This document shows positions 1-64,000 of a DNA stretch of 64,000 bases, piece by piece (position 1 is the first letter of the stretch; each line of letters opens with the position of its first letter). Origin of the DNA: Parasedimentitalea marina. GTDB lineage: Bacteria; Pseudomonadota; Alphaproteobacteria; Rhodobacterales; Rhodobacteraceae. The translations under genes and the position numbers were made by a program. The stretch spans positions 3,038,001 to 3,102,000 of the forward strand of contig NZ_CP033219.1 in NCBI RefSeq assembly GCF_004006175.1, given 5' to 3'. The notes beneath the pieces are model-generated. The model searched no databases. It was not told the origin of the DNA and saw only the letters and a program-made list of their open reading frames with translations.

Positions 1-1595
1 TTATTGCACGTTTCCAACCACTTGCGCTCGCCATCCTTTGTGGTGATTTGATATCGGTAGGAATATGTTTCAAAATTGTCGATGGCATTTCTCATGATCC
101 GTTTCAATTCACGCCGGTTCTTTGGATCAATTGTGGACCCGAGAACGTCATGTTCGCCGTAGGATTCCTCTGGCGAATAGCCCCAGAGGTCCGTACTTTG
201 GGAGCTCACATAGATAATTTTAATGCCTTCCGATTTGGTGGATCTCCGGCTGATCACCGCTCCCGGGAGACTGGCGACAATGCGCTCCAGGTGGGCCTCG
301 GCGTGGGCACGTTGCCGTTCTGCCTGGCGCCGTTCTGAAACATCACGCACCACCAGAACCATCTCATCGGACCCGGAGATAGGACAAAGATGCGCCTCAC
401 GATCCTTTCGTTCCCCCTCAAACTCTAGATAGTATTCCCAAGTCACCATCTCCCGCGTGCTCTGTTGCTTGCGCATATTCTCCTCAAACAGCGCAAGTGG
501 AACCGGTGGAAAAACCTCGGCCATTCTGCGACCCAAAAATGCGACGGGATCATTGACTGAACCAGCCCCGGGGCGAACGCGGTATTCTAGAATGGTACCC
601 TGGTTGTCGATCCGGAAATAATTGTCTGGAAGCGCGTCAAGCAGCGCCGCCATCTGCTCGCTCCGCTCTCCTGCAGCAGTGCGCGCCCGCTTCAGATCAT
701 CCTTCAGGTTGGCCAACGTTTTTCCGATCCAACCAAGCTCATCGCCACGGTTAGCAGTTGGAATGTCACTATCCAGATTACCAGTAGCCAAAACATCCAT
801 GGATTCGCAGATCTCGGAGATAGGGCGAGTAATCGTCCGAGTTATGAACCACACAACCAATAGCAGACCAAGCCCAGTCGCTGCCACGCCAAACAGGATA
901 TTGTGCGTCAGCTCAAGTGAGGTTATCAGCGCGCCCTGAATATTTTGGCGAACTTCCAGCACTCCGCGCACATCTCCTATCTTCCAGTCGGACTTTCGGG
1001 TGTCGGGATGTGAATTGTGACAGGAAATACAAGCCTCTGCCACCATTCGGTCTGCTACAGCAACTCGCAGAATGGTATTGCCATTTTCATCTTGCCGACG
1101 CGTGTAGGTACCTTCAGGGTTATCGTTCAGATAGATCCAGGCTTCCTGCATGAAATTGTCCATCTGGCGATCCGCACGACCCGGGAATGGCAAGGGGCTG
1201 TATAACGAAAGGCTAATGTCCTGGTCGACAAACAGTTTGCTGATATCATGGACGAATGTAGCCGGGAGCGGGATAATACTGGTGTCAATTTCGTGCTTGA
1301 TCCCAACCGAGATATCACTGGCAGCCTCAACATCCATAACTACGTTCTGAGTGTAATATCCTCTGATAATCTTGATTTGGTTCGCCATATTCGTTGCCGA
1401 TGAAGTGGCAAAGGCAATGGTGTTTTTCTCCAATACACGTGGAATGGCGACCCAAGCGATTGCCATGCACAACAAGAAAAAAAATGGAATAGGTATGGAT
1501 AACCTAAAGGCGATTGACTGAACCAATTTCCGCATGCTGACATTCCATATTCTCTGAAGAGTACCGGACCAATCGGATTTCGTGGCAAAGGACAT
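1..1595 (-). CDS. Haem-binding (Tll0287-like) sensor with HAMP and PAS domains, 3' end off the window
   Basis: The reverse strand is open from an ATG at 1595 to the window edge (531 residues, no stop). It starts with a hydrophobic segment around residues 30-45, then a periplasmic domain ending in CISCH at residues 189-193. This CxxCH c-type haem motif, with nearby SDWKIGDVRGVLEVRQ, is the signature of the Tll0287-like (DUF3365) redox/gas sensor domain. A second membrane segment lies near residue 230, then a HAMP linker (TRPISEI) and two PAS-like domains. The output domain (kinase or diguanylate cyclase) lies beyond the edge. An alternative ATG is at 1535. The gene diverges from the lactonase gene at 1781, so 1596-1780 holds both promoters. 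Sensor identity is well supported; output and ligand are unknown. Confidence 0.85.
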   Translation of the reverse strand, partial: MSFATKSDWSGTLQRIWNVSMRKLVQSIAFRLSIPIPFFFLLCMAIAWVAIPRVLEKNTIAFATSSATNMANQIKIIRGYYTQNVVMDVEAASDISVGIKHEIDTSIIPLPATFVHDISKLFVDQDISLSLYSPLPFPGRADRQMDNFMQEAWIYLNDNPEGTYTRRQDENGNTILRVAVADRMVAEACISCHNSHPDTRKSDWKIGDVRGVLEVRQNIQGALITSLELTHNILFGVAATGLGLLLVVWFITRTITRPISEICESMDVLATGNLDSDIPTANRGDELGWIGKTLANLKDDLKRARTAAGERSEQMAALLDALPDNYFRIDNQGTILEYRVRPGAGSVNDPVAFLGRRMAEVFPPVPLALFEENMRKQQSTREMVTWEYYLEFEGERKDREAHLCPISGSDEMVLVVRDVSERRQAERQRAHAEAHLERIVASLPGAVISRRSTKSEGIKIIYVSSQSTDLWGYSPEESYGEHDVLGSTIDPKNRRELKRIMRNAIDNFETYSYRYQITTKDGERKWLETCN

Positions 1596-1780
1596 CCTGT
1601 GCGTACAACTATTTAGCTCAGATGTTGGCTTGTGAAAGAAATTTGCGATTGACCCACCACCTGGCATCAACTCTTGTCATTGGCCTAAATCGCTGGAACT
1701 GATGGGGACCTTGTGCAAATCCCATTTGATCACTTAGAGTGTCACTATACGCATAATTGTTTGAAAATAAGGAGCTAACC

Positions 1781-2749
1781 ATGCACTGCGACGACACAGG
1801 CCAAGGTGCATGGAGACCGGCTTCTCGCTATCCTGATCCTGCCGTGATCACTCTGGATCCTCGTTTTGACAAGTACAAACTCCCCCTGGCGGCGGTAGAA
1901 AGACTGGCCACCGGCTGTCGCTGGAACGAAGGTCCTGTGTGGTTTGGCGATGCGCGCTGTCTGTTATGGAGCGATATCCCCAACAATCGGATTATGCGGT
2001 GGGACGAGGGAACCGGAGCGGTCTCAACGTATCGAGAACCATCAAATTTTGCAAACGGGCAGACCCGCGACAAGGTGGGCCGCCTGATCACCTGTGAACA
2101 TGGCGGCCGGCGGGTGACACGTACGGAATACAACGGGTCAATCACTGTTTTAATAGACAGTTATGACGGCAAACCACTGTCATCGCCCAATGACGTCATT
2201 GTAAAATCGGACGGATCGATTTGGTTTACGGATCCACCATTTGGCATTCTGGGCAATTACGAAGGGCACAGAGCGGAGCCTGAGCTGGGGCAAAACGTCT
2301 ATAGGTTCGATCCAAATACGGGTACGGCCACTATTATTGCAGATGACGTTCTGGGACCAAACGGATTGGCGTTTTCCCCAGATGAGCAAAAGCTCTATAT
2401 TGTCGAGTCCCGAGGCGAACCACACCGGAAAATTCTAGAGTATGATGTAACTTCTGATGGGCAGCAGATCGCAAACAAGCGGGTACTCATTGATGCCGGG
2501 CGCGGTACACCTGACGGTTTCCGAGTGGACGTCGAGGGCAACCTTTGGTGCGGATGGGGCATGGGGAGCGATGACTTGGATGGGGTGATGATTTTTGCCC
2601 CGGATGGAACCCCAATCGGCCGGATCGCCCTGCCGGAACGTTGTGCTAATTTGTGCTTTGGCGGCCGTGCAAACAGCCGGATCTTTATGGCATCGAGTAC
2701 ATCAGTCTATGCGCTCTATGTGAATGTGGCAGGCGTCATTGGGGGCTAA
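1781..2749 (+). CDS. SMP-30/gluconolactonase-family protein
   Basis: A 322-residue six-bladed beta-propeller of the SMP-30/gluconolactonase/LRE family, expected to be a metal-dependent sugar lactonase or related hydrolase. Visible family motifs are EGPVW near the N-terminus (metal-ligand Glu), SSPNDVIV (metal-binding Asn), WFTDPPFG, GPNGLAFSPDE and the late TPDGFRVD with its catalytic Asp. The ATG at 1781 is preceded by AAGGAG with a 6-base gap. An in-frame TTG at 1757 is less likely. There is no signal peptide, so it is cytoplasmic. It stands alone between two signalling genes. The substrate cannot be read from the sequence. Confidence 0.9.
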   Translation: MHCDDTGQGAWRPASRYPDPAVITLDPRFDKYKLPLAAVERLATGCRWNEGPVWFGDARCLLWSDIPNNRIMRWDEGTGAVSTYREPSNFANGQTRDKVGRLITCEHGGRRVTRTEYNGSITVLIDSYDGKPLSSPNDVIVKSDGSIWFTDPPFGILGNYEGHRAEPELGQNVYRFDPNTGTATIIADDVLGPNGLAFSPDEQKLYIVESRGEPHRKILEYDVTSDGQQIANKRVLIDAGRGTPDGFRVDVEGNLWCGWGMGSDDLDGVMIFAPDGTPIGRIALPERCANLCFGGRANSRIFMASSTSVYALYVNVAGVIGG

Positions 2750-3039
2750 TGCAGCCGCTCTCCGATGGCATCCATGTGGCAGAATAATCGGCCAGATCGT
2801 CGAAATCGACAGCTCCCATCTTGGGCACTGACCTGGGTAATGAGACTACGATTGACACAAAGCCAAATTGCAACACTGGAGTAATTGATTAAAATTGGCA
2901 TCATTGTTTGTGGTGCCTGTGAGCCATATTTTGCTGCAGGCCATTATTTTGCCGCAATTTCAAGGAAGAAAGCAAGTCACCTGTGGTAAAAGGCGGTGGG
3001 TGGTTGCCTTCTACACCTATTCGCTAAAAAGGAAACGAC

Positions 3040-4815
3040 GTGTCGGTTACCGCTGGAATGATGAGTAGGTTCAATTTGTCACCTGACCTCAAAACCTCCG
3101 TGGCCGCCCAGAATAAATTGGTCCGCGCCGACCTTCCTTCCCGGGTTACGTCTATCACGCTCGTCGCATTCTTATCGCTCTACTACCTGCCAATGCAAAC
3201 GGTAGGGATAGTCTACTTTGCACTCGCTTTGATCGAACTTGCGGGCCTATTTGCCTACAGAAAGTTAGAACGCGAGGTAACGCTGAGCGGCATCGTTATG
3301 CTTGGCGGCTCTGCATTTATTGGAATTTGGGTCTTCAATTCGATCCCATTGCTGCTGTTCCTGCAGCCGGAACCCTTTCCAAAGTTGGCTGGAACAATGC
3401 TGGTCATTATCGCACTCAATCATAGTGTGGTGGCACGCTCTGAATGGATGCTTTTTGGTATTCTCACTGCGGTACCAATTATTTGCGCTGTTGGCTTCAT
3501 GATCGTCAGCTTTCTGTACTTTTTCGCCAGCCCGGTGGAAATTCTCATCGCGGTTATCATCATGGTGCTTGGCGCAGGCTATGTGGCGCACAGTATGTGG
3601 ACGCTCAATCGGCTAACCAGTCGCTTGCGTGGTGCCTTAAGCGCCGCTGAGGCTGGGAGCCGTGCCAAAAGCCGTTTTCTTGCTGCCATGAGCCACGAAA
3701 TCCGAACCCCACTCAATGCTATTTGCGGGATGTCCGAGCTTATCGACGAGGAAGATAGCGATCCCGAGACACTACGGGAGCGCACCGAGTTGCTCCGAAA
3801 ATCTGCGCAGGCGCTCACTGGCATTCTGGATGATGTCCTCGATCACGCAAAAATTGAGGCTGGTCATGTCGAGCTTAGCCTCGCGGCAGCCGCGCCTGGG
3901 TTGGAAATTGCCAGCGCAGTGGAAGTGTTTCGGGCCTCAGCAGGCGACAAGGCACTTCGCCTTGACATAAATATTGCTGACGACATGCCGAGCTATGCTG
4001 AATTTGACGCACTGAGGTTACGCCAGGTGATTGGGAACCTCGTGTCAAATGCGGTGAAATTCACCGATGCGGGGCACGTCTCTGTCGTGGCGTACTGCAA
4101 GCCGAATGGAAGTCAATCAACGCTCACAGTCGAGGTTTCAGACAGTGGCCGCGGCATGACAGCCAATCAATCTTCCCATTTGTTCACGGATTTTTACCGG
4201 GTCGAAGACAAGGATGCCCCGAAAGTTCCCGGCACCGGCCTTGGACTGGCCATCGCGCGCCGTTTTGCGCGTATGATGGGGGGGGATATTACCGTGCTAT
4301 CCAGCCCTACGCAGGGCAGCTGCTTTACATTCACCAGCCAGATAAGCGTTCTGGAGAGCACTGAGAACCACCCTGTCCCGTCCCTATCCGTGGTTCAGGA
4401 CAGCGACGACAGTGTTAAAGTGCCAGGTCAGAAGTCGATCCTGGTGGTGGACGATACCGCATCAAACCGAATGGTTGTTCGTGCCTTTCTTAAAAAGAGC
4501 GAATTCGAAATTACGGAAGCCACCAATGGCGCCGAGGCGCTGGAGTGCTTGGAACGCAAGCCAATAGATCTCATCCTGTTGGATATGAAAATGCCTGTTA
4601 TGGATGGCCGTGAAACAATAGCAGAAATGGCGCGGCGCGGCGGACGGATTGGCGCAACACCTGTTATTATGCTTACTGCAAACGCCGCTCCAGAGGACCG
4701 GGAGCGTTATCTCGCACTCGGCGTTGCGGGTTACATTGCAAAGCCAGTTAAAAAAGCCGTGTTGCTATCCGAAATCCGTAAAGTCGCGGCTGATCAAATT
4801 ATTGGGGCGGCCTGA
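3040..4815 (+). CDS. Membrane-bound hybrid histidine kinase/response regulator
   Basis: 591 residues. The N-terminus carries about five to six hydrophobic segments (residues ~35-185), then a HisKA domain with the phospho-accepting His at residue 219 (SHEIRTPLN), a HATPase domain with N box (NLVSNAVKF), G1 (DSGRGM) and G2 (GTGLGLAIA), and a C-terminal receiver with phospho-acceptor Asp at residue 515 (LLDMKMP). There is no PAS domain and no Hpt domain, so the phosphate must pass to a separate Hpt protein. The start is GTG at 3040 behind AAAAAGGAAA. It is co-directional with the acyl-homoserine-lactone synthase gene 227 bp downstream, which suggests it senses or controls quorum signalling; that link is inference. 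Confidence 0.93.
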   Translation: MSVTAGMMSRFNLSPDLKTSVAAQNKLVRADLPSRVTSITLVAFLSLYYLPMQTVGIVYFALALIELAGLFAYRKLEREVTLSGIVMLGGSAFIGIWVFNSIPLLLFLQPEPFPKLAGTMLVIIALNHSVVARSEWMLFGILTAVPIICAVGFMIVSFLYFFASPVEILIAVIIMVLGAGYVAHSMWTLNRLTSRLRGALSAAEAGSRAKSRFLAAMSHEIRTPLNAICGMSELIDEEDSDPETLRERTELLRKSAQALTGILDDVLDHAKIEAGHVELSLAAAAPGLEIASAVEVFRASAGDKALRLDINIADDMPSYAEFDALRLRQVIGNLVSNAVKFTDAGHVSVVAYCKPNGSQSTLTVEVSDSGRGMTANQSSHLFTDFYRVEDKDAPKVPGTGLGLAIARRFARMMGGDITVLSSPTQGSCFTFTSQISVLESTENHPVPSLSVVQDSDDSVKVPGQKSILVVDDTASNRMVVRAFLKKSEFEITEATNGAEALECLERKPIDLILLDMKMPVMDGRETIAEMARRGGRIGATPVIMLTANAAPEDRERYLALGVAGYIAKPVKKAVLLSEIRKVAADQIIGAA

Positions 4816-4961
4816 ACCCAATACAAATACGATATTAAGGAACTATCACACGCGAACGGAATCTGCTCAGTTCGCGTCTCGGCACTATTCCGCCACTTGC
4901 TTGATAGACAAACGCAAATCCTGCCTTCAACGTCCTGATATATTAACGCAAAATTTACGAT

Positions 4962-4975
4962 AACCTGTTCAGGTT
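4962..4975. promoter_or_regulatory. Lux-box-like dyad upstream of the autoinducer synthase gene
   Basis: AACCTG-TT-CAGGTT is a perfect 6-bp inverted repeat with a 2-base centre, about 67 bp before the luxI-type ATG. Its arms ACCTG/CAGGT match the outer arms of classical LuxR-type boxes, but the centre is much shorter than the usual ~20-bp box. It could be an operator of another regulator. No LuxR gene is in the window. Confidence 0.4.
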
Positions 4976-4994
4976 GTTTCAAATTTTAGGAAAA

Positions 4995-5018
4995 CCCTTA
5001 AGACTTTTCTCTTAAGGG
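4995..5018 (+). promoter_or_regulatory. Leader hairpin overlapping a Shine-Dalgarno sequence
   Basis: CCCTTAAG (4995-5002) and CTTAAGGG (5011-5018) form a perfect 8-bp stem with an 8-base loop, in the stretch just before the synthase start. The 3' arm contains the AAGGGGG sequence that would serve as ribosome binding site for the ATG at 5027, so folding would hide it. No T-tract follows, so it is not an ordinary terminator. Confidence 0.5.
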
Positions 5019-5026
5019 GGAAACAA

Positions 5027-5068
5027 ATGGTCAGGCACCCCAATGCAGTCGACAGATATCACCTTTGA
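5027..5068 (+). CDS. Possible 13-residue leader peptide overlapping the synthase start
   Basis: An ATG at 5027 lies 6 bases after GGGGG and opens a 13-codon reading frame ending TGA at 5066-5068. It overlaps the synthase start (5043) in another frame. It has the better ribosome binding site of the two, so synthase translation could be coupled to it. It may also be coincidence. Confidence 0.3.
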   Translation: MVRHPNAVDRYHL

Positions 5069-5645
5069 TAATCTTGGTGAAACCGGAACTCTTTTCACGG
5101 CACTTTTACGCGCCAGATATCACCACTTCATCGAAACACTCGGCTGGAAACTTCCAAATGTTCGAGGACTTGAATTCGATCAATATGATACACCTGAGAG
5201 TATCTATTGCACAATTCATAACGGCATGACTGTTTATGGCGGTCTTCGGGTGACGCCATCGACTGCGCATAGTATTAGTGCCAGTTACATGTTGCGAGAT
5301 GCGCAGCTTGGCCTGCTGCCCGATCTGCCTTTAAGTATTCTCGACGAGCCCGCTCCGCAGGATTCTGGGATCTGGGAGGTTAGCAGAGTCTTTGTTGCAG
5401 ACTCTCTTAGCAGCCGCGATCGCATGCGCGTTAGGAATGAAATTGGATTAAATCTCGCCCGACTGGCTCAGAACTGGAATATCAAAGCCTACCTTTGCCT
5501 TACGTCAGTAACGGCCGGCTTTCTAATGCGCCGAACCGGATTGACTATTTCACCTGCCGGACCTCGCTTTGAAGTCGGCGGGGAAACCTGTCAGGCGTAT
5601 CATCTCAAGGTCGATACAAAGAACCTGCGCAGCTACGCTGCGTGA
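5043..5645 (+). CDS. LuxI-family acyl-homoserine-lactone synthase
   Basis: 200 residues, the usual length of LuxI proteins, which make N-acyl-homoserine lactones from S-adenosylmethionine and acyl-ACP. The N-terminal signature residues fall in the expected order: Arg25, Phe29, Trp35, Asp46 and Asp49 (in LRARYHHF, GW, EFDQYD). They are followed by GGLR and WEVSRVFV, which hold the conserved Arg, Glu and Arg. The C-terminal acyl-chain domain is present. No luxR gene is adjacent; the neighbour is a hybrid histidine kinase, so this looks like an orphan synthase tied to a two-component system. The ribosome binding site at this ATG is weak (see leader hairpin and leader ORF). The acyl chain cannot be predicted. 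Confidence 0.85.
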   Translation: MQSTDITFDNLGETGTLFTALLRARYHHFIETLGWKLPNVRGLEFDQYDTPESIYCTIHNGMTVYGGLRVTPSTAHSISASYMLRDAQLGLLPDLPLSILDEPAPQDSGIWEVSRVFVADSLSSRDRMRVRNEIGLNLARLAQNWNIKAYLCLTSVTAGFLMRRTGLTISPAGPRFEVGGETCQAYHLKVDTKNLRSYAA

Positions 5646-6341
5646 TGCGATCAAAAGTGGTCCAGTAAACCACATCAAACATTTGGACTGTCAATGCAGG
5701 AGGTGTTCGACACAGGCTCCCCATTAAGTGTACTGGAGAACATACTGTAAATGCAAGATAACAGCGCTGGTCTGGATCCCAAAGACGCCCAGGTCGTCGC
5801 ACTCAAACGGGGCTCAATTCCTGTCCAAAAAGACTGTCTGAGGATATTTCATCGATCCCGGTACACTCTCTTTAGGGATTTTCTGATCTTCCTGTCAGCC
5901 CCTCGTTCATCTATGCCACCTACCCGGCAACTCCAGCAAAAACAACGAAACTCTAAAACCATTTATTTCAGATACTTACGGGAAGCTGTGAAATATTTTG
6001 ACATGAGATCGACGAAAACCAGGTACAGGATCAATATGAGTATTAAGGAAAATAATCTTTCAATAACAAATCATTAATCTCGATATTGAATGTGGATATC
6101 TCTTGGATAACTTGTGGACAACATCTGCAGTAGTTCAAAACGGGGCTCAGACTGCCTGGAACTGCATCCGTCTTAGTGAAATCCAAGAATATTGAGAAAT
6201 CGAAGAAAATATCAGATATGTGATATTTACTTTAGAATTTATCCACAGCGACAAGAAAAAAGGTACGTTAATCATAAGTATCTCAAGCCACCATCGACCC
6301 CATCGAGCCGCCAGATTACGAAATTTCGGAAATTAAATGGC
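5646..6341. other. Long gene-poor region between luxI-type gene and ptsP
   Basis: About 700 bp with no convincing gene. A 108-codon ORF at 5751-6077 has no recognisable ribosome binding site, domain or normal composition, so I do not call it. The right half (about 5980-6340) is clearly AT-rich and holds three DnaA-box-like sequences, listed separately. Promoters for leftward transcription are not expected here because ptsP ends at 6342. Confidence 0.6.
6091..6247. promoter_or_regulatory. Cluster of three DnaA-box-like 9-mers in AT-rich DNA
   Basis: TGTGGATAT (6091-6099) and TGTGGACAA (6113-6121) each match the DnaA box TGTGGATAA at 8 of 9 positions. TTATCCACA (6239-6247) is a perfect box in the opposite orientation. 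The surroundings are AT-rich and non-coding. This could be a DnaA-binding or titration site; there are no origin-linked genes nearby. Confidence 0.4.
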
Positions 6342-8597
6342 TCAGGAACCGGAGACGCCAAGGTCACGAAGGTAGGCCATCACCGCAGGGCGTACCGATT
6401 GATCGCCTCGATGACGGGCATCCGCAATTATCTTACGTAGCGCGTCCAAGTCCACACGCAGCAGCAAGGATTTTACTGGTCCGATCGACGCTGGTCGCAT
6501 TGAAAGACTTCGGATCCCAATGGCGGCCAGACACACTGCCTCGATTGGACGACCCGCATCTTCGCCGCAAAAACTCAGCGGTGTCTTGCTTGTCTCGCAG
6601 CGTTCAACAATCCGTTCAATCAGGCTCAGGAAACTGACGTTCAGCGTGTCATACCGCTTGCGCACCCGTTCGTTCTCGCGGTCAGCCGCAAAGAAGAATT
6701 GCTTTAGATCGTTGCCGCCGATGGACAAGAAACCAACTTCGTCAAAAAACTTTTGCGGTGCAAAGGCCAGTGAGGGCGTTTCCAACATCGCGCCCACATC
6801 CAGCACTTCGGGCAGAGGGTGACCCAAACGGCGTTCCCGCTCTAGTGTTTTTTCCACCTCGGCGCGCGCCGCACGGTACTCTTCGAATTGCGCAACAAAT
6901 GGGAACATGATGGTCAAGGGCCGGCCACCAGCCGCGCGCATGAGCGCCTGCAGCTGCATCCGCATCATTCCAGGCTTGTCCAGTCCCACCCGGATCGCAC
7001 GCCAACCCAATGCGGGGTTAGGCTCGTCCGTAGGCTTCATATAGGGCAGAACCTTGTCCGAACCGATATCCAAGGTCCGAAACACCACACGTTTGCCATG
7101 TCCCGCGTCCAGAACCCGCTTATACAGCACCACCAACTCCGAGCGTTTCGGCATTTTATTACGCACCAGGAATTGTAGTTCAGTCCTAAACAATCCCACG
7201 CCTTCGGCACCCGAACTGTCCAGGGATGGCAAATCCGCCATCAGCCCGGCGTTCATTAACAAGTTGACGGTCTTTCCATCCTTGGTGATTGCTGGACGGT
7301 CGCGAATGGAGGAATAACGTTCCTGTGCCTTGGCCTGCATCGCCATTTTGTCGCGAAACGCCGCCGTCACCATATCTTCGGGGCGCAAATGCACCACCCC
7401 TTGATCACCATCCACCAGAATGTAATCGCCGTTCAGCGCCTCGGTGGTGATACGTTTTGCATTCACGACCAATGGAATGGCCAAAGCCCGCGCAACAATT
7501 GCCGCGTGACTGCCAACCGATCCTTCCTCTAACACCACCCCGCGCAGGCTGCGACCATATTCCAGCAGATCACCAGGGCCGATATTACGGGCAATCAGAA
7601 TTGGATCCGCTGGCAGGTCGGCGCTAGAGGTCGCGCCCTGCCCGGTCAGGATTCGCAACAATCGGTTCGACAGGTCGTCTAGGTCGCTTAACCGCTCGCG
7701 CAGATAGGAATCCTGGACCTGGCTCATACGGGCGCGAGCCTGAGATTGCTCTTTTTCAACAGCAGCTTCGGCGCTTAGACCGCGGGCAATGTCCTCCTCC
7801 ATGCGCCGCATCCAACCCTTGGAATTGGCAAACATACGATAGGCTTCAAGCACCTGCATCTGTTCCTTGTCACCGTCCAGCGACATTTCCAGCATCTTGT
7901 CGACACCCACACGCAGCTCGTCCACAGCTTCATTTAGACGCTCCAACTCGCGGTGCGGATCATCTGCAATAGGATTGGTGATCACGACGCGCGGCTCATG
8001 CAGCCAGACATGTCCTTCGGCGGATCCTTCTTGAGCCGAAGTCCCGCGTAAAAGCACAGATTGCTGGTGCAATGGGGACAGGGCCGCGCCCTCGCCCACA
8101 AAGGCGCCAAGCTCGGTCATTTCAGCGATGACCATAGCCACCACTTCCAGCCCGTAGACTTCATCAGCTGAGTACTCACGCTCTTCGCGCGATTGTACTA
8201 CCAGCACACCCAACTTTTCGCCCAGCCGCTGCACCGGAACGCCGAGGAACGAAGAGAACCGCTCTTCGCCAGTTTCCGGCATATAGCGGAAACCCTTGGC
8301 GTTTGGCGCGTCTGGTGTGTTTACCACCTTGCCGTATTTGGCAACGCGACCCACCAGACCTTCTCCCAGACGCATACGCGTTTGGTGCACGGATTCGGTG
8401 TTCAATCCTTCTGTTGCACACAGTTCCAGCGTGTCGTCATCGCGGAACAAATAGACCGAGCACACCTCGGTGCCCATGCTATCGGCGATCAGATGAGTGA
8501 TTTTATCAAGACGGGCCTGGCCGGCGTCATCGCCAGCCATTGCCTCGCGCAGCCGCACCAGTAGTTTGCGGCTTTCAGATTCAGTACTGTCAGCCAT
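6342..8597 (-). CDS. ptsP: Phosphoenolpyruvate-protein phosphotransferase PtsP (EI-Ntr)
   Basis: 751 residues: an N-terminal GAF domain (residues ~1-160), then the PTS enzyme I module with N-terminal domain, swivelling phosphohistidine domain (GSVGSHAAIVARAL, active His) and C-terminal PEP-binding TIM barrel (GVGLFRTE, LDIGSDK, SIGGNDL, SFCGEDAG). It takes phosphate from PEP and hands it to NPr, starting the nitrogen-related PTS relay. The GAF domain marks it as EI-Ntr rather than sugar-PTS enzyme I. It follows lysC by 43 bp on the same strand, probably in one transcript. Start ATG 8597. Confidence 0.97.
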   Translation of the reverse strand: MADSTESESRKLLVRLREAMAGDDAGQARLDKITHLIADSMGTEVCSVYLFRDDDTLELCATEGLNTESVHQTRMRLGEGLVGRVAKYGKVVNTPDAPNAKGFRYMPETGEERFSSFLGVPVQRLGEKLGVLVVQSREEREYSADEVYGLEVVAMVIAEMTELGAFVGEGAALSPLHQQSVLLRGTSAQEGSAEGHVWLHEPRVVITNPIADDPHRELERLNEAVDELRVGVDKMLEMSLDGDKEQMQVLEAYRMFANSKGWMRRMEEDIARGLSAEAAVEKEQSQARARMSQVQDSYLRERLSDLDDLSNRLLRILTGQGATSSADLPADPILIARNIGPGDLLEYGRSLRGVVLEEGSVGSHAAIVARALAIPLVVNAKRITTEALNGDYILVDGDQGVVHLRPEDMVTAAFRDKMAMQAKAQERYSSIRDRPAITKDGKTVNLLMNAGLMADLPSLDSSGAEGVGLFRTELQFLVRNKMPKRSELVVLYKRVLDAGHGKRVVFRTLDIGSDKVLPYMKPTDEPNPALGWRAIRVGLDKPGMMRMQLQALMRAAGGRPLTIMFPFVAQFEEYRAARAEVEKTLERERRLGHPLPEVLDVGAMLETPSLAFAPQKFFDEVGFLSIGGNDLKQFFFAADRENERVRKRYDTLNVSFLSLIERIVERCETSKTPLSFCGEDAGRPIEAVCLAAIGIRSLSMRPASIGPVKSLLLRVDLDALRKIIADARHRGDQSVRPAVMAYLRDLGVSGS

Positions 8598-8640
8598 GGG
8601 CCCTGTTCACGCAATACGGGTGTCAGGTTGCCAGTTAGAT

Positions 8641-9879
8641 TTAGGCAACCTTGTCCAGATCAAAGGCATCATGCAATGCTTGGACTGCAAGTTCCATGTA
8701 TTTCCGGTCAATCAGCACGGAAATTTTAATCTCGGACGTGGTGATCACCTTGATGTTGATACCTTCATCCGACAGCACTTTGAACATCTTAGCAGCAACA
8801 CCAGACTGTGAGCGCATGCCAATGCCGACCACCGAGATTTTCGCAACATCTTTGTCGGCGACCAATTCAGCGTAGTTCAAGTCACCTGCGCCCTTGGTTT
8901 TCAACAGCGCCTGCTCGGCCCGGACCACCTGATCCGTTGGGCACGAGAAGGTCATATCCGTGCGTCCATCTTCACTGATGTTTTGCACGATCATGTCAAC
9001 ATTAACGCCACCTTCAGAAAGTGAGTTAAAGATGATGGCAGCGATGCCGGGACGGTCTGCGACGGACAACAGTGTCAACTTAGCCTCGTCGCGGGAATAG
9101 GCCACACCGGCCACTGCATTGGATTCCATGATTTCCTCCTCGGCGCAGACCAGTGTGCCGGCTTCATCAGATTGTTCTTCAAAACTGCTTAGAACACGTA
9201 GTTTAACCTTAAACCGCATTGCCAGCTCGACAGATCGGGTCTGCAGAACCTTAGCCCCTAGCGAGGCCAGTTCCAGCATTTCCTCGAACGAGATCTTGTC
9301 CAGTTTGCGGGCTTTGTCGCAGATACGGGGGTCGGTGGTATAGACCCCATCCACGTCGGTGTAGATATCGCAGCGCACGGCGTCAAAGGCAGCGGCAAAA
9401 GCCACGGCCGTGGTGTCCGATCCGCCCCGGCCCAGCGTGGTGATGCGGCCTTCGGGGCTAACACCCTGAAAACCCGCGACCACTGCGACCTTCATGCCCT
9501 CGCCGAATTTTTGATTGATGTTTTCGGTACCAATCTCTTCGATCCGGGCCTGACTATGGGCGCTGGTGGTTTGCAGTGGCACCTGCCAGCCTTGCCAACT
9601 GCGGGCCGGAACGTCCATTTCCTGCAACGTCAGGGCCATTAGTCCTGCGGTCACAGCCTCGCCCGACGACACCACCGCGTCGTATTCGCGGGCATCAAAC
9701 AGCGGCGAGGTCTCTTCAACCCAACCCACCATTTCATTGGTCTTGCCAGACATCGCCGAGACGATAACGATGACATCGTAGCCTTTGGCCACTTCGACAC
9801 CAACGCGTTTGGCGGCCCGGCGGATGCGGTCCAGGTTGGCGACTGAGGTGCCGCCGAATTTCATAACAAGTACCGGCAT
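8641..9879 (-). CDS. lysC: Aspartate kinase
   Basis: 412 residues, standard for a monofunctional aspartokinase that phosphorylates aspartate, the first step toward lysine, threonine and methionine. The N-terminal amino-acid kinase domain begins VMKFGGTSVA and contains GRGGSDTTAVA and YTDVDGVYTTDP. Two ACT domains follow (LSVADRPG..., ISVVGIGMRS...), the usual feedback sites for lysine/threonine. I take ATG 9879 (MPVLVMKFGG) because GGAGAG precedes it and homologues start there; the frame is open further upstream to 9972. It lies upstream of ptsP in the same orientation. Confidence 0.97.
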   Translation of the reverse strand: MPVLVMKFGGTSVANLDRIRRAAKRVGVEVAKGYDVIVIVSAMSGKTNEMVGWVEETSPLFDAREYDAVVSSGEAVTAGLMALTLQEMDVPARSWQGWQVPLQTTSAHSQARIEEIGTENINQKFGEGMKVAVVAGFQGVSPEGRITTLGRGGSDTTAVAFAAAFDAVRCDIYTDVDGVYTTDPRICDKARKLDKISFEEMLELASLGAKVLQTRSVELAMRFKVKLRVLSSFEEQSDEAGTLVCAEEEIMESNAVAGVAYSRDEAKLTLLSVADRPGIAAIIFNSLSEGGVNVDMIVQNISEDGRTDMTFSCPTDQVVRAEQALLKTKGAGDLNYAELVADKDVAKISVVGIGMRSQSGVAAKMFKVLSDEGINIKVITTSEIKISVLIDRKYMELAVQALHDAFDLDKVA

Positions 9880-10059
9880 TGGGGACACTCTCCATGCGCT
9901 GGCGTATTTCAATCCCCCGCGTCTTAAGCGAGCCGCGATGCAAGAGCAAGGGCAGTCGCCGTCTCTCACCACAGGGGACTATAGGGGCAAACGACGGGTT
10001 TACAGCCCGATGACCCGGTGCGACTGTCGGCGCAAATGATATCTATGAAAGGGATTTTC

Positions 10060-10422
10060 ATGCGATTTTTTGCGGCTTTGGCCTGCGCGACAGTACTGCC
10101 TTTGTCCGGTTTTGCCGATAATGCCAATATTGCAGGCACCGACGGCACCCGCTCTATTGGTCACATCGACTGCGCGGCCCAGGATGGTCAACCCAATAGC
10201 AGCTGCCCGGTCGAGATTCTGCCCAAGGAAGATGGCTCTGTCACTTTGCGTGTGTTGCTTCCGGGTGGTCAGGTGCGGTATCTCTATGCGACCGATGGGA
10301 AAATCACGTCGACTGACAGCACCGGGTCAATGGGATCAAAGACCCTAGCCAATTCCACGATCGTGCACATCACACCACAAGAGCGTTTCGAGATCCCCAA
10401 TAGCCTGCTCGCCGGGAAGTAA
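10060..10422 (+). CDS. Exported hypothetical protein
   Basis: 120 residues with an N-terminal signal peptide (MRFFAALACATVLPLSGFADN) and a small mature domain holding two cysteines (HIDCAAQDGQ, SSCPVEI), which could form a disulfide, and a segment predicted to be beta-rich. AAAGGGA sits 5 bases before ATG 10060; in-frame ATGs at 10045 and 10036 are alternatives. It diverges from lysC and converges on trkH. I do not recognise the family. Periplasmic location is likely from the leader. Confidence 0.75.
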   Translation: MRFFAALACATVLPLSGFADNANIAGTDGTRSIGHIDCAAQDGQPNSSCPVEILPKEDGSVTLRVLLPGGQVRYLYATDGKITSTDSTGSMGSKTLANSTIVHITPQERFEIPNSLLAGK

Positions 10423-10430
10423 CATTGTAG

Positions 10431-10450
10431 GGTGCGTGCTTGCACGCACC
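10431..10450. terminator. Perfect hairpin between convergent genes (REP-like)
   Basis: GGTGCGTGC-TT-GCACGCACC is a perfect 9-bp stem with a 2-base loop, between the convergent ends of the exported protein gene (10422) and trkH (10478). There is no T-tract. It resembles short dispersed palindromes found in many bacterial genomes and may act as a transcript-end stabiliser for both genes. Confidence 0.55.
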
Positions 10451-10477
10451 ACTGCCACACGTGTCAACAAGGCAATC

Positions 10478-11923
10478 TCATGCCCGCCAGAAACGGATGG
10501 TAAACAAAACATAGACCGCCATCAGCTCTAATCGGCCAATCAACATAGCCGAGATCAATATCCATTTGGCTGTGTCATTCAGCCCGGCAAAATTGCCGGC
10601 CGGGCCAATAATATTTCCCAGGCCTGGACCTATATTGGCAACAGCCGTTGCAGCGCCTGACACAGAGGTAGTGAAATCCAACCCGGTCAGTGCCAAGCCC
10701 CAGGCCACAAGACCGATGGTGACAATGAAGAAAACAAAGAATGAGATCACCGAGCTCAAAATGTCCGGCCCGACAGCCCGGCCCGCATAGCGTGGCGTGA
10801 ACACTCCATGGGGCGATCGAATACGCTGGATTTGGGCTTTGATAGATGCAAACAGCAGCTGATACCGGAATATCTTGATCGAGCAGGCGGTCGAGCCAGC
10901 ACAGCCTCCAATCAACCCTGTAAAGAACAGAACGGTCACCGGGAACCCACCCCAGGTCATGTAGTTAGCGCTGGCGTAGCCAGTTCCAGTCAACAATGAG
11001 ACCGTATTGAACAAAGTCTCACGAAACCCGACCTCGGACTGGCCGATGTGGCTCATGTTCCAAACAGTCAGGACCAGAACCAATATTAGGCCGGTGGCAA
11101 AAAAAGCGCGGATTTGACTGTCGCGCAGCAGCGGTTGGGCATGCCCCCCGGTCAGCTGCACAAAGCGCACAAAGGGCAATGCCGCCAGCAACATAAACAC
11201 AACGGCAACATATTGGGCTTGGTCAGAAAAATCCCCGAACGAGGCATCGTAATTGGCAAAACCACCTGTCGCCACGGTGGTCATGGCATGCACCACCGCG
11301 TCAAATGCCTGCATCCCGGTTGCTGCATAGGCCAATGCACATATCGTCGTCAAAGACACATAAATCACTGAAATTCGTGACGATATTTCGGTTGCCCGCG
11401 GCAGGATTTTCCCAAAGGTGTCAAAGCCTTCAGAACGGAAAATCTGCATACCCCCGACCCGCAGCTCAGGCAGGAACACCATTGCCACAACAATAATACC
11501 GATACCGCCCAGCCACTGCAGAATACCACGCCACAACAAGATACCCCGGGGCATCCCGTCCAACCCAGAGACAACTGTAGACCCGGTGGTGGTCAGACCC
11601 GACATCGCCTCAAAGAATGCATCCACGAAACGCAGCTCGGTCGCGCCCAAAACAAAGGGCAGCGCGCCAAACAATGGCAAGGCGAGCCAAACCCCGGTGG
11701 TCAGCAGAAAGGTTTGCTGAATGGTCAGCCCTTCGCGCACCCCATTGGCACAACTCAACGCAATAAGCCCACCTGCCAATACCGTGAACACAGCACTTTC
11801 CAGGAATACCGGCCACTCGCCCTGTCCGTCCCTAAGGTCAATTAACAGGGGAAACAGCATGGTTACGCCCAAAATGGCAACCAGCAGACCGATGACATAT
11901 CCAACAGGGCGAAGATCTAACAT
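10478..11923 (-). CDS. trkH: Trk-type potassium uptake membrane subunit TrkH
   Basis: 481 residues, strongly hydrophobic, with the four M1-P-M2-like repeats of the TrkH/KtrB superfamily. Selectivity-filter-like sequences are visible, e.g. SGLTTTGSTVV, TVATGGFANYD, LTGTGYASANY and AVANIGPGLGN. It forms the K+-conducting pore in the inner membrane and needs the cytoplasmic regulatory subunit TrkA, which is not encoded next to it. It ends 27 bp from the palindrome at 10431-10450. A large repeat and folE2 lie upstream of its start. Confidence 0.96.
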   Translation of the reverse strand: MLDLRPVGYVIGLLVAILGVTMLFPLLIDLRDGQGEWPVFLESAVFTVLAGGLIALSCANGVREGLTIQQTFLLTTGVWLALPLFGALPFVLGATELRFVDAFFEAMSGLTTTGSTVVSGLDGMPRGILLWRGILQWLGGIGIIVVAMVFLPELRVGGMQIFRSEGFDTFGKILPRATEISSRISVIYVSLTTICALAYAATGMQAFDAVVHAMTTVATGGFANYDASFGDFSDQAQYVAVVFMLLAALPFVRFVQLTGGHAQPLLRDSQIRAFFATGLILVLVLTVWNMSHIGQSEVGFRETLFNTVSLLTGTGYASANYMTWGGFPVTVLFFTGLIGGCAGSTACSIKIFRYQLLFASIKAQIQRIRSPHGVFTPRYAGRAVGPDILSSVISFFVFFIVTIGLVAWGLALTGLDFTTSVSGAATAVANIGPGLGNIIGPAGNFAGLNDTAKWILISAMLIGRLELMAVYVLFTIRFWRA

Positions 11924-12029
11924 GACGCGCAGGCTTGGCGCTCAGACCCTCTGCTGTCAAGCCAAAGGGGACTTTCTGACAACTCGCGCACCAAATTGAT
12001 GCAGGCCAACAGGGACACGGAAAACGAAT

Positions 12030-12160
12030 TTCTCCCGCCTCTGCACAGGTCACCGGCTTTGCCGGCACCTTGCAGAGTTGGGCGTGGCGCCGCGCTTTGC
12101 GCGGCGCCACGCCCAACGGGAACCGGACCTCCGTAAGGAGACCGGTGACGGGCGGGAGAA
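12030..12160. repeat. Cloverleaf-like ~130-bp dispersed repeat, copy A
   Basis: The element is bounded by TTCTCCCGCC (12030-12039) and its complement GGCGGGAGAA (12151-12160). Inside, a perfect 18-bp stem (12078-12095 with 12099-12116, loop TTT) is flanked by smaller hairpins (CGGCTTTGCCG on the left, CCTCCGTAAGGAG on the right). The whole folds into a cloverleaf. A second copy with the same outer ends and the same 18-bp stem is at 52944-53073. It lies between folE2 and trkH and has no coding capacity. Confidence 0.85.
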
Positions 12161-12217
12161 GTTGGGTTGTGAAAAGAGATAACTTTCGAACGATCAATCC
12201 AAAAGCCTACGCCCTCA

Positions 12218-13321
12218 TCAACCGCGATGTATCAGTGTTGAAAACAACTGTGGATCGAGACTGCGGGCAACAAAAGTCTCACCGCTGGTCAATACACTGA
12301 CCGCGTCATGACTGTGCAGGCTTTCCTGGTGACTGGCCAACACACGAAAGTCGCCAATGCGGGGGTCACTTTGCAGGGCTTCGCAGAACAACCGCGCAGC
12401 ATCTTCAACAAATATCGGGTTGGCGGCGTTCAGCTCAGCAAAGGCCTGTTCATCTTCTCGCTTGACCATCACCTGAGTTTCGGTCGGAACCGCCCGACGG
12501 CAGTGATCAATTAGATCCTCAAACCACAGACAGTCCCCACCGGGTTTTACCTGCACCGACAGTCGCGCCACTGAACGTTGAGAATGCGGTGTTGCAAGTT
12601 GACCGCGGGTCTCACGGGCGTGTTCGCTGAGCTCTAGCGAACAGGGACATGTTGAGGAATAAACGTAATCGAGATGGATGATTTTCTCGCGGATACCATC
12701 ATGATCAACCAGCTCTAACGTGAGATCATAATATTGATAACCCGACAGCCCCGACCGCAGGCTATTCACCCGTGCCGGAAACGAGAACCGCATCTGGATG
12801 CGCGCATCTGGACTGTCCAGGTCTGTTAGATAGTCATCCAGTGCGGCCGCCATCACTTCAAAGCTAAACGTCCGGTCCGCGTGTTTATAGAAACTGCGCA
12901 TGATCCGGGACATATTGATGCCCTTTTTCTCGCCTTCCAGGCTCACGGTTCCTGTAATCGAGGTCTCTAATGTCAGGTCCCCATCATCGCGGGTGTGAAA
13001 CCGGATCGGCAGTCGGAAATTGGATATACCGACATGCTGGATCTGTTGGCGGGCACCACGGATCAGGCTGGCCGGTCCGTTCTGCAGGTCGGGCAATGTG
13101 TCCCGGTATGCCTCATCTGATTTGAAATCTTTGGGGTATTGGCGGGACAAATCAGGGTAATTCCGCAACTCTACGTCGGGCAGCAACCGGGTTACCGCTG
13201 GATCCAATTGGGCAATCTCGGTCGCAGTTGCGCCGGCAGCCCAATTGCGCAGCAACGCAAGTGCCGCAGCGGCTGCATCACGATCTGGCGCAGTGTCGGT
13301 TTCACCTGAGTGGATATTCAT
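12218..13321 (-). CDS. folE2: GTP cyclohydrolase FolE2 (type IB)
   Basis: 367 residues matching the FolE2 family (COG1469), which converts GTP to dihydroneopterin triphosphate at the start of folate synthesis and uses Mn or other metals instead of the Zn of FolE. Recognisable blocks are the central RLPIRFHTRD, EKKGINMSRIMRSFY, the Cys-containing SSTCPCSLELS with its metal-ligand Cys, and PIFVEDAARLFCEAL. The start is ATG 13321, with GAAGGA upstream; an in-frame GTG at 13327 is possible. It is monocistronic, between metZ and a repeat element. Confidence 0.95.
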   Translation of the reverse strand: MNIHSGETDTAPDRDAAAAALALLRNWAAGATATEIAQLDPAVTRLLPDVELRNYPDLSRQYPKDFKSDEAYRDTLPDLQNGPASLIRGARQQIQHVGISNFRLPIRFHTRDDGDLTLETSITGTVSLEGEKKGINMSRIMRSFYKHADRTFSFEVMAAALDDYLTDLDSPDARIQMRFSFPARVNSLRSGLSGYQYYDLTLELVDHDGIREKIIHLDYVYSSTCPCSLELSEHARETRGQLATPHSQRSVARLSVQVKPGGDCLWFEDLIDHCRRAVPTETQVMVKREDEQAFAELNAANPIFVEDAARLFCEALQSDPRIGDFRVLASHQESLHSHDAVSVLTSGETFVARSLDPQLFSTLIHRG

Positions 13322-13460
13322 CAGCACATTTTCCTTCGTGGCGGCAGCTGCACAGCAGAGTGCCTGTGTAACCTTTTAGCCAAAGGAATACAAAAGAGAT
13401 GCGCCATTTGCGGCAGCATCCCCACCAAATCAGCCGTTCCTTGTAACCGGCTATGAAAAT

Positions 13461-13498
13461 GAGGGGACTGTCTGCCCCCTCTTGCCCTGATGGGCAAT
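13461..13498. terminator. Two small hairpins between folE2 and metZ
   Basis: GAGGGG/CCCCTC (13461-13466 with 13476-13481) is followed by TTGCCC/GGGCAA (13483-13488 with 13493-13498). They lie just beyond the metZ stop in its transcription direction and upstream of folE2. No clear U-tract, so terminator function is only plausible. Confidence 0.35.
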
Positions 13499-13557
13499 TC
13501 ACCCCCGAGGATATTTTTGCCCAGGTGAATATGCAGCCATTCCTGACAGTCTGAGTG

Positions 13558-14748
13558 TCAGCTCTGGGCCGCCTTAAGAGCCTGCTGCAAATCTGCAATC
13601 AAATCATCTGCATCCTCAAGTCCGACCGAGAACCGCACCAGCCCCGGTGTAATACCCAGCTCAACCTTTTGATCCTCAGGCAGGCGTTGATGTGTCGTGG
13701 TAGCCGGGTGAGTGGCAATGGACTTGGCGTCGCCAAGATTGTTGGAAATCACCGGAATAGTCATGGCATTGAGGAATTTGAAGGCCGCCTCTTTGCCGCC
13801 TATCAAGTCCAGTGACAACACGGTGCCGCCTTTGCCGCCCAACTGACGTTGCACCAGCGCGTTTTGTGCATGACCCGGCAGACCTGGATAGATAGTGCGG
13901 GCCAGCGCCGCGTGTCCGTCCAGAGCAGTGGCAATTTTCAACGCGCTTTCGGCCTGTGCATTGACACGCAGGGAAATGGTTTCCAAGCCTTTGAGCAATA
14001 CCCAGGCATTAAAGGGACTAAGTGATCCGCCAGTGTGCTTCATGTAAGGTTCAAGCGTGCCGCGGATGAAATCCTTGGTGCCCAGGACCACGCCACCCAA
14101 TGCGCGTCCCTGGCCATCAATATGCTTGGTGGCAGAGTAGATCACCACATCGGCGCCTTGGGCAATGGCGTTGGAGAACACCGGTGTCGAGAACACATTA
14201 TCAACCACCACGGTGGCCCCGACACCATGGGCGATTTCGGCCACCGCTGCGATGTCGATCACCTCCAGTGTCGGGTTCGACATGGATTCGAAAAAGACGG
14301 CCTTGGTGTCCGGGCGCACAGCCGCGCGCCACTGATCCAAGTCGGTACCATCCACCAATGTCACTTCAACGCCGAAATTGGCCAGAACATTTTCCAGGAT
14401 ATACAGGCAGGAGCCGAACAGCGCCTTGGCCGAGACGATGTGATCTCCGGCCTTTAGCTGTGCGCAGAGCGCCCCATTGACTGCCGCCATGCCCGAGGCG
14501 GTGGCAAAGGCATCTTCGGCGCCTTCCAGCAGGGCGATGCGGTCCTCGAACATTGCAACGGTCGGATTTCCATAACGCGCGTAAATAAACTCGTCCGGAC
14601 CAGTATCGATAAAGCGCGCTTCGGCCTGTTCGGCCGTCTCGTAGACGAACCCTTGAGTCAGGAATATCGCCTCGCTGACCTCGTTATACTGACTGCGGCG
14701 GGTGCCACCATGCACCATCTTGGTTGCTTTGTTCCAGTTTTCGCTCAT
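13558..14748 (-). CDS. metZ: O-succinylhomoserine sulfhydrylase
   Basis: 396 residues of the Cys/Met-metabolism PLP enzyme family, which makes homocysteine directly from O-succinylhomoserine and sulfide. The PLP lysine is residue 208 in YSATKHIDG. Other family blocks are YARYGNPTV, ATASGMAAV, FFESMSNPTLEVIDI and the C-terminal THPATTTHQRLPEDQ...VGLEDADDLI. The MetZ subgroup is inferred from the N-terminus and GQGRALGG. AGGAGG lies 7 bases before ATG 14748; a GTG directly before it (14751) is also possible. The leader carries a SAM-II riboswitch and terminator, which fits repression by S-adenosylmethionine. Confidence 0.95.
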   Translation of the reverse strand: MSENWNKATKMVHGGTRRSQYNEVSEAIFLTQGFVYETAEQAEARFIDTGPDEFIYARYGNPTVAMFEDRIALLEGAEDAFATASGMAAVNGALCAQLKAGDHIVSAKALFGSCLYILENVLANFGVEVTLVDGTDLDQWRAAVRPDTKAVFFESMSNPTLEVIDIAAVAEIAHGVGATVVVDNVFSTPVFSNAIAQGADVVIYSATKHIDGQGRALGGVVLGTKDFIRGTLEPYMKHTGGSLSPFNAWVLLKGLETISLRVNAQAESALKIATALDGHAALARTIYPGLPGHAQNALVQRQLGGKGGTVLSLDLIGGKEAAFKFLNAMTIPVISNNLGDAKSIATHPATTTHQRLPEDQKVELGITPGLVRFSVGLEDADDLIADLQQALKAAQS

Positions 14749-14777
14749 CACATGTCCTCCTGCGCCTTTTGCGCACT

Positions 14778-14811
14778 AAAAAACCCCAATTCGGCCAAGC
14801 GAAAAGGGGTT
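14778..14811 (-). terminator. Intrinsic terminator in the metZ leader
   Basis: Reading on the minus strand, AACCCC pairs with GGGGTT; an inner TTCG/CGAA stem is separated from it by two T-T mismatches. Six T residues follow at once. It lies between the SAM-II aptamer and the metZ ribosome binding site, so it is placed to attenuate metZ transcription. Confidence 0.8.
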
Positions 14812-14825
14812 CCTTCACATCCTGA

Positions 14826-14882
14826 CCTCTTTAGCGGGAGTGTTTTACGTGGCCCCGCAATCCGGTAACAAATCGCGCACGG
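14826..14882 (-). ncRNA. SAM-II riboswitch aptamer upstream of metZ
   Basis: The minus-strand leader reads CGTGCGCGATTTGTTACCGG followed by ATTGCGGGGCCACGTAAAAC and then CCCGCTAAAGAGG. The blocks GATTT...ACCGGATTGC, CCACGTAAA and CGCTAAAGAGG match the conserved core of SAM-II (the metA motif of alphaproteobacteria). GCGGG and CCCGC can form the P2 pseudoknot helix and CGTG/CACG the P1 helix. It precedes a methionine biosynthesis gene, as expected. SAM-II usually hides the ribosome binding site; here a terminator hairpin follows instead. Confidence 0.87.
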
Positions 14883-15159
14883 TCAGGGTGGTCCCCCTGA
14901 CTAATTTTGCCTTTGGTACTGACGTCCTAAAATGCCTTACCAAAGATGACATAGCGCAGATTTCAGCAAGTGATCAATCCAGCTACTATCGATCAGATAT
15001 CGGAAAATCACACCAAAAAGCAAGAGCGCACCGCAAAAAGAAAAGCGGTATCCTGATATGGCGTTGCGGCATAAAACCGATCGGAGTGCCTGCGGCATTT
15101 TTCGAAACGATATCATGAAACACCTGCCTATTGACCAACACATTGGCGGCAGATGGCAT

Positions 15160-15621
15160 TTAAAGCGCGCCTGCCTTCTTCTTTGCCTCGTGGTGGGAAA
15201 TGTAAATCGATGAGGCAACAATGATGCTGGCCCCCAACACCGTATAGATATCCGGCATTTCGCCGAACACGGCGTAGCCCAGAATCGCAGCATAGATCAG
15301 CTTAGAGTACTCCATGTTGCCGATCACGCTGGCTTCACCCAACCGAAGGGCATTGATGCCCACCCATTGTCCTACGGTGGCAAGCCCTCCCATTGCTAAC
15401 AACAACAATACCCCTTGCGTGTCCGGGGTCGTCCAAAGCCAAAACAACGGCACGCTCGCCAACGTCCCAACAAATACGGATTGATACGCAAGCAATGTAG
15501 CTGTGGGCTCTGTCTGAGACACCTTGCGAACTGATGTTACCGCCATCGCCGCCCCAAGTGCACCAATCAATGGAATCACGGCGTTAAGTTCGTTGAAGCC
15601 GTCCACTCCGGGGCGCATCAC
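15160..15621 (-). pseudogene. 5'-truncated DMT/EamA permease
   Basis: 153 residues matching only the C-terminal half of EamA-family drug/metabolite transporters, which normally have ten membrane helices in two EamA repeats (~300 residues). The remaining piece starts at the WFIGVMRPG segment between the repeats and carries the whole second repeat (GALGAAMAVTSVRKV ... YAVFGEMPDIYTVLGASIIVASSIYIS). The frame continues only about 15 codons upstream before a stop (the codons WFIGV are still family-like), and the first repeat is absent from 15622-15741. The SDR gene starts just beyond, so a deletion joined the two. Probably non-functional. Confidence 0.75.
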
Positions 15622-15741
15622 GCCGATGAACCATTCTTGTCTTTTCCAACAGTGATAGCGCGATCATAGCGGCGGTGAGGTTTGGCATATTGCCAATCTG
15701 GATGAGTCTGTGCAGGGTTCGCGCAAACAGGAGCAGGTATT

Positions 15742-16431
15742 ATGGGTCAAAACATTGTTGTGACAGGGGCCACCAGCGGTTTGGGGCTGGCTCTGGTCGA
15801 GCGTTTGCTCGCCAGTGGATTTCAACCAGTCCTGACAGGTCGCAATGGCGACAAAGTGGCCCGTGCGGCGGCCGACCTGGGGGTGCCGGGATATCAAATG
15901 GATGTTGCCGATGCTGGGTCAATCCAGCGCGTAAGTGCGCAGATTATAGCTGACCTTGGGCCGATTGATGGGCTGATCAACAATGCAGGCATATGGCTGG
16001 AAGGCGACTTTGACACCTACTCGGCCGAACAGATTCAGCGCGTCATCGACACCAATACCACCGGCACGATTCTAACCACCCATGCCTTTTTGCCCGAAAT
16101 GCTGAATCGTCGTAGCGGCACCATCATTAACACCGTCTCAACTGGCGCACTGTACTGCCGCAAGCTGATCAGCGTGTATTCGGCCAGCAAGTGGGCCATC
16201 CGGGGCTTCACCGGCTGTATGGAGGTGGAATGCGCCCCCAAAGGTGTTCGGGTGATGGGATTCTACCCCGGAAAAATCGCCACCAGCATGTATGACACAG
16301 CGGGCGTCACGCGCGAACTGGATGTCGCCATGAGCTCTCAACAGGGTGCGGACATGGTTGTCACCATGTTGCAAGATAAAGGCATGGTATGGTCACAAGT
16401 CACCGGCCGGGCGATCACCGATTATATCTAA
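15742..16431 (+). CDS. Short-chain dehydrogenase/reductase
   Basis: 229 residues of the classical SDR superfamily (Rossmann fold oxidoreductases). Visible motifs are the NAD(P) loop TGATSGLG near residues 8-15, NNAG in DGLINNAG, the catalytic Ser in NTVSTGAL and YSASK (Tyr/Lys). The Arg in VLTGRNG after beta-2 suggests NADP(H) preference. AGGAGCAGG lies before ATG 15742. It is cytoplasmic and has no operon partner. The substrate cannot be predicted. Confidence 0.93.
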   Translation: MGQNIVVTGATSGLGLALVERLLASGFQPVLTGRNGDKVARAAADLGVPGYQMDVADAGSIQRVSAQIIADLGPIDGLINNAGIWLEGDFDTYSAEQIQRVIDTNTTGTILTTHAFLPEMLNRRSGTIINTVSTGALYCRKLISVYSASKWAIRGFTGCMEVECAPKGVRVMGFYPGKIATSMYDTAGVTRELDVAMSSQQGADMVVTMLQDKGMVWSQVTGRAITDYI

Positions 16432-16769
16432 GTGCACGCATAAGACAGGCGAGCGCGTCGTGACCGCTCTAACAATCATTCACCCCGAACACCTGGTGGC
16501 GGCCTGCGGTTTTTGATCAATAAGCCGACCGTCACCATGATCCTAAACAACGTCAGTTCTGCGCAGAGAGCGCTCTTTGCAAAGTCAGTGTCGGTTGAGT
16601 GTGGCTGTCAATATGAATGGCCCACAGCCGCCATTCGTTAGCAAAGGGGCGAAAGACAGGGTTGAGCCCTCTTTTGCCTTGGGTGTTGGCGCAGGAAATT
16701 GCCAGGGGGTCTAGACACGGCTGCTCCCTGCAAAGCTTGGCACATGAAATTGGCAGAACTCCACTCTCC
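16432..16769. other. Non-coding stretch after the SDR gene
   Basis: No gene called. ORFs here (16553-16813 on the minus strand, 16617-16820 on the plus strand) lack ribosome binding sites and recognisable composition. The sequence looks like degraded intergenic DNA next to the accessory region. Confidence 0.5.
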
Positions 16770-16943
16770 CTACAGCCCACCATTGAATCCATAGACCACG
16801 CCAATCCGAGCACTGCCTGAAATGGTTACGCCCGACTCTTGAGGTGTCTCAGTTTTTGGTGGTGTGTGTGTTCCTAGAGGACCGTTAGCATCACACGCTG
16901 CCAAAAAACCAATCGCCGTTATCGAGAGTACTATTCGGCTCAT
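16770..16943 (-). CDS. 57-residue predicted lipoprotein
   Basis: A short minus-strand frame, ATG 16943 to TAG 16770. The N-terminus is a textbook lipoprotein signal: MSRIVLSITAIGFLAAC, with lipobox LAAC and acceptor Cys17. A Pro/Thr-rich linker follows, then VTISGSARIGVVYGFNGGL, which resembles both the first strand of Rhodobacterales porins and the C-terminal motif of tiny lipoproteins in this group. It may be a complete small lipoprotein or the start of a gene cut short by the TAG. The ribosome binding site is weak. Confidence 0.6.
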   Translation of the reverse strand: MSRIVLSITAIGFLAACDANGPLGTHTPPKTETPQESGVTISGSARIGVVYGFNGGL

Positions 16944-17672
16944 ATTAAGTCTCGCTTTCTATTGGGTGATTTGCGTTCGGCTTGCCCGTCGTGCACTAGG
17001 CACTTGTAGGTAAGCGCCCGAAATTCAATACCTTCAACCGGCATTCCCCAAGTAGAATACCAATTCTGTAAAAATTGCGGTAAATCGGGATTCGATCAAG
17101 CCACTTTCGGCGTGGCGCTACCATCCCCTCGTCCGCAGCTCAGTTCCGCGCTCCGCCCTTGATGTTCCTGATGCCGCCTTATGCTGCGCCGAGCACGAAT
17201 GTGGCAGAAGGGCGGAAAACTGCCATTAGACGCATATGTTACGAAGGTCGGCTATGAATAGTATCGGTACCGGCGATTAGCTCAGCAATCCAACAAGGCC
17301 TTCTTAGTTGCCCCTCTGTCTCCCAATGGACGAAGTATCCAATGAGGATAGAAACCAAATACATGCCCGGTAGAACTCGCACAGGCCGATTGACTGGAAT
17401 AAAATGCTTCAGGATTTTCGAAGAATGGGCCTTCTTCCTGGAAAATGTACCATAAATTGTTTCCATTTCGTCAGGATAGTGTTTCTGAGTCTCTGGCTAG
17501 TCGGATTTTCCACTTCCTGTTATTCATTCAGAAATGGTTGACGTTTGTGCCTTTGTAAGAAAGAAATTCTTGCCCTGCCAACCCTCCGGTGAATAAGCGC
17601 CCAAAAGAATTTTTGGACCAACACTAGAAACCAATAGTGCCGCACCAGAACCTTTAATTTGAGGCTAATTCC
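16944..17672. other. Sparse region upstream of the RTX gene
   Basis: About 730 bp. The only ORF of note is 17239-17466 on the minus strand (75 codons, one hydrophobic segment PGMYLVSILIGYFV, no domain recognised, no clear ribosome binding site), which I regard as doubtful. 17100-17225 is GC-rich and looks like degraded coding or repeat DNA. The RTX promoter should lie in 17470-17670. Confidence 0.5.
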
Positions 17673-19331
17673 ATGCCCCCAGTTGATATTATTAGACTCG
17701 ATGACGACCCGCATGAAACCACCTACACTATTCGCGATGATACGGTCACCCGTGGGGTCGATTTGGAGGGAGCTCTGATAACCGCCACCTATGCTGACGG
17801 CACCATCGAGACTCTGACATGGCAAGCTTTTGATCAATATACCAATGGTGGAGTTACCGGCACAGACATCAGTCTGCACTATGGCTACAGTTGGCATGAA
17901 TTAACTACGACCAGGCTTTTGGCCTCGATTCAAATTGAACTTACGCCTGCGAATTCTGTATTCGACACCGCCATTGTTTATGACGATGACCCGCTCGGAG
18001 GATCGACACCAGGCTCAGAAAATGGCTTTCCATTTGTGTTTTCTCCCGAATACGAAGCCTTGTCCAGCAGTGTTACAGTGACTTACTCAGGAATTGTAAA
18101 TCTCGTCGGACGTCCAGCGGACGGAGATCTTTATACAACTATGCTTGTTGATTTTTCAGGCATTTCCGGCGGTGGTCTCCTTGGGGATGTAAATTGGGAC
18201 TCCGACATAGATACATGGAATCTGGGGCTTAACCTGATCGGCACATCAAGCTCAGATGTTTTGCAGGGCGGCGTTCACAATGACACCCTGTTCGGCGGGG
18301 CGGGCTTTGATACCCTCTTTGGCGGCATTGGCGATGATACGCTTCATGGCGGTGATGGCAATGACCGCCTGGAGGGGGCTCAGAACGAGGACCACCTGTT
18401 TGGCGGTGCCGGAGACGACTGGTTGGACGGTGGTGTTGGCCTCGACCAGCTGTTTGGCGGCACTGGCAACGATACTCTGATCGGCGGCGCCCAGTCGGAC
18501 CGGCTCATGGGGGAATGGGGCAACGACCTCCTCTCTGGCGGCAGCGGCAATGACCGCCTGGATGGGGCCCAGAACGAAGACCGGCTATATGGCGGCAGCG
18601 GCAATGACACCCTGTTCGGCGGCGCCGGCTTTGATACCCTCTTTGGCGGCATTGGCGATGATACGCTTCATGGCGGCGCCCAGGCTGACCACTTAACTGG
18701 GGAATGGGGCAACGATTTCCTCTCTGGCGGCGATGGCAATGACCGCCTGGAGGGAGCTCAGAACGAGGACCACCTGGAGGGCGGTGCAGGAGACGACTGG
18801 TTGGACGGTGGTGTTGGCCTCGACCAGCTGTTTGGCGGCACCGGCAACGATACGCTTTATGGCGGCGCCCAGGCTGACCGGCTCATGGGGGAATGGGGCA
18901 ACGATCTCCTGTCTGGCGGCAGCGGCAATGACCGCCTGGAGGGGGCCCAGAACGAAGACCGGCTATATGGCGGCAGCGGCAATGACACTCTGATTGGCGG
19001 CGCCGGCTTTGATACCCTCTTTGGCGGCATTGGCGATGATACGCTTTATGGCGGCGCCCAGGCCGATAGTCTCACCGGTGGTGGGGGGGCGGACGTTTTT
19101 GTTTTCCATGATGGTTTTGGTGCGGATCAGGTGACGGATTTTGACGCTTCAGATACTGCGGAACAACTGGATTTGAGCGGGGTGGCCACGATCCTGAATT
19201 TCGCGGATCTTGCGGCCAATCACATGTCCCAGTCAGGCGCTCATGTGGTCATTGACGCGGGCAATGGCGATAGCATCACCTTGCTAAATGTGCAGCTCTC
19301 CGATCTCGATGTGAGTGACTTCATTTTCTAA
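17673..19331 (+). CDS. RTX (Ca2+-binding nonapeptide repeat) exported protein
   Basis: 552 residues. There is no N-terminal signal peptide, as expected for a type I secretion substrate with a C-terminal signal. Residues ~1-190 form an unrecognised N-terminal domain. Residues ~193-472 are a long array of GGxGxDxLx nonapeptides that bind Ca2+ as a parallel beta-roll. The last ~80 residues ([23 protein letters not shown] ... [15 protein letters not shown]) are the usual C-terminal secretion region. No catalytic domain is visible, and no type I exporter genes lie nearby. Many repeats are imperfect ([16 protein letters not shown]) and arranged in a higher-order pattern. It may be a surface or matrix protein. 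Confidence 0.9.
18303..19070 (+). repeat. Higher-order repeat inside the RTX gene
   Basis: Beyond the 27-bp (9-codon) unit, blocks recur at 378 bp, exactly 14 nonapeptides. For example GATGGCAATGACCGCCTGGA starts at 18354 and again at 18732, and GGCTTTGATACCCTCTTTGG starts at 18627 and 19005. An earlier copy of the latter block starts at 18303, 324 bp (12 nonapeptides) before. Nucleotide identity between blocks is high, pointing to recent duplication or gene conversion. Confidence 0.85.
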
Positions 19332-19398
19332 GTCATTGCTCTGTTGATCTGATCTCGACCAGCCGGACCAACCGAGTGAGCAATCCGGCATTCCTTGA

Positions 19399-20255
19399 TG
19401 TGCTTGGTACGCCAAGATCTCCAACTCACAACAAGCTGCAGTTGATCTTTCGGCAAAATTGGCTGCGTTCTTGGGCCGTGACGATTTGAAGTTCGAGCCA
19501 GAGGGAGAAGGCTATCGCATCATGCGTTTTGGACGTGCAGCTAAAAGGCTCAGCGAAGGCGAGAAGACGGCGATCACGTTCCTCTATTTTGTTGTCGGTT
19601 TAGGGGATCAAAATTTCGACCTTAACGAAGGTATCGTCGTGATAGACGATCCTATTTCAAGCTTGGATCCCAGCTCAGTCTACCAGGCATTCGCCTACCT
19701 CAAAAACGCCGTTAAGAATGCTAAACAGATATTCTTGCTGACCCACAATTTCGAGTTCTTGAAGCTGGTTCTGAACTGGTTCCAAAATATTCCACGGTCC
19801 GCTCAGAATGGAAAATCGACTTATTGGATGCTTCATTGTTCGTCCACGCAAGGAGGAGCCAGAGAGACTGAAATCAGACCACTAGACACAGTCCTTCTTC
19901 AAAATAAGAACGAGTTTGCATACCTCGTGAAGGAACTCATGAAGTTCGAGTCAGACGGCACTATTCAGACGGCCTGCCCGATCCCAAACATGATTAGGAA
20001 GGTGCTTGAAACGTTCTTAGAGCAACACTCAACGGGTGGAAGTCTGTATAAAAAGCTCGAGAACCTCGATTTCGACGAGACCAAAAAGACAGCACTCTGC
20101 AAGTTTGCAAACGATCTGTCGCATCCAACATTTTCAGGGCTTGACCCCGCACTTGTCGGGAAACCCAAAACAACATTAAGCATCTGTTAGAAATGATAAA
20201 AGAGGTAGCGCCCATTCACTTCAAAGCGCTCACTCAAACTATAGGTTCACTCTAG
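19399..20255 (+). pseudogene. C-terminal remnant of an AAA/ABC-type ATPase (AAA_13, RloC/PrrC-like)
   Basis: The frame carries the ABC-type signature RLSEGEKTAITFLYF, Walker B GIVVIDDPISSLD and the switch LLTHNFEF. These form the C-terminal half of AAA_13 ATPases such as those attached to the RloC anticodon nuclease. The Walker A half is missing, so the gene is 5'-truncated. It is also frameshifted near 20160: the frame ends at 20190, but the next frame continues as NIKHLLEMIKEVAPIHFKAL to a TAG at 20253-20255. Adding one G at GTCGGGAAA restores a continuous frame. No nuclease residues can be assigned. Broken relic. Confidence 0.75.
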
Positions 20256-20353
20256 GAGCCATGAATGCCGTTTTGGAAATGAACTAATCACGCGCTGGAG
20301 GCTAACACAGTGCCATCGTATGTTACCGAACCACCTATTGCCGAGGCGAACGA

Positions 20354-21511
20354 ATGTCCGAGTTGAAGATCCAGTGCCCAAAATGCTCCACCGAAATTGA
20401 GCTGACCGAGCAGCTTGCTGGCCCGATGCTGGCCGAACTCCGGGCGTCTTTCCAAGATGAGCTGGCCAAGCAAGAGGCGAGCGCGGCCAAGGCTCTCGCT
20501 GAAGCAAAGGCACAGGCACAGGCCAAGGATGCGGCCAAAGCTGAAACCGCTGTAGAACAAGCCGCGCTTGAGGAACGTATCAAGGCCCAGGAGGACAAGT
20601 TGCGAGAGGCCCAAACGGCGCAGGCTGCTGCACTGAAACGCGAACAGGAGCTGCGGGACAAGGAGGCTGAGATGGAGCTGACGTTGCAAAAAATGCTCGC
20701 GGCGGAACGTCCGGCGCTGGCTGAAAAGCTGACCCGCGAAGCGAATGAGAAAGCTGAGCTAAAGCTGGCCGAACAAGAACAAGTCATGCAAGGCATGAAA
20801 CGTCAGATCGAAGCGCTGAAACAGAAATCCGAACAAGGCTCGATGCAAACTCAGGGCGAAGCGGCAGAAATTGTGTTGGAGGACACCCTTGCCGGAGCAT
20901 TTCCCTTGGATGCCTTTCTTCCCGTTGCCAAAGGGGTCAGCGGTGCGGATGTCCGCCAAGAGGTAGCGACAGTGAATGGTACTGCTGGCAGTATCCTGTG
21001 GGAAAGCAAACGGACCAAGAACTGGACTGCCGGTTGGTTGGCAAAATTGCGTGATGACCAACGGGCTGCGGGATGTGAGGTCGCAGTGATTACCTCGCAG
21101 GCGTTGCCCGAAGGGATCGACAGTTTCGGCATGGTCGACGGAATCTGGGTATGCGCCCCGCGCTATGCCGTCCCGCTTGCATCGTCCTTGCGCCAAGGGT
21201 TGATCGATGTGGCAAACGCCAAGGGTCGCGCAATGGGGCAGGAAACCAAGATGGAAATGATTTATGACTATCTGACCGGAACCCAATTCAAACAACGCGT
21301 CGATGCAATTGTCGAACGCTTCGAGGACATGCAAGAAAACCTGCGCAAGGAACGTGTCTTCATGGAAAAGCAATGGGCCTTGCGGGCCAAACAGATTGAT
21401 CTGGTGATTGCGTCAACGGTTGGGATGCACGGCGATTTGCAAGGGATCGCAGGTCGGTCAATGCCTGAAATCGAAAGCGTCGAAGCATTGTTGATTGGGA
21501 AGGACGGCTAG
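20354..21511 (+). CDS. DUF2130 family protein (coiled coil plus nuclease-like domain)
   Basis: 385 residues. It opens with MSELKIQCPKCSTEIEL, where the CPKC knuckle is a single CxxC. A long Ala/Glu/Lys/Gln-rich coiled coil follows (residues ~30-165), then the DUF2130 (COG4487) domain starting at AAEIVLEDTLAGAFP. Within it, GSILWESKRTKNW gives the E-x-K of a PD-(D/E)xK nuclease-like core. The family is of unknown function and is often found in variable genome regions; a DNA-directed role is likely but unproven. No obvious ribosome binding site beyond GAGGCGAACGA. The gene appears intact, between two broken defence-like genes. Confidence 0.85.
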   Translation: MSELKIQCPKCSTEIELTEQLAGPMLAELRASFQDELAKQEASAAKALAEAKAQAQAKDAAKAETAVEQAALEERIKAQEDKLREAQTAQAAALKREQELRDKEAEMELTLQKMLAAERPALAEKLTREANEKAELKLAEQEQVMQGMKRQIEALKQKSEQGSMQTQGEAAEIVLEDTLAGAFPLDAFLPVAKGVSGADVRQEVATVNGTAGSILWESKRTKNWTAGWLAKLRDDQRAAGCEVAVITSQALPEGIDSFGMVDGIWVCAPRYAVPLASSLRQGLIDVANAKGRAMGQETKMEMIYDYLTGTQFKQRVDAIVERFEDMQENLRKERVFMEKQWALRAKQIDLVIASTVGMHGDLQGIAGRSMPEIESVEALLIGKDG

Positions 21512-21583
21512 AGGTGGAGATTCTCCTACGAAAACCTCAGCCACACCGGTTGAAATCAAGGACGGGTCAGTGCCTTGGTCCAA

Positions 21584-21715
21584 GTGTCATCAGCGCCTAG
21601 CCAAACGGATGCTGCTAAGATTTCGCTGATAGAAGGCCTTGAAGATGAAGCCTTTGTGGCAGCCATTCCGGACTATGAGTCGGTAAGAGATGCAGTTCAA
21701 CGGCTGCGTGAATGA
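21584..21715 (+). CDS. Short ORF, possible antitoxin fragment
   Basis: A 43-residue frame starting at a GTG and ending TGA at 21713-21715. The last half (LEDEAFVAAIPDYESVRDAVQRLRE) resembles tails of small antitoxin-like proteins. The frame is open upstream only to 21554. There is no ribosome binding site and no toxin partner. Likely a gene fragment; the reading is tentative. Confidence 0.25.
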   Translation: MSSAPSQTDAAKISLIEGLEDEAFVAAIPDYESVRDAVQRLRE

Positions 21716-21781
21716 GAAAATTCGTGAGAACCTACATGTTTGATGCCGAACGAAAATTCCCAGACCGAACAGCGAAAAAAT

Positions 21782-24070
21782 ATGACATTTAACTTTGATT
21801 CCATGTCCCCGGCTGATTTCGAAGATTTGACCCGCGACCTCATCGGGCGAGATCAATCCTGCCGATTTGAGGCTTTTGGACCTGGACCGGATGGTGGCGT
21901 CGATGGGCGTCACTCTACATCTGATGGGGTGATCGTCTTACAGGCCAAACATTATCGAGGTTCTGGTTTTTCAGGTCTCAGTCGACAAATGCGCAAGGAA
22001 CGCGCGACCATAGATCAGCTCGCAGCGGAACGATACATATTGGCGACGTCAGTCTCCCTTACTCCTGCAAATAAGAGGGCGCTCGCAGACATTATTGGCC
22101 CGAGCCTCAAAAGCTCTTCTGACATTCTAGGATTTGAAGACCTTAACGGACTTCTGCGGACGTATGATGATGTCGCCAAGTCTCACATCAAATTGTGGTT
22201 GTCCGACACTGCAGTTCTAAAGCGTGTGCTGCACTCTGCCACTCATAACTTCACTACCATCACTCGTGCTGATATTGCAGCTAAGCTCAAGGTTTATGCC
22301 CAAAATCCAAGCTTTTCTAAAGGACGGAACACTCTCGAAACAGAACGAATTTTGATCGTTTCAGGACCTCCTGGTGTGGGAAAAACAACGCTCGCTGAAA
22401 TGCTTTGCTACGCATATGTAGGTGAAAAATGGGATTTGATTGCATTGCGATCACTCGATGAAGATTTCGCCAGGATCGACGACAGTCGTAAACAACTTTT
22501 CTTTTTCGATGACTTCCTTGGCCGCATCGCCTTAGGCGAGCGGGCGCTTTCAACACAAGATTCCGATCTCGCTCGCTTTCTAGCGCGCGTCCGCCGAACA
22601 CCGGCTGCTCGTTTTATCCTTACCACAAGAGCTTATATCTATGAACAGGCACGGCTCGCCTCAGAAGCTCTCTCCGACCAACGTTTGCAGGTCGCAAGCT
22701 ACGTCCTAGATGTAGGCGAATACACTAAACGCATCCGAGCGCGGATTGTTTACAATCATCTCACGGTCGCAGGCGTTCCTACCACGCATGTACGCGCACT
22801 TTTGGAAAGTGGGACGACCATCGAGATTGTTGACCATAATAACTTCAATCCACGTATTGTCGAATGGATGACCGACGCAGGTCACGTCGCGCACGTTCCC
22901 GCCGATCAATATGCGGAAGACTTTATTGAAGCCCTCGATAACCCTGAGCGCATCTGGGACAAGCCCTTTCGCAACCATATTCCTAGGCGGTGTCGTCATC
23001 TTCTCTTTGCTCTGTAATTTCTATCGGAATATGGCTCAGATATTGACGAACTCCACGCGCTCTTCGACAATCTTCATCAGCGCTTATGCGCCGCACATAA
23101 TCTCTCCCACGACCTCAAGGATTTCGAAGAATGCTTAAGGGTGTTGAAGGGTAGTTTCGTCGCCATTGTTAACAGGAGGGTATCTTTCATAAACCCTTCA
23201 GTCCGTGACTATCTGAAAGGCTATCTTAGCGATAAGGGGCCGTTGATAACGATGGCGAGCAGTGCAACAACAGCAAACAGCGCGAAGCAGATCTTCGAAC
23301 AATTTCGACGTATCCCTAGTGTTGACGATGCTGATTGTAAGGCCATACTTGAGCGATTTTCTGACTTTGTCATGCGCCTAGATGATATTCCAGTTTGGCG
23401 ACCATCATCTGATAACTCGGGGAATTTGACATTAGGGGATATGGGGCATGGCCGCCGTATCGAGCTGCTAATCGGTTGGTGGCAGATTTATCCCTCCCCA
23501 ATGTTCATTGAAACTGCGAATGCCATTGCGCTAAGCCGAGTCAATTCATTCTCACCGTGGCAAGATGCAAGCGTTTTGGGCAGCATTCTTGTCAGATATC
23601 TTGCACTGCCTGATAATGATCGCGCTCCGCTTGAAGAAATTGTTGGTTTGGTCGAGCAAGCAATCCATGAAATGTTTGAAAGATCACTTGACCCAGACGA
23701 TCTAGAGCGGCTTATCAACACGGTCGACGAAAACGAAAATTCGCTGGGGTCGTTATTCGAGACGGACATTGCAACTGCAATTCCTCAGCTAATCGAAAAC
23801 ATTGGCGAAAACCTTGACCATGTGGACTCTGACTCAACACTTGGCGAATTTGCCACAACAATTAAAAAAATGGCCAAGCGTGTTGGTCACGACCCAAATT
23901 CGGTAGAAATTGCGAAAGAAGCGATTCAGCGTCGAATTCAAGAAGTTGATGAGCACTCGGTGGGAGATAGCGAAATGTCAGTTACCGGAGAGTATCCACG
24001 TACCTTCGATAGGTTTGATGATCAGGACCTTATGAGTTTGTTTGCTTCACTTATTACTGACGATAATTAA
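21782..24070 (+). pseudogene. Mrr-type nuclease fused to nSTAND-like NTPase, interrupted by one ochre codon
   Basis: The N-terminus is a restriction-endonuclease-like (Mrr) domain: SPADFEDLTRDLIG, GPDGGVDGRH, then VLQAKHY, giving the D...QxK catalytic pattern. A STAND-type NTPase follows, with Walker A SGPPGVGKTTLAEM and Walker B FFFDDF, then sensor RFILTTR. The frame stops at TAA 23015-23017 after HLLFAL. The same frame then continues open for 350 codons (FLSEYGSDIDELHALFD ... SLITDDN) to 24070, and the sequence on both sides reads as one domain. A single substitution made the stop. Intact length would be about 762 residues. ATG 21782 is my preferred start; ATG 21743 is also possible. The likely role was anti-phage defence. 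Confidence 0.85.
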
Positions 24071-24104
24071 CCTTATTAGGAGAGTTGCAAGTTCCTTCGC
24101 GAAA

Positions 24105-24168
24105 GTCCGCAATGACGGATCGCACTGCAGCATCTAGAAGGAGCAGTGAAGGTCCGGTTTGGGCCGAA
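24105..24168 (+). repeat. Short intergenic repeat, copy A
   Basis: About 64 bp sharing GTCCGCAATG, GCAGCATC and GGTTTGGGCCG in the same order and similar spacing with 28167-28230. It lies between the nSTAND pseudogene and the nuclease gene. Weaker relatives occur at about 25620-25680 and 29090-29115. Non-coding. Confidence 0.6.
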
Positions 24169-24183
24169 GCAGATCAATTTCGG

Positions 24184-25494
24184 TTATTGACCGCGTTCGA
24201 ACATGTAAGCCATCCCCTCTTTGATTCGGCGCATGTCAAATTTAGACCATGTCACATGATCAATGATGCTCCTTTGATTATCGTATAGGATCAAACTGCC
24301 ACCCTCATTTGGCAGCTTCAATTTACCTTTCGACCGCCCTTTCAGTCGTAACGACTCTCCACTTTCGATTGATGCATCGACCGTTGCCTGACGTCCTTGT
24401 CCATCCACCATCAGCCAATTCTTGAGCGTGATTTTACTGTCCCCCCGATTGTAGAGAGAAACCCACTCGTTTTTTGTATCCTCGCCCGTCGGGTCGATCA
24501 TTGCGGCATTGATTACGACTTGTCGTTCAGACAAGGGAATAATTTTCGTTCGGTGATCGGTACCTTCCTCGACCACATCTTGGAAGGCGCCGACAGGTAT
24601 CCGCTCCGGAACCGATGAAACGTTGAACTTTTCATTTCGAGCTTTGCGATTGTGATAAAACAAAGGGTTTCGCGTATAGAGTTCCTCTCCGAAGTTGATC
24701 CCGGTCATGTCTTCCAACTCGCTGATTGTAACTTGATAACGCCTGTCTGTTTTGACGGTTGCCGCACCTTTGCGGTCACGTAGAACGCGTTCATCTTGAA
24801 AAATGGCGAACGCCTTCACGCCAAGCTTTTCCTTCGGTTTTTCGCTTTTGGTCCGATAACAAATTACTTTGAAGAAGCCGGATGGAACGCGAGCTGAACT
24901 TACATCTGATAAATGCACAGCTCGGTCGAGATCGCCATAAATCGGACCTGTAAACACAATAAGCCGATCATTAGCATCCTCACTGAACTCTCGAACAATA
25001 TCTTCCTCCAGAGCTCTCCACTCATCTCTGTTCAGATTCTCATGCTGAAGTGACGAATTGGCATAAATAAATGTCGCCTTGCCAGCCTTGTCAGACTCGG
25101 CATTCGTATTGCCCCACATGGCATTGTGGCGCATTACCATGTGTCCGCGGTCATAGGGGTTTGGGATTTTGCGACCTGATCTCGTCTTACGGTCTTTATA
25201 GAATTCATTGCCGAGCTGGTTCGTTATCCCAATATCTTTGTCTTTGGTCCACGACTTCTTACCCTTCTTACTGCCAAGTGGTCGAAGCTTGTCCTGATCC
25301 ATGTTAAATGCGGAATAAATCAGTTGCTTCGTGTGCTCGTTCATAACAATGGTGAAGTGCAGGTGGTCCGAATATATTCCTTTTCGAAGGACGCCTGGTT
25401 TTCTCAGCACCGACCGCGCCAGTTTCGGATCGAATTTTGGCAATGGCACTTCAATGCCATCACCAATGAACTTTGAATCATATCCTAAGGTCAT
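24184..25494 (-). CDS. DNA/RNA non-specific endonuclease (NUC1) with C-terminal lamin-tail domain
   Basis: 436 residues. Residues ~30-290 form a beta-beta-alpha-metal nuclease of the NUC1 family: DRGH at residues 115-118 gives the general-base His, and SSLQHENLNRDEW holds the metal-binding Asn. These enzymes cut DNA and RNA without sequence preference. Residues ~325-425 look like a lamin-tail domain (LTD): NEWVSLYNRGDSKITLKNWLMVD, which often occurs on bacterial nucleases as a binding module. No signal peptide is apparent, unlike many NUC1 nucleases, so self-toxicity must be controlled in some way. It diverges from the caspase operon, with 315 bp between. Confidence 0.88.
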   Translation of the reverse strand: MTLGYDSKFIGDGIEVPLPKFDPKLARSVLRKPGVLRKGIYSDHLHFTIVMNEHTKQLIYSAFNMDQDKLRPLGSKKGKKSWTKDKDIGITNQLGNEFYKDRKTRSGRKIPNPYDRGHMVMRHNAMWGNTNAESDKAGKATFIYANSSLQHENLNRDEWRALEEDIVREFSEDANDRLIVFTGPIYGDLDRAVHLSDVSSARVPSGFFKVICYRTKSEKPKEKLGVKAFAIFQDERVLRDRKGAATVKTDRRYQVTISELEDMTGINFGEELYTRNPLFYHNRKARNEKFNVSSVPERIPVGAFQDVVEEGTDHRTKIIPLSERQVVINAAMIDPTGEDTKNEWVSLYNRGDSKITLKNWLMVDGQGRQATVDASIESGESLRLKGRSKGKLKLPNEGGSLILYDNQRSIIDHVTWSKFDMRRIKEGMAYMFERGQ

Positions 25495-25809
25495 TTTAGA
25501 TTAATCCTCCGACTTAACTTCCTTTTGTAAAATACTTTCGCACTCTACAACATGACGGAGCAGTTGTGACAACTTTTCAGTCAAGTGAGCAGCATGACCA
25601 AAGTGAACATCTCCTTTGGTAAACCGCGCCGCAGCATCGCAACCAATCGATCAACGGCAGCTTTGGGCCGAAATCACGGGTGCCGCGCCACCGCGGAGTT
25701 CGGCAAAGATGCTTGTGATTTGGACAATCGCTTGATCCGATTTGTACGAAAGTTGCTTCAGACATTGGTCAGTGCTAGGAAGGTTAGAGTATTTATCGGA
25801 TCAATTTAT
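25495..25809. other. Divergent intergenic region between nuclease and caspase operons
   Basis: Holds the promoters for both directions and, at about 25620-25680, a weak relative of the short intergenic repeat (GCCGCAGCATC ... GCTTTGGGCCG). A frame from 25585 reads through in phase with the next gene but has no coding character before 25810. Confidence 0.55.
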
Positions 25810-26238
25810 ATGAAAAGAACAGCTTTCCTATCCGTTGCCGCGTTTGTTTTGCATGCGACACGTGTTTTCGCTGAGCCCCAAGCGGCGACCGAAGCTTATG
25901 TGGCTTCTGACAGTGAAAAGACTTGGACAGTCACGGCCTTTGTCCGGAATCTTGGCGATGAAGAGTGCAAAGAAGGTGAAGAGTATACGTTTCGGGCATC
26001 TGGCGAAGTGACGCACCATCTATGCGATGATGCCAAGTCGACCGAAACAAACTACAATTGGACTTTGCGATCTGATGGTATCGACGGTTTTTTATCCTTC
26101 AACGGAACAGAGTACAGGTTGACTGCATGGACTGAAACCAACGACGATCTTGGTATCGAAGTTGAGAAACTCAGCTTGCGTGTCGAGAGTGAAAAAAATG
26201 TTGAAACTGCCGACATCGAAATGCAGAGTGTGCAGTAG
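25810..26238 (+). CDS. Small exported protein, first gene of caspase operon
   Basis: 142 residues. Signal peptide MKRTAFLSVAAFVLHATRVFAEP, then a ~120-residue acidic domain likely rich in beta strands (KTWTVTAFVRNLG, YRLTAWTETNDDL). Two cysteines (EECKEGEEY, HHLCDDAK) may pair in the periplasm. I take the ATG at 25810 because the leader begins there; the frame is open from 25585. The next gene starts 3 bp after its stop, so it is the first cistron of a tight three-gene operon. No known family recognised. It may be a partner, inhibitor or substrate of the caspase-like protein. Confidence 0.75.
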   Translation: MKRTAFLSVAAFVLHATRVFAEPQAATEAYVASDSEKTWTVTAFVRNLGDEECKEGEEYTFRASGEVTHHLCDDAKSTETNYNWTLRSDGIDGFLSFNGTEYRLTAWTETNDDLGIEVEKLSLRVESEKNVETADIEMQSVQ

Positions 26239-26241
26239 ACC

Positions 26242-26715
26242 ATGACAGATAAGGACCGTTGGGAACTACGCATAAAATTCTTCGGAGCCGTTTTTGCCGG
26301 TCTCAGTATTGTTGCCAGTGTGTTCATCTATTTGGATGGGAACAGGGCCACGCTTGAACGCGAGAATAACCTCATCGCAAAGCGCGATGAACTACAATAT
26401 CAGCGCGATCTATGGGACGAGCGCCGTGCGGCTTATCGAACGTTGGCAGCAACGCTTGGGAGCATGGCTGCTGAGCTGGATGCGGGGAACACAATCTCAA
26501 ATGCGACAAGGTCTGCGGTGAACACGGCCTATTGGGGCACGCTCGTGCTCGTTGAGTCTGATGCAGTGGAAATGCACATGGTCCGCTTGAGAAACGACCT
26601 TCGAGATTTTGAGCGCGGACGGATTGATGCTGATAAGATCAGACAACGAATTCATGCCATCGTTGAAGCATCGCGTTTGCATTTAAAGGAGGTCGGTGAT
26701 GGAGCGCTTCAGTAG
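26242..26715 (+). CDS. Membrane-anchored coiled-coil protein, second gene of caspase operon
   Basis: 157 residues. One N-terminal membrane helix (residues ~13-31, FFGAVFAGLSIVASVFIYL) is followed by a charged, probably helical and coiled-coil domain (RATLERENNLIAKRDELQYQRDLWDERR ... FERGRIDADKIRQRIHAIVEASRL). No catalytic motif. It starts 3 bp after the upstream stop and overlaps the caspase-like gene by 17 bp, which implies translational coupling and probably related function. Topology is uncertain; the soluble part could be periplasmic, where it could meet the exported neighbours. Family not recognised. Confidence 0.75.
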   Translation: MTDKDRWELRIKFFGAVFAGLSIVASVFIYLDGNRATLERENNLIAKRDELQYQRDLWDERRAAYRTLAATLGSMAAELDAGNTISNATRSAVNTAYWGTLVLVESDAVEMHMVRLRNDLRDFERGRIDADKIRQRIHAIVEASRLHLKEVGDGALQ

Positions 26716-28117
26716 AAGTTGGCTATGTGCTCTTTTGATAGCACTTCTCCCAAGCGTCTCGTGGGCTAACGCTGATGTGCATATCTTATCCATCGGCAAC
26801 GGGCATTATGCTGCACGTCCGGGCGAACCAGCGGCAAATGTCACGGGGGCCAGCATATCAGCTCGTCTTGCTCTGTTGCGTCTTGGGCGACTGGTTGGCG
26901 CCGAGACTGCAATGTTGCTGCATTCGAAGCCTGGTCAATTGGTGTCTCGAAACGATGTTTTCGAGGCCATCGACGATCTTGTGCAGCGGGCGAAAGCAAC
27001 CCCGAACGATGACCGGTTGATTGTCTACTACAATGGGCACGGCTTTGGCGAAGGCATCGGATGGAACGCCTTTCTGCAACCTGGCGATGTCATTATGCCA
27101 TCTGAGCTAAATTCATTTGATCCCGAGATTCTTGCGACTGACTTGGTGTATGTGGCTGAAATCGTTGATACGCTTGAGCGCTCCGAGATACCCTACATGT
27201 TGCTAATCGATGCTTGTTATGAAGGTGAGAGCGCCTCCTTTGCTTCCCCGGTGCTCACCGAGACTGCCATTGGCAACCTCCGCGACGTCGCAGATGTCCT
27301 CCGTTTCTTTAACCAGTTCCGAGGACCCAATCCGGTCGTTTTTTCCGCTGAGCCCGGCACTGTTGTGGAAACTGTGGCGCCACCTCCCTCGGTGGGTTTG
27401 GATCAAGTGACCATTGGCCCGTTGGCACGACGATTGGCGCTTGCATTGGAAGAAATTGGCCAAAACGACTTGATTGTTCAGAATCTTGTCGATCGTCTCA
27501 CGGACAGAGAGCTGGACAGACAGACATCCCAAGCGGTCTCTCATTTTGAGGTCGGCGATTTTCGGCAGATTGTCTATCGACCATCCGTGGTTGAAGTGAA
27601 CACACGCATAGGAACCTCCTCGTTGGCAGTCGCCACGCCGCTGGCAAATGTTGCACCCGCATTAGAAACCCAGTCTGCCTCAAGGGGCGTGCTTTCCGCA
27701 ACACTTCAAATGAACGGTCCAAAGGGAGAGTGGGTCCTAGATGACCAGACGCGAGAATTTGTTCTGGGTCAAGACGATCTAGAAATCGTAACTTTTGAGG
27801 CTGGGGAAATTTCTCTCGTATTCTCAGGTGGCGGAGAAGATTGGGACGTCAATTTTGCGGCACCTAGCGGCGCTTCTTTTGAGCGAGGTATGACTATCAC
27901 AGCCAGACGGTTCTTTTTCCAAGAGAAAAACGAAGGCGGGCTTGAGATTTCTGGTGATGGGCGAGCATGTAACGAAATCGAGGGCAATATTGAAGTGAAT
28001 GAGGCATCTTTTGATGCAGACGGACTTGTTGCACTGGAACTTTCGTTTGAACAACGTTGCGACGGACAATCTACTCTTCTTAAAGGGAATTTTCAGATCG
28101 CCTTGGACACCCCCTAG
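26699..28117 (+). CDS. Exported caspase-like (peptidase C14) protein
   Basis: 472 residues. Signal peptide MERFSRSWLCALLIALLPSVSWA. Residues ~25-300 form a caspase-hemoglobinase fold: the catalytic His is residue 114 in VYYNGHGFGEG and the catalytic Cys is residue 173 in LLIDACYEGES, both in the expected context after beta strands. The remaining ~150 residues are an unrecognised, beta-rich C-terminal domain (EWVLDDQTREFVLG ... LELSFEQRCDGQ). ATG 26699 has AAGGAGG 6-7 bases upstream; a GTG directly before it is possible. Most defence-linked bacterial caspase-like proteins are cytoplasmic; the leader peptide puts this one in the envelope. Its substrate is unknown, but the operon partners are exported or membrane-bound. 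Confidence 0.88.
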   Translation: MERFSRSWLCALLIALLPSVSWANADVHILSIGNGHYAARPGEPAANVTGASISARLALLRLGRLVGAETAMLLHSKPGQLVSRNDVFEAIDDLVQRAKATPNDDRLIVYYNGHGFGEGIGWNAFLQPGDVIMPSELNSFDPEILATDLVYVAEIVDTLERSEIPYMLLIDACYEGESASFASPVLTETAIGNLRDVADVLRFFNQFRGPNPVVFSAEPGTVVETVAPPPSVGLDQVTIGPLARRLALALEEIGQNDLIVQNLVDRLTDRELDRQTSQAVSHFEVGDFRQIVYRPSVVEVNTRIGTSSLAVATPLANVAPALETQSASRGVLSATLQMNGPKGEWVLDDQTREFVLGQDDLEIVTFEAGEISLVFSGGGEDWDVNFAAPSGASFERGMTITARRFFFQEKNEGGLEISGDGRACNEIEGNIEVNEASFDADGLVALELSFEQRCDGQSTLLKGNFQIALDTP

Positions 28118-28166
28118 ATTGAAGCCTACATTAGTTTAATCACGGTATGCGGTGCGCCAAATGAAT

Positions 28167-28230
28167 GTCCGCAATGCGGGCTGCAAGCGCAGCATCAGAA
28201 GAATTGGACGAGTGGCTGGTTTGGGCCGCA
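28167..28230 (+). repeat. Short intergenic repeat, copy B
   Basis: Same order of blocks as copy A at 24105-24168 (GTCCGCAATG, GCAGCATC, GGTTTGGGCCG), same strand. Located between the caspase-like gene and the next membrane protein gene. Confidence 0.6.
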
Positions 28231-28335
28231 AGTAACTTACTATCACGAATATTTCCGAAGCTTTTGCGCCGCGCCTGATGACTGTAGAGGGATCTTACCA
28301 TAAGGGTTTGAGTCAAAAGTGTGTTGAGGGTAATC

Positions 28336-28980
28336 ATGCAAGATTTTTTCTACGCTGCCTGTCTATTGTCGCTTGTGGTTGTTTGCTCCCTTGCATCCAA
28401 GTTTTTGGTAGCGAGGGTTAAATCAGAAGTATTTTGGGAGCAGACAGATTACTTTTGGTACTCCCTTGCTTTAATCGGTGTTTTGGCGTTTTCATGGGAT
28501 TTCCAAACTTCTCGAAACCAAGACTCTGTGCAACAAGCGGAAGACAGTTTACGCAGACACTACAACAACAGCACGCTCCTCTTGACGGAGTTTCTGTCAA
28601 AAAGTTGTACATCTGACAGCGTGAACACCTGCGAATTTGCAGAAAGCTACCTATCCGCAATAAGTCGTTTCAAAACATCGAGCCGATATCCCGGTGGAGA
28701 AATAGAATTTCATGGCCAGCTTTTCCGCAATCCGGCCCACCTCTGGGTTGACCTTATCGGTGAACTAGAAGAGCCTTTAGCAACTGTACCGCTTCAATTT
28801 GCAAGTTTCGAAGCAACGGCAATCACCGATGCACTCGGAGAATATCGTGCACTAGCGGAAAGACGTCAAAAATTCCTGCCGCCCTTTGCGTATGCGGTCC
28901 TCGCTTTTTTTGCCGTCGTTGGAGTAACCCTTAAGTTCGGCAAGGTCCGTCTAAAAGTCCAGAAGATTCGCAAGGGGTGA
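28336..28980 (+). CDS. Membrane protein of unknown function
   Basis: 214 residues with two N-terminal membrane helices (FFYAACLLSLVVVCSLASKFLVA; YFWYSLALIGVLAFSW), a ~130-residue hydrophilic middle with two cysteines (KSCTSDSVNTCEF) and one C-terminal helix (FAYAVLAFFAVVGVTLKF) followed by a basic tail. The odd number of helices puts the termini on opposite sides. GAGG lies 7 bases before ATG 28336; GTG 28321 is an alternative. It is downstream of the caspase operon on the same strand but separated by 218 bp and a repeat. No family recognised. Confidence 0.7.
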   Translation: MQDFFYAACLLSLVVVCSLASKFLVARVKSEVFWEQTDYFWYSLALIGVLAFSWDFQTSRNQDSVQQAEDSLRRHYNNSTLLLTEFLSKSCTSDSVNTCEFAESYLSAISRFKTSSRYPGGEIEFHGQLFRNPAHLWVDLIGELEEPLATVPLQFASFEATAITDALGEYRALAERRQKFLPPFAYAVLAFFAVVGVTLKFGKVRLKVQKIRKG

Positions 28981-29355
28981 AATTTCTTCTCTATCCTTTG
29001 TCTTGATACGTTTCGTTCATCATATGACCCGCCGAGGGCTATTTCATGCCCGCTTACCAATAGCTGCGCTGTAGCAATAATGCCCAAGGGTCCGAAAGTC
29101 AGGTTCGGGCCGAGAGGAGAAAGTGCAGATCTGCGTGAGTTCGGTCTTGGTGGGGATGCAGTAGAGTTTCAAAAGTGGGCAATTTCACTTTCCCTAGGCA
29201 CGTATTTGAAGGACGGCAATGGATTTCGTTGAAGCACCAGAACTTAGAATTCGTAGAGGGCTTAGAACGCTTCCTCTGGTTTTTCATTTGCTAAAACATG
29301 GAATCCAGATGAGTACGGCATACAACCAGATGACGTCCTTTGTGTATGTCGTGCA
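28981..29355. other. Degraded coding region upstream of 29356
   Basis: A 50-codon frame at 29080-29232 (begins MPKGPKVRFGP) is in phase with the gene at 29356 but separated from it by several stops. A different frame at 29219-29434 encodes RRGLRTLPLVFHLLK, like a motif near the N-terminus of the downstream family. This suggests a frameshifted or rearranged 5' end of the next gene. Confidence 0.4.
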
Positions 29356-30324
29356 ATGTTGTCAGAGATTTGTTTCCAGCTCTTCGACCAAAGTAAATTC
29401 TCCAAAGCTCGAACAGAGTCCTTTCGGAGCGTAAAGGCATGGGATTCCAGGATTCCTTTCGAGTCTTACGCACTGAAGTCGATTCAGCTCTCTATAGCTG
29501 ATTCAGTGTTATACCATGCTGAGGACAATGAGTTGAACGATGCAGGAACAAGCGCATATTTTGAGACCTCACGTTGGCATGGGGTCAAAAGTACCTCCCG
29601 TAATTGCTTCCTGAGTAGCTTTTTGCAGGACTTGGAGAACGTCGAGACAGAAACAACAGAAAATGGGAAAGGAGTAATATCGGCCTTTGAATACCCACTA
29701 TTTCCTCATGCATCGCCAAATGTCGGCGAAGAGTTTTGGGGCTTTTTGAGTTGGCCTCAGTTGGCTTTTGAGGAACAAAAGAATTGGTTCTTTTGGCACA
29801 AATGGTACCAAGGTTTTCTTGACGGGAAGCCCTTGGATTGGGAGTTGCAGCGACAAGTGGCTCTGATCGCCGACACGATCTGGGAGGCAGGTCTAACAGC
29901 CGTCGCAGAAGAGATCGAGAAGATCTGCGCTAAACTCGTTCTCGAAAGACGCATTGACGAGCTTGAGGCCGATCTGAGATGCGCCACCGTCAATAGACAC
30001 GGTATTGGCGGCAGTAGGCCACCAGAAATGCTCGACGATGCGCCCATCGCGCAGGAACTGGCCATCGTTTGGCAGCCATTGAAAGATCTCAAAGACGAAA
30101 TCACCAAAGACGATCCTGATCGAGAACACCTGCAAAAGAACATCGAAGCGCTGGTTGCGGCATTGAAAAAGGGCTTCGCTTGGTGCCTTAAGAAAGGCGA
30201 TCTGATTGTCGATACTGCGATTAAGTGGGCAATACCCTCGACTGGCACGGGTTACCTCGCGCTCAACCCTCAGAAACTCGAAGCGGTAATTGAAGCCGCG
30301 AAGAAACTGTTCGGCCTCCTCTGA
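29356..30324 (+). CDS. Helical hypothetical protein, probably 5'-damaged
   Basis: 322 residues. The C-terminal ~200 residues belong to a group of uncharacterised alphaproteobacterial proteins, recognisable by FWHKWYQGFLDGKPLDWELQRQVALI, ATVNRHGIGGSRPPE, WQPLKDLKDEI and a closing LALNPQKLEAVIEAAKKL. They are mostly helical, with a hydrophobic segment TAIKWAIPSTGTGYLAL. The N-terminal third is less typical, and remnants of it appear in other frames upstream, so the true 5' end may be broken. No ribosome binding site before ATG 29356. Function unknown. Confidence 0.6.
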   Translation: MLSEICFQLFDQSKFSKARTESFRSVKAWDSRIPFESYALKSIQLSIADSVLYHAEDNELNDAGTSAYFETSRWHGVKSTSRNCFLSSFLQDLENVETETTENGKGVISAFEYPLFPHASPNVGEEFWGFLSWPQLAFEEQKNWFFWHKWYQGFLDGKPLDWELQRQVALIADTIWEAGLTAVAEEIEKICAKLVLERRIDELEADLRCATVNRHGIGGSRPPEMLDDAPIAQELAIVWQPLKDLKDEITKDDPDREHLQKNIEALVAALKKGFAWCLKKGDLIVDTAIKWAIPSTGTGYLALNPQKLEAVIEAAKKLFGLL

Positions 30325-30529
30325 GGCCATACGAACAGGAAACTGCAACTACCACTTTTGTCCCACCCTTCGGCTATGCTCCAACGGCAGATTTGACGGC
30401 CGCGCTGCGGCGTGGTCGAACGGCAGGAAAGGGCCGCGAAGGCATACGTACCAACATAATGTACAGATTTTGAACTTCGGCGTGTCCAAGAACTAGATCG
30501 ACAGCACAAATAAGTGGATTCTAACTGAA

Positions 30530-30847
30530 ATGAAGAACTCAGAAGACCCGATGGATAAGATCAAGCAACGACACCGAGTCTTGGCAATCCTGCGCTTTCT
30601 CGATCGGAGTCCTGACTATCGTACCAACATCGAAGTGTTGAGTGACTGGCATGCGCATCTTGCGCTAAGTGGGAGCAAAGATCAGCTAGTGCAGCAATGT
30701 CGGGCTCTTGAGAGCGTGGGTTTCTTAAAGCTTAGCGAGCTGGGCGAAGTCGTGATTCTGGCGTTGACGGAAGCAGGATACGACGTTGCGAGAGGTATGG
30801 TTTTCAATGATCTAGTCGAGCGGCCCGGGCTCGAATGTCCGTATTAA
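30530..30847 (+). CDS. Mu-like phage protein (VpaChn25_0724 family), winged helix
   Basis: 105 residues. MDKIKQRHRVLAILRFLDRSPDYRTNIEVLSDW and LVQQCRALESVGFLKLSELGEVVILALTEAGYDVARG match a small winged-helix family found in Mu-like prophages, between regulatory and morphogenesis genes. No other Mu gene is in the window, so it is an isolated phage remnant. The start may be ATG 30530 or 30551. Confidence 0.7.
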   Translation: MKNSEDPMDKIKQRHRVLAILRFLDRSPDYRTNIEVLSDWHAHLALSGSKDQLVQQCRALESVGFLKLSELGEVVILALTEAGYDVARGMVFNDLVERPGLECPY

Positions 30848-31065
30848 ACTGAGGCCAGAAAAAGGCTAAGACAAGTAATTGGTCGTTATTTGCTGCAACA
30901 TCTACCAATGCCCGCTTCCGGGAAGCTGCTACGCAGCGACTGACCCTCCGCTCGATGGCAGGTATGGGGCGTCCATGGCGTATCCGGCTGGCTGGATTAT
31001 GCAGATGCTGTGCAACATTCTATGTCTGCAACGAGCTCAAGGCAGACCGATCGAAGTTTCTGGAA

Positions 31066-31974
31066 TCAGAACAACGGTGTGTAGCCTCCCACAATCCTTG
31101 GGAAGATGCTTGGGCTCTGAAATTCCAGTGACGCGCCTAAAAATATCAACGAACTCTGACCGGCAATGTTCGAAAATAGGTCATTTTTGAATACCACCGC
31201 AAAAGAGGCAGCACTCTCGTCCGAACCTACTATGAGCCGATCAAGCGTTACAACCAACTCTCCTTCACCAATTCCGCAAAAATCGCCATGGAATTTGCTG
31301 CCGACCAACGTACCGTCGCCTGCGATGATCTTGAAAGGTGGTTGTGTTCGAAAATTCTCACCTTCCCCAAAGACTCTTAATTCGCGTTCGTTTGAGACTT
31401 CGATGGAATACTGTCTCGCAAAGGGGGCCGGGCTTGAACAAAGCTCTGTGGATCGCCATCCAAGGCGCGCATCCGTCACAAAGCTAAACTGAGCTTCTCC
31501 CGGATTGAGTACTGTAAAAGTTAAGACGACTTCATTTGGCGACGAAACAGACGCTTGCACGTCCGTCACGGCCGCGAAATCTATTTCGTCGAAGAAGATT
31601 GGCAACCTAAGATGATTTACTTTGCCCTGCTGGCTCCAATCAAAATTTACTGCCAGTTCAATGCTTCCGAAAATGATGCGGGCATCTTCTACACGTTCCT
31701 CGATGCAATAGTCTAAATCGGCGGTTGACCCTACATCACGTATCGAAAAGTTGACAGGTGTAAGGTCATATGAAGTGCCATCTTCATAGATGACTCGCAA
31801 GATTGGTTTGACGATTTCAACGATCTCAAGGAGGCTTCGGTGGGCGGTTGATGCTTCGACACTTACAACGCGCGATGTGGCCGGGTCGCACAAATCTTGT
31901 CCATACACTACGCTTACTGGACAGACACCGACAAACAACGCGACAATCGCCCGAATGATTGATCTAACGTTCAT
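31066..31974 (-). CDS. Exported hypothetical protein
   Basis: 302 residues. Signal peptide MNVRSIIRAIVALFVGVCPVSVVYGQ, then a probably all-beta periplasmic protein (long alternating strands such as VVLTFTVLNPGEAQFSFV) with about four cysteines after the leader (DLCDPA, YCIEE, LCSSP, DFCGIGE). No known domain recognised. Its start faces the zinc-ribbon membrane protein gene 46 bp away, so the two share a compact divergent promoter region and may be co-regulated. Confidence 0.7.
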   Translation of the reverse strand: MNVRSIIRAIVALFVGVCPVSVVYGQDLCDPATSRVVSVEASTAHRSLLEIVEIVKPILRVIYEDGTSYDLTPVNFSIRDVGSTADLDYCIEERVEDARIIFGSIELAVNFDWSQQGKVNHLRLPIFFDEIDFAAVTDVQASVSSPNEVVLTFTVLNPGEAQFSFVTDARLGWRSTELCSSPAPFARQYSIEVSNERELRVFGEGENFRTQPPFKIIAGDGTLVGSKFHGDFCGIGEGELVVTLDRLIVGSDESAASFAVVFKNDLFSNIAGQSSLIFLGASLEFQSPSIFPRIVGGYTPLF

Positions 31975-32020
31975 TGTGCTCCATCCTGAAATTTATTTTT
32001 GCTACCTTAAGGATACACAG

Positions 32021-32650
32021 ATGCAAGATGCAGACACAAGCATCGGCCAGAACGCAGATGCTGGGGCAGAAGAAAATACTGGCCTAGCTCCTGACAGCGA
32101 CAAGATCCAACCAGAGAATGCTGTTCCCAATCCCGTGCTAGAAGAGGCCCCTCCGCTATGCATTGAGTGCAAACACGTAATCCCCGCAGGAGCCCTAAAA
32201 TGTAAAGAGTGCAACTCCTTTCAAGATTGGCGACGTTTCCTTGCTCTTAGTAGCACAACGTTGTCTCTGATAGTCGCACTGCTTTCCGTCTCTGGCATCG
32301 TCGTACCGCTTTTGATCGAAACGCTATCCGAGAAAAAGGCGGTCCTTGCGTCTAAGGTCGTATCAATCGGCGACGTCAATATTACTGTTCTTGTCGCAAA
32401 TAGCGGTACTCTCGATGGATATGTTGGCACCGTTTCAGTTCTGGCTGACGGCTCAGAGCACGGTTCAGGCACCCAACTATTTTCGACGGTTAAGGCATCC
32501 TCTAGTTTGCCTATAGAACTCTCTTTGAGAGAAAATCAGAGAAATTTTATTTCAGCAGGCAAGGACTGCGAGGTCCGTATTCAGCTATTAGACCACGCGC
32601 TTCAAGACAAAACTGAACAGCTTAAAATTGCATGCTCCGCATTCCGCTAA
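32021..32650 (+). CDS. Zinc-ribbon membrane protein
   Basis: 209 residues. An acidic, disordered N-terminus precedes a zinc ribbon (CIECKHVIPAGALKCKEC, two CxxC knuckles), then one membrane helix (residues ~76-98, LALSSTTLSLIVALLSVSGIVVPLLI) and a ~110-residue C-terminal domain predicted to be beta-rich (VSIGDVNITVLVANSGTLDGYVGTVSV), probably outside the cytoplasm. AAGGA lies 7 bases before ATG 32021; the frame is open to 31790 but upstream codons are antisense to the neighbour. It could sense or scaffold at the membrane. Unknown function. Confidence 0.7.
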   Translation: MQDADTSIGQNADAGAEENTGLAPDSDKIQPENAVPNPVLEEAPPLCIECKHVIPAGALKCKECNSFQDWRRFLALSSTTLSLIVALLSVSGIVVPLLIETLSEKKAVLASKVVSIGDVNITVLVANSGTLDGYVGTVSVLADGSEHGSGTQLFSTVKASSSLPIELSLRENQRNFISAGKDCEVRIQLLDHALQDKTEQLKIACSAFR

Positions 32651-32721
32651 GTCCAATACGACAGCGCGCACCGAAGATTGCCCAAATATGCCTTTAGCGA
32701 TGCTTTTCGCACTTGTAAGGC

Positions 32722-33696
32722 CTAGTTTTGGTCTCCAACGACCTGTTGCGCTATTAGTTTTGAGGAGTGGATAACACCCTGGAGTGTTGATCGGGTGATC
32801 GGGCTATCCAACCCTCTTCGGTCTAAGTCGTCGAATATGGCTTTGGCAAGAATGTCCAGTCGCTCCGCAGGTTTGAGATGGGCCGTTATTTCTCGGATAA
32901 GTTTACCGTCGGTCTCTTGCCGAGCTTCGAGCGCTATTCGCATGCCTAGCGCCGCGGCCGCACCAAGCAAATTGAGCCCGGGCACCCCACCCACAGCTTC
33001 TTCGTCACGATTCACCATCTCAATGGCGCATATGTCGGCTTCTTGTTCCATCTCGCTGCGTCGCGTTATTGGAACAGCGACATTTGGGTTTCGAATTTCA
33101 TCAATATGACCTAACGCAATATGGCAAACCTCATGGTTGAGTATGAACCCAAGCGCGTGAACAAACGGGCCCGCAATGTCGAAGTTTAGATTGCGGTTCG
33201 GCGGATATTTGGAAAGATCAACCGTTGTACCGAGCAGCTTCGACGCCACATCCATGAAAAATGGCAGGCTCATTTCGCGCTCTGCAAGCAATGGGATGGA
33301 TTGGATATGCCATGCCTCAAATAAATCCAACACACCGACTTGGTCCGATTGAGAGTTCAGGAATTGTCCTACGATCAGTGATGCTGATCCAAAAAACATG
33401 ACCTCGACGAACCCAACATCAAGGATGACGACGCTGCCGTCACCGCCAACTCTGGCATCATATCTTGCGTCATCACAGATTTTAAGCTCAACACCCTCGA
33501 TGGAGGCCAAAAACGCATCCGAAAGCACGCCACGTTCATGAAGCCGCTTTGGACGGTTGTAGAAAATGTCATCGATGTCGGATGAAATCGCCGCGTATAG
33601 TTGACTGTTTTCAGGTGAGGTGCAGGCATGCGCCGATTGGATGCTTCCGGCAAAGACAGAGATCGCAAAAGCCAATGCAACGTAGCGGTTCTTCAT
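32722..33696 (-). CDS. Exported HExxH metallopeptidase (M48-like)
   Basis: 324 residues. Signal peptide MKNRYVALAFAISVFAGSIQSAHAC. The zinc site is HEVCH at residues 188-192 (ILNHEVCHIALGH), followed ~25 residues later by EQEADICAIE, the gluzincin-type third ligand seen in M48-like peptidases. GGAGG lies 6 bases before ATG 33696. No membrane segments after the leader, so it should be periplasmic and soluble. It converges on the zinc-ribbon protein gene. Substrates unknown; could process envelope proteins of this cluster. Confidence 0.82.
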   Translation of the reverse strand: MKNRYVALAFAISVFAGSIQSAHACTSPENSQLYAAISSDIDDIFYNRPKRLHERGVLSDAFLASIEGVELKICDDARYDARVGGDGSVVILDVGFVEVMFFGSASLIVGQFLNSQSDQVGVLDLFEAWHIQSIPLLAEREMSLPFFMDVASKLLGTTVDLSKYPPNRNLNFDIAGPFVHALGFILNHEVCHIALGHIDEIRNPNVAVPITRRSEMEQEADICAIEMVNRDEEAVGGVPGLNLLGAAAALGMRIALEARQETDGKLIREITAHLKPAERLDILAKAIFDDLDRRGLDSPITRSTLQGVIHSSKLIAQQVVGDQN

Positions 33697-34042
33697 AATT
33701 GCCTCCAGTCGTCGAAAAATTGAATTAAAATTAATGTACAGATCAACCCATCGCAATTGATACCACAAATTGCCGAACTTGCGGAACTTGCCTTTCCTTC
33801 GTCCGTGTTGTGTTAATTCGAACTGCATGAGATTTTGCGCTTGCAGCGAATGTCCAGTTCGACGGGCGTCGCCGCAGTGACGGTTTTATCAGGTAAACGG
33901 CAGGAACCGATCGAAAAAACAATCCGCTTACCTTCAGCTAGTGGGAAGCTAGCAACTTTTCTTGGGGGATCAAACGGGGGCTTTTCCCCCTTTGCGAGAT
34001 GGTAATGTAGTACATTACACAGCTTGCCATCTCTGTTACTTT
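33697..34042. other. Intergenic region with hairpins before the broken resolvase
   Basis: No gene. GGGGG-cttt-tCCCCC near 33976-33990 forms a short hairpin. GTAATGTA-G-TACATTAC (34002-34018) is a perfect 8-bp palindrome with one central base, close to the resolvase stop. The latter could be an operator or recombination-related site. Confidence 0.5.
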
Positions 34043-34685
34043 TCAACAGCTTACGAAGCCCTGAGCATCTTTACCGGTTCTAGTCCCGACAGCAGGCAAA
34101 GGGTATTCTAACCCGAGCCGATGAAAGCCTCGTTGCAGGGTCAGACGTGAAACCTCCAACAGCGCCGCGACATAACGGCAGGGTAGTTGGTCAACGCGGA
34201 TCCAGTCATAGGCGTCACGGATCGTTTCCCCCGAAAGCTGGCAAGGTTGCCCGAGCTGCACACCGCGTTTGCACACCGCGTTTGCGTGCCGCGTTCAGCC
34301 CCTGTTTGGTACGCCTGGAAATAATCCGCCGCTCAAACTGCGCAAAGCTCGCCATGATGGTAAAGAACAACTCTCCCTCTGCTGTGCTGGTGTCAATGCG
34401 CAACGACAGAATACGGAAATGCACACCGCGCTGTCTTAGAGCATCAGCTGTCAGCATTGCATCGATAGAACTGCGAAACGCCCGGTCCAGATCAACCACA
34501 ACCAGCGCATCCCCAGACCGCAGCCGTTCCAACACACTGTCAAAAACCGGGCGGGCCGAAGCCACTGCTGAAAGGTGCTCAATATGGAATTCATCGCATT
34601 CATTTTGCAGCTGCAAGACTTGACGGTCTGCTACCTGCGCCTTGGTGGACACTCGGATGTAGCCGATGTTGCGAGATTTAGCCAT
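34043..34685 (-). pseudogene. Serine resolvase/invertase, frameshifted by a 13-bp tandem duplication
   Basis: Starts at ATG 34685 (MAKSRNIGYIRVSTKAQ, with the catalytic Ser in RVST). It continues through a Tn3-resolvase-like domain (VVVDLDRAFRSSIDAM, LFFTIMASFAQFERRIISRRTKQGL). At 34258-34283 the 13 bases GCACACCGCGTTT are repeated in tandem, shifting the frame. The correct C-terminus is found in the next frame down to 34043 (KRGVQLGQPCQLSGETIRDAYDWIRV...), a helix-turn-helix DNA-binding tail. Deleting one copy restores a ~209-residue protein. Related enzymes invert or resolve DNA; the partner site is not evident. Confidence 0.8.
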
Positions 34686-34843
34686 ATCGGGCGAGCCTGA
34701 TCGTAAAGGATCCTCACTGATCAGGTTGTTCGGGGTCGCGATTGCGTCCATCGCCGACTGCGAAGCCCCAGTATTTCCACCATTTCTATTTACCGATGAT
34801 CGTCGAATCCGTAAAGAGTCATTCTGAACAAAAACCATGGAAT

Positions 34844-35185
34844 ATGAACAGCATAACAGGATGTATAGGTGCAATCGGGATGAGTGCGATCTGTGCAATC
34901 TATCCACAAGAATCTGCTGCTGAGGGATTTACCGGCTCGGAATTTACGGAATGGTCAGAGGCCGGGCAAAACAATTACATCGAAACTTCGGTGACGATGG
35001 CAGGGATGGTCTTTAGCCAAACTCATCCCAGCGTCGCGACCTGTATCAATTACTGGTATTTTGCGAGCGCATCCGGCGACAGCGAAGTGAAAATGATCCG
35101 TGACACCGTTGAGCAATATAATACAGCCCACCCTAGTGGGGTAATTCTGGCGGTAATTTTGCGGGAATGCCCGTTAGACAGTTAG
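34844..35185 (+). CDS. Small exported protein, Rap1a/Tai-like
   Basis: 113 residues. Probable leader MNSITGCIGAIGMSAICAIYPQESAA, then a ~90-residue domain with two conserved-looking cysteines (ATCINYWYFA, LRECPLDS) and VEQYNTAHPSGVILAVIL. This resembles the end of Rap1a/Tai-like periplasmic immunity proteins. The similarity is by eye and weak. The gene ends 4 bp inside the convergent gene at 35182. There is no toxin gene beside it. Confidence 0.55.
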   Translation: MNSITGCIGAIGMSAICAIYPQESAAEGFTGSEFTEWSEAGQNNYIETSVTMAGMVFSQTHPSVATCINYWYFASASGDSEVKMIRDTVEQYNTAHPSGVILAVILRECPLDS

Positions 35186-35906
35186 GTATTTCCAAGTTGA
35201 GGGATCATGCTGGAATCCAGTGATGTTCTTGGTCCGATTTCGCCAGAGACATCAGCCATATGTCTACGTACCGCGTCCGGCATCGCGTTGTTGGAATTAT
35301 CTAGTATCTGGTCCAACTCATTCAATGTTGGCGGATCATCTGGATCCGTCAGTTTGTCGAGAGCAGCGCCGAGAACATCGGTTTCATAAATCTGGACCTC
35401 GATTTGGGTGGCCAGCAAGTCGTCGCGTTCACTGATTTTTTGCGTGTAATCCTCAAAGCTTGGCTCAAGCCCAGTCCATTGAATCGTATCGGCCAAATAG
35501 CCCTCGACCTCGGAGCCATCGGCCAGACGTACAACGCTGTTCTCATCGCGAAACACCCTAGTTCCGTCCGGCAAATGCGCAGCGGCGTCTTGCATCTGTT
35601 GAATTTTCGTTAGGGTACCGGCCAGTTGATCGGCGATTTGATCCAAAGCCCGTTCCGTGGCGGTGCGTACTTCGTGGATCTCTTCCATCACACCATTGTA
35701 TTTTGCACGATAGATCGGATCGGCCAGGAACTCCATCAAACGGTCCCGGAACTCTTCACGTTCGCGCTTTTTGCGTTTGCCCTCCGGCGTGTTTCCTCAT
35801 CATGGACAAACCGCCTGATACGGCCCACATCAACACCTGCAGCTTCACGCTGTAGATCGTCGAAATCCTGTTGTCGTTTGGTGTCTAATTTGCTGCTTTC
35901 GTTCAT
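35182..35906 (-). pseudogene. Unknown coiled-coil protein with a 2-bp frameshift
   Basis: Two overlapping frames read as one protein. The first starts at ATG 35906 (GAGGGA upstream; MNESSKLDTKRQQDFDDLQREA... FVHDEET). The second gives EGKRKKREREEFRDRLMEFLADPIYRAKYNGVMEEIHEVRTATERAL... to 35182. Removing two bases (an extra AC) near 35790 joins them into about 240 residues. The N-terminal half is charged and probably coiled coil. No domain recognised. Similar genes may accompany recombinase modules. Confidence 0.55.
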
Positions 35907-35924
35907 ATATCCCTCGAGTGACAT

Positions 35925-36257
35925 TATAGCATTTTGGGATAGATCGGTGCAAATTTAGTTCGACGAAGGGGGTCTCGAACTCTAGCGAAACGCTGGGACA
36001 AACCCGTCGTTCAGTAAATTCGTAGTGGCCCGAATACTTAGAGCAAGAAAAGCACTGCGAAATGGCTGGCGGAACAATTTCTGTGAATGCAATTCAGTCG
36101 CGCCCCGCTTCCACTGGGGTGTGCAGAGCGAAACAGTTCCAAGGTATACAGAAAGTTTGATTTGTGATCACAACGTATGATATTGTAATGAAAGACAAAA
36201 ATAAAAACCGAAGAATTTTATCTAGAGCGCCAAACCGACGAGGAAACGGGTGTAATA
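35925..36257. other. Intergenic region before the repeat protein
   Basis: No supported gene. A possible true start of the next gene, ATG 36188, lies here in a frame that would join it if one A were removed from a run of five A near 36199-36203. Confidence 0.4.
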
Positions 36258-36776
36258 ATGTACGAGGCCTGGCATCGCGATGGTAAACGTCATGGCGATG
36301 ACGTGCCTGCCGAAGTCTGGCGCGATCCGGAAACGGGCAATATCACAAAGGAATCCTGGCGCAGAGACGGGATACCACATCGTGACGGAAATTTGCCTGC
36401 GCGGCGCTCTATCAGCAAATCAGGGATTTTCACAGAGGAGTCATACTACCGATTAGGCCAGCCTCACCGTGAAGACGGACCTGCAATTGTTCAGAGAGAC
36501 TTAAAAACCGGCAATTTGACATGTCAAAATTGGTACCTTCATGTCCGCTTTGACCGCCCCGATGACGGACCAGTTATCGAACATCGTGATGCCAATACTG
36601 GTGTTGTCACATATGAAGAGTACCACGATTTGGGTGGGAACATATTGCACCGTGGTGACGGACCAGCAATCATTGAACGTGACCCCAAAACCGGTCAAGT
36701 CATTCATGAAGAGTTCTATAGTCACGGAGAACCATGGCCCGCTCCGAACGGAGGGGTTGAAACTCTAGATATTTGA
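36258..36776 (+). CDS. MORN-like repeat protein
   Basis: 172 residues made of about five ~32-residue repeats with the pattern HR-DGPA-(I/V)-RD-(P)-TG-(V/I)--EE(Y/W)---G: e.g. HREDGPAIVQRDLKTGNL, HRGDGPAIIERDPKTGQV. These resemble the MORN-like repeats of phage- and plasmid-borne proteins. No signal peptide or membrane helix, so probably cytoplasmic. The frame is open upstream in phase with a partial extra repeat (QTDEETGVIMYEAW), so the true start may be at 36188 with a one-base slip in an A5 run. Function unknown. Confidence 0.65.
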   Translation: MYEAWHRDGKRHGDDVPAEVWRDPETGNITKESWRRDGIPHRDGNLPARRSISKSGIFTEESYYRLGQPHREDGPAIVQRDLKTGNLTCQNWYLHVRFDRPDDGPVIEHRDANTGVVTYEEYHDLGGNILHRGDGPAIIERDPKTGQVIHEEFYSHGEPWPAPNGGVETLDI

Positions 36777-36813
36777 CGTCTCACTCTGGCTGATTTGTCC
36801 GGAGTGATTCAGA

Positions 36814-37827
36814 GTGAAAATTCCTACTTTCAAGCAATTTCAAGACCTATTGGTTCCTGAGGCAAAAAACTCTGTACTGTTCTCCGCGGTTCAACCTCAA
36901 ATTATCTCTTTTAGACAAAACACCTTGTCAGCGATGGCCGCAGAAGCAGCCTATGAAAAGATTTTTGACAAAGCCGATGGCACATCCGGTACAACTCGGC
37001 AGCAACATTCTCCGCGAGACGGTGGTAAGCCGAACACAAGTAGGCTCGAAAGTATCAAGAGAGGGCGCGGCGATAGGTTAACCGTTGAAGCCGTTTATTA
37101 CCATTTTCAATTTGGGGAAGAAGATACTGGCTATGCAGACGCGATCAGTCGCGAACTCTTTGAAGAATCTACTTTCTATCAACATTTCGAGGACAAACTC
37201 CGACGGATGGGTCTCGATACTCCAGCTCAAGGCGATGGCCTTGATGCTTTCCAATTCGGAAATGTAAAGCTGTGCCTAGCGTATGAGTCCGGAATGAAAT
37301 CTTTGGACTTTCCGGAAAGGGACACCGATGCATTGTTTGAAAACGGCAACCTTCTCCCTCTGGAGGCACTGCACTGGAGCAACGGAGTATCGAAAAAATA
37401 CGGGCGCAGCCAGGAAATCGCCGATATCAAAGAGTGGGCCGAAGACCCCGATCCAAGGTGCAAGATTCACCTAATCCATGGTCCTGGTGGTGTCGGGAAA
37501 ACGAGGCTCGCCGCCGAGGCAGCTTTACAGCTAAAAAAACTTGGCTGGAAAGTTGGCTTCCTTCCCGGTGACATCCGCGACCCTAATACCAGCGTCAAGC
37601 TGGCATCCGGCGGCGTCGGGGCCCTTCTTATCATCGATTATCCCGAGGAACGGCCAAAACTGGTTCAAGCGATATTCGCAGCCCTTTCTGGGGATCAACG
37701 CTTCAGGGTGGGCGCCATGTGTTCATTCTACGTGCAACTCTGTGAAAACCTGGGTGTCGAGCCGGATGCTGAACTGCTCCTACCGATCACCGAAATGTTT
37801 GAGCGGATGAAGCGTGGTGAGGTCTAG
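36814..37827 (+). CDS. STAND-like ATPase, C-terminus probably replaced
   Basis: 337 residues. The first ~190 residues are an unrecognised domain. A P-loop NTPase follows with Walker A IHGPGGVGKTRLAAEAALQL and Walker B GALLIIDYPEE, typical of signal-transducing STAND/NACHT-like ATPases with large C-terminal sensor regions. Here the protein ends ~60 residues after Walker B. From about residue 307 (GAMCSFYVQLCENLGVEPDAELLLPITEMF) the character changes, as if the 3' part had been deleted and joined to another ORF. Likely a truncated, chimeric defence gene. It starts 37 bp after the repeat protein gene. Confidence 0.65.
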   Translation: MKIPTFKQFQDLLVPEAKNSVLFSAVQPQIISFRQNTLSAMAAEAAYEKIFDKADGTSGTTRQQHSPRDGGKPNTSRLESIKRGRGDRLTVEAVYYHFQFGEEDTGYADAISRELFEESTFYQHFEDKLRRMGLDTPAQGDGLDAFQFGNVKLCLAYESGMKSLDFPERDTDALFENGNLLPLEALHWSNGVSKKYGRSQEIADIKEWAEDPDPRCKIHLIHGPGGVGKTRLAAEAALQLKKLGWKVGFLPGDIRDPNTSVKLASGGVGALLIIDYPEERPKLVQAIFAALSGDQRFRVGAMCSFYVQLCENLGVEPDAELLLPITEMFERMKRGEV

Positions 37828-38069
37828 GCAACCAACATATCCGCGACAACCCATCAAATTCATCCAAATAACATGCCCTGACCGGTTTTGCCGGTGACCA
37901 GCCTGAGACTTGCCGGTTCCGAATCACTGATGCTGACCCTGCCGCTGCTTGAAATGTCCGGCGGGGACACAGCTGTTCTTCGAAGGGATCGTGGCGACCC
38001 TTTTGAAACCTCCGACCGGGCATCTCGAGACCATGACCACGTGCCGATGCGGCGCGGGAAGGAAACGAG

Positions 38070-38822
38070 ATGTCTGAACTTGAACAAACCCTGGGGTTTT
38101 GCACCCGATGCGGGCGCATTGTGGAAGCCCCATGCAAGCCAAACACTGATCTGACGGTTGATGGGCTAAGTGCAACGGAAGAATTGCCGCCACTATTGGC
38201 AATGACCATTCGGGCGAAGCCTGAGGCGGATTTGCTGACACAACAATTTGCCTGTGTGGCCGGACGCCAATTGGCCCGGTTGAAGCTAGCACCGCAGGAA
38301 GTTCGCGTGTTCACAGCCTACCGCATCTATGAGGGCCTCGCCCACGGTGTGCGGTACGAAACGCCGAGGAGCTCGCCGCTCAAGATCGATCCTGAGACCA
38401 TCGACGAGGTATTCGACGGGCGGCCCACAGCACGTCTGGAGGCGGATGTGCCGAATTGGGAAGACGATCCGTTGCAAGCCGGGTTTGCCCTGTCGCATCA
38501 CAGCCTTGCCGCAGAGCACCAGACCAAACAACACCGTCAACTGCGCCAGCCAGAGGAAATCATCAACACGCCCACGGATCGCGCCTATCTGTTCCACGAG
38601 GACGTACCATTTCCGATTGAGTTGGACCGCAGGCCTTACTGGACCGACAGGGCGCTGACCGGGCTTTACCATCCAAATCCTTATCACCCGCCACTGGATC
38701 GTGTGTCCGTGCAGACCCGTTGGGGCCAACGCACCCGCCGGGTTATTACTGAACCAGTACCGCAACGCTTTGCACACCTCCCCCAATATCGAAGCGACCA
38801 GTGGTCGCGGGTCAAGGTCTGA
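38070..38822 (+). CDS. Conjugation-island-associated protein, unknown
   Basis: 250 residues. An N-terminal CTRC knuckle (FCTRCGRIVEAPC), a middle without known domain, and a Pro/Arg-rich C-terminus (GLYHPNPYHPPLDRVSVQTRWG ... EPVPQRFAHLPQYRSDQWSRV) that recalls the end of VirD4/TraG-like coupling proteins on Rhodobacteraceae plasmids. The ATPase part is absent, so either it is a separate accessory protein or a 3' remnant. It is followed 3 bp later by the next gene of the recombinase module. Assignment uncertain. Confidence 0.5.
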   Translation: MSELEQTLGFCTRCGRIVEAPCKPNTDLTVDGLSATEELPPLLAMTIRAKPEADLLTQQFACVAGRQLARLKLAPQEVRVFTAYRIYEGLAHGVRYETPRSSPLKIDPETIDEVFDGRPTARLEADVPNWEDDPLQAGFALSHHSLAAEHQTKQHRQLRQPEEIINTPTDRAYLFHEDVPFPIELDRRPYWTDRALTGLYHPNPYHPPLDRVSVQTRWGQRTRRVITEPVPQRFAHLPQYRSDQWSRVKV

Positions 38823-38825
38823 GCC

Positions 38826-39443
38826 ATGGCCAAACCCATCACCTACGCCAATGCGCATCCGGATCTGCCGGGCAGCGATTTTGCTCAGCGGCTTCAACAT
38901 CTGCGCCTAAAGCGTTTGTTCGCCGCCAATGGCAATGTCGAAACCGCCCAACCACACCCGTTGCCGGATCCGTCTATGGTGGCCCAGGAGCAACCGCATC
39001 CAGCACCAAACCCGCCAGCCTCGGTGGGTGCTGACGTCGATGCCGCTTCTTTCAACGCCAGATGGCAGTCAGAACACCGCCATGCCGCTACGGCTCACCT
39101 CAAATCCCAACCAAAGAATGGAGACCGTAAAATGTCGGACAACACGAAGCAGCCCAAGCGCCCTTTAGAAGTTTTAAGAGAGGGCAGCCTCAAGGCCGCC
39201 ATTTGGCGCAACGAAGCAGAGAACGGCAGCTATCATTCCGTCATAGTCGCGCGCAGTTACTAGGATAAAGAGGGCAACCTGCACGACACAAACAGCCTGC
39301 GTGCCAAGGACATGTTGGGCCTCTCAGAACTCGCGCGCCGCGCCCATCATCAAACCCATGATTTGGACCGCGAGGCCTTCAAGGAAAGGCGGCGTGCCCA
39401 GCCCGCACAAGCCAAGACGCGCGACACTTCGCAAAGCCGCTGA
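38826..39443 (+). pseudogene. Recombinase-module hypothetical protein interrupted by an amber codon
   Basis: The frame opens 3 bp after the preceding stop and runs MAKPITYANAHPDLPGSDFAQRL ... SYHSVIVARSY to TAG 39261-39263. It then continues in the same phase as DKEGNLHDTNSLRAKDMLGLSELARRAHHQTHDLDREAFKERRRAQ to TGA 39441-39443. The second half of the first part, from an internal ATG at 39132 (MSDNTKQPKRPLEVLREGSLKAAIWRNE), is typical of a ~100-residue protein encoded beside serine recombinases in this family, with Lys expected where TAG stands. A single AAG-to-TAG change would explain it. Confidence 0.7.
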
Positions 39444-39583
39444 CAGTCAGCGTTACAGCATCTCTAGGAATAAAATCCTTGACAGATAAGCACTTATCCG
39501 GCAAGATGTTCTCTTTTTGTTCACTTTCGCGCTGGCAGAAAAGTGAACGCGGGAGAGGCATGCCATTTAATGAAAGGACTATT

Positions 39584-39874
39584 ATGCCGACCAAAACCCC
39601 GCCCATTTCCACTGAAATTACCCGTACAACATCGCCAAAACTCCATTTTGATTGGCAGGATTGGCTGCCACTGCTGGCCGACGACAGCATTCCGGAAGCG
39701 CAAGCCCGTGAGCTGATCGAAACTGTCTGGTCCATCGTCTCGGCCTTCATGCAGCTCGGCTGCGACGTCTCCTCCACCACAGAAACCTGTGGAAAAGACA
39801 TCGACCTGACCGCGCTGCTCAACGCTGCTGTGCTAGACTCGCAGGACGCCCAGGCCATCAAACCAGTAACCTAA
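39584..39874 (+). CDS. Small hypothetical protein paired with the recombinase
   Basis: 96 residues, no known domain: FDWQDWLPLLADDSIPEAQARELIETVWSIVSAFMQLG, with CGKDIDLTALLNAAVL. GAAAGGA is 5 bases before ATG 39584, and the stop is 11 bp before the recombinase ATG. The fixed order small protein-recombinase-tRNA is, to my knowledge, common in Rhodobacteraceae islands, so it probably helps or controls integration/excision. The gene itself looks intact. Confidence 0.75.
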   Translation: MPTKTPPISTEITRTTSPKLHFDWQDWLPLLADDSIPEAQARELIETVWSIVSAFMQLGCDVSSTTETCGKDIDLTALLNAAVLDSQDAQAIKPVT

Positions 39875-39885
39875 GAGGAGTCCGC

Positions 39886-41454
39886 ATGACAGACACGCCG
39901 CAAAAAGCAATTATCTATTGTAGGGTCTCCTCACGCACGCAAGAAGAAGAGGGCCACGGCTTACAAAGCCAAGAGGTCCGCTGCCGCGAATTTGCCGCCA
40001 CCAAAGGCTATGATGTCGCCATGGTTTTTCCCGATACGATCACTGGCGGCGGTGATTTTATGCGCCACCCCGGCATGGTGGCTACTGCTGGCGTTTCTAG
40101 ATGCGCAACCCAATGAGCGTTTTACCGTCATCTTCGACGACCTCAAACGCTTTGCCCGCGATACCCGTTTCCACCTTGATCTGCGCGACGCCTTCCGCTT
40201 GCGCGGGGCCAGCATCGAATGCCTGAACTTCAAATTCGACGACACACCAGAGGGTGAGTTCATCGAAACCATCATGGCCGCCCAAGGCGCATTGGAGCGC
40301 AAACAAAACGGACGGCAAGTCGCCCAGAAGATGAAGGCTCGCATGCAGTCTGGCTACTGGATCCACAATCCACCCGTCGGCTATCGCTACGAAACCGTCA
40401 AAGGGCATGGCAAGCTTCTGATCCCGAACCCGCCGTTTGATGCAATCATCCGCGAGGCCATCGAGCGCTATGCCTCTGGCCATTTCCAAACCCAGGCTGA
40501 GGTGAAACGCTACTTTGAGAAGTTTCCTGACTTCCCGCGCAATAAGCACGGCGAGATTCGCCAACAGCGTGTGACCGACATCCTCAGCCAGCCTCTTTAT
40601 ACCGGATATATCTGCAGTGAGGTCTACGGGATAAACTGGCTGAAAGGCTACCACGAACCGCTGATCTCTGTCGAAACCTACGAGAAGGTCCAGGCGCGCC
40701 GTAATGGCGTTGCCAAGGCCCCAATGCGCAAGAATATTGGCAATGACTTCGCCCTGCGCGGCTTCGTCTGCTGCGCCGATTGCAACACGCCGCTGCGTTC
40801 AAGCTGGACCAAAGGCAAAACGAAACGCTACCCGTATTACCTTTGCCAATCCAAGGCCTACGCGAGCTACGGCAAATCCATTGCCCGCAATCAGGTGGAA
40901 TCCGACGTCGGAGACCTGATCAAACAACTCCAACCCAGTCAAAAGCTATTCATCCTGGCCACGGCAATGCTCAAATACGCCTGGGACCATCAGCGAAACC
41001 AATCTGCCGAAATCGTAAGCGCCGCCAAACGCAAAGTCATGAACATCGAAAAAGAAATCGACGCGCTGCTGACCCGAATATTGGCTGCCAGCAACAACAC
41101 CGTCATCGCCAGATACGAAGACAAAATCGCTGAGCTTGAAAACAGAAGGCTGGATTTTCCGAAAAAGCAACGTTGCAAGCTTCTGACAGCGCAACCTTCG
41201 AAGAAAAACTAGAACCCGTCCTGGCGTTCCTCGCAAACCCTTGGAAACTATGGGACTCAGGCCACATCGCCCTGCGTCGCATAGTCCTAAAACTCGCCTT
41301 CGCAGACCGCATTTTCTATTGCCGGAAAGAGGGGGCTAGAACACCTAAAATATCCTTACCGTTCAAGGCTTCAGGGGGGATCCCGCAAGGGGAAGTCCTA
41401 AATGGTGCGGGTGAAGGGACTCGAACCCCCACGCCTCGCGGCGCCAGAACCTAA
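39886..41454 (+). pseudogene. Large serine recombinase (island integrase) with two frameshifts
   Basis: The N-terminal resolvase domain (AIIYCRVSSRTQEEEGHGLQSQ, catalytic Ser in CRVSS) breaks near 40085 after HPGMVA; the next frame resumes at LLAFLDAQPNERFTVIFDDLKRFARD, consistent with a 1-bp insertion. The recombinase and zinc-ribbon domains follow (FVCCADCNTPLRSSWTKG ... YYLCQSK), then a coiled coil. A second break near 41157 (one T missing from TTTTT) shifts ELENRRLDF to the frame EKATLQASDSATFEEKL ... ALRRIVLKLAFADRIFYCRKEGARTPKISLPF. The tail runs into tRNA-Leu. AGAGGAG precedes ATG 39886. As it stands it cannot make the full integrase, so the island should be locked in place. Confidence 0.85.
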
Positions 41455-41487
41455 ATCTGGTGCGTCTACCAGTTCCGCCACACCCGC
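41403..41487 (-). tRNA. tRNA-Leu (UAG)
   Basis: The minus strand from 41487 reads GCGGGTGTGGCGGAACTGG and closes with GGTTCGAGTCCCTTCACCCGC plus an encoded CCA (41403-41405). Acceptor stem GCGGGTG/CACCCGC, D-arm, T-arm GGTTCGAGTCC and a long variable arm typical of leucine tRNA. The anticodon is TAG at 41451-41453 in the loop TTTAGGT. 85 nt. Its 3' end abuts the integrase, marking the island insertion point. Confidence 0.95.
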
Positions 41488-41700
41488 ACTTTACGCCAGT
41501 TACACCTAGCGTGCGGCGCTGATAGCAAAGCTTTCCACAGGATGCGAGAGCAAATCGACATCTTTAGTATTTATGGCGTACCAGCAACAAAAATTGATAT
41601 ATTCTTAGTTTGTTTGCGATTGGCGGCAAAAGATCGCGACAGTTTCTCGACGTTCACACATTCTACCGAAAAAAACTGAGGCAGACAGAGCGAGAACGCA

Positions 41701-42222
41701 ATGAAAACGCAGCCCAATAGGCCTGCGCGGGACAGGAAACCGCGTTTAGAAATAAGCAATTCGTCATCATCCATCGCCCCGATGACTGGTTTAGTTCGCG
41801 ACACAGTTGTGTTGACACGTAGCGGTGAAGTTCTGGTGCAGCACATCCAGGCCGACCATCATATCGTTACCCGCGACGCAGGGCTGGTACGGGTCCAGAT
41901 TGTCGTTCACCAGCACGTCATGAGTCCAACCATATCGGTTGCAGCAGGCTCGCTGGGCGATACGCGTCCTGAACACGAAATGATTCTGCCTGCCAACCAG
42001 CAGATCTTGATCCGAGACTGGCGTGCACAGGCCCTATTTGGTTGCAATCAAGCCCTTGTTCCGGCTTCCTCGTTGGTGGATGGAGAGTATATCTGCCATC
42101 AGGGTCAGCAAATGCTTGATCTCTACTCGGTACATCTAGAACGCCTGCATGTGATCTATGCCGGCGGACTAGAGGTAGCAAGCGCCACTGAAACTGCCCT
42201 CAACCTGCGTTCAGCCGCCTAA
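41701..42222 (+). CDS. Hint-domain (hedgehog/intein-like) protein
   Basis: 173 residues. The core resembles the Hint domain of many alphaproteobacterial proteins: DTVVLTRSGEVLVQHIQADHHIVTRDAGLVRVQIVV, then PEHEMILPANQQILIRDWRA in place of the usual HRVLV box, and the end LYSVHLERLHVIYAGGLEVAS. No large secreted partner domain is attached, so it is a stand-alone Hint protein that may be a regulatory remnant rather than an active autoprocessing unit (no Cys/Ser at the usual domain start is clear). ATG 41701 or 41782. It overlaps the end of the converging NAD(P)HX gene by 4 bp. Confidence 0.75.
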   Translation: MKTQPNRPARDRKPRLEISNSSSSIAPMTGLVRDTVVLTRSGEVLVQHIQADHHIVTRDAGLVRVQIVVHQHVMSPTISVAAGSLGDTRPEHEMILPANQQILIRDWRAQALFGCNQALVPASSLVDGEYICHQGQQMLDLYSVHLERLHVIYAGGLEVASATETALNLRSAA

Positions 42223-43835
42223 AGCCCCAGATCCCGAAACACGGCAGGCAGTTGCTCAGCCAGGTCTTCGGCGATCAGGCCGGGGCCAAATTTTCGGGCA
42301 CATTCCACGTGCAGCCAAGCCGCCGTTTCTGCCGCCTGCATCGGAGCAAACCCGCGCGCCATCAGACCTGCGATAAAGCCCGCCAAGACGTCCCCCGCCC
42401 CCGCAGTGGCCAACCAAGGGGCGGCCCGCTCATACTGCGCCGAATTGATGGAACAACGCCCATCTGGTCCAGCAATGACTGTATCCGGTCCCTTGAACAA
42501 GACAACGCATCCGGCGCGCTTTGCCGCCTCTCGGGTTGCATCCACTTTGGAATAAGCTGGCCCCACGGTCGCAGGAGCATCCAGCCGTTCTGCAATATCC
42601 GGGAACAACCGGGCAAACTCACCCCCATGCGGAGTGATTACGCAGTCCTCGTGCAAAACGTCAAACAGCACCTCTGGCTTGGCACTAAACCGGGTCAGCG
42701 CATCTGCATCCAATATGGTCGGCCGGTTTTCCTTCAAGACAGTCAAAACCATTGCCTGGGTATCGGCCCGAATTCCCAGCCCTGGCCCAAGGCATATCGC
42801 GTTAAAGCGGGCATCTTCCAACAGTTCGGTCAGCCCCAGTGCTCCATCGATTTGGCGCAACATAACTGCGGTCAGGTTGCAGGCGTTTTCCAGCATCGCT
42901 GAACGAGGCGACCCCAACGTGACTAGCCCCGCCCCGATGCGCAAAGCACCCCGCGCGGCCAATCGCGCTGCGCCGGTGTTACCGTGTCCGCCAGACAGGA
43001 CCAGCGCGTGACCGTTAGCATATTTGTGTGAGCCTCGCTTTTTTCCAACAGCCCCACGCCACGGATGCGCAGTGACCCCCACTGTTTTTGAGCCCGAATG
43101 ATGTGGGTGGTCAATCACACCAAAACGCTCAAGGCCGATATCTTTAACAACCGTTTTGCCACAGCGCTCAGGCCCGTTGCCCAATTCACATCCCAATTTT
43201 TGCGCATGAAATGAAACCGTAAGGTCAGCGAACAGAGCCGGTCCAACCGTTTTTCCACTGTCAGAACACAAACCACTGGGCAAATCCAGCGCAACAACTT
43301 TTGTACCACCGGACATTCCCGGATCGCCCAAGAGGTTGAAGTCGACAAACAATCCCTCACCCAAAGAAATCGGGCGCGTCAGCCCAGTACCAAACAATGC
43401 GTCCACAACGATTCCAGCTATCGGGTACTTAAATCCGCCATCTTCACATGGAACGCAGATCGCTCCCAGTTTTCCCCAACGCTCAAAATTCACCCTCGCA
43501 TCTGGCGGCAATTTCTCGGCATCCCCATACAGGTACACCTCCACATCCCAGCCACGCTCCTTCAACAAGCGCGCCACCACAAACCCGTCGCCGCCATTGT
43601 TGCCCGGCCCGCACAGCACAACTGCACGCAGCGGATCCTTTTCATCTGGCTCTAAATATCCCGGGGAGCGCGAGGGGCTGGTCCCTCGCCCCATCAACTC
43701 AGGCCATTCCTCAAATATGGCCTCAACAACCCCCTGCCCCGCACGCTCCATCAGCTCCAACCCGGTCACGTCACCAGACTCAATTGCAGCCATTTCTAGC
43801 GCGCGCATTTGGGCAGCGGTTAGCAATTCAGTCAT
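42219..43835 (-). CDS. nnr: Bifunctional NAD(P)HX epimerase/dehydratase
   Basis: 538 residues combining two repair enzymes for hydrated NAD(P)H. The N-terminal YjeF_N epimerase domain (residues ~1-215) contains VVLCGPGNNGGDGFVVARLL and VDALFGTGL. The C-terminal ADP/ATP-dependent dehydratase of the ribokinase-like fold contains KYANGHALVLSGGHGNTGAARLAA, ICLGPGLG, LDADALTRF, VITPHGGEFARLFP and the catalytic TAGAGDVLAGFIAGLMA. Cytoplasmic. Start ATG 43835. It diverges from glnB, with 169 bp between. Confidence 0.95.
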   Translation of the reverse strand: MTELLTAAQMRALEMAAIESGDVTGLELMERAGQGVVEAIFEEWPELMGRGTSPSRSPGYLEPDEKDPLRAVVLCGPGNNGGDGFVVARLLKERGWDVEVYLYGDAEKLPPDARVNFERWGKLGAICVPCEDGGFKYPIAGIVVDALFGTGLTRPISLGEGLFVDFNLLGDPGMSGGTKVVALDLPSGLCSDSGKTVGPALFADLTVSFHAQKLGCELGNGPERCGKTVVKDIGLERFGVIDHPHHSGSKTVGVTAHPWRGAVGKKRGSHKYANGHALVLSGGHGNTGAARLAARGALRIGAGLVTLGSPRSAMLENACNLTAVMLRQIDGALGLTELLEDARFNAICLGPGLGIRADTQAMVLTVLKENRPTILDADALTRFSAKPEVLFDVLHEDCVITPHGGEFARLFPDIAERLDAPATVGPAYSKVDATREAAKRAGCVVLFKGPDTVIAGPDGRCSINSAQYERAAPWLATAGAGDVLAGFIAGLMARGFAPMQAAETAAWLHVECARKFGPGLIAEDLAEQLPAVFRDLGL

Positions 43836-43968
43836 CTCAAGGCCTCATCGATTCAATATCGCACATAAATTAAGCTAAGCGATGCCAAAATAGGCATGTG
43901 AGCGCCGAGCAAATGGTGTTTTCCTCACACTTGTAGCGGTATACATTGCTGTTCCTAATAAGAAGTGA

Positions 43969-44343
<375 letters not shown>

Positions 44344-44391
44344 CACACAGCATTCACAGACACAGATCATCCAATCAGAAGGACCAAGGGA

Positions 44392-45798
44392 ATGAGCGCA
44401 GACGCGATTCTCAAGACACTCAAAGACGAAGATGTCGCTTATGTAGATATCCGGTTCACCGACGTTCGTGGCAAATTGCAGCACGTGACCGTCGACGTGG
44501 ACCTGGTTGACGAAGATTTCATCGAAGAAGGCTTTATGTTCGACGGCTCGTCGATCGAAGGCTGGAAATCGATTGAAAACTCGGACATGAAACTGATCAT
44601 GGACACAGACAGTGCCTATATCGATCCGTTCTACGCTGAGAAAACATTGTGCATTCACTGCTCGGTTGTCGAGCCCGATACAGGTGAAGCCTATCAGCGT
44701 GACCCGCGCGGCACCGCTCAAAAAGCCGAAGCCTACCTGAAGTCATCGGGCATTGGTGATGTGGCCTATATGGGCCCCGAAGCAGAATTCTTCCTGTTTG
44801 ACGATGTGCGCTTCAGTAACTCGATCAACAAAGTGTCCTATGAAGTCGACGCCTCCGATGCGTCCTGGAATACCGACACCGAGTACGAAATGGGCAACAT
44901 GGGCCACCGCCCTGGCGTCAAGGGTGGCTACTTCCCAGTCAACCCAATCGACGAAGCCCAGGACCTGCGCTCTGAAATGCTGTCGACCATGAAGCGTCTG
45001 GGCATGAAAGTGGACAAGCACCACCACGAGGTTGCCTCTTGTCAGCACGAGCTGGGCCTGATCTTTGACAGCCTGACCAAACAGGCCGACGAGTTGCAGA
45101 AGTACAAGTATGTGATCCACAATGTGGCCCATGCTTATGGCAAATCCGCGACCTTCATGCCCAAGCCGATCTATGGTGACAACGGCACCGGCATGCACGT
45201 GAACATGTCGATCTGGAAAGACGGCAAGCCACTATTCGCTGGCGACAAATACGCTGATCTGTCGGATGAGGCGCTGTTCTTCATTGGCGGCATTCTGAAG
45301 CACGCAAAAACGTTGAACGCCTTCACCAACCCGGCGACCAACAGCTACAAGCGTTTGATCCCTGGCTTTGAAGCCCCTGTTCTGCGCGCTTATTCGGCTC
45401 GCAACCGGTCGGGTTGTGTTCGCATTCCATGGACCGAAAGCCCAAAGGCCAAGCGCGTCGAGGCCCGCTTCCCCGATCCAGCAGCCAACCCATACCTGTG
45501 CTTTGCAGCCTTGTTGATGGCTGGTCTTGACGGCATCAAGAACAAGATCAACCCTGGCGAAGCCATGGACAAAAACTTGTACGACCTGCCAGCAGAAGAG
45601 CTGGAAGGTATCCCAACAGTCTGCGGCTCCCTGCGTGAAGCGCTGGAATGTCTGTCTGCTGACCACGACTTCCTGCTGCAGGGCGACGTGTTCACCAAAG
45701 ACCAGATCGACGGCTACATCGCCCTTAAGATGGGTGAAGTTGAATTGTTCGAACACACCCCACACCCGGTTGAGTTTGGCATGTATTACAGCTGCTAA
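44392..45798 (+). CDS. glnA: Type I glutamine synthetase
   Basis: 468 residues, class I-beta. Recognisable blocks: [38 protein letters not shown] (glutamate/metal site), LIPGFEAPV, and the ATP-binding [18 protein letters not shown]. The adenylylation site Tyr397 is present in DKNLYDLP, so PII/GlnE control is possible. It makes glutamine from glutamate, ammonia and ATP. Co-directional with glnB; an intrinsic terminator follows at 45840-45868. Confidence 0.98.
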
Positions 45799-45839
45799 GT
45801 TAAATGGTGTGGGCACGCTCACATACTAAACTGACAAGA

Positions 45840-45868
45840 GGGCGCTCCAATCTGGGGCGTCCTTTTTT
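45840..45868 (+). terminator. Intrinsic terminator after glnA
   Basis: GGGCGCTCC (45840-45848) pairs with GGGGCGTCC (45854-45862), allowing two G-T wobbles, with loop AATCT, and is followed directly by six T residues. Confidence 0.85.
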
Positions 45869-45893
45869 GGTTCCACTCGCAGGAACCAAAAAA
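45863..45893. terminator. Perfect 12-bp palindrome with T/A tracts (bidirectional terminator type)
   Basis: TTTTTTGGTTCC (45863-45874) and GGAACCAAAAAA (45882-45893) are perfect complements around a 7-base loop. It shares its T-tract with the glnA terminator, giving two nested stop signals. Confidence 0.6.
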
Positions 45894-46022
45894 GGGTAAC
45901 CCAACTACGCTAGCTTATCCGCGCCAGTTCCACCGGGCTCACAATCGCTGTTGAATAAGCCCTTGATCCCTTCTCACCTGCCCTGTATCCCCGCGCTTTC
46001 CCGCTGTTGACAGGATCCCGTG

Positions 46023-47273
46023 ATGAGCGCCCCAAATACCCTTGGCATTGACTTTGGAACCTCGAATTCAGCGGCTGGTATCGCAGTCAACGGGCACCCC
46101 TGGTTGGTTGAACTGGAACCCGGAGAAAAGACCCTTCCCACGGCGGTGTTCTTTGAAGAACAGCCACGCCGGATGCGCATCGGTGCCAGCGCCACTCAGG
46201 CTCTGATCGCCGGAGAAGAGGGCCGGTTCATGCGGGCGCTCAAAAGCCTGCTGGGCACCCCGCTCTTGCGCGAGGAACGGCGGCTTAATGGGGAGCGGAT
46301 CAATTTCGTCGAAATCATCGCCCGTTTTCTGCGCGAAGTAAAAACCCGGGCCGAAACTGCCACCTATCAGGAATTCACCCATGCGTTATCGGGCCGTCCG
46401 GTGCGGTTTCATAGCAAGGATGACGCTCGCAACGCCCAGGCCGAGATCGATCTGCGCGACTGCTATCTGGCTGCAGGATTTCAGGATGTTCAGTTCATGT
46501 TTGAACCCGAGGCCGCTGCGCGGGCCACTGTTCCGGATGAGGGTCTTGGGCTGATCGTTGACATCGGTGGCGGCACCTCGGATTTCTCCCTGTTTCGCCA
46601 AGAAAACTCAGGTGAGACCGCGATTCTGGCCAGCTATGGTATCCGCATTGGCGGCACTGATTTCGACCGCCGCTTAAGCATCGATCACGTGATGCCGCTT
46701 TTGGGACGCGGCACCGCCATCCGCAATGCCTTTGGCCTGGGCACCTTGCCGGCACCCGCCAGAATTTTCAACGATCTGGCCACCTGGCAGATGATCCCAT
46801 TTCTGTATGCCGCAGATAGCCGCCATAAGGCACGGGATCTGGCCAGCAATGCGGTCGAGCCAGCAAAACTGGCACGGCTGGTCGCTACACTAGAGGACGA
46901 GCTGGGCCATGATATCGCCTTTGCGGTTGAGCGTGGTAAAATTCAAAGCAACCAACCGGACCACCCTGCCCCCCGCATTGATCTAAAAGAGCTGGAGCGC
47001 GGGTTGATAGTGCCGTTGACCGCAGAGATAGTGCAGACCTCTCTGGCAACACAGGTGGATGAGATCGCCGCGGGCGCGGCTGAAACCCTGGCGTTGGCTG
47101 GAATTTCGACTGATCAGGTCGATCGGGTTGTTCTGGTTGGCGGTTCTTCTCTGATGTCGGTGATCGATCAACGGATGCGCCAGCTTTTCCCAAAAGCCAA
47201 GGTCCACAAGGAAAACGCCCTGACAGCCGTTGCTGACGGCTTAGCCATTTCCGCCGCGACGGCGTTTTCCTAA
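46023..47273 (+). CDS. Hsp70-family protein (YegD-like)
   Basis: 416 residues covering the Hsp70 nucleotide-binding domain only. ATPase motifs: phosphate-1 LGIDFGTSNSAAGIA, phosphate-2 GLIVDIGGGTSDFSLF, adenosine VVLVGGSSLMSVIDQRM, and EPEAAARA for the connect-1 region. The substrate-binding lid of DnaK is absent, as in the YegD group. Function of the group is unclear; chaperone-like roles are assumed. ATG 46023 is preferred over a GTG directly before it. Cytoplasmic. The transglycosylase gene follows after 78 bp in the same direction. Confidence 0.93.
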   Translation: MSAPNTLGIDFGTSNSAAGIAVNGHPWLVELEPGEKTLPTAVFFEEQPRRMRIGASATQALIAGEEGRFMRALKSLLGTPLLREERRLNGERINFVEIIARFLREVKTRAETATYQEFTHALSGRPVRFHSKDDARNAQAEIDLRDCYLAAGFQDVQFMFEPEAAARATVPDEGLGLIVDIGGGTSDFSLFRQENSGETAILASYGIRIGGTDFDRRLSIDHVMPLLGRGTAIRNAFGLGTLPAPARIFNDLATWQMIPFLYAADSRHKARDLASNAVEPAKLARLVATLEDELGHDIAFAVERGKIQSNQPDHPAPRIDLKELERGLIVPLTAEIVQTSLATQVDEIAAGAAETLALAGISTDQVDRVVLVGGSSLMSVIDQRMRQLFPKAKVHKENALTAVADGLAISAATAFS

Positions 47274-47366
47274 CTCATAATGGAGAGATCCTGCGCATAA
47301 TTCCCATGGTTTTCCGGGCGCAGGGCACTAGGCTCAACAGGGTCCATTTTAGTGAAAGCCAGTTTT

Positions 47367-48161
47367 ATGCGCCTGTCCCTGTTCTCATCTGTGTTCTGTA
47401 TCTGCCTTGCAGGTCCTGCCCTTGCTGCCCCCTGCGGCAACACATCAGCCGGATTTGCCGCCTGGAAGAATGACTTCGCCCGCGAAGCCCGAAAGGCGGG
47501 TGTGAAAAAGCCAGGGTTGCAGGCACTGCAGAATGCGCAATACGCCAGCCGGACAATCTCGGCGGATCGCAACCAAAAAAGCTTTCGCTATACGCTGGAA
47601 AGATTCATGGAACTTCGCGGGTCGACAACAATCGTCGCACAGGGACGCAAACGCAAAGCCCGTAACCGTGAATTCTACGCCGCACTCGAACGCAAATATG
47701 GTGTACCAGCCGGAATACTAATCGCCATTCACGGCATGGAAACGGCCTTTGGCCACTTTATGGGCGACAGTCAGATTGTCCCCGCCATCACGACATTGGC
47801 TTATGACTGCCGGCGGGCTGACTTCTTTCTGCCGCACGCGATAGGCGCGTTGAAGCTGGTCGATCAGGGCGCCATAACTGCGGCCACCCGCGGGGCCAAA
47901 CATGGCGAGTTGGGACATACTCAATTTTTGCCCGGCAATGCGCTCCAGTACGGCGTCGATTGGGGCGGCGACGGGCGGGTTGATTTCTATGATATGGCAG
48001 ACGCTTTGGCCTCAACCGCTAATTTTCTGCGTAAGAAAGGCTGGAAGAAAGGCAAAGGCTATCAGCCCGGAGAGCCGAACTATGCGGTGTTGAAACAATG
48101 GAACGCCGCCACCGTTTACCAACAGTCACTGGCGATTATGGGCGCTGATATTGACCGGTAG
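47367..48161 (+). CDS. Lytic murein transglycosylase (MltB/SLT_2 type)
   Basis: 264 residues. Signal peptide MRLSLFSSVFCICLAGPALA without lipobox, so periplasmic and soluble. The SLT_2 (MltB-like) domain holds the catalytic Glu in IAIHGMETAFGHFMG, plus LGHTQFLPGNALQYGVDWGGDGRVDFYDMADALASTANFL, which is diagnostic. It cleaves peptidoglycan glycan strands with 1,6-anhydro ring formation. The C-terminal peptidoglycan-binding domain of longer homologues is absent. GTG 47352 is an alternative start. Confidence 0.93.
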   Translation: MRLSLFSSVFCICLAGPALAAPCGNTSAGFAAWKNDFAREARKAGVKKPGLQALQNAQYASRTISADRNQKSFRYTLERFMELRGSTTIVAQGRKRKARNREFYAALERKYGVPAGILIAIHGMETAFGHFMGDSQIVPAITTLAYDCRRADFFLPHAIGALKLVDQGAITAATRGAKHGELGHTQFLPGNALQYGVDWGGDGRVDFYDMADALASTANFLRKKGWKKGKGYQPGEPNYAVLKQWNAATVYQQSLAIMGADIDR

Positions 48162-48498
48162 GGCACATTATTCCACGCCATATTTCTGCGATTAAGGCAA
48201 AACGTGCAGTGGCTTGGGGCAAAACCCCATGCGGGCTCGAAAAACAATCCGGCTCACAGGTCAGGATTGTAACAGATTTGGCAGCAATGTGGCCGTCCGC
48301 TGCCCCGGTTCAGCCGTAATTCTATCATAAAAACCTGACACGCCAAATTAACTCGTTGAAAATAAACATTCTTTCAAAAGCCAATTGAACCGTGAAAACG
48401 GAAACAATTCCTTAGCATTTCCGCGTATTCCGCCTCACTTTCCGCGTTTTCGGATTCTATTGTTTCCTTACAAGCAACCCGAGCGGAGGATCCTGACG
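48162..48498. other. Intergenic region before 48499
   Basis: No supported gene, hairpin or repeat. A frame open from 48385 (MNRENGNNS...) is in phase with the next gene but lacks coding character; I prefer the GTG at 48499. Confidence 0.5.
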
Positions 48499-49182
48499 GT
48501 GGCCCAGAAAACCCAAATTTATGGCGGCTTAATTTACTTCGGAATACCCAGCGGCGCGCTGGCCAAGTGTAGCTGCATCATTGCCGATACGCTGGAAGAA
48601 TATGGCCATTCGGTAGATCAGTTTAGTGCGCGTGCCAGCGATGTCATTGCGCTTACCTGTGATCACTATCGCTTGGTGCTGCGGATGGGGAATCAACCAG
48701 ACGCCCCGGAAGAGCCCCAGATACAGCCAAGCCTGCAGCGGGTGGAAATCACCTTGCAGCCTAATTTCCCAACCCATTGCGACACAGAACTCAGCGAAAT
48801 GCTGATGGCCATCATTATGTACAGGCTCGTGCCGGTTCTAGCGGCTGAACACGTCGAATGGATGGACCCAAGTGCAACTTTGACCCGGTCGCAATTTCTC
48901 AGTGCATTTGACAATGTCAATTCGATGCAGCCGCAACCTCTGACCCTTGCGCAGCCTCGGTTCGCCCCAATCGAAGAGACAGCAGCCGAGCTGGAGCGTC
49001 ATTGTTCAAAGATGCAGGCTTCGGCGTTTCAATCTCCGGCACCCGTCGCAAAACTTGCATCCTATCAACGACTTACCGCATGGGCCGGCGGCCTGATGCG
49101 CGGCAGCGAACATCGCCTGGTCAGCCTCATTCCGCCGTTAAGCGCTTGCGCTGCTCTTTTGAAAAGTTCCGGCTCGCTCTGA
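48499..49182 (+). CDS. Hypothetical protein
   Basis: 227 residues, GTG start at 48499 preceded by GGAGGA. Mixed alpha/beta, no signal peptide. The N-terminus (TQIYGGLIYFGIPSGALAKCSCIIADTLEEYGH) and VEWMDPSATLTRSQFLSAF do not match a family I know; the latter resembles DUF4261-like segments. Last third has a hydrophilic linker. It converges on the DUF3445 gene. Probably a Rhodobacteraceae-specific gene. Confidence 0.65.
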   Translation: MAQKTQIYGGLIYFGIPSGALAKCSCIIADTLEEYGHSVDQFSARASDVIALTCDHYRLVLRMGNQPDAPEEPQIQPSLQRVEITLQPNFPTHCDTELSEMLMAIIMYRLVPVLAAEHVEWMDPSATLTRSQFLSAFDNVNSMQPQPLTLAQPRFAPIEETAAELERHCSKMQASAFQSPAPVAKLASYQRLTAWAGGLMRGSEHRLVSLIPPLSACAALLKSSGSL

Positions 49183-49197
49183 CAGATAGGGATTTTG

Positions 49198-49959
49198 TCA
49201 CCCTATTTCTGCAGCCGGACCAGTCCCCCACTGAGCCACTAAATCTTTTCTGGCCAGTACGTAGGTGTGAATGCAAAAGACCACGGCCCGGGTTTCGGGC
49301 AACCGTATAATCATCTGTTTTTCACTGCGCATGTAGCCAGCAGTGGCGTTAAAGGCGTCATCCCGCTCTTTGTAACGCCTGCGTGGTTGATGCAATTCTG
49401 CGTCGCGATACCACAAGCTATTGAACCGCCACAAAGGTCGCCCGGGCTGCACCCCGTCGAACAATCGTTGAACACGGGCGGCAATGGATGCGTCATAGCT
49501 GGCGATCGGTGTGTGAATGCCTGTCAGCGGAGCCATGAATTTTTCGGCCAACTGCCAACTAGCTGGGAAACACAGCACTGCACCTGTCATGACATGCTCG
49601 TCACCGCGTTTTTCCAGAATACAGAAGTCCTGCTGGGCAATGCGCCCCAATGTCCCCAAGGGGTCCTCCCAATTGATCGTGACCGGAGGGCCATCACCGG
49701 GCTGAACCTGCTGGCTGTCTGGTGCATACAGCTGCGCCAAAACCATGCGCAACAATTCTTGTGCAGCAGGCATCGCCGCCACATCCAGCATCAAGACATC
49801 CTCGCGCCGAGTATCAAGGAGCTGCGCGCGTGCTGCGGTCTGCGCTGCAAAGACGTCATCCGGGCGCAGCCAATCCTGCATGGCAAGCGGTTGTATACCC
49901 GGCAATGCCTTTTGCATAAGTGGATTATAGGGAATTTGTTTTTGTAAAATCGGGTCCAT
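49198..49959 (-). CDS. DUF3445 (haem-dependent oxidative demethylase-like) protein
   Basis: 253 residues matching DUF3445, whose characterised member is the alpha subunit of a haem-dependent oxidative N-demethylase with a PAS-like fold. Features: IPYNPLMQKALPGIQPLAMQDWLRPDDVFAAQ, DFCILEKRGDEHVMTGAVLCFPASWQLAEK, RFNSLWYRDAELHQP and RLPETRAVVFCIHTYV. Many family members lack the partner reductase, as here. Start ATG 49959 by comparison with homologues; an upstream frame to 49974 is open. It diverges from dddP. Confidence 0.88.
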   Translation of the reverse strand: MDPILQKQIPYNPLMQKALPGIQPLAMQDWLRPDDVFAAQTAARAQLLDTRREDVLMLDVAAMPAAQELLRMVLAQLYAPDSQQVQPGDGPPVTINWEDPLGTLGRIAQQDFCILEKRGDEHVMTGAVLCFPASWQLAEKFMAPLTGIHTPIASYDASIAARVQRLFDGVQPGRPLWRFNSLWYRDAELHQPRRRYKERDDAFNATAGYMRSEKQMIIRLPETRAVVFCIHTYVLARKDLVAQWGTGPAAEIG

Positions 49960-50115
49960 GCGACCACATAGCACCTGCAGCTTCGCTTGTCGGCTATAAC
50001 CTTGGGTCGCAATCTTACAGTGTAAAAACGACCGTCAAATAAGTCGCATTCAGCGCGGCGATTCTTTTTACACGGCTACAGACTGGACACATCTGTGCAG
50101 CAAGGAAAGCCAACG

Positions 50116-51459
50116 ATGACCGAGCATTACCGTGACAGACGCAAAATTGACCCGACCCGAGGAGAAATCCTGGGGGATGGCAGCCCCAACGACAACAACC
50201 GGATCGAGATCGGCCCAACTCAGCTTGCGTTGACAGAATGGGAAAACGCCGGATTGCAGCTGCCAAACCTGGCCCGGATGCGTGATTTCCGCTGGCAGCG
50301 GTTGACGCAGTCCATCGTCGACCGTGGCTATGGCGGCTTGCTGATGTTTGACCCGCTCAACATCCGTTATGCCACCGACAGCACCAATATGCAGCTGTGG
50401 AACTCTCACAATCCCTTCCGCGCTGTGCTGCTTTGTGCGGATGGCTATATGGTGATTTGGGATTATAAAAACTCACCCTTCCTGTCCACATTCAACCCCC
50501 TTGTGCGCGAACAGCGATCCGGGGCTGATCTGTTCTACTTTGACCGAGGCGACAAAGTGGACGTTGCAGCGGATGCCTTTGCCAACGAAGTGCGAACCTT
50601 GATGCAGGCCCACGCGGGCGACAACAAACGTCTGGCCGTAGATAAGATCATGCTGCACGGGCTGCGCAGTCTCGAGGCGCAGGGTTTCGAGATCATGGAG
50701 GGCGAAGAGGTCACTGAAAAGACCCGCGCGATCAAGGGCATGGACGAGATCCTTGCCATGCGCTGTGCCAATCATGCCTGCGAGACTGCCGTGGCCGAAA
50801 TGGAGCATTTCGCGCGCGCCAATGTTGGCGATGGCAAAACATGTGAGGACGACATTTGGGCTGTCCTGCACGCCGAAAACATCCGTCGTGGCGGCGAGTG
50901 GATTGAAACCCGCCTGCTGTCGTCAGGCCAGCGCACCAATCCCTGGTTTCAGGAATGCGGACCCCGGATCACTCAACAAAATGAGATCATCTCGTTTGAT
51001 ACAGATCTGATTGGATCTTATGGCATCTGCATCGATATTTCGCGCAGCTGGTGGATCGGCGATCACAAACCGCGCGCGGATATGGTCTATGCCATGCGCC
51101 ACGCCCATGAACACATCATGACCAATATGGAGATGTTGAAACCCGGTGTAATGATCCCCGAGCTGACCGCGAATTGCCACCAGCTGGACGACAAGTTTCA
51201 AGCTCAGAAATATGGCTGCCTGATGCACGGGGTGGGCCTGTGTGATGAATGGCCACTGGTCGCTTATCCGGATAAGGCAGTGGCCGGCGCCTATGACTAC
51301 CCGCTGGAACCCGGAATGGTGCTCTGTGTCGAGGCCTGCGTTGGCGAGGTCGGTGGCGATTTTTCTATCAAGCTTGAGGATCAGGTACTGATCACCGAGG
51401 ATGGTTATGAAAATCTGACCACCTATCCGTTTGATGCTGCACTGATGGGAGAGCTTTGA
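50116..51459 (+). CDS. dddP: DMSP lyase DddP
   Basis: 447 residues of the M24 (creatinase-like) fold that, in marine roseobacters, cleaves dimethylsulfoniopropionate to dimethyl sulfide and acrylate. The DddP metal-binding set falls at exactly the published numbering: Asp295, Asp297, Asp307, His371, Glu406 and Glu421. The sequence is otherwise highly DddP-like (IRYATDSTNMQLWNSHNPF, GEWIETRLLSSG, MHGVGLCDEWPLVAYPD). AAGGAAA precedes ATG 50116. No dddR or acrylate-handling genes lie nearby; the 50-kb scale context gives no operon partner. Cytoplasmic. Confidence 0.95.
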   Translation: MTEHYRDRRKIDPTRGEILGDGSPNDNNRIEIGPTQLALTEWENAGLQLPNLARMRDFRWQRLTQSIVDRGYGGLLMFDPLNIRYATDSTNMQLWNSHNPFRAVLLCADGYMVIWDYKNSPFLSTFNPLVREQRSGADLFYFDRGDKVDVAADAFANEVRTLMQAHAGDNKRLAVDKIMLHGLRSLEAQGFEIMEGEEVTEKTRAIKGMDEILAMRCANHACETAVAEMEHFARANVGDGKTCEDDIWAVLHAENIRRGGEWIETRLLSSGQRTNPWFQECGPRITQQNEIISFDTDLIGSYGICIDISRSWWIGDHKPRADMVYAMRHAHEHIMTNMEMLKPGVMIPELTANCHQLDDKFQAQKYGCLMHGVGLCDEWPLVAYPDKAVAGAYDYPLEPGMVLCVEACVGEVGGDFSIKLEDQVLITEDGYENLTTYPFDAALMGEL

Positions 51460-51674
51460 TCTTAAGGTCATTGACTATGAAACGAATGCCCCTTGGTTCA
51501 GGACGTCTGAAAATCCGCGACGGCCCTGGGTCCATCGGGCATGGGTGGGGTCGGGTTTTGACGAGATTGTCGCACAGGCCCGGTATCACCTTCGCGTGAC
51601 GCTTTTGTAGCAGGTCTTGTCGGCAGCGCTTTACGTGCTCACTCTCAGGCAGACCCCACAGCAAAGGCCGCGCC

Positions 51675-52904
51675 ATGCCCACTGAACAGATCACATTCCC
51701 CGGTCACGCCGGAACCCCACTCGCCGCCCGGCTAGATATGCCAGAGGGTCCTGTGCTTGCCACAGCCCTATTTGCCCATTGCTTCACCTGCTCAAAGGAT
51801 ATCCCGGCGGCGCGGCGCATCGCCGGTCGACTGGCCGCCATGGGGATCGCAGTGTTGCGGTTTGACTTTACCGGATTGGGCCATTCCAAAGGAGAGTTCG
51901 CCAATACCTCTTTTTCCTCCAATGTCGCCGACCTGATCGCCGCAGCACAATATCTGGCAGGTCGCAACATGGCGCCTCAGTTGCTGATCGGCCATTCCTT
52001 GGGCGGTGCGGCCGTATTGCGTGCCCGGGCCGGCATCCCCTCGGTCAAAGGTGTTGTCACCCTGGGCGCGCCGTTTGATCCCGCCCATGTGGCGCATAAT
52101 TTCTCGTGCGCATTGGCGGAAATAGAGTCCAAGGGATCCGCCGAGGTCACATTGGGGGGGCGGCCCTTTACGATATCACAGGCTTTTGTCGACGACATCC
52201 GCTCGGAAACCCTGAACGTCGCCATCGCCCATTTGAACGCCGCCCTTCTGGTGCTGCACGCGCCTCAGGATGCAATCGTTGGAATCGAAAACGCGGCAAA
52301 TATTTTCACCACAGCCAAACACCCCAAAAGCTTTATCACTCTGGACGGAACAGATCATCTGATCAGCCGCGCCCCGGATGCAGAATATGCCGCCGAAATG
52401 ATTGCTGCCTGGGCCGGTCGCTATATTGACATGACCCCTCCAGCCCCACCTCCAGGCACGCCCGAGGGGATCCTGCGAGTGAGTGAAGTTACGCCGGATG
52501 GGTTCTTGCAAGATATCCAATCCGGTCCGGATCATCATGCCTATGCAGATGAACCGCTGGCCTACGGCGGCAGCAATCTGGGCATGTCGCCCTATGGATT
52601 TGTCTCGGCTGGCCTGGGCGCCTGTACCTCAATGACAATCCGCATGTATGCCCGCCGAAAAGGCTGGCCTCTACAGCAGGTCAGTGTCGAGATCAGCCAT
52701 GACAAGGTGCATGCCCAGGATGCCACGACCGGCAACCCGTCACGCATCGATCAATTCACACGCGTGGTTCACTTGCAGGGTGACCTCAGTGCGGAACAGA
52801 GGAGCCGATTGTTAGAGATCGCCGACAAATGCCCCGTACACCGGACTCTGGAACACGGGGCCCGGGTTGTTACCAGACTCCAAAGTCCTCTCGCTACAAG
52901 CTAG
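51675..52904 (+). CDS. Alpha/beta hydrolase-OsmC fusion protein
   Basis: 409 residues. Residues ~1-250 form an alpha/beta hydrolase with nucleophile Ser in IGHSLGGAA and the likely His in GTDHLIS. Residues ~270-405 form an OsmC/Ohr-like domain, with FVSAGLGACTSMTIRMYARRKGWPL and the second Cys in DKCPVHRTLEHGARV, the redox pair of peroxiredoxin-like OsmC proteins. This two-domain arrangement is a known proteobacterial family. It probably handles organic peroxides or related esters. ATG 51675, 215 bp after dddP with no coding sequence between. Confidence 0.93.
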   Translation: MPTEQITFPGHAGTPLAARLDMPEGPVLATALFAHCFTCSKDIPAARRIAGRLAAMGIAVLRFDFTGLGHSKGEFANTSFSSNVADLIAAAQYLAGRNMAPQLLIGHSLGGAAVLRARAGIPSVKGVVTLGAPFDPAHVAHNFSCALAEIESKGSAEVTLGGRPFTISQAFVDDIRSETLNVAIAHLNAALLVLHAPQDAIVGIENAANIFTTAKHPKSFITLDGTDHLISRAPDAEYAAEMIAAWAGRYIDMTPPAPPPGTPEGILRVSEVTPDGFLQDIQSGPDHHAYADEPLAYGGSNLGMSPYGFVSAGLGACTSMTIRMYARRKGWPLQQVSVEISHDKVHAQDATTGNPSRIDQFTRVVHLQGDLSAEQRSRLLEIADKCPVHRTLEHGARVVTRLQSPLATS

Positions 52905-52943
52905 AACTTCAAATGCAAACCCATTCTCCGTTTTCCCGGTGAA

Positions 52944-53073
52944 CTCCCGCCCCCGCGCGGTGCATCTGCTAACGCAGAGACCCCTTGCGGTCTTGGGCGT
53001 GGCGCCGCGCTAGCGCGGCGCCACGCCCAACGGAAGACGCGCCTCCCATAGGGAGGCCGGCGACGGGCGGGAG
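52944..53073. repeat. Cloverleaf-like ~130-bp dispersed repeat, copy B
   Basis: Outer ends CTCCCGCC (52944-52951) and GGCGGGAG (53066-53073) are complementary. The central stem repeats the 18-bp arms of copy A exactly (52993-53010 with 53013-53030) around a 2-base loop. Side hairpins differ in sequence (CCCCTTGCGG, CCTCCCATAGGGAGG) but keep their pairing, i.e. compensatory change. Confidence 0.85.
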
Positions 53074-53085
53074 ACCTTGGAGCAG

Positions 53086-53403
53086 TTAACGGCGCGGCAT
53101 CGGTCTTGCGACTGGCGGCCGATGGATGGGTGGTCGAACCACAGGCGGCCGGGCCACTGGTGGACGCGCAATCGGCGGACGTACAACCGGGGGACGGTTA
53201 ATTGGCGGCTCTATCGGATGTTCCGGTTTGGGAGGCCGTGGTGGCTTTGGCGGTCGAGGGTAGCCATTATAATAATCGTTCCATAGCAAACCGTCATAGT
53301 ACACCCCACCGCTATATGTTGCGTTGGGATCGCACCCAGATATACCAACGACCCCAGCTCCCAATAACGCGGCTAGTAAAACTCTTTTTGATCTGAACAG
53401 CAT
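53086..53403 (-). CDS. Proline-rich lipoprotein
   Basis: 105 residues. Lipoprotein signal MLFRSKRVLLAALLGAGVVGISGC with Cys24 as lipid-acceptor, then a short Tyr-rich segment (YYDGLLWNDYYNGYPRPPKPP) and a Pro/Arg repeat (RPPVARPPIxRPP) to the end. Such tails are extended and basic, and may bind peptidoglycan or polyanions. No known domain. It converges on the cloverleaf repeat and lies 15 bp downstream of the next exported protein gene on the same strand. Confidence 0.8.
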   Translation of the reverse strand: MLFRSKRVLLAALLGAGVVGISGCDPNATYSGGVYYDGLLWNDYYNGYPRPPKPPRPPKPEHPIEPPINRPPVVRPPIARPPVARPPVVRPPIHRPPVARPMPRR

Positions 53404-53418
53404 GTCATCAATTTCCTT

Positions 53419-53985
53419 TTACCTAACCGCCCGGAACGACGCGAAAACGGCGTTCACATCGGACACCAGATCCGGATTCACCCCAGCCTCCATCACCACA
53501 ACCGAGATCGCCACACGGTCGCGTGGCAAATCAACAACGACTGCCGTAAAACTCACGGATTTTCCATCCCGGCTGCCACTGCCAGTCAGTCGCGCCGCGG
53601 GCAGGCCACCTACCGAAATCTGTTTGCGCTCCTGCACTTCAGCGTCCTTGACCAAAAACGGACCAACACCACGCAAGTACTCCAGCGACTGCTCATAGGT
53701 GGAAACCCCATGTGGCGAGATGAACCCCATCCAAATGCCATCCTCCGACACCGGAGTGAGACCGATGACGCGATTGATCAGACGCGCCTCATTTGATCCC
53801 GGCGCTGTGACGGCTCGCTCGCCGCCGGCCCGTACGGTCCAGAAATCGGGAACCGACACATGGAACAATGCACGGTTTTCGTCTTTGTAGGTTATCGGCA
53901 TTTCCGCCAGGGTCAGGCTTGGTAAGATGGCAACCGAAGCGGCCAGCCACCCTGCTGCTAATACTTCGCGGAATAAATTTTGCAT
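53419..53985 (-). CDS. Exported hypothetical protein
   Basis: 188 residues. Signal peptide ending TLAE (MQNLFREVLAAGWLAASVAILPSLTLAEMP), then a single-domain alpha/beta protein (ALFHVSVPDFWTVRAGGERAV ... VAISVVVMEAGVNPDLVSDVNAVFASFRAVR) in the PsbP/DUF1795 style of fold; this last is impression only. Same strand as, and 15 bp upstream of, the lipoprotein gene, so probably co-transcribed. Periplasmic. Function unknown. Confidence 0.75.
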   Translation of the reverse strand: MQNLFREVLAAGWLAASVAILPSLTLAEMPITYKDENRALFHVSVPDFWTVRAGGERAVTAPGSNEARLINRVIGLTPVSEDGIWMGFISPHGVSTYEQSLEYLRGVGPFLVKDAEVQERKQISVGGLPAARLTGSGSRDGKSVSFTAVVVDLPRDRVAISVVVMEAGVNPDLVSDVNAVFASFRAVR

Positions 53986-54221
53986 TCCCGCATCTCCTTA
54001 AAATCTGAGGCCGCAGCTAAGGGCACCGCAGCAAGACAACTGCAGGAAGTTAAGGACAGGTCAGCAACAAAGGAAAGAACCATTTTCCAATCCCGTGCCT
54101 GCTCGCTCACCTCTGAATGCCGCCTGGTCGCCTCACTGATCCTTAACCATCCCTCTCCAAACTTAACTCTTGCCTGAATGTTCCACTTATGTTCCACTCT
54201 CCAAAACTGCGGGGAATGAAA

Positions 54222-54773
54222 ATGCCAACTGGAAAAAAACTCAACGGCACGTTGACAGCCTTCATCGAACGACAAGCTCTTTTTTTCGTTGCGACGGCGG
54301 ATAAAACCGGACGGGTCAACCTCTCTCCCAAAGGCATGGATACCCTAAGAATTAAAGGCAACAACCGCGTCACCTGGCTTAACCTCAGCGGTAGTGGCAA
54401 TGAAACAGCCGCTCATGTACAGGCAACCGGCCGAATGACCCTGATGTTTTGCGCCTTTGAGGGCTATGCATTGATCCTGCGCCTATATGGGCAGGCCAAG
54501 GTTTTTCACCCTCGTGATCCTGAATGGACCGACATGGTTGCGGATTTTCCAGACATCGCAGGCAGTCGCCAGATATTTGATCTCACCATCGATCTTGTTC
54601 AAACGTCCTGCGGCACCGGCGTGCCTTTGATGGATTTTCAGAAATCCCGTGCAGAAGACGAACTTGTTCCTTTCTATCAGGAGATGGGGCCGGACGGTGT
54701 AAAGGACTATTGGCGGCGAAAGAACGTGACGACCATTGACGGAACACCGACGGGAATTTTTGACGACCACTAA
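54222..54773 (+). CDS. Pyridoxamine 5'-phosphate oxidase-family protein
   Basis: 183 residues of the PNPOx-like split-barrel flavin-binding superfamily: FIERQALFFVATADKTGRVNLSPKGMDTLRI and NVTTIDGTPTG. The subgroup acts on unknown substrates with FMN or F420-like cofactors. I prefer ATG 54222 (GGGGA 6 bases upstream); ATGs at 54216 and 54189 are in frame. Cytoplasmic. It lies between the exported protein gene and purB without operon partners. Confidence 0.88.
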   Translation: MPTGKKLNGTLTAFIERQALFFVATADKTGRVNLSPKGMDTLRIKGNNRVTWLNLSGSGNETAAHVQATGRMTLMFCAFEGYALILRLYGQAKVFHPRDPEWTDMVADFPDIAGSRQIFDLTIDLVQTSCGTGVPLMDFQKSRAEDELVPFYQEMGPDGVKDYWRRKNVTTIDGTPTGIFDDH

Positions 54774-54916
54774 TATTTGCCTGCAATTTAGCAGACTTTG
54801 TCAGGCAAGGGGGTCTTTTACAGGCAAATTGCCCCATCCCCGCCTGCCCGCCTTGTTGTTTTGCCCCACCTGATCTAATAGGCGCGCATCCCGTCCTATT
54901 ACAAAGGTCCTGGCCT

Positions 54917-56221
54917 ATGATCCCTCGCTACTCCCGCCCCGACATGGTTGCCATCTGGTCTCCGGAAACCAAGTTCCGCATCTGGTACGAGATCGAAGCC
55001 CATGCCTGCGAAGCCATGGCCAACCTGGGCGTCATCCCACGTGAAAACGCTGACGCCGTGTGGAAAGCCAAAGATGTTGAATTCGACGTTGCGCGCATCG
55101 ACGAAATCGAGGCTGTTACCAAACATGACGTGATTGCATTCCTGACCCACCTTGCCGAACACGTTGGCAGTGACGAAGCCCGGTTTGTGCATCAGGGCAT
55201 GACCTCATCAGACGTGCTGGACACCTGTTTCAACGTACAGCTGGTGCGTTCGGCCGACATCCTGATCAAGGACATGGACGGGTTGCTGGCCGCGCTGAAA
55301 AAGCGTGCGATTGAACACAAGGACACCGTCCGCGTTGGCCGCAGCCATGGCATCCACGCCGAGCCCACCACCATGGGCCTGACCTTTGCCCGGTTCTATG
55401 CAGAAATGGACCGCAACCTGGCGCGCCTGAAACTGGCCCGTGAAGAAGTCGCCACCGGCGCAATCTCAGGCGCTGTTGGCACATTCGCCAATATCGACCC
55501 TGCCATCGAAGAACATGTTTGCGAGCAGCTGGGCCTGAGCCCCGAGCCGATTTCCACTCAGGTGATCCCGCGCGATCGTCATGCGATGTTCTTTGCCACC
55601 CTTGGCGTGATTTCCTCTTCTATCGAAAACGTCGCTACGGAAATCCGCCACATGCAGCGCACCGAAGTGCTGGAAGGTGCGGAATTCTTTTCGATGGGGC
55701 AAAAAGGCTCGTCGGCAATGCCACACAAAAAGAACCCGGTTCTGACTGAAAACCTAACCGGTCTGGCGCGTCTGGTACGTTCCGCAGTTGTGCCGGCACT
55801 GGAAAACGTCGCCCTGTGGCACGAGCGTGATATCTCGCACTCGTCAGTCGAACGCGCGATTGGCCCAGACGCCTGTGTCACCCTGGACTTTGCCCTAGCC
55901 CGCCTGACTGGCGTGATCGACAAGATGCTGGTCTACCCCCAGAACATGCTGGACAACATGAACAAGTTCCCCGGCCTGGTGATGAGCCAACGGGTGCTTC
56001 TGGCGCTGACGCAGGCCGGTGTGTCGCGCGAAGACGCCTATTCCATGGTGCAGCGCAATGCGCTGAAAGTCTGGGAAGAGCGTCTCGACTTCCGCGAGCT
56101 GCTGCTGGCGGATGCCGACGTGGTTGCTGCGTTGGGTGAAGACGGTGTCAACGAAAAATTCGACATGGGCTATCACACCAAACACGTCGACACGATCTTT
56201 GCTCGGGTTTTCAAAGACTAA
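54917..56221 (+). CDS. purB: Adenylosuccinate lyase
   Basis: 434 residues, fumarase/aspartase superfamily. The diagnostic loop SSAMPHKKNPVLTENLTGL (flexible catalytic loop with Ser) is present, as are VGRSHGIHAEPTTMG, the His site HEGMTSSD-type segment (VHQGMTSSDVLDTC), and RVLLALTQAG. It works twice in purine synthesis (SAICAR and adenylosuccinate). A perfect hairpin follows its stop. Start ATG 54917. Confidence 0.98.
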   Translation: MIPRYSRPDMVAIWSPETKFRIWYEIEAHACEAMANLGVIPRENADAVWKAKDVEFDVARIDEIEAVTKHDVIAFLTHLAEHVGSDEARFVHQGMTSSDVLDTCFNVQLVRSADILIKDMDGLLAALKKRAIEHKDTVRVGRSHGIHAEPTTMGLTFARFYAEMDRNLARLKLAREEVATGAISGAVGTFANIDPAIEEHVCEQLGLSPEPISTQVIPRDRHAMFFATLGVISSSIENVATEIRHMQRTEVLEGAEFFSMGQKGSSAMPHKKNPVLTENLTGLARLVRSAVVPALENVALWHERDISHSSVERAIGPDACVTLDFALARLTGVIDKMLVYPQNMLDNMNKFPGLVMSQRVLLALTQAGVSREDAYSMVQRNALKVWEERLDFRELLLADADVVAALGEDGVNEKFDMGYHTKHVDTIFARVFKD

Positions 56222-56226
56222 TAAGA

Positions 56227-56250
56227 CAAGGCCTGGGTAACCAGGCCTTG
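56227..56250 (+). terminator. Hairpin after purB
   Basis: CAAGGCCTGG-GTAA-CCAGGCCTTG: a perfect 10-bp stem with a 4-base loop, 6 bp after the purB stop codon. Only C/T-rich sequence follows, no T-tract. Confidence 0.6.
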
Positions 56251-56526
56251 CCTCTCCCATCGGGTCGCTGTTGTCCGGCGCCTGCACATTTATGTCACCC
56301 ACACTTCCAAAAACCTACCCTGACGGGCCCGAGGGCGAGATTGACCACCGCAGTATTTTGGCCTTCCACTGCGCATCTAAACAGCCTCATCAACGACTAT
56401 TGCCTCAGTTCAACAGGAATTGTGACTTTGGCAAATTTCAGCTCATTTGCCCTGTTCTGAGATCAGATTTTGATGCGCGTTTGGGTCTGGGCTACACTTA
56501 CACAGTCCCCAGTACGGAGAATTGTC

Positions 56527-56682
56527 GTGAGTATCAAAATTGCAGTCGCCACTATTGTCGTCCTGATGTCCGCCAATGTGGCATTCGCCTGCTCTAAGCA
56601 GCACCAGCAAACTCAGTCATGCGGCGTCGGAACGGTCTGGGATGCCGAATCTATGACCTGTACCAAACAGGTTTCGAGCTAA
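56527..56682 (+). CDS. Small exported Cys-rich protein
   Basis: 51 residues. GTG start at 56527 with GGAGA upstream. Signal peptide VSIKIAVATIVVLMSANVAFAC, then ~30 residues with three cysteines after the leader boundary, in the pattern C-GxGTVWDAESMTC. This resembles a minimal chitin-binding/peritrophin-like knot and recurs in the next gene (CWGVRVWDEAKKRC). The pair is probably derived from a common module. Too short for a confident family. Confidence 0.6.
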   Translation: MSIKIAVATIVVLMSANVAFACSKQHQQTQSCGVGTVWDAESMTCTKQVSS

Positions 56683-56790
56683 GGTCGGATCACCCAGATG
56701 TGACGACGAGATCGGACATTTGTGATCTCACGTTCAGAACTTTTAGGGGTAAAGTAACGACGTGCTTTGCAAGTAATCAGGTAGTAAATT

Positions 56791-57321
56791 ATGCGTACGC
56801 TCCTCATTTTACTCATGTGTTTGCCCGGCTATTCCTTTGCTGCGGGCGGTGACGACAAGGGCGCCCCAAAACCCACGCAGACCACAAAATCCTGCTGGGG
56901 TGTCAGGGTCTGGGACGAAGCAAAAAAGCGCTGCGTGCGGCCAAAAGAATCCTCTTTGGATACTGACGGATTGTACGGTGCTGTGCGCGAGCTGGCCTAT
57001 GCCGGTCGATATACTGACGCGCAGGGTGTTTTGTTGGCAATGACGGACCAAAGTGATGACCGGGTGCTGACCTATTGGGGTTTCACCCATCGCAAGCTCG
57101 GCAACATTGAGCTGGCAAACGCATTTTACAGTCAGGCCATCGCGCAGAACCCCAACAATATTTTGGCCCGGTCTTATATGGGGCAAGGTTTTGTCGAACA
57201 GGGTATGCCGGCGCAGGCCTTGGCCCAGTGGACAGAAATCCGGGCCCGAGGAGGCACGGGAACCTGGGCCGAAGAATCTCTGCGCAAGGCTTTGGAAATG
57301 GGTCAGGGATTCAGCTACTGA
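56791..57321 (+). CDS. Exported TPR protein with a Cys motif
   Basis: 176 residues. Signal peptide MRTLLILLMCLPGYSFAAG; a linker with CWGVRVWDEAKKRCV, the same C-(x2)-VWD-(x~5)-C pattern as in the preceding small protein; then two to three tetratricopeptide repeats (ELAYAGRYTDAQGVLLAM; YWGFTHRKLGNIELANAFYSQAIAQNPNN; YMGQGFVEQGMPAQALAQWTEI). TPRs mediate protein contacts, here in the periplasm. AGGT only weakly precedes ATG 56791. Confidence 0.85.
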   Translation: MRTLLILLMCLPGYSFAAGGDDKGAPKPTQTTKSCWGVRVWDEAKKRCVRPKESSLDTDGLYGAVRELAYAGRYTDAQGVLLAMTDQSDDRVLTYWGFTHRKLGNIELANAFYSQAIAQNPNNILARSYMGQGFVEQGMPAQALAQWTEIRARGGTGTWAEESLRKALEMGQGFSY

Positions 57322-57399
57322 CTTCAGCCTTTCTTTACCGCTACTGGCGTAACCTGCTTCTGAACCAAAGAAGAATCTTTTAGGTATAGGGGCGCAAGA

Positions 57400-58500
57400 A
57401 TGCAGCACGATTTGGCCTTGGCGTTACCGCCGGCATCTACTCTGGGCGGCTTTGACGCTTTGTCACCCTCTTCCTCCATGAACGGGCTGAATGGCAGGGC
57501 TAAAGCTGCAATTGTTGTGCGTCTTTTGCTGAACGAAGGGGCCGACATCCCACTGGAGGAACTGTCTGACGAAATGCAAACCGCGCTGACCCAGCAAATG
57601 GGCCGGATGGGACTAGTGGACCGTGACACGCTGCATTCCGTCGCCAATGAATTTGCTGAAATGCTGGACAACGTTGGACTGTCTTTTCCCAATGGATTGG
57701 CCGGTGCATTGTCGGCAATGGAAGGTAAAATCAGCCGCCAGACGGAACGCCGCCTGCGCAAAGAGGCTGGCGTGCGCCAATTCGGCAATCCGTGGGAGCG
57801 CCTTAGAACCCTACCAGCCGAGGACCTTGCCGAATTGGCCGAAGCAGAAAGCACTGAAGTTGCTGCTGTTATGCTGTCAAAACTGGACACCGCCAAGGCC
57901 GCCGAGATGCTCAGTCACATGCCGGGGCCAGTAGCCCGCCGAATTACCTATGCGGTGCGCTACACCGGTTCGGTGACACCCGAAACAGTAGATCGCATTG
58001 GCCTGTCTCTCGCCGCCCAGATTGAGGCGCGACCGGAAATTGCCTTTGAAGAAACCCCCGGTGAGCGTATTGGCGCCATTTTGACCCAATCGGTTGCCGC
58101 CAAGCGCGAGGAAGTCCTGACAGCTCTGGGCGAAGAGGACGAAGATTTTGCCACGGATGTCCGCAAATCGATATTTACCTTTGCGATTATTCATCAGCGC
58201 GTCAACATGATCGACGTACCACGGATTATCCGCGTTGTGCCTCAACCGGATCTGGTGACCGCCTTTGCCTTTGCCTTTGCCGGTGACGAAGACGAAACCG
58301 CAAGTGCCGAGTTTATGCTCGCCAATATGTCAGGCCGGATGGCCAACAACATTCGTGACGAAATCGCGGAAAAGGGCAAGGTCAAAGCCTCTGTCGGCGA
58401 GGCCGCTATGAATACAGTTGTGAATGTCATGCGCGAACTGGTTCAGTCCGGTGAGATGCAGCTTCGTGCACAGGAAGAAGATGACGAAGACGAGGGCTAG
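57400..58500 (+). CDS. fliG: FliG-like flagellar motor switch protein
   Basis: 366 residues with FliG character: an N-terminal armadillo-like domain (GRAKAAIVVRLLLNEGADIPLEELSDEMQTALTQQMGRMG), middle domain, and a C-terminal charged domain (SIFTFAIIHQRVNMIDVPRIIRVVPQPDLVTAFAFA ... ANMSGRMANNIRDEIAEKGKVK) that meets the stator in classical FliG. The conserved EHPQ motif is not evident and the acidic tail (EEDDEDEG) is unusual. It is far from any flagellar gene cluster in the window, so the protein may be a divergent FliG. Confidence 0.8.
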   Translation: MQHDLALALPPASTLGGFDALSPSSSMNGLNGRAKAAIVVRLLLNEGADIPLEELSDEMQTALTQQMGRMGLVDRDTLHSVANEFAEMLDNVGLSFPNGLAGALSAMEGKISRQTERRLRKEAGVRQFGNPWERLRTLPAEDLAELAEAESTEVAAVMLSKLDTAKAAEMLSHMPGPVARRITYAVRYTGSVTPETVDRIGLSLAAQIEARPEIAFEETPGERIGAILTQSVAAKREEVLTALGEEDEDFATDVRKSIFTFAIIHQRVNMIDVPRIIRVVPQPDLVTAFAFAFAGDEDETASAEFMLANMSGRMANNIRDEIAEKGKVKASVGEAAMNTVVNVMRELVQSGEMQLRAQEEDDEDEG

Positions 58501-58616
58501 ACCCGGTTCAAGTGACATCCAGCTCAGCGGTTAGGCGGGCTGCTTGTGCCCGCTAGGTATGGGGTTTATGATCCGATTGCTGATCTTGCCCCAATCCTAC
58601 AGGTTCCCTCTCTTTC

Positions 58617-59534
58617 ATGCCCATTGATCCTTCTGGTCTGTCGCGCATGTCCCGCGCCAAATATCTGACAAGCAACTTATTCCTGCGCGGCGTCATTGCC
58701 GGGTTGGGCTTGATCCCATATCGTTGGCGCGTTCCAGTAATGGGTCGTCTGGTCAGTGCCTTGGCACCCGTCGTCGGGTTTGACAAACGTGTCCGTGATA
58801 ATCTGAAATTGACGCGCCCGGATCTGTCCAAAGCTGAGGTCGCCACATTGTGCCGCGAAGTGAGCAACAATGCCGGACGCACGTTAATTGAGCTTTATGC
58901 CGGTCAGCCCTTCCTGGACAGGGCCCATGCGGCGCCGATCTCAGGGCCCGGTTTGGCCGCATTGGAGGCCGCGCGGGCTGCGGGCCGACCCGTCATTCTG
59001 GTGACCGGCCACTTCGGAAATTACGATGCGGCGCGTGCAAATCTGATCGGACGGGGCCATAACATGGGCGCTCTCTACCGGCGCATGGCCAACCCTTATT
59101 TCAACGCCCACTATGTACGCTCGATTGAACGGATCGGCAAACCGATGTTCGAACAAGGCCGCCGGGGCATGATGGAAATGGTGCGCCACCTGAAAGGCGG
59201 CGGCGTCATCGCCATCGTCGCTGACCTGCATTCACATGGTGGTGAAGACATTGAATTCTTTGGCAAACCGGCCGTTACATCTATTGTACCCGCAGAATTG
59301 GCGTTGAAATATAACGCTGCCATGATCCCAGTCTATGCCATACGGCATGACAATGGTCTGGATTTCGAAATCACCATGCATGCGGAAATTCCACACAGCG
59401 ATCCGGTAACCATGACACGCGCTGTCTGCGATGATCTAGAGACCCTGGTGCGTCAACATATGGGGCAATGGTTCTGGATTCATCGCCGCTGGAAGCCCTA
59501 CGCGCGCAGACCAGCAAAAACCGTACAGGACTGA
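58617..59534 (+). CDS. Lauroyl/myristoyl acyltransferase-like (LpxL family)
   Basis: 305 residues, LpxL/HtrB lipid A biosynthesis acyltransferase family. The HX4(D/E) catalytic box is GHFGNYDAA; other blocks are NNAGRTLIELYAG, GGGVIAIVADLHSHGGEDIEFFGKPAVTSIVPAELALKYNAAMIPVYA and QWFWIHRRWK. It acylates lipid A precursors or a related lipid at the inner membrane. The N-terminal ~25 residues carry a hydrophobic stretch for membrane association. It starts 116 bp after fliG; no obvious operon. Confidence 0.9.
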   Translation: MPIDPSGLSRMSRAKYLTSNLFLRGVIAGLGLIPYRWRVPVMGRLVSALAPVVGFDKRVRDNLKLTRPDLSKAEVATLCREVSNNAGRTLIELYAGQPFLDRAHAAPISGPGLAALEAARAAGRPVILVTGHFGNYDAARANLIGRGHNMGALYRRMANPYFNAHYVRSIERIGKPMFEQGRRGMMEMVRHLKGGGVIAIVADLHSHGGEDIEFFGKPAVTSIVPAELALKYNAAMIPVYAIRHDNGLDFEITMHAEIPHSDPVTMTRAVCDDLETLVRQHMGQWFWIHRRWKPYARRPAKTVQD

Positions 59535-59574
59535 CAACCTTGCCGCAGCGCTCCACGGCACGCAGCTATAGGGC

Positions 59575-60276
59575 TCAATCAACCCGCGCGGCGGCAAGGA
59601 TTGCTCCGAACGGGTCTTGCTGCACCAGCACCGCAACCGGTTGTGCACCTGTAAGGGGCACCGAAATTACCGCCTCGGCTTGGCCATCCCAAGGACCCAC
59701 CTGCTGCCAGTCTTCAACCACCTGGGCATAGTTGAATTGATGCCCAGCCAACTCTCCTCGGGTGATTTCAGCAGTCTTCACCGGGGCAAACTGCACAATC
59801 TGCACTTTCAGGTTTTCCTGCGGCAGATCCACCAATGGCAGCAATCTGATGGTCAATACCTGCCCCTCTCGATCCGTCTTAATCTGCACTTTCGGCTGCT
59901 CGCTTAGATGCTTTGAAATCACGTCTGACAGCTGCATCGCATCAGCGCCGACCACATCATCCTGCCCCATAATCACCATTTGCGGCGTGTATATCATGGT
60001 TCGACCGGCGGTATGCGCATAGCCCTTTTGCCTCACAGTATGCGCCGATCTGGCAAACTGGTCTTTCCAGCCGATGTAATCCCAATAGTCCACGTGCAGC
60101 GCCAGCGGCAGTACGTCATCCCGCTCTGCCAGGCGATGCAACAGAGCATCGGCCGGGGGGCAGGATGAACATCCTTGCGACGTAAACAGTTCAACCACCA
60201 CCGGTCCTGACTGCGCCTGTGCCGTCAGCGGCAGCCCCATCCACAGTGCGGCCAAAAAGGATATCCAAACGTTCAT
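59575..60276 (-). CDS. DUF1223 exported protein (thioredoxin-like)
   Basis: 233 residues. Signal peptide MNVWISFLAALWMGLPLTAQA, then a thioredoxin-like fold with the conserved ELFTSQGCSSCPPADALL (two Cys) and HVDYWDYIGWKDQFARSAHTVRQ, diagnostic for DUF1223 (COG5429). GRTMIYTPQMVIMGQDDVVGAD follows. A periplasmic redox or metal-handling role is assumed. It diverges from acnA across 222 bp. Confidence 0.93.
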   Translation of the reverse strand: MNVWISFLAALWMGLPLTAQAQSGPVVVELFTSQGCSSCPPADALLHRLAERDDVLPLALHVDYWDYIGWKDQFARSAHTVRQKGYAHTAGRTMIYTPQMVIMGQDDVVGADAMQLSDVISKHLSEQPKVQIKTDREGQVLTIRLLPLVDLPQENLKVQIVQFAPVKTAEITRGELAGHQFNYAQVVEDWQQVGPWDGQAEAVISVPLTGAQPVAVLVQQDPFGAILAAARVD

Positions 60277-60498
60277 TACTGGTCTTTCTACTTACTCTGC
60301 GAATCTGGTTTATCTGCCAGACAGCGGCAAAGCCAATCAATCATTCTTGAAACCAAAGTGACCGGTTCGTTCGCATTTTGTGTACTATTGCATACAAAAC
60401 GACACTCTGCGACGTTTCAGCTATTGAACACAAGGCTCTCATGTTGCAAACAGCCCCCAGCGAATTCCCTATTTCCACATCCCAAAGGGAGGCCACCC

Positions 60499-63186
60499 AT
60501 GCCTATCACCGTCGGACAGGACACCGCCAAGACACGCAAAGAGCTAAGCGTTAACGGCAAGACCATTTCCTATTACTCGATCCCCGCCGCCACAGAGGCC
60601 GGCCTGGGTGATTTCTCGAACCTGCCTGCAGCCCTGAAAGTGGTGCTGGAGAACATGCTGCGTTTCGAAGACGATGGCTTTTCGGTCTCGGTTGACGATA
60701 TCAAAGCCTTTGCCGAGTGGGGTGCCAATGGTGGCAAGAACCCCCGCGAGATTGCTTACCGCCCTGCCCGCGTGCTGATGCAGGACTTCACCGGCGTTCC
60801 AGCCGTTGTCGATCTGGCCGCCATGCGTGACGGCATTAAGGCGCTTGGTGGTGACCCACAGAAGATCAACCCGCTGGCGCCGGTCGATCTGGTTATCGAC
60901 CACTCGGTGATGATCGACGAATTTGGCAACCCACGTGCGTTCCAAATGAACGTCGACCGCGAATATGAGCGCAACATGGAGCGTTACCAGTTCCTGAAAT
61001 GGGGCCAGGGCGCGTTTAACAATTTCCGCGTTGTGCCTCCGGGAACCGGTATCTGTCACCAGGTGAACGTCGAGTATCTGGCCAAGACCGTTTGGTCTGA
61101 CACTGACCAAAACGGTAACGAGGTCGCCTATCCGGACACGCTTGTGGGCACTGACAGCCACACCACCATGGTCAACGGCATGGCCGTTCTGGGCTGGGGT
61201 GTTGGCGGTATCGAAGCCGAAGCCGCGATGCTGGGCCAGCCGATCTCAATGCTGATCCCCGAGGTTGTTGGCTTTGAGCTAACCGGCTCAATGGTCGAAG
61301 GCACCACAGGCACCGATCTGGTTCTGAAGGTCGTCGAACTGCTGCGCGCCAAGGGTGTGGTTGGTAAGTTTGTCGAATTCTACGGCGAAGGTCTGGACCG
61401 TCTGCCGTTGGCAGACCGTGCCACCATTGCCAACATGGCCCCCGAGTATGGCGCCACCTGTGGTTTCTTCCCGATTGATAACGAGACCCTGCGCTACCTG
61501 CGCAACACCGGTCGCGACGAAGATCGTGTTGCCCTGGTCGAAGCCTACGCCAAGGCAAACGGGTTCTGGCGCGGAGCAGACTATGCGCCAATCTATACCG
61601 ACACTATGTCGCTGGACATGGGCACAATTGTTCCGGCGATCTCCGGTCCTAAGCGTCCACAGGACTATGTCGCCCTGAGCAACGCCAAGGATGCCTTCCG
61701 TCGCGAAATGGAAGAGACCTTCAAGCGTCCCATGGGCAAAGAAGTCGCCGTCAAAGGTGAAGACTACACCTTGGACAGCGGCAAGGTAGTGATCGCCTCG
61801 ATCACATCCTGTACCAACACATCGAACCCCTACGTCATGATCGGCGCTGGCCTGGTGGCCCGCAAAGCCGCAGCGCTGGGTCTGGACCGCAAGCCTTGGG
61901 TGAAAACCTCGTTGGCACCGGGTTCGCAAGTCGTATCCGCCTATCTGGAAGCCGCAGATCTGCAAAAAGATCTGGACTCGGTTGGTTTCAACCTCGTGGG
62001 CTATGGCTGCACCACCTGTATCGGTAACTCCGGCCCAATTCAGGCCGAACTGTCCGAGGCCATCGCCGAAGGCGATTTGGTTGCAACGGCTGTTCTGTCG
62101 GGTAACCGCAATTTTGAGGGTCGTATCAGCCCTGATGTGCGCGCCAACTATCTGGCCTCACCGCCGCTGGTGGTCGCCTATGCATTGGCAGGCACCATGG
62201 ACATCAACATCGACACCGATGTGATCGCTCAGGACAAAGACGGCAACGACGTCTACCTGAAAGACATCTGGCCGACCACTCAGGAAGTTGCGGAACTGGT
62301 CGAACAGACCGTCACCCGCGCAGCCTTCCTCGAGAAATACGCTGATGTGTTCAAGGGCGACGACAAATGGCAGGGCGTAGAGACCACCGACGCCGAGACC
62401 TATGATTGGCCTGCTGCCTCGACCTACATTCAGAACCCGCCCTACTTCCAGGGCATGAGCACTGAACCGGGTACAATCAGCAATATCAAAGACGCCAAGG
62501 TTCTGGCCATTCTGGGCGACATGGTCACCACCGACCACATCTCGCCTGCGGGCGGCTTTGCCACCACCACTCCGGCTGGCGGCTACCTGCTGGAGCGCCA
62601 GGTGCAACCGCGTGAGTTCAACTCATATGGGTCGCGTCGCGGCAACCACGAGATCATGATGCGCGGCACCTTTGCCAACATCCGCATCAAGAACGAGATG
62701 CTGGACGGCGTCGAAGGCGGTTACACCACTGGTCCCGATGGCAAACAGGCGGCGATCTATGAAGCGGCTATGGCCTACCAAGAGGCCGGCACTCCGCTGG
62801 TGATCTTTGGCGGCGAACAATACGGCGCTGGCTCCTCGCGTGACTGGGCGGCCAAGGGCACAGCCCTGCTGGGCGTCAAGGCTGTGATCACCGAAAGTTT
62901 TGAGCGTATCCACCGCTCGAACCTGGTTGGCATGGGTGTTATTCCACTGGAATTCACCAATGGTGACAGCCGCAAGTCGCTGGGCCTCACCGGTGAAGAG
63001 ACTGTATCGATCACTGGTCTGGACACCATCCAGCCACTGCAGGAAGTGCCCTGCGCGATCACCATGGCGGATGGCTCGGTGAAAGAGATCACCCTGAAGT
63101 GCCGCATCGATACCGCGCCCGAGATCGAATACATCGAGCACGGCGGCGTGCTGCACTATGTGCTGCGCAACCTGGCCAAGTCGTAA
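60499..63186 (+). CDS. acnA: Aconitate hydratase A
   Basis: 895 residues, AcnA/IRP type. Fe-S ligands are present (ITSCTNTSNP, GYGCTTCIGNSGP), with substrate-binding GTDSHTTMVNGMAVLGWGVGGIEAEA and VLSGNRNFEGR; the C-terminal swivel domain carries YGAGSSRDWAAKGTALLGVKAVI. It isomerises citrate to isocitrate in the TCA cycle. ATG 60499 follows AAAGGGAGG, so I use it rather than the longer frame from 60358. An intrinsic terminator lies after the stop. Confidence 0.98.
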   Translation: MPITVGQDTAKTRKELSVNGKTISYYSIPAATEAGLGDFSNLPAALKVVLENMLRFEDDGFSVSVDDIKAFAEWGANGGKNPREIAYRPARVLMQDFTGVPAVVDLAAMRDGIKALGGDPQKINPLAPVDLVIDHSVMIDEFGNPRAFQMNVDREYERNMERYQFLKWGQGAFNNFRVVPPGTGICHQVNVEYLAKTVWSDTDQNGNEVAYPDTLVGTDSHTTMVNGMAVLGWGVGGIEAEAAMLGQPISMLIPEVVGFELTGSMVEGTTGTDLVLKVVELLRAKGVVGKFVEFYGEGLDRLPLADRATIANMAPEYGATCGFFPIDNETLRYLRNTGRDEDRVALVEAYAKANGFWRGADYAPIYTDTMSLDMGTIVPAISGPKRPQDYVALSNAKDAFRREMEETFKRPMGKEVAVKGEDYTLDSGKVVIASITSCTNTSNPYVMIGAGLVARKAAALGLDRKPWVKTSLAPGSQVVSAYLEAADLQKDLDSVGFNLVGYGCTTCIGNSGPIQAELSEAIAEGDLVATAVLSGNRNFEGRISPDVRANYLASPPLVVAYALAGTMDINIDTDVIAQDKDGNDVYLKDIWPTTQEVAELVEQTVTRAAFLEKYADVFKGDDKWQGVETTDAETYDWPAASTYIQNPPYFQGMSTEPGTISNIKDAKVLAILGDMVTTDHISPAGGFATTTPAGGYLLERQVQPREFNSYGSRRGNHEIMMRGTFANIRIKNEMLDGVEGGYTTGPDGKQAAIYEAAMAYQEAGTPLVIFGGEQYGAGSSRDWAAKGTALLGVKAVITESFERIHRSNLVGMGVIPLEFTNGDSRKSLGLTGEETVSITGLDTIQPLQEVPCAITMADGSVKEITLKCRIDTAPEIEYIEHGGVLHYVLRNLAKS

Positions 63187-63208
63187 AAACAGCCATTCTA
63201 GGCTCTTG

Positions 63209-63238
63209 AACATGTCCCTCTCTGGGGGCATGTTTTTT
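63209..63238 (+). terminator. Intrinsic terminator after acnA
   Basis: AACATG-T-CCC (63209-63218) pairs with GGG-G-CATGTT (63225-63234), one T-G wobble, followed by T residues to 63238. The next gene begins at 63240, so readthrough would be needed for co-expression; its promoter may overlap this site. Confidence 0.75.
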
Positions 63239-63239
63239 C

Positions 63240-63659
63240 ATGTTCAAATTATTTTATGAGTTGCCTATCTCCGTAGGCACTTTGCCTGAAGAGTACCCAA
63301 TCAAGGTTCCACATTTTGTGCTGCTCTTGTGTCGGGGTGATGTAGATCCTGATTGGCAGTGGAAAGTCGCGAAATGGATTGTGCACTCGTCTGCCATGAC
63401 TGCTGCGGCGTGGGGGCCAAACACGACCAAATGGGATGATGCAATTGACTGGGCCCTCATTCAGGAACAAGACGAAGGGCGATTAGATAACGCGCGATTT
63501 ATCCTAACAACATGGCACGACGACGAGCCAATTGAGGACACGCTGGAGTTCCTAGCGCCGATGTCCTCCGAAAAGCCACCCTGCGAGGGACTATTGGTTC
63601 TAAATGCTCAAAACACTTCAGTACCGCTCGGCAGAATTGGATACCTTCTGGGCAAGTGA
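63240..63659 (+). CDS. Hypothetical protein (DUF7684-like)
   Basis: 139 residues, cytoplasmic by appearance. VPHFVLLLCRGDVDPDWQWKVAKWIVHSSAMTAAAWGPNTTKWDDAIDWALIQ resembles small families encoded near immunity or accessory genes (DUF7684), with a characteristic W-x-D-x-x-D-W core. Start ATG 63240 directly follows the acnA terminator T-tract. Assignment is tentative; no catalytic motif. Confidence 0.6.
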   Translation: MFKLFYELPISVGTLPEEYPIKVPHFVLLLCRGDVDPDWQWKVAKWIVHSSAMTAAAWGPNTTKWDDAIDWALIQEQDEGRLDNARFILTTWHDDEPIEDTLEFLAPMSSEKPPCEGLLVLNAQNTSVPLGRIGYLLGK

Positions 63660-63768
63660 AGGCCTTGTGAGATTCTGTGAAAACCGGCGCCATCAGGCCA
63701 ATAACTGCACAGACCCTGTGTGTGAATGCTGTATTGCCGTGGCCCGATACGCCACCGATAGTCCGGGC

Positions 63769-64000
63769 ATGAAACAGATATCCCAAATCACCAGCTATCA
63801 CGCGCATGTCTATTTCGACGCCGAAACCGTCGAACAGGCCCGTGCATTGTGCCAGACGGCGGCCTCAACATTCGACGTTCAGATGGGGCGGGTGCACGAA
63901 AAGCCCGTCGGGCCGCATCCCATGTGGTCTTGTCAATTGCTGGCCACACCCGACCAGTTTTCCCAGCTGTTGCCCTGGCTGGCCCTGAACCGCGATGGAT
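63769..64000 (+). CDS. DOPA 4,5-dioxygenase-family protein, 3' end off the window
   Basis: 77 residues from ATG 63769 to the window edge without a stop. ITSYHAHVYFDAETVEQARALCQ and VHEKPVGPHPMWSCQLLATPDQFSQLLPWLALNRDG match the DOPA_dioxygen family (PF08883), ferredoxin-like-fold proteins related to extradiol dioxygenases, with His residues in YHAHVYF and GPHPMW as likely metal ligands. Real substrate unknown. The start has only a weak ribosome binding site. Confidence 0.8.
   Translation, partial: MKQISQITSYHAHVYFDAETVEQARALCQTAASTFDVQMGRVHEKPVGPHPMWSCQLLATPDQFSQLLPWLALNRDG

Follow-up and report, generated by a model that had tools for sequence, protein, structure and literature searches.

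Gene organization of the locus

The window analysed here, a stretch of 64,000 nucleotides from the genome of Parasedimentitalea marina, contains a tight operon of three genes on the forward strand (P0001, P0002 and P0003, hereafter the trio), set between a divergent nuclease gene and the gene for a membrane protein, with copies of an intergenic repeat around these units. The features, in order of position, are:

24086..24170, + strand: copy 1 of an intergenic repeat of ~85 bp, beside the nuclease gene
24184..25494, - strand: P0004, a NUC1 (Endonuclease_NS) plus lamin-tail-domain (LTD) nuclease with no leader; divergent neighbour, judged to lie outside the trio
25593..25676, + strand: repeat copy 2, between the nuclease and the trio
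25810..26238, + strand: P0001, small protein of 142 aa, predicted to be exported on account of its leader (codons 25810-25872)
26242..26715, + strand: P0002, 157 aa, with one membrane helix near the N terminus (residues 13-31; 26278-26334) and a charged domain; member of the 'YWG-LVLVE--VE--M' family
26699..28117, + strand: P0003, caspase-like protein of 472 aa, predicted to be exported (leader 26699-26767)
27038-27040 and 27215-27217: codons of the putative catalytic pair of P0003, His114 and Cys173
27728..28108, + strand: unnamed C-terminal domain of P0003 (residues 344-470), also present in apparently exported proteins of Photobacterium and Streptomyces
28144..28234, + strand: repeat copy 3, after the trio
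28321..28980, + strand: membrane protein with no family assignment, lying after the trio as a separate unit flanked by repeat copies
29045..29117, + strand: repeat copy 4, after the membrane protein gene; the most divergent copy

A check of the open reading frames agrees with the preliminary description of this locus as regards the three genes, their strands, their leaders and membrane helix, and their spacing: P0002 begins 3 bp downstream of P0001, and the ATG of P0003, at 26699, lies inside the end of P0002 in a 17-bp overlap. For P0001, the ATG at 25810 was judged the best choice of start, giving the leader MKRTAFLSVAAFVLHATRVFA, and its low-confidence predicted model has eight strands and no helices. 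By its gene spacing the trio is an operon, and the leaders of P0001 and P0003, as read from the sequence, would predict export. The membrane protein said to follow the trio is likewise there, with hydrophobic segments at both ends by eye.

The intergenic repeats are imperfect. Their identification as an Rfam RNA was rejected (no match at E<=1 between 21 and 34 kb), as was that of a strong stem-loop (z-scores of -1.48 to 0.11), and a scan for promoters and terminators gave results at chance level. The wider neighbourhood includes an Mrr/nSTAND3 gene (PADLOC PDC-S73, 9.1e-125 for the first ORF), a Lit-like peptidase and two ORFs that appear recombinase-like by eye (34215-34907 and 39992-41212). 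The dip in G+C content is modest: 0.47-0.52 over 22-38 kb, compared with 0.53-0.57 between 6 and 16 kb and 0.53-0.59 beyond 37 kb. Values down to 0.50 are also reached in the opening 6 kb of the window. A tRNA-Leu was considered as an attachment site paired with a direct repeat close by and set aside, as no stretch of 12 or more bases from its 3' end recurs in the window.

P0003 and the caspases of the Rhodobacteraceae

Both catalytic motifs previously ascribed to P0003 are present, His114 within YYNGHG and Cys173 within IDACYEG, in the order (His, then Cys) seen in Peptidase_C14 and the orthocaspases. The Pfam Peptidase_C14 profile matches residues 82-177 (E=0.0015) at 18.7 bits, below its cut-off of 21.4; the PADLOC 'caspase' profile matches at E=2.7e-4, and the NCBIfam profile for EACC1-type caspases (NF047832) at E=0.0069, with 15.9 bits for a cut-off of 140. 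A single-sequence AlphaFold model of the protein is poor (mean pLDDT of 37); in it strands and helices alternate, His114 comes directly after the third strand and Cys173 directly after the fourth, and the top PDB match is procaspase-1 (E=9.4e-3). Nothing judged relevant appeared in the PDB sequence-match tables for P0003, for a two-row caspase profile (A1) and for P0004. The C-terminal domain matches a Photobacterium protein (34% over 128 aa) that has a GlyGly-CTERM match, and also a Streptomyces protein with a leader; this piece has no Pfam match at E<=0.1, and its structural model is too poor to judge an Ig-like fold of the canu caspase kind.

Caspase-domain matches occur in 210 of 394 Rhodobacteraceae genomes, with at least seven in P. 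marina itself. Leaders were called on 52 of 60 sampled caspases of the family versus 45 of 199 controls, the caller being a home-made heuristic, distinct from SignalP, that also takes the P0002 helix for a leader and for which the controls set the background. The sample is a non-random one of 70 loci (30 returned by the family search and 40 plus-strand rows among the strongest matches listed), from which duplicates were removed and ORFs running off the locus dropped, and weak caspases like P0003 are under-represented in it. Given this frequency, the idea that a leader on a caspase is an oddity in the Rhodobacteraceae was dropped, and the earlier view of a periplasmic caspase as unusual is weakened by the caspases sampled. 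The rarity lies in the trio, and not in the exported caspase. An adjacent upstream ORF of 90-300 aa with an N-terminal hydrophobic segment accompanies four of 71 sampled family caspases; by eye, one of these ORFs looks exported (L108), one looks membrane-like (L127) and two are doubtful.

The matches to P0003 in the family, other than itself, are partial and range in E from 3.8e-6 to 3.1e-4, while profile A1 picks out P. marina alone from the 394 genomes, so that this caspase profile shows no second trio there. In 385 genomes of the class, A1 gave 14 matches at E<=0.01, the own one included; 15 of the 19 loci returned besides its own look like generic caspases by motif and four do not. Scans of genome contigs with P0003 and A1, and of viral contigs with P0003, A1, P0002 and P0004, returned no relative; they reveal close relatives only, because they are seeded from a few exact peptide patterns. 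The portions of the literature covered state no function for the leader-bearing caspases of the Rhodobacteraceae, and a rare caspase version with two dedicated partners, next to defence-type genes, offers a small and testable unit for the study of caspase function in the bacterial envelope.

Comparable gene rows and relatives of the partners

Apart from ordinary caspases, a single relative of P0003 was found, P0007, on a conjugative plasmid of Sagittula stellata (30% over 145 aa). Three genes overlap there by 14 and 25 bp, and P0007 is the product of the third; they encode putative exported, membrane and exported proteins, with a leader on the first, a membrane helix on the second and a leader on the third. 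The proposed order of small exported protein, membrane protein and exported caspase therefore recurs once, and the trio is not absent from other genomes. P0001 and P0002 give no significant BLASTP alignment with their Sagittula counterparts (P0005 and P0006, respectively), the caspases alone aligning, so that the layout common to both genomes could be convergent. Neither Pfam (E<=0.5) nor NCBIfam (E<=0.1) has a family that matches P0007, which carries His129 in GHA where P0003 has GHG and owes its leader to an annotated TTG start. The pairing of its Cys245 with Cys173 comes solely from a MAFFT alignment of two rows that spans a long insertion, and the BLASTP match ends before that residue. Another row of Sagittula genes (L008, 15285-13054) resembles a second trio in its annotation, but the third gene product appears to be a TPR protein, and a TolQ-type gene lies upstream on the same strand.

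P0001 and P0002 reach the cut-off of no family in Pfam or NCBIfam, and match none in PADLOC at E<=1. Their portrayal as two unrecognised partners stands for P0001, for which the plasmid search returned no homologue, and falls for P0002, which belongs to a wider, dispersed family of single-helix proteins. Peptidase-type genes lie alongside P0002-family genes in two of six plasmid neighbourhoods. Consecutive genes on psymA of Sinorhizobium meliloti encode a C1 peptidase, a caspase and a P0002-like protein, which adjoins the caspase gene as in the trio; that caspase, unlike P0003, is leaderless and has an extra N-terminal part, and a P0001 counterpart was sought in the annotation only. In Paraburkholderia a P0002-type gene has two protease-like ORFs downstream (by eye), and other neighbourhoods of this type are without an annotated peptidase. 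A second P0002-family seed brought no new plasmid record, and L066 alone was taken further among five weaker matches of the family search. Against PDB sequences, the one match of profile A3 (2e-5) is a designed coiled coil, aligned along the helix region.

Function of the trio and its relation to known systems

P0003 shares with the orthocaspases (prokaryotic metacaspases, Peptidase_C14) of the Alphaproteobacteria a His/Cys pair in a putative caspase core, and with those sampled from the Rhodobacteraceae a leader, which is common among them. It differs from orthocaspases in its sub-threshold C14 match, in a C-terminal domain of its own and in the overlapping genes upstream for a membrane and an exported protein. 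Orthocaspases are abundant in the Alphaproteobacteria, according to the part covered of a 2012 survey, where just 104 of 671 sequences had any predicted transmembrane helix (PMC3501461). As described in the portion covered of the canu study (PMC12799240), the KaeCanABC locus resembles the trio in being a three-gene caspase locus of defence islands whose caspase has a further C-terminal domain, but its operon includes a gated MBL-fold nuclease, whereas that of the trio has none and the nearby nuclease is an Endonuclease_NS on the other strand. Membership of canu was rejected for want of such a nuclease downstream of the caspase; P0003 moreover has a leader, whereas that portion of the text never mentions 'periplasm'. 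The EACC1-associated caspases, linked to P0003 by a weak sequence match, were set aside too, on a score far below the NF047832 cut-off, the leader of P0003 and the lack of any EACC1-named match among the ten neighbourhood proteins scanned (Pfam, PADLOC, NCBIfam).

We regard as evenly balanced the proposal that the trio is one functional unit, an envelope caspase-family protease with two dedicated partners, near defence-type genes. P0003 would be exported through its leader, its C-terminal domain being of a kind present in apparently secreted or surface-bound proteins; P0002, with its inner-membrane anchor, would probably hold or gate the caspase there; and P0001, small and apparently strand-rich, would probably bind it in the periplasm as an inhibitor or sensor. 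Disturbance of the envelope, for instance when a phage enters or a rival delivers a toxin, would then free or switch on the protease, and cleavage of envelope proteins would bring the cell to a halt. We infer complex formation, inhibition or sensing, activation and, from the neighbourhood, a defence role, as well as the export step. In protease/inhibitor operons of the staphopain-staphostatin type a small strand-rich protein is encoded beside a cysteine protease; the likeness to P0001 and P0003 is one of layout, the fold of P0001 being a low-confidence guess. It is quite unlikely, in our view, that the trio embodies caspase-based conflict or programmed death outside the cytoplasm, with P0002 as inner-membrane sensor and P0001 as periplasmic regulator controlling an exported caspase whose action would destroy the envelope upon breach by a phage or rival. 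Such a system would parallel, in the envelope, the bacterial caspases known from the cytoplasm, and the trio bears on whether caspase-type immunity extends past the cytoplasm.

The abundance of caspase-domain matches in the family and in P. marina itself, together with the frequency of called leaders in the sample, speaks for P0003 being an ordinary exported caspase with two accidental operon neighbours, engaged in housekeeping or stress-time turnover of envelope proteins rather than in conflict. Its distance from the family caspases and the absence of its nuclease neighbour from the seven other genomes of the genus searched count against this explanation, which we hold to be possible, if on the unlikely side. 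The leaders, the surface-type C-terminal domain and the nearby defence-type genes would also suit a secreted effector acting on other cells, with P0001 and P0002 serving for immunity or trafficking. The ten neighbourhood proteins scanned include no member of a secretion-system or polymorphic-toxin family, however, and to our knowledge the order of small exported protein, membrane protein and enzyme corresponds to no toxin-immunity gene order, which makes an effector highly improbable.

P0004 is indeed the divergent NUC1-LTD nuclease previously reported, with both domains above cut-off (Endonuclease_NS, 9.1e-30, 104.4 bits for a cut-off of 23; LTD, 2.6e-12, 47.5 bits for 34.3), DRGH at 115 and no hydrophobic leader. 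We give least credence to activation of this nuclease through cleavage by P0003, a principle demonstrated for canu (PMC12799240, in the part covered) and echoed in Sinorhizobium mexicanum, where consecutive genes encode a caspase with no leader, one further protein and a NUC1-trypsin fusion. Leaders are present on P0003 and P0001 and absent from P0004; a repeat copy separates the trio from P0004, which is encoded on the other strand; and canu nucleases are of the MBL fold. In nine nuclease neighbourhoods, with incomplete gene tables, one annotated caspase was seen (leaderless and of another type) and no trio, and no such nuclease is annotated within 8 kb of the Sagittula trio, so that the suggested recurrence of the gene order beside NUC1-LTD genes did not emerge. 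A functional link between trio and nuclease was rejected on the export signals, the strands, the repeat and the single caspase neighbourhood in nine. P0004 looks like an unrelated neighbour of the trio, presumably an independent gene within the same defence-rich stretch; its full-length relatives number three, all in Vibrio, and one of their neighbourhoods was examined.

A possible three-gene unit around a putative exported caspase

The three genes lie at the positions given in the preliminary description. The gene for P0001, a small protein of 142 aa, has its preferred start at 25810; that for P0002 (157 aa) follows after a gap of 3 bp, and that for the caspase-like P0003 (472 aa, with His114 and Cys173) begins at an ATG at 26699 and overlaps the P0002 gene by 17 bp. 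By eye, typical leaders can be recognized at the N-termini of P0001 and P0003, with a basic start, a hydrophobic core and an Ala before the cut. Residues 13-31 of P0002, with a mean hydropathy of 2.22, make up its only hydrophobic helix. In domain searches the caspase core of P0003 scores under the Pfam cut-off, and neither P0001 nor P0002 has a family match above cut-off. We see an even chance that these genes constitute one unit, made up of an exported caspase and two partners, and we regard it as doubtful that they form a conflict system acting outside the cytoplasm. No paper in the literature searched was recognized as describing such a trio.

Full-length P0003, searched against 72,556 plasmid records, yields matches to its C-terminal domain only, in Photobacterium and Streptomyces, and with its N-terminal 334 residues as query the sole record matched is that of Sagittula stellata E-37 (E=3e-3). 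Within the family, 5 of 394 genomes match at E<=0.001, namely P. marina itself and four partial matches that by eye resemble ordinary exported caspases. The S. stellata plasmid protein, P0007, aligns with P0003 in direct comparison at 30% identity over 145 residues (E=1e-11), a match that covers the shared SIG-G-Y start and, beyond the His, the QPGD stretch; for D-CY and PGT the pairing comes solely from a two-row MAFFT alignment. A profile built from both proteins retrieves only P. marina among the 394 family genomes and 14 of 385 class genomes, the remainder beyond P. marina being partial matches. Scans of genome-contig and viral-contig collections, which used exact peptide patterns and thus reach close relatives only, gave no P0003 relative or match to the two-caspase profile.

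The gene for P0007 (no Pfam family at E<=0.5) is the last in a row of three overlapping genes, with overlaps of 14 and 25 bp, in which P0005 has a leader, P0006 a membrane helix and P0007, provided that its annotated TTG start is correct, a leader as well. No alignment was obtained between P0001 and P0005 or between P0002 and P0006. Since an adjacent upstream ORF of 90-300 aa with an N-terminal hydrophobic segment is also found at 4 of 71 sampled family caspases, the matching layout at a single P0003 relative is suggestive and not proof. Close to this row, the same plasmid holds a second compact row (L008, 13054-16432, minus strand), in which a MotA/TolQ/ExbB gene comes first, followed by genes for two membrane proteins, the first of them small, and for a leader protein with weak TPR matches.

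The C-terminal domain of P0003 (344-470), for which no Pfam family was found at E<=0.1, matches two repeats (34% over 128 aa, 26% over 133 aa) of one Photobacterium protein, which itself matches GlyGly-CTERM, and a Streptomyces protein with an N-terminal leader by eye. Two cysteines are common to the domain and the Photobacterium repeats, and would fit an extracytoplasmic disulfide. AlphaFold models predicted without alignment have a pLDDT of 37 for P0003 and 47 for P0001. The former presents a caspase-like order of strands and helices (best PDB match procaspase-1, E=9.4e-3), and the latter eight strands, matching best an erythrocruorin subunit (E=0.037) and then alpha-1-acid glycoproteins (E 0.049 upward), which are lipocalins. 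Neither predicted model counts as evidence alone.

Predicted caspase export and the P0002 family

Peptidase_C14 is found in 210 of 394 family genomes at E<=0.01 (199 above cut-off), with at least seven matches in P. marina. A 2012 survey (PMC3501461) describes the Alphaproteobacteria as rich in caspases; of 671 prokaryotic sequences, only 104 were predicted there to have transmembrane helices, and the N-terminal helices among these were read as likely signal peptides. A signal-peptide heuristic accepts 52 of 60 complete caspase ORFs of the family (deduplicated, from 70 loci); among 199 long non-caspase ORFs, taken as a control from 399 kb of P. marina DNA, it accepts 45. Caspase export thus looks common in this family and, from the survey figures, not in prokaryotic caspases at large.

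P0002 finds matches in 6 of 394 family genomes at E<=0.01, its own included. One of them, P0014 (33% over 79 aa, E=5e-7), retrieves seven plasmid records, itself included, and six of these neighbourhoods were viewed. The P0002-like gene follows a C1 peptidase and a leaderless caspase (P0015) in Sinorhizobium meliloti, precedes two protease-like ORFs (by eye) in Paraburkholderia, and lies 3' of an N-acetylmuramidase gene in Cupriavidus; no annotated peptidase adjoins it in Rhizobium leguminosarum, Buttiauxella or Rhodobacteraceae M382. P0002 is therefore a module serving several settings. The S. meliloti psymA row (L076, 182-5411) comprises a TIGR02594 protein, the C1 peptidase, the caspase (which has additional N-terminal sequence) and the P0002-family membrane protein.

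The divergent nuclease and the intergenic repeat

The preliminary description had also raised, as a weaker point, a link between the trio and P0004, the divergent NUC1-LTD nuclease (24184-25494, minus strand). Leaders are present on P0001 and P0003 and absent from P0004, so that direct action between them is unlikely, and the link is likewise judged unlikely. The nuclease occurs in one of eight genomes of the genus, that of P. marina. P0004 matches 75 plasmid records; in three of these, all Vibrio, the match spans 80% or more of P0004. Nine nuclease neighbourhoods were viewed, one of the three Vibrio relatives among them. In Sinorhizobium mexicanum an annotated caspase lies two genes 5' of a NUC1-trypsin fusion; annotated caspases are absent from the other eight, PLSDB gene tables being incomplete and such counts lower bounds. 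Other peptidase genes nearby include an S8 peptidase in Vibrio (about 6.7 kb away) and Acaryochloris (about 1.9 kb), two M20 metallopeptidases in Rhizobium gallicum and a transglycosylase/C40 peptidase in Paenibacillus. The S. mexicanum plasmid row (L010, 3433-7977), with a leaderless caspase, a 525-aa protein without family and the fusion, resembles in appearance the reported protease-nuclease system canu, but its nuclease is NUC1.

An imperfect intergenic repeat of about 85 bp, with all copies on the same strand, delimits the nuclease gene, the trio and the membrane gene that comes after it (28321-28980, plus strand):

24086-24170, first copy
25593-25676, second copy
28144-28234, third copy
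29045-29117, fourth copy

A model made from these very copies scores them at E 2.7e-18 to 8.5e-11. Neither the rest of the window nor 399 kb of P. marina sequence yields a further copy over the threshold; the 399 kb contain one partial motif match (L093). Weakly similar stretches appear in 10 Rhodobacterales plasmid records (E 1e-4 to 0.2, 32-78% of the query), with no annotated feature over them. The four viewed adjoin ordinary genes. The repeat is therefore likely to be a dispersed element that does not belong to the system; its position between the units suggests that nuclease, trio and membrane gene arrived separately.

Genomic setting and neighbouring genes

G+C is 0.47-0.52 over about 22-38 kb and higher on either side (0.53-0.57 at 6-16 kb, 0.53-0.59 from 37 kb onward). 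By itself the dip is weak evidence, because the window opens with another low stretch of 6 kb (0.50-0.53). Recombinase-like ORFs were noted by eye in the same low-G+C stretch as the trio. Two further genes lie in this stretch:

21740-24070, plus strand, Mrr-type nuclease with nSTAND3 NTPase (PADLOC PDC-S73, 9.1e-125 for the first ORF and 0.0012 for the second)
32722-33828, minus strand, Lit-like phage-exclusion peptidase (PADLOC Lit 3.4e-6; NCBIfam PRK09672 3.9e-6, below its cut-off)

The Mrr/nSTAND3 gene is probably inactive, since it is split over two ORFs and frames. Known Lit is cytoplasmic. The Lit-like gene has an HExxH motif, and by eye an inner ATG would yield a signal peptide; it is perhaps an exported Lit relative. 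Two genes adjoin it, at 31066-31974 (minus strand) and 31790-32650 (plus strand), and their ORFs overlap on opposite strands; one has a leader and no Pfam, PADLOC or NCBIfam match, and the other, by eye, cysteine pairs and a membrane segment.
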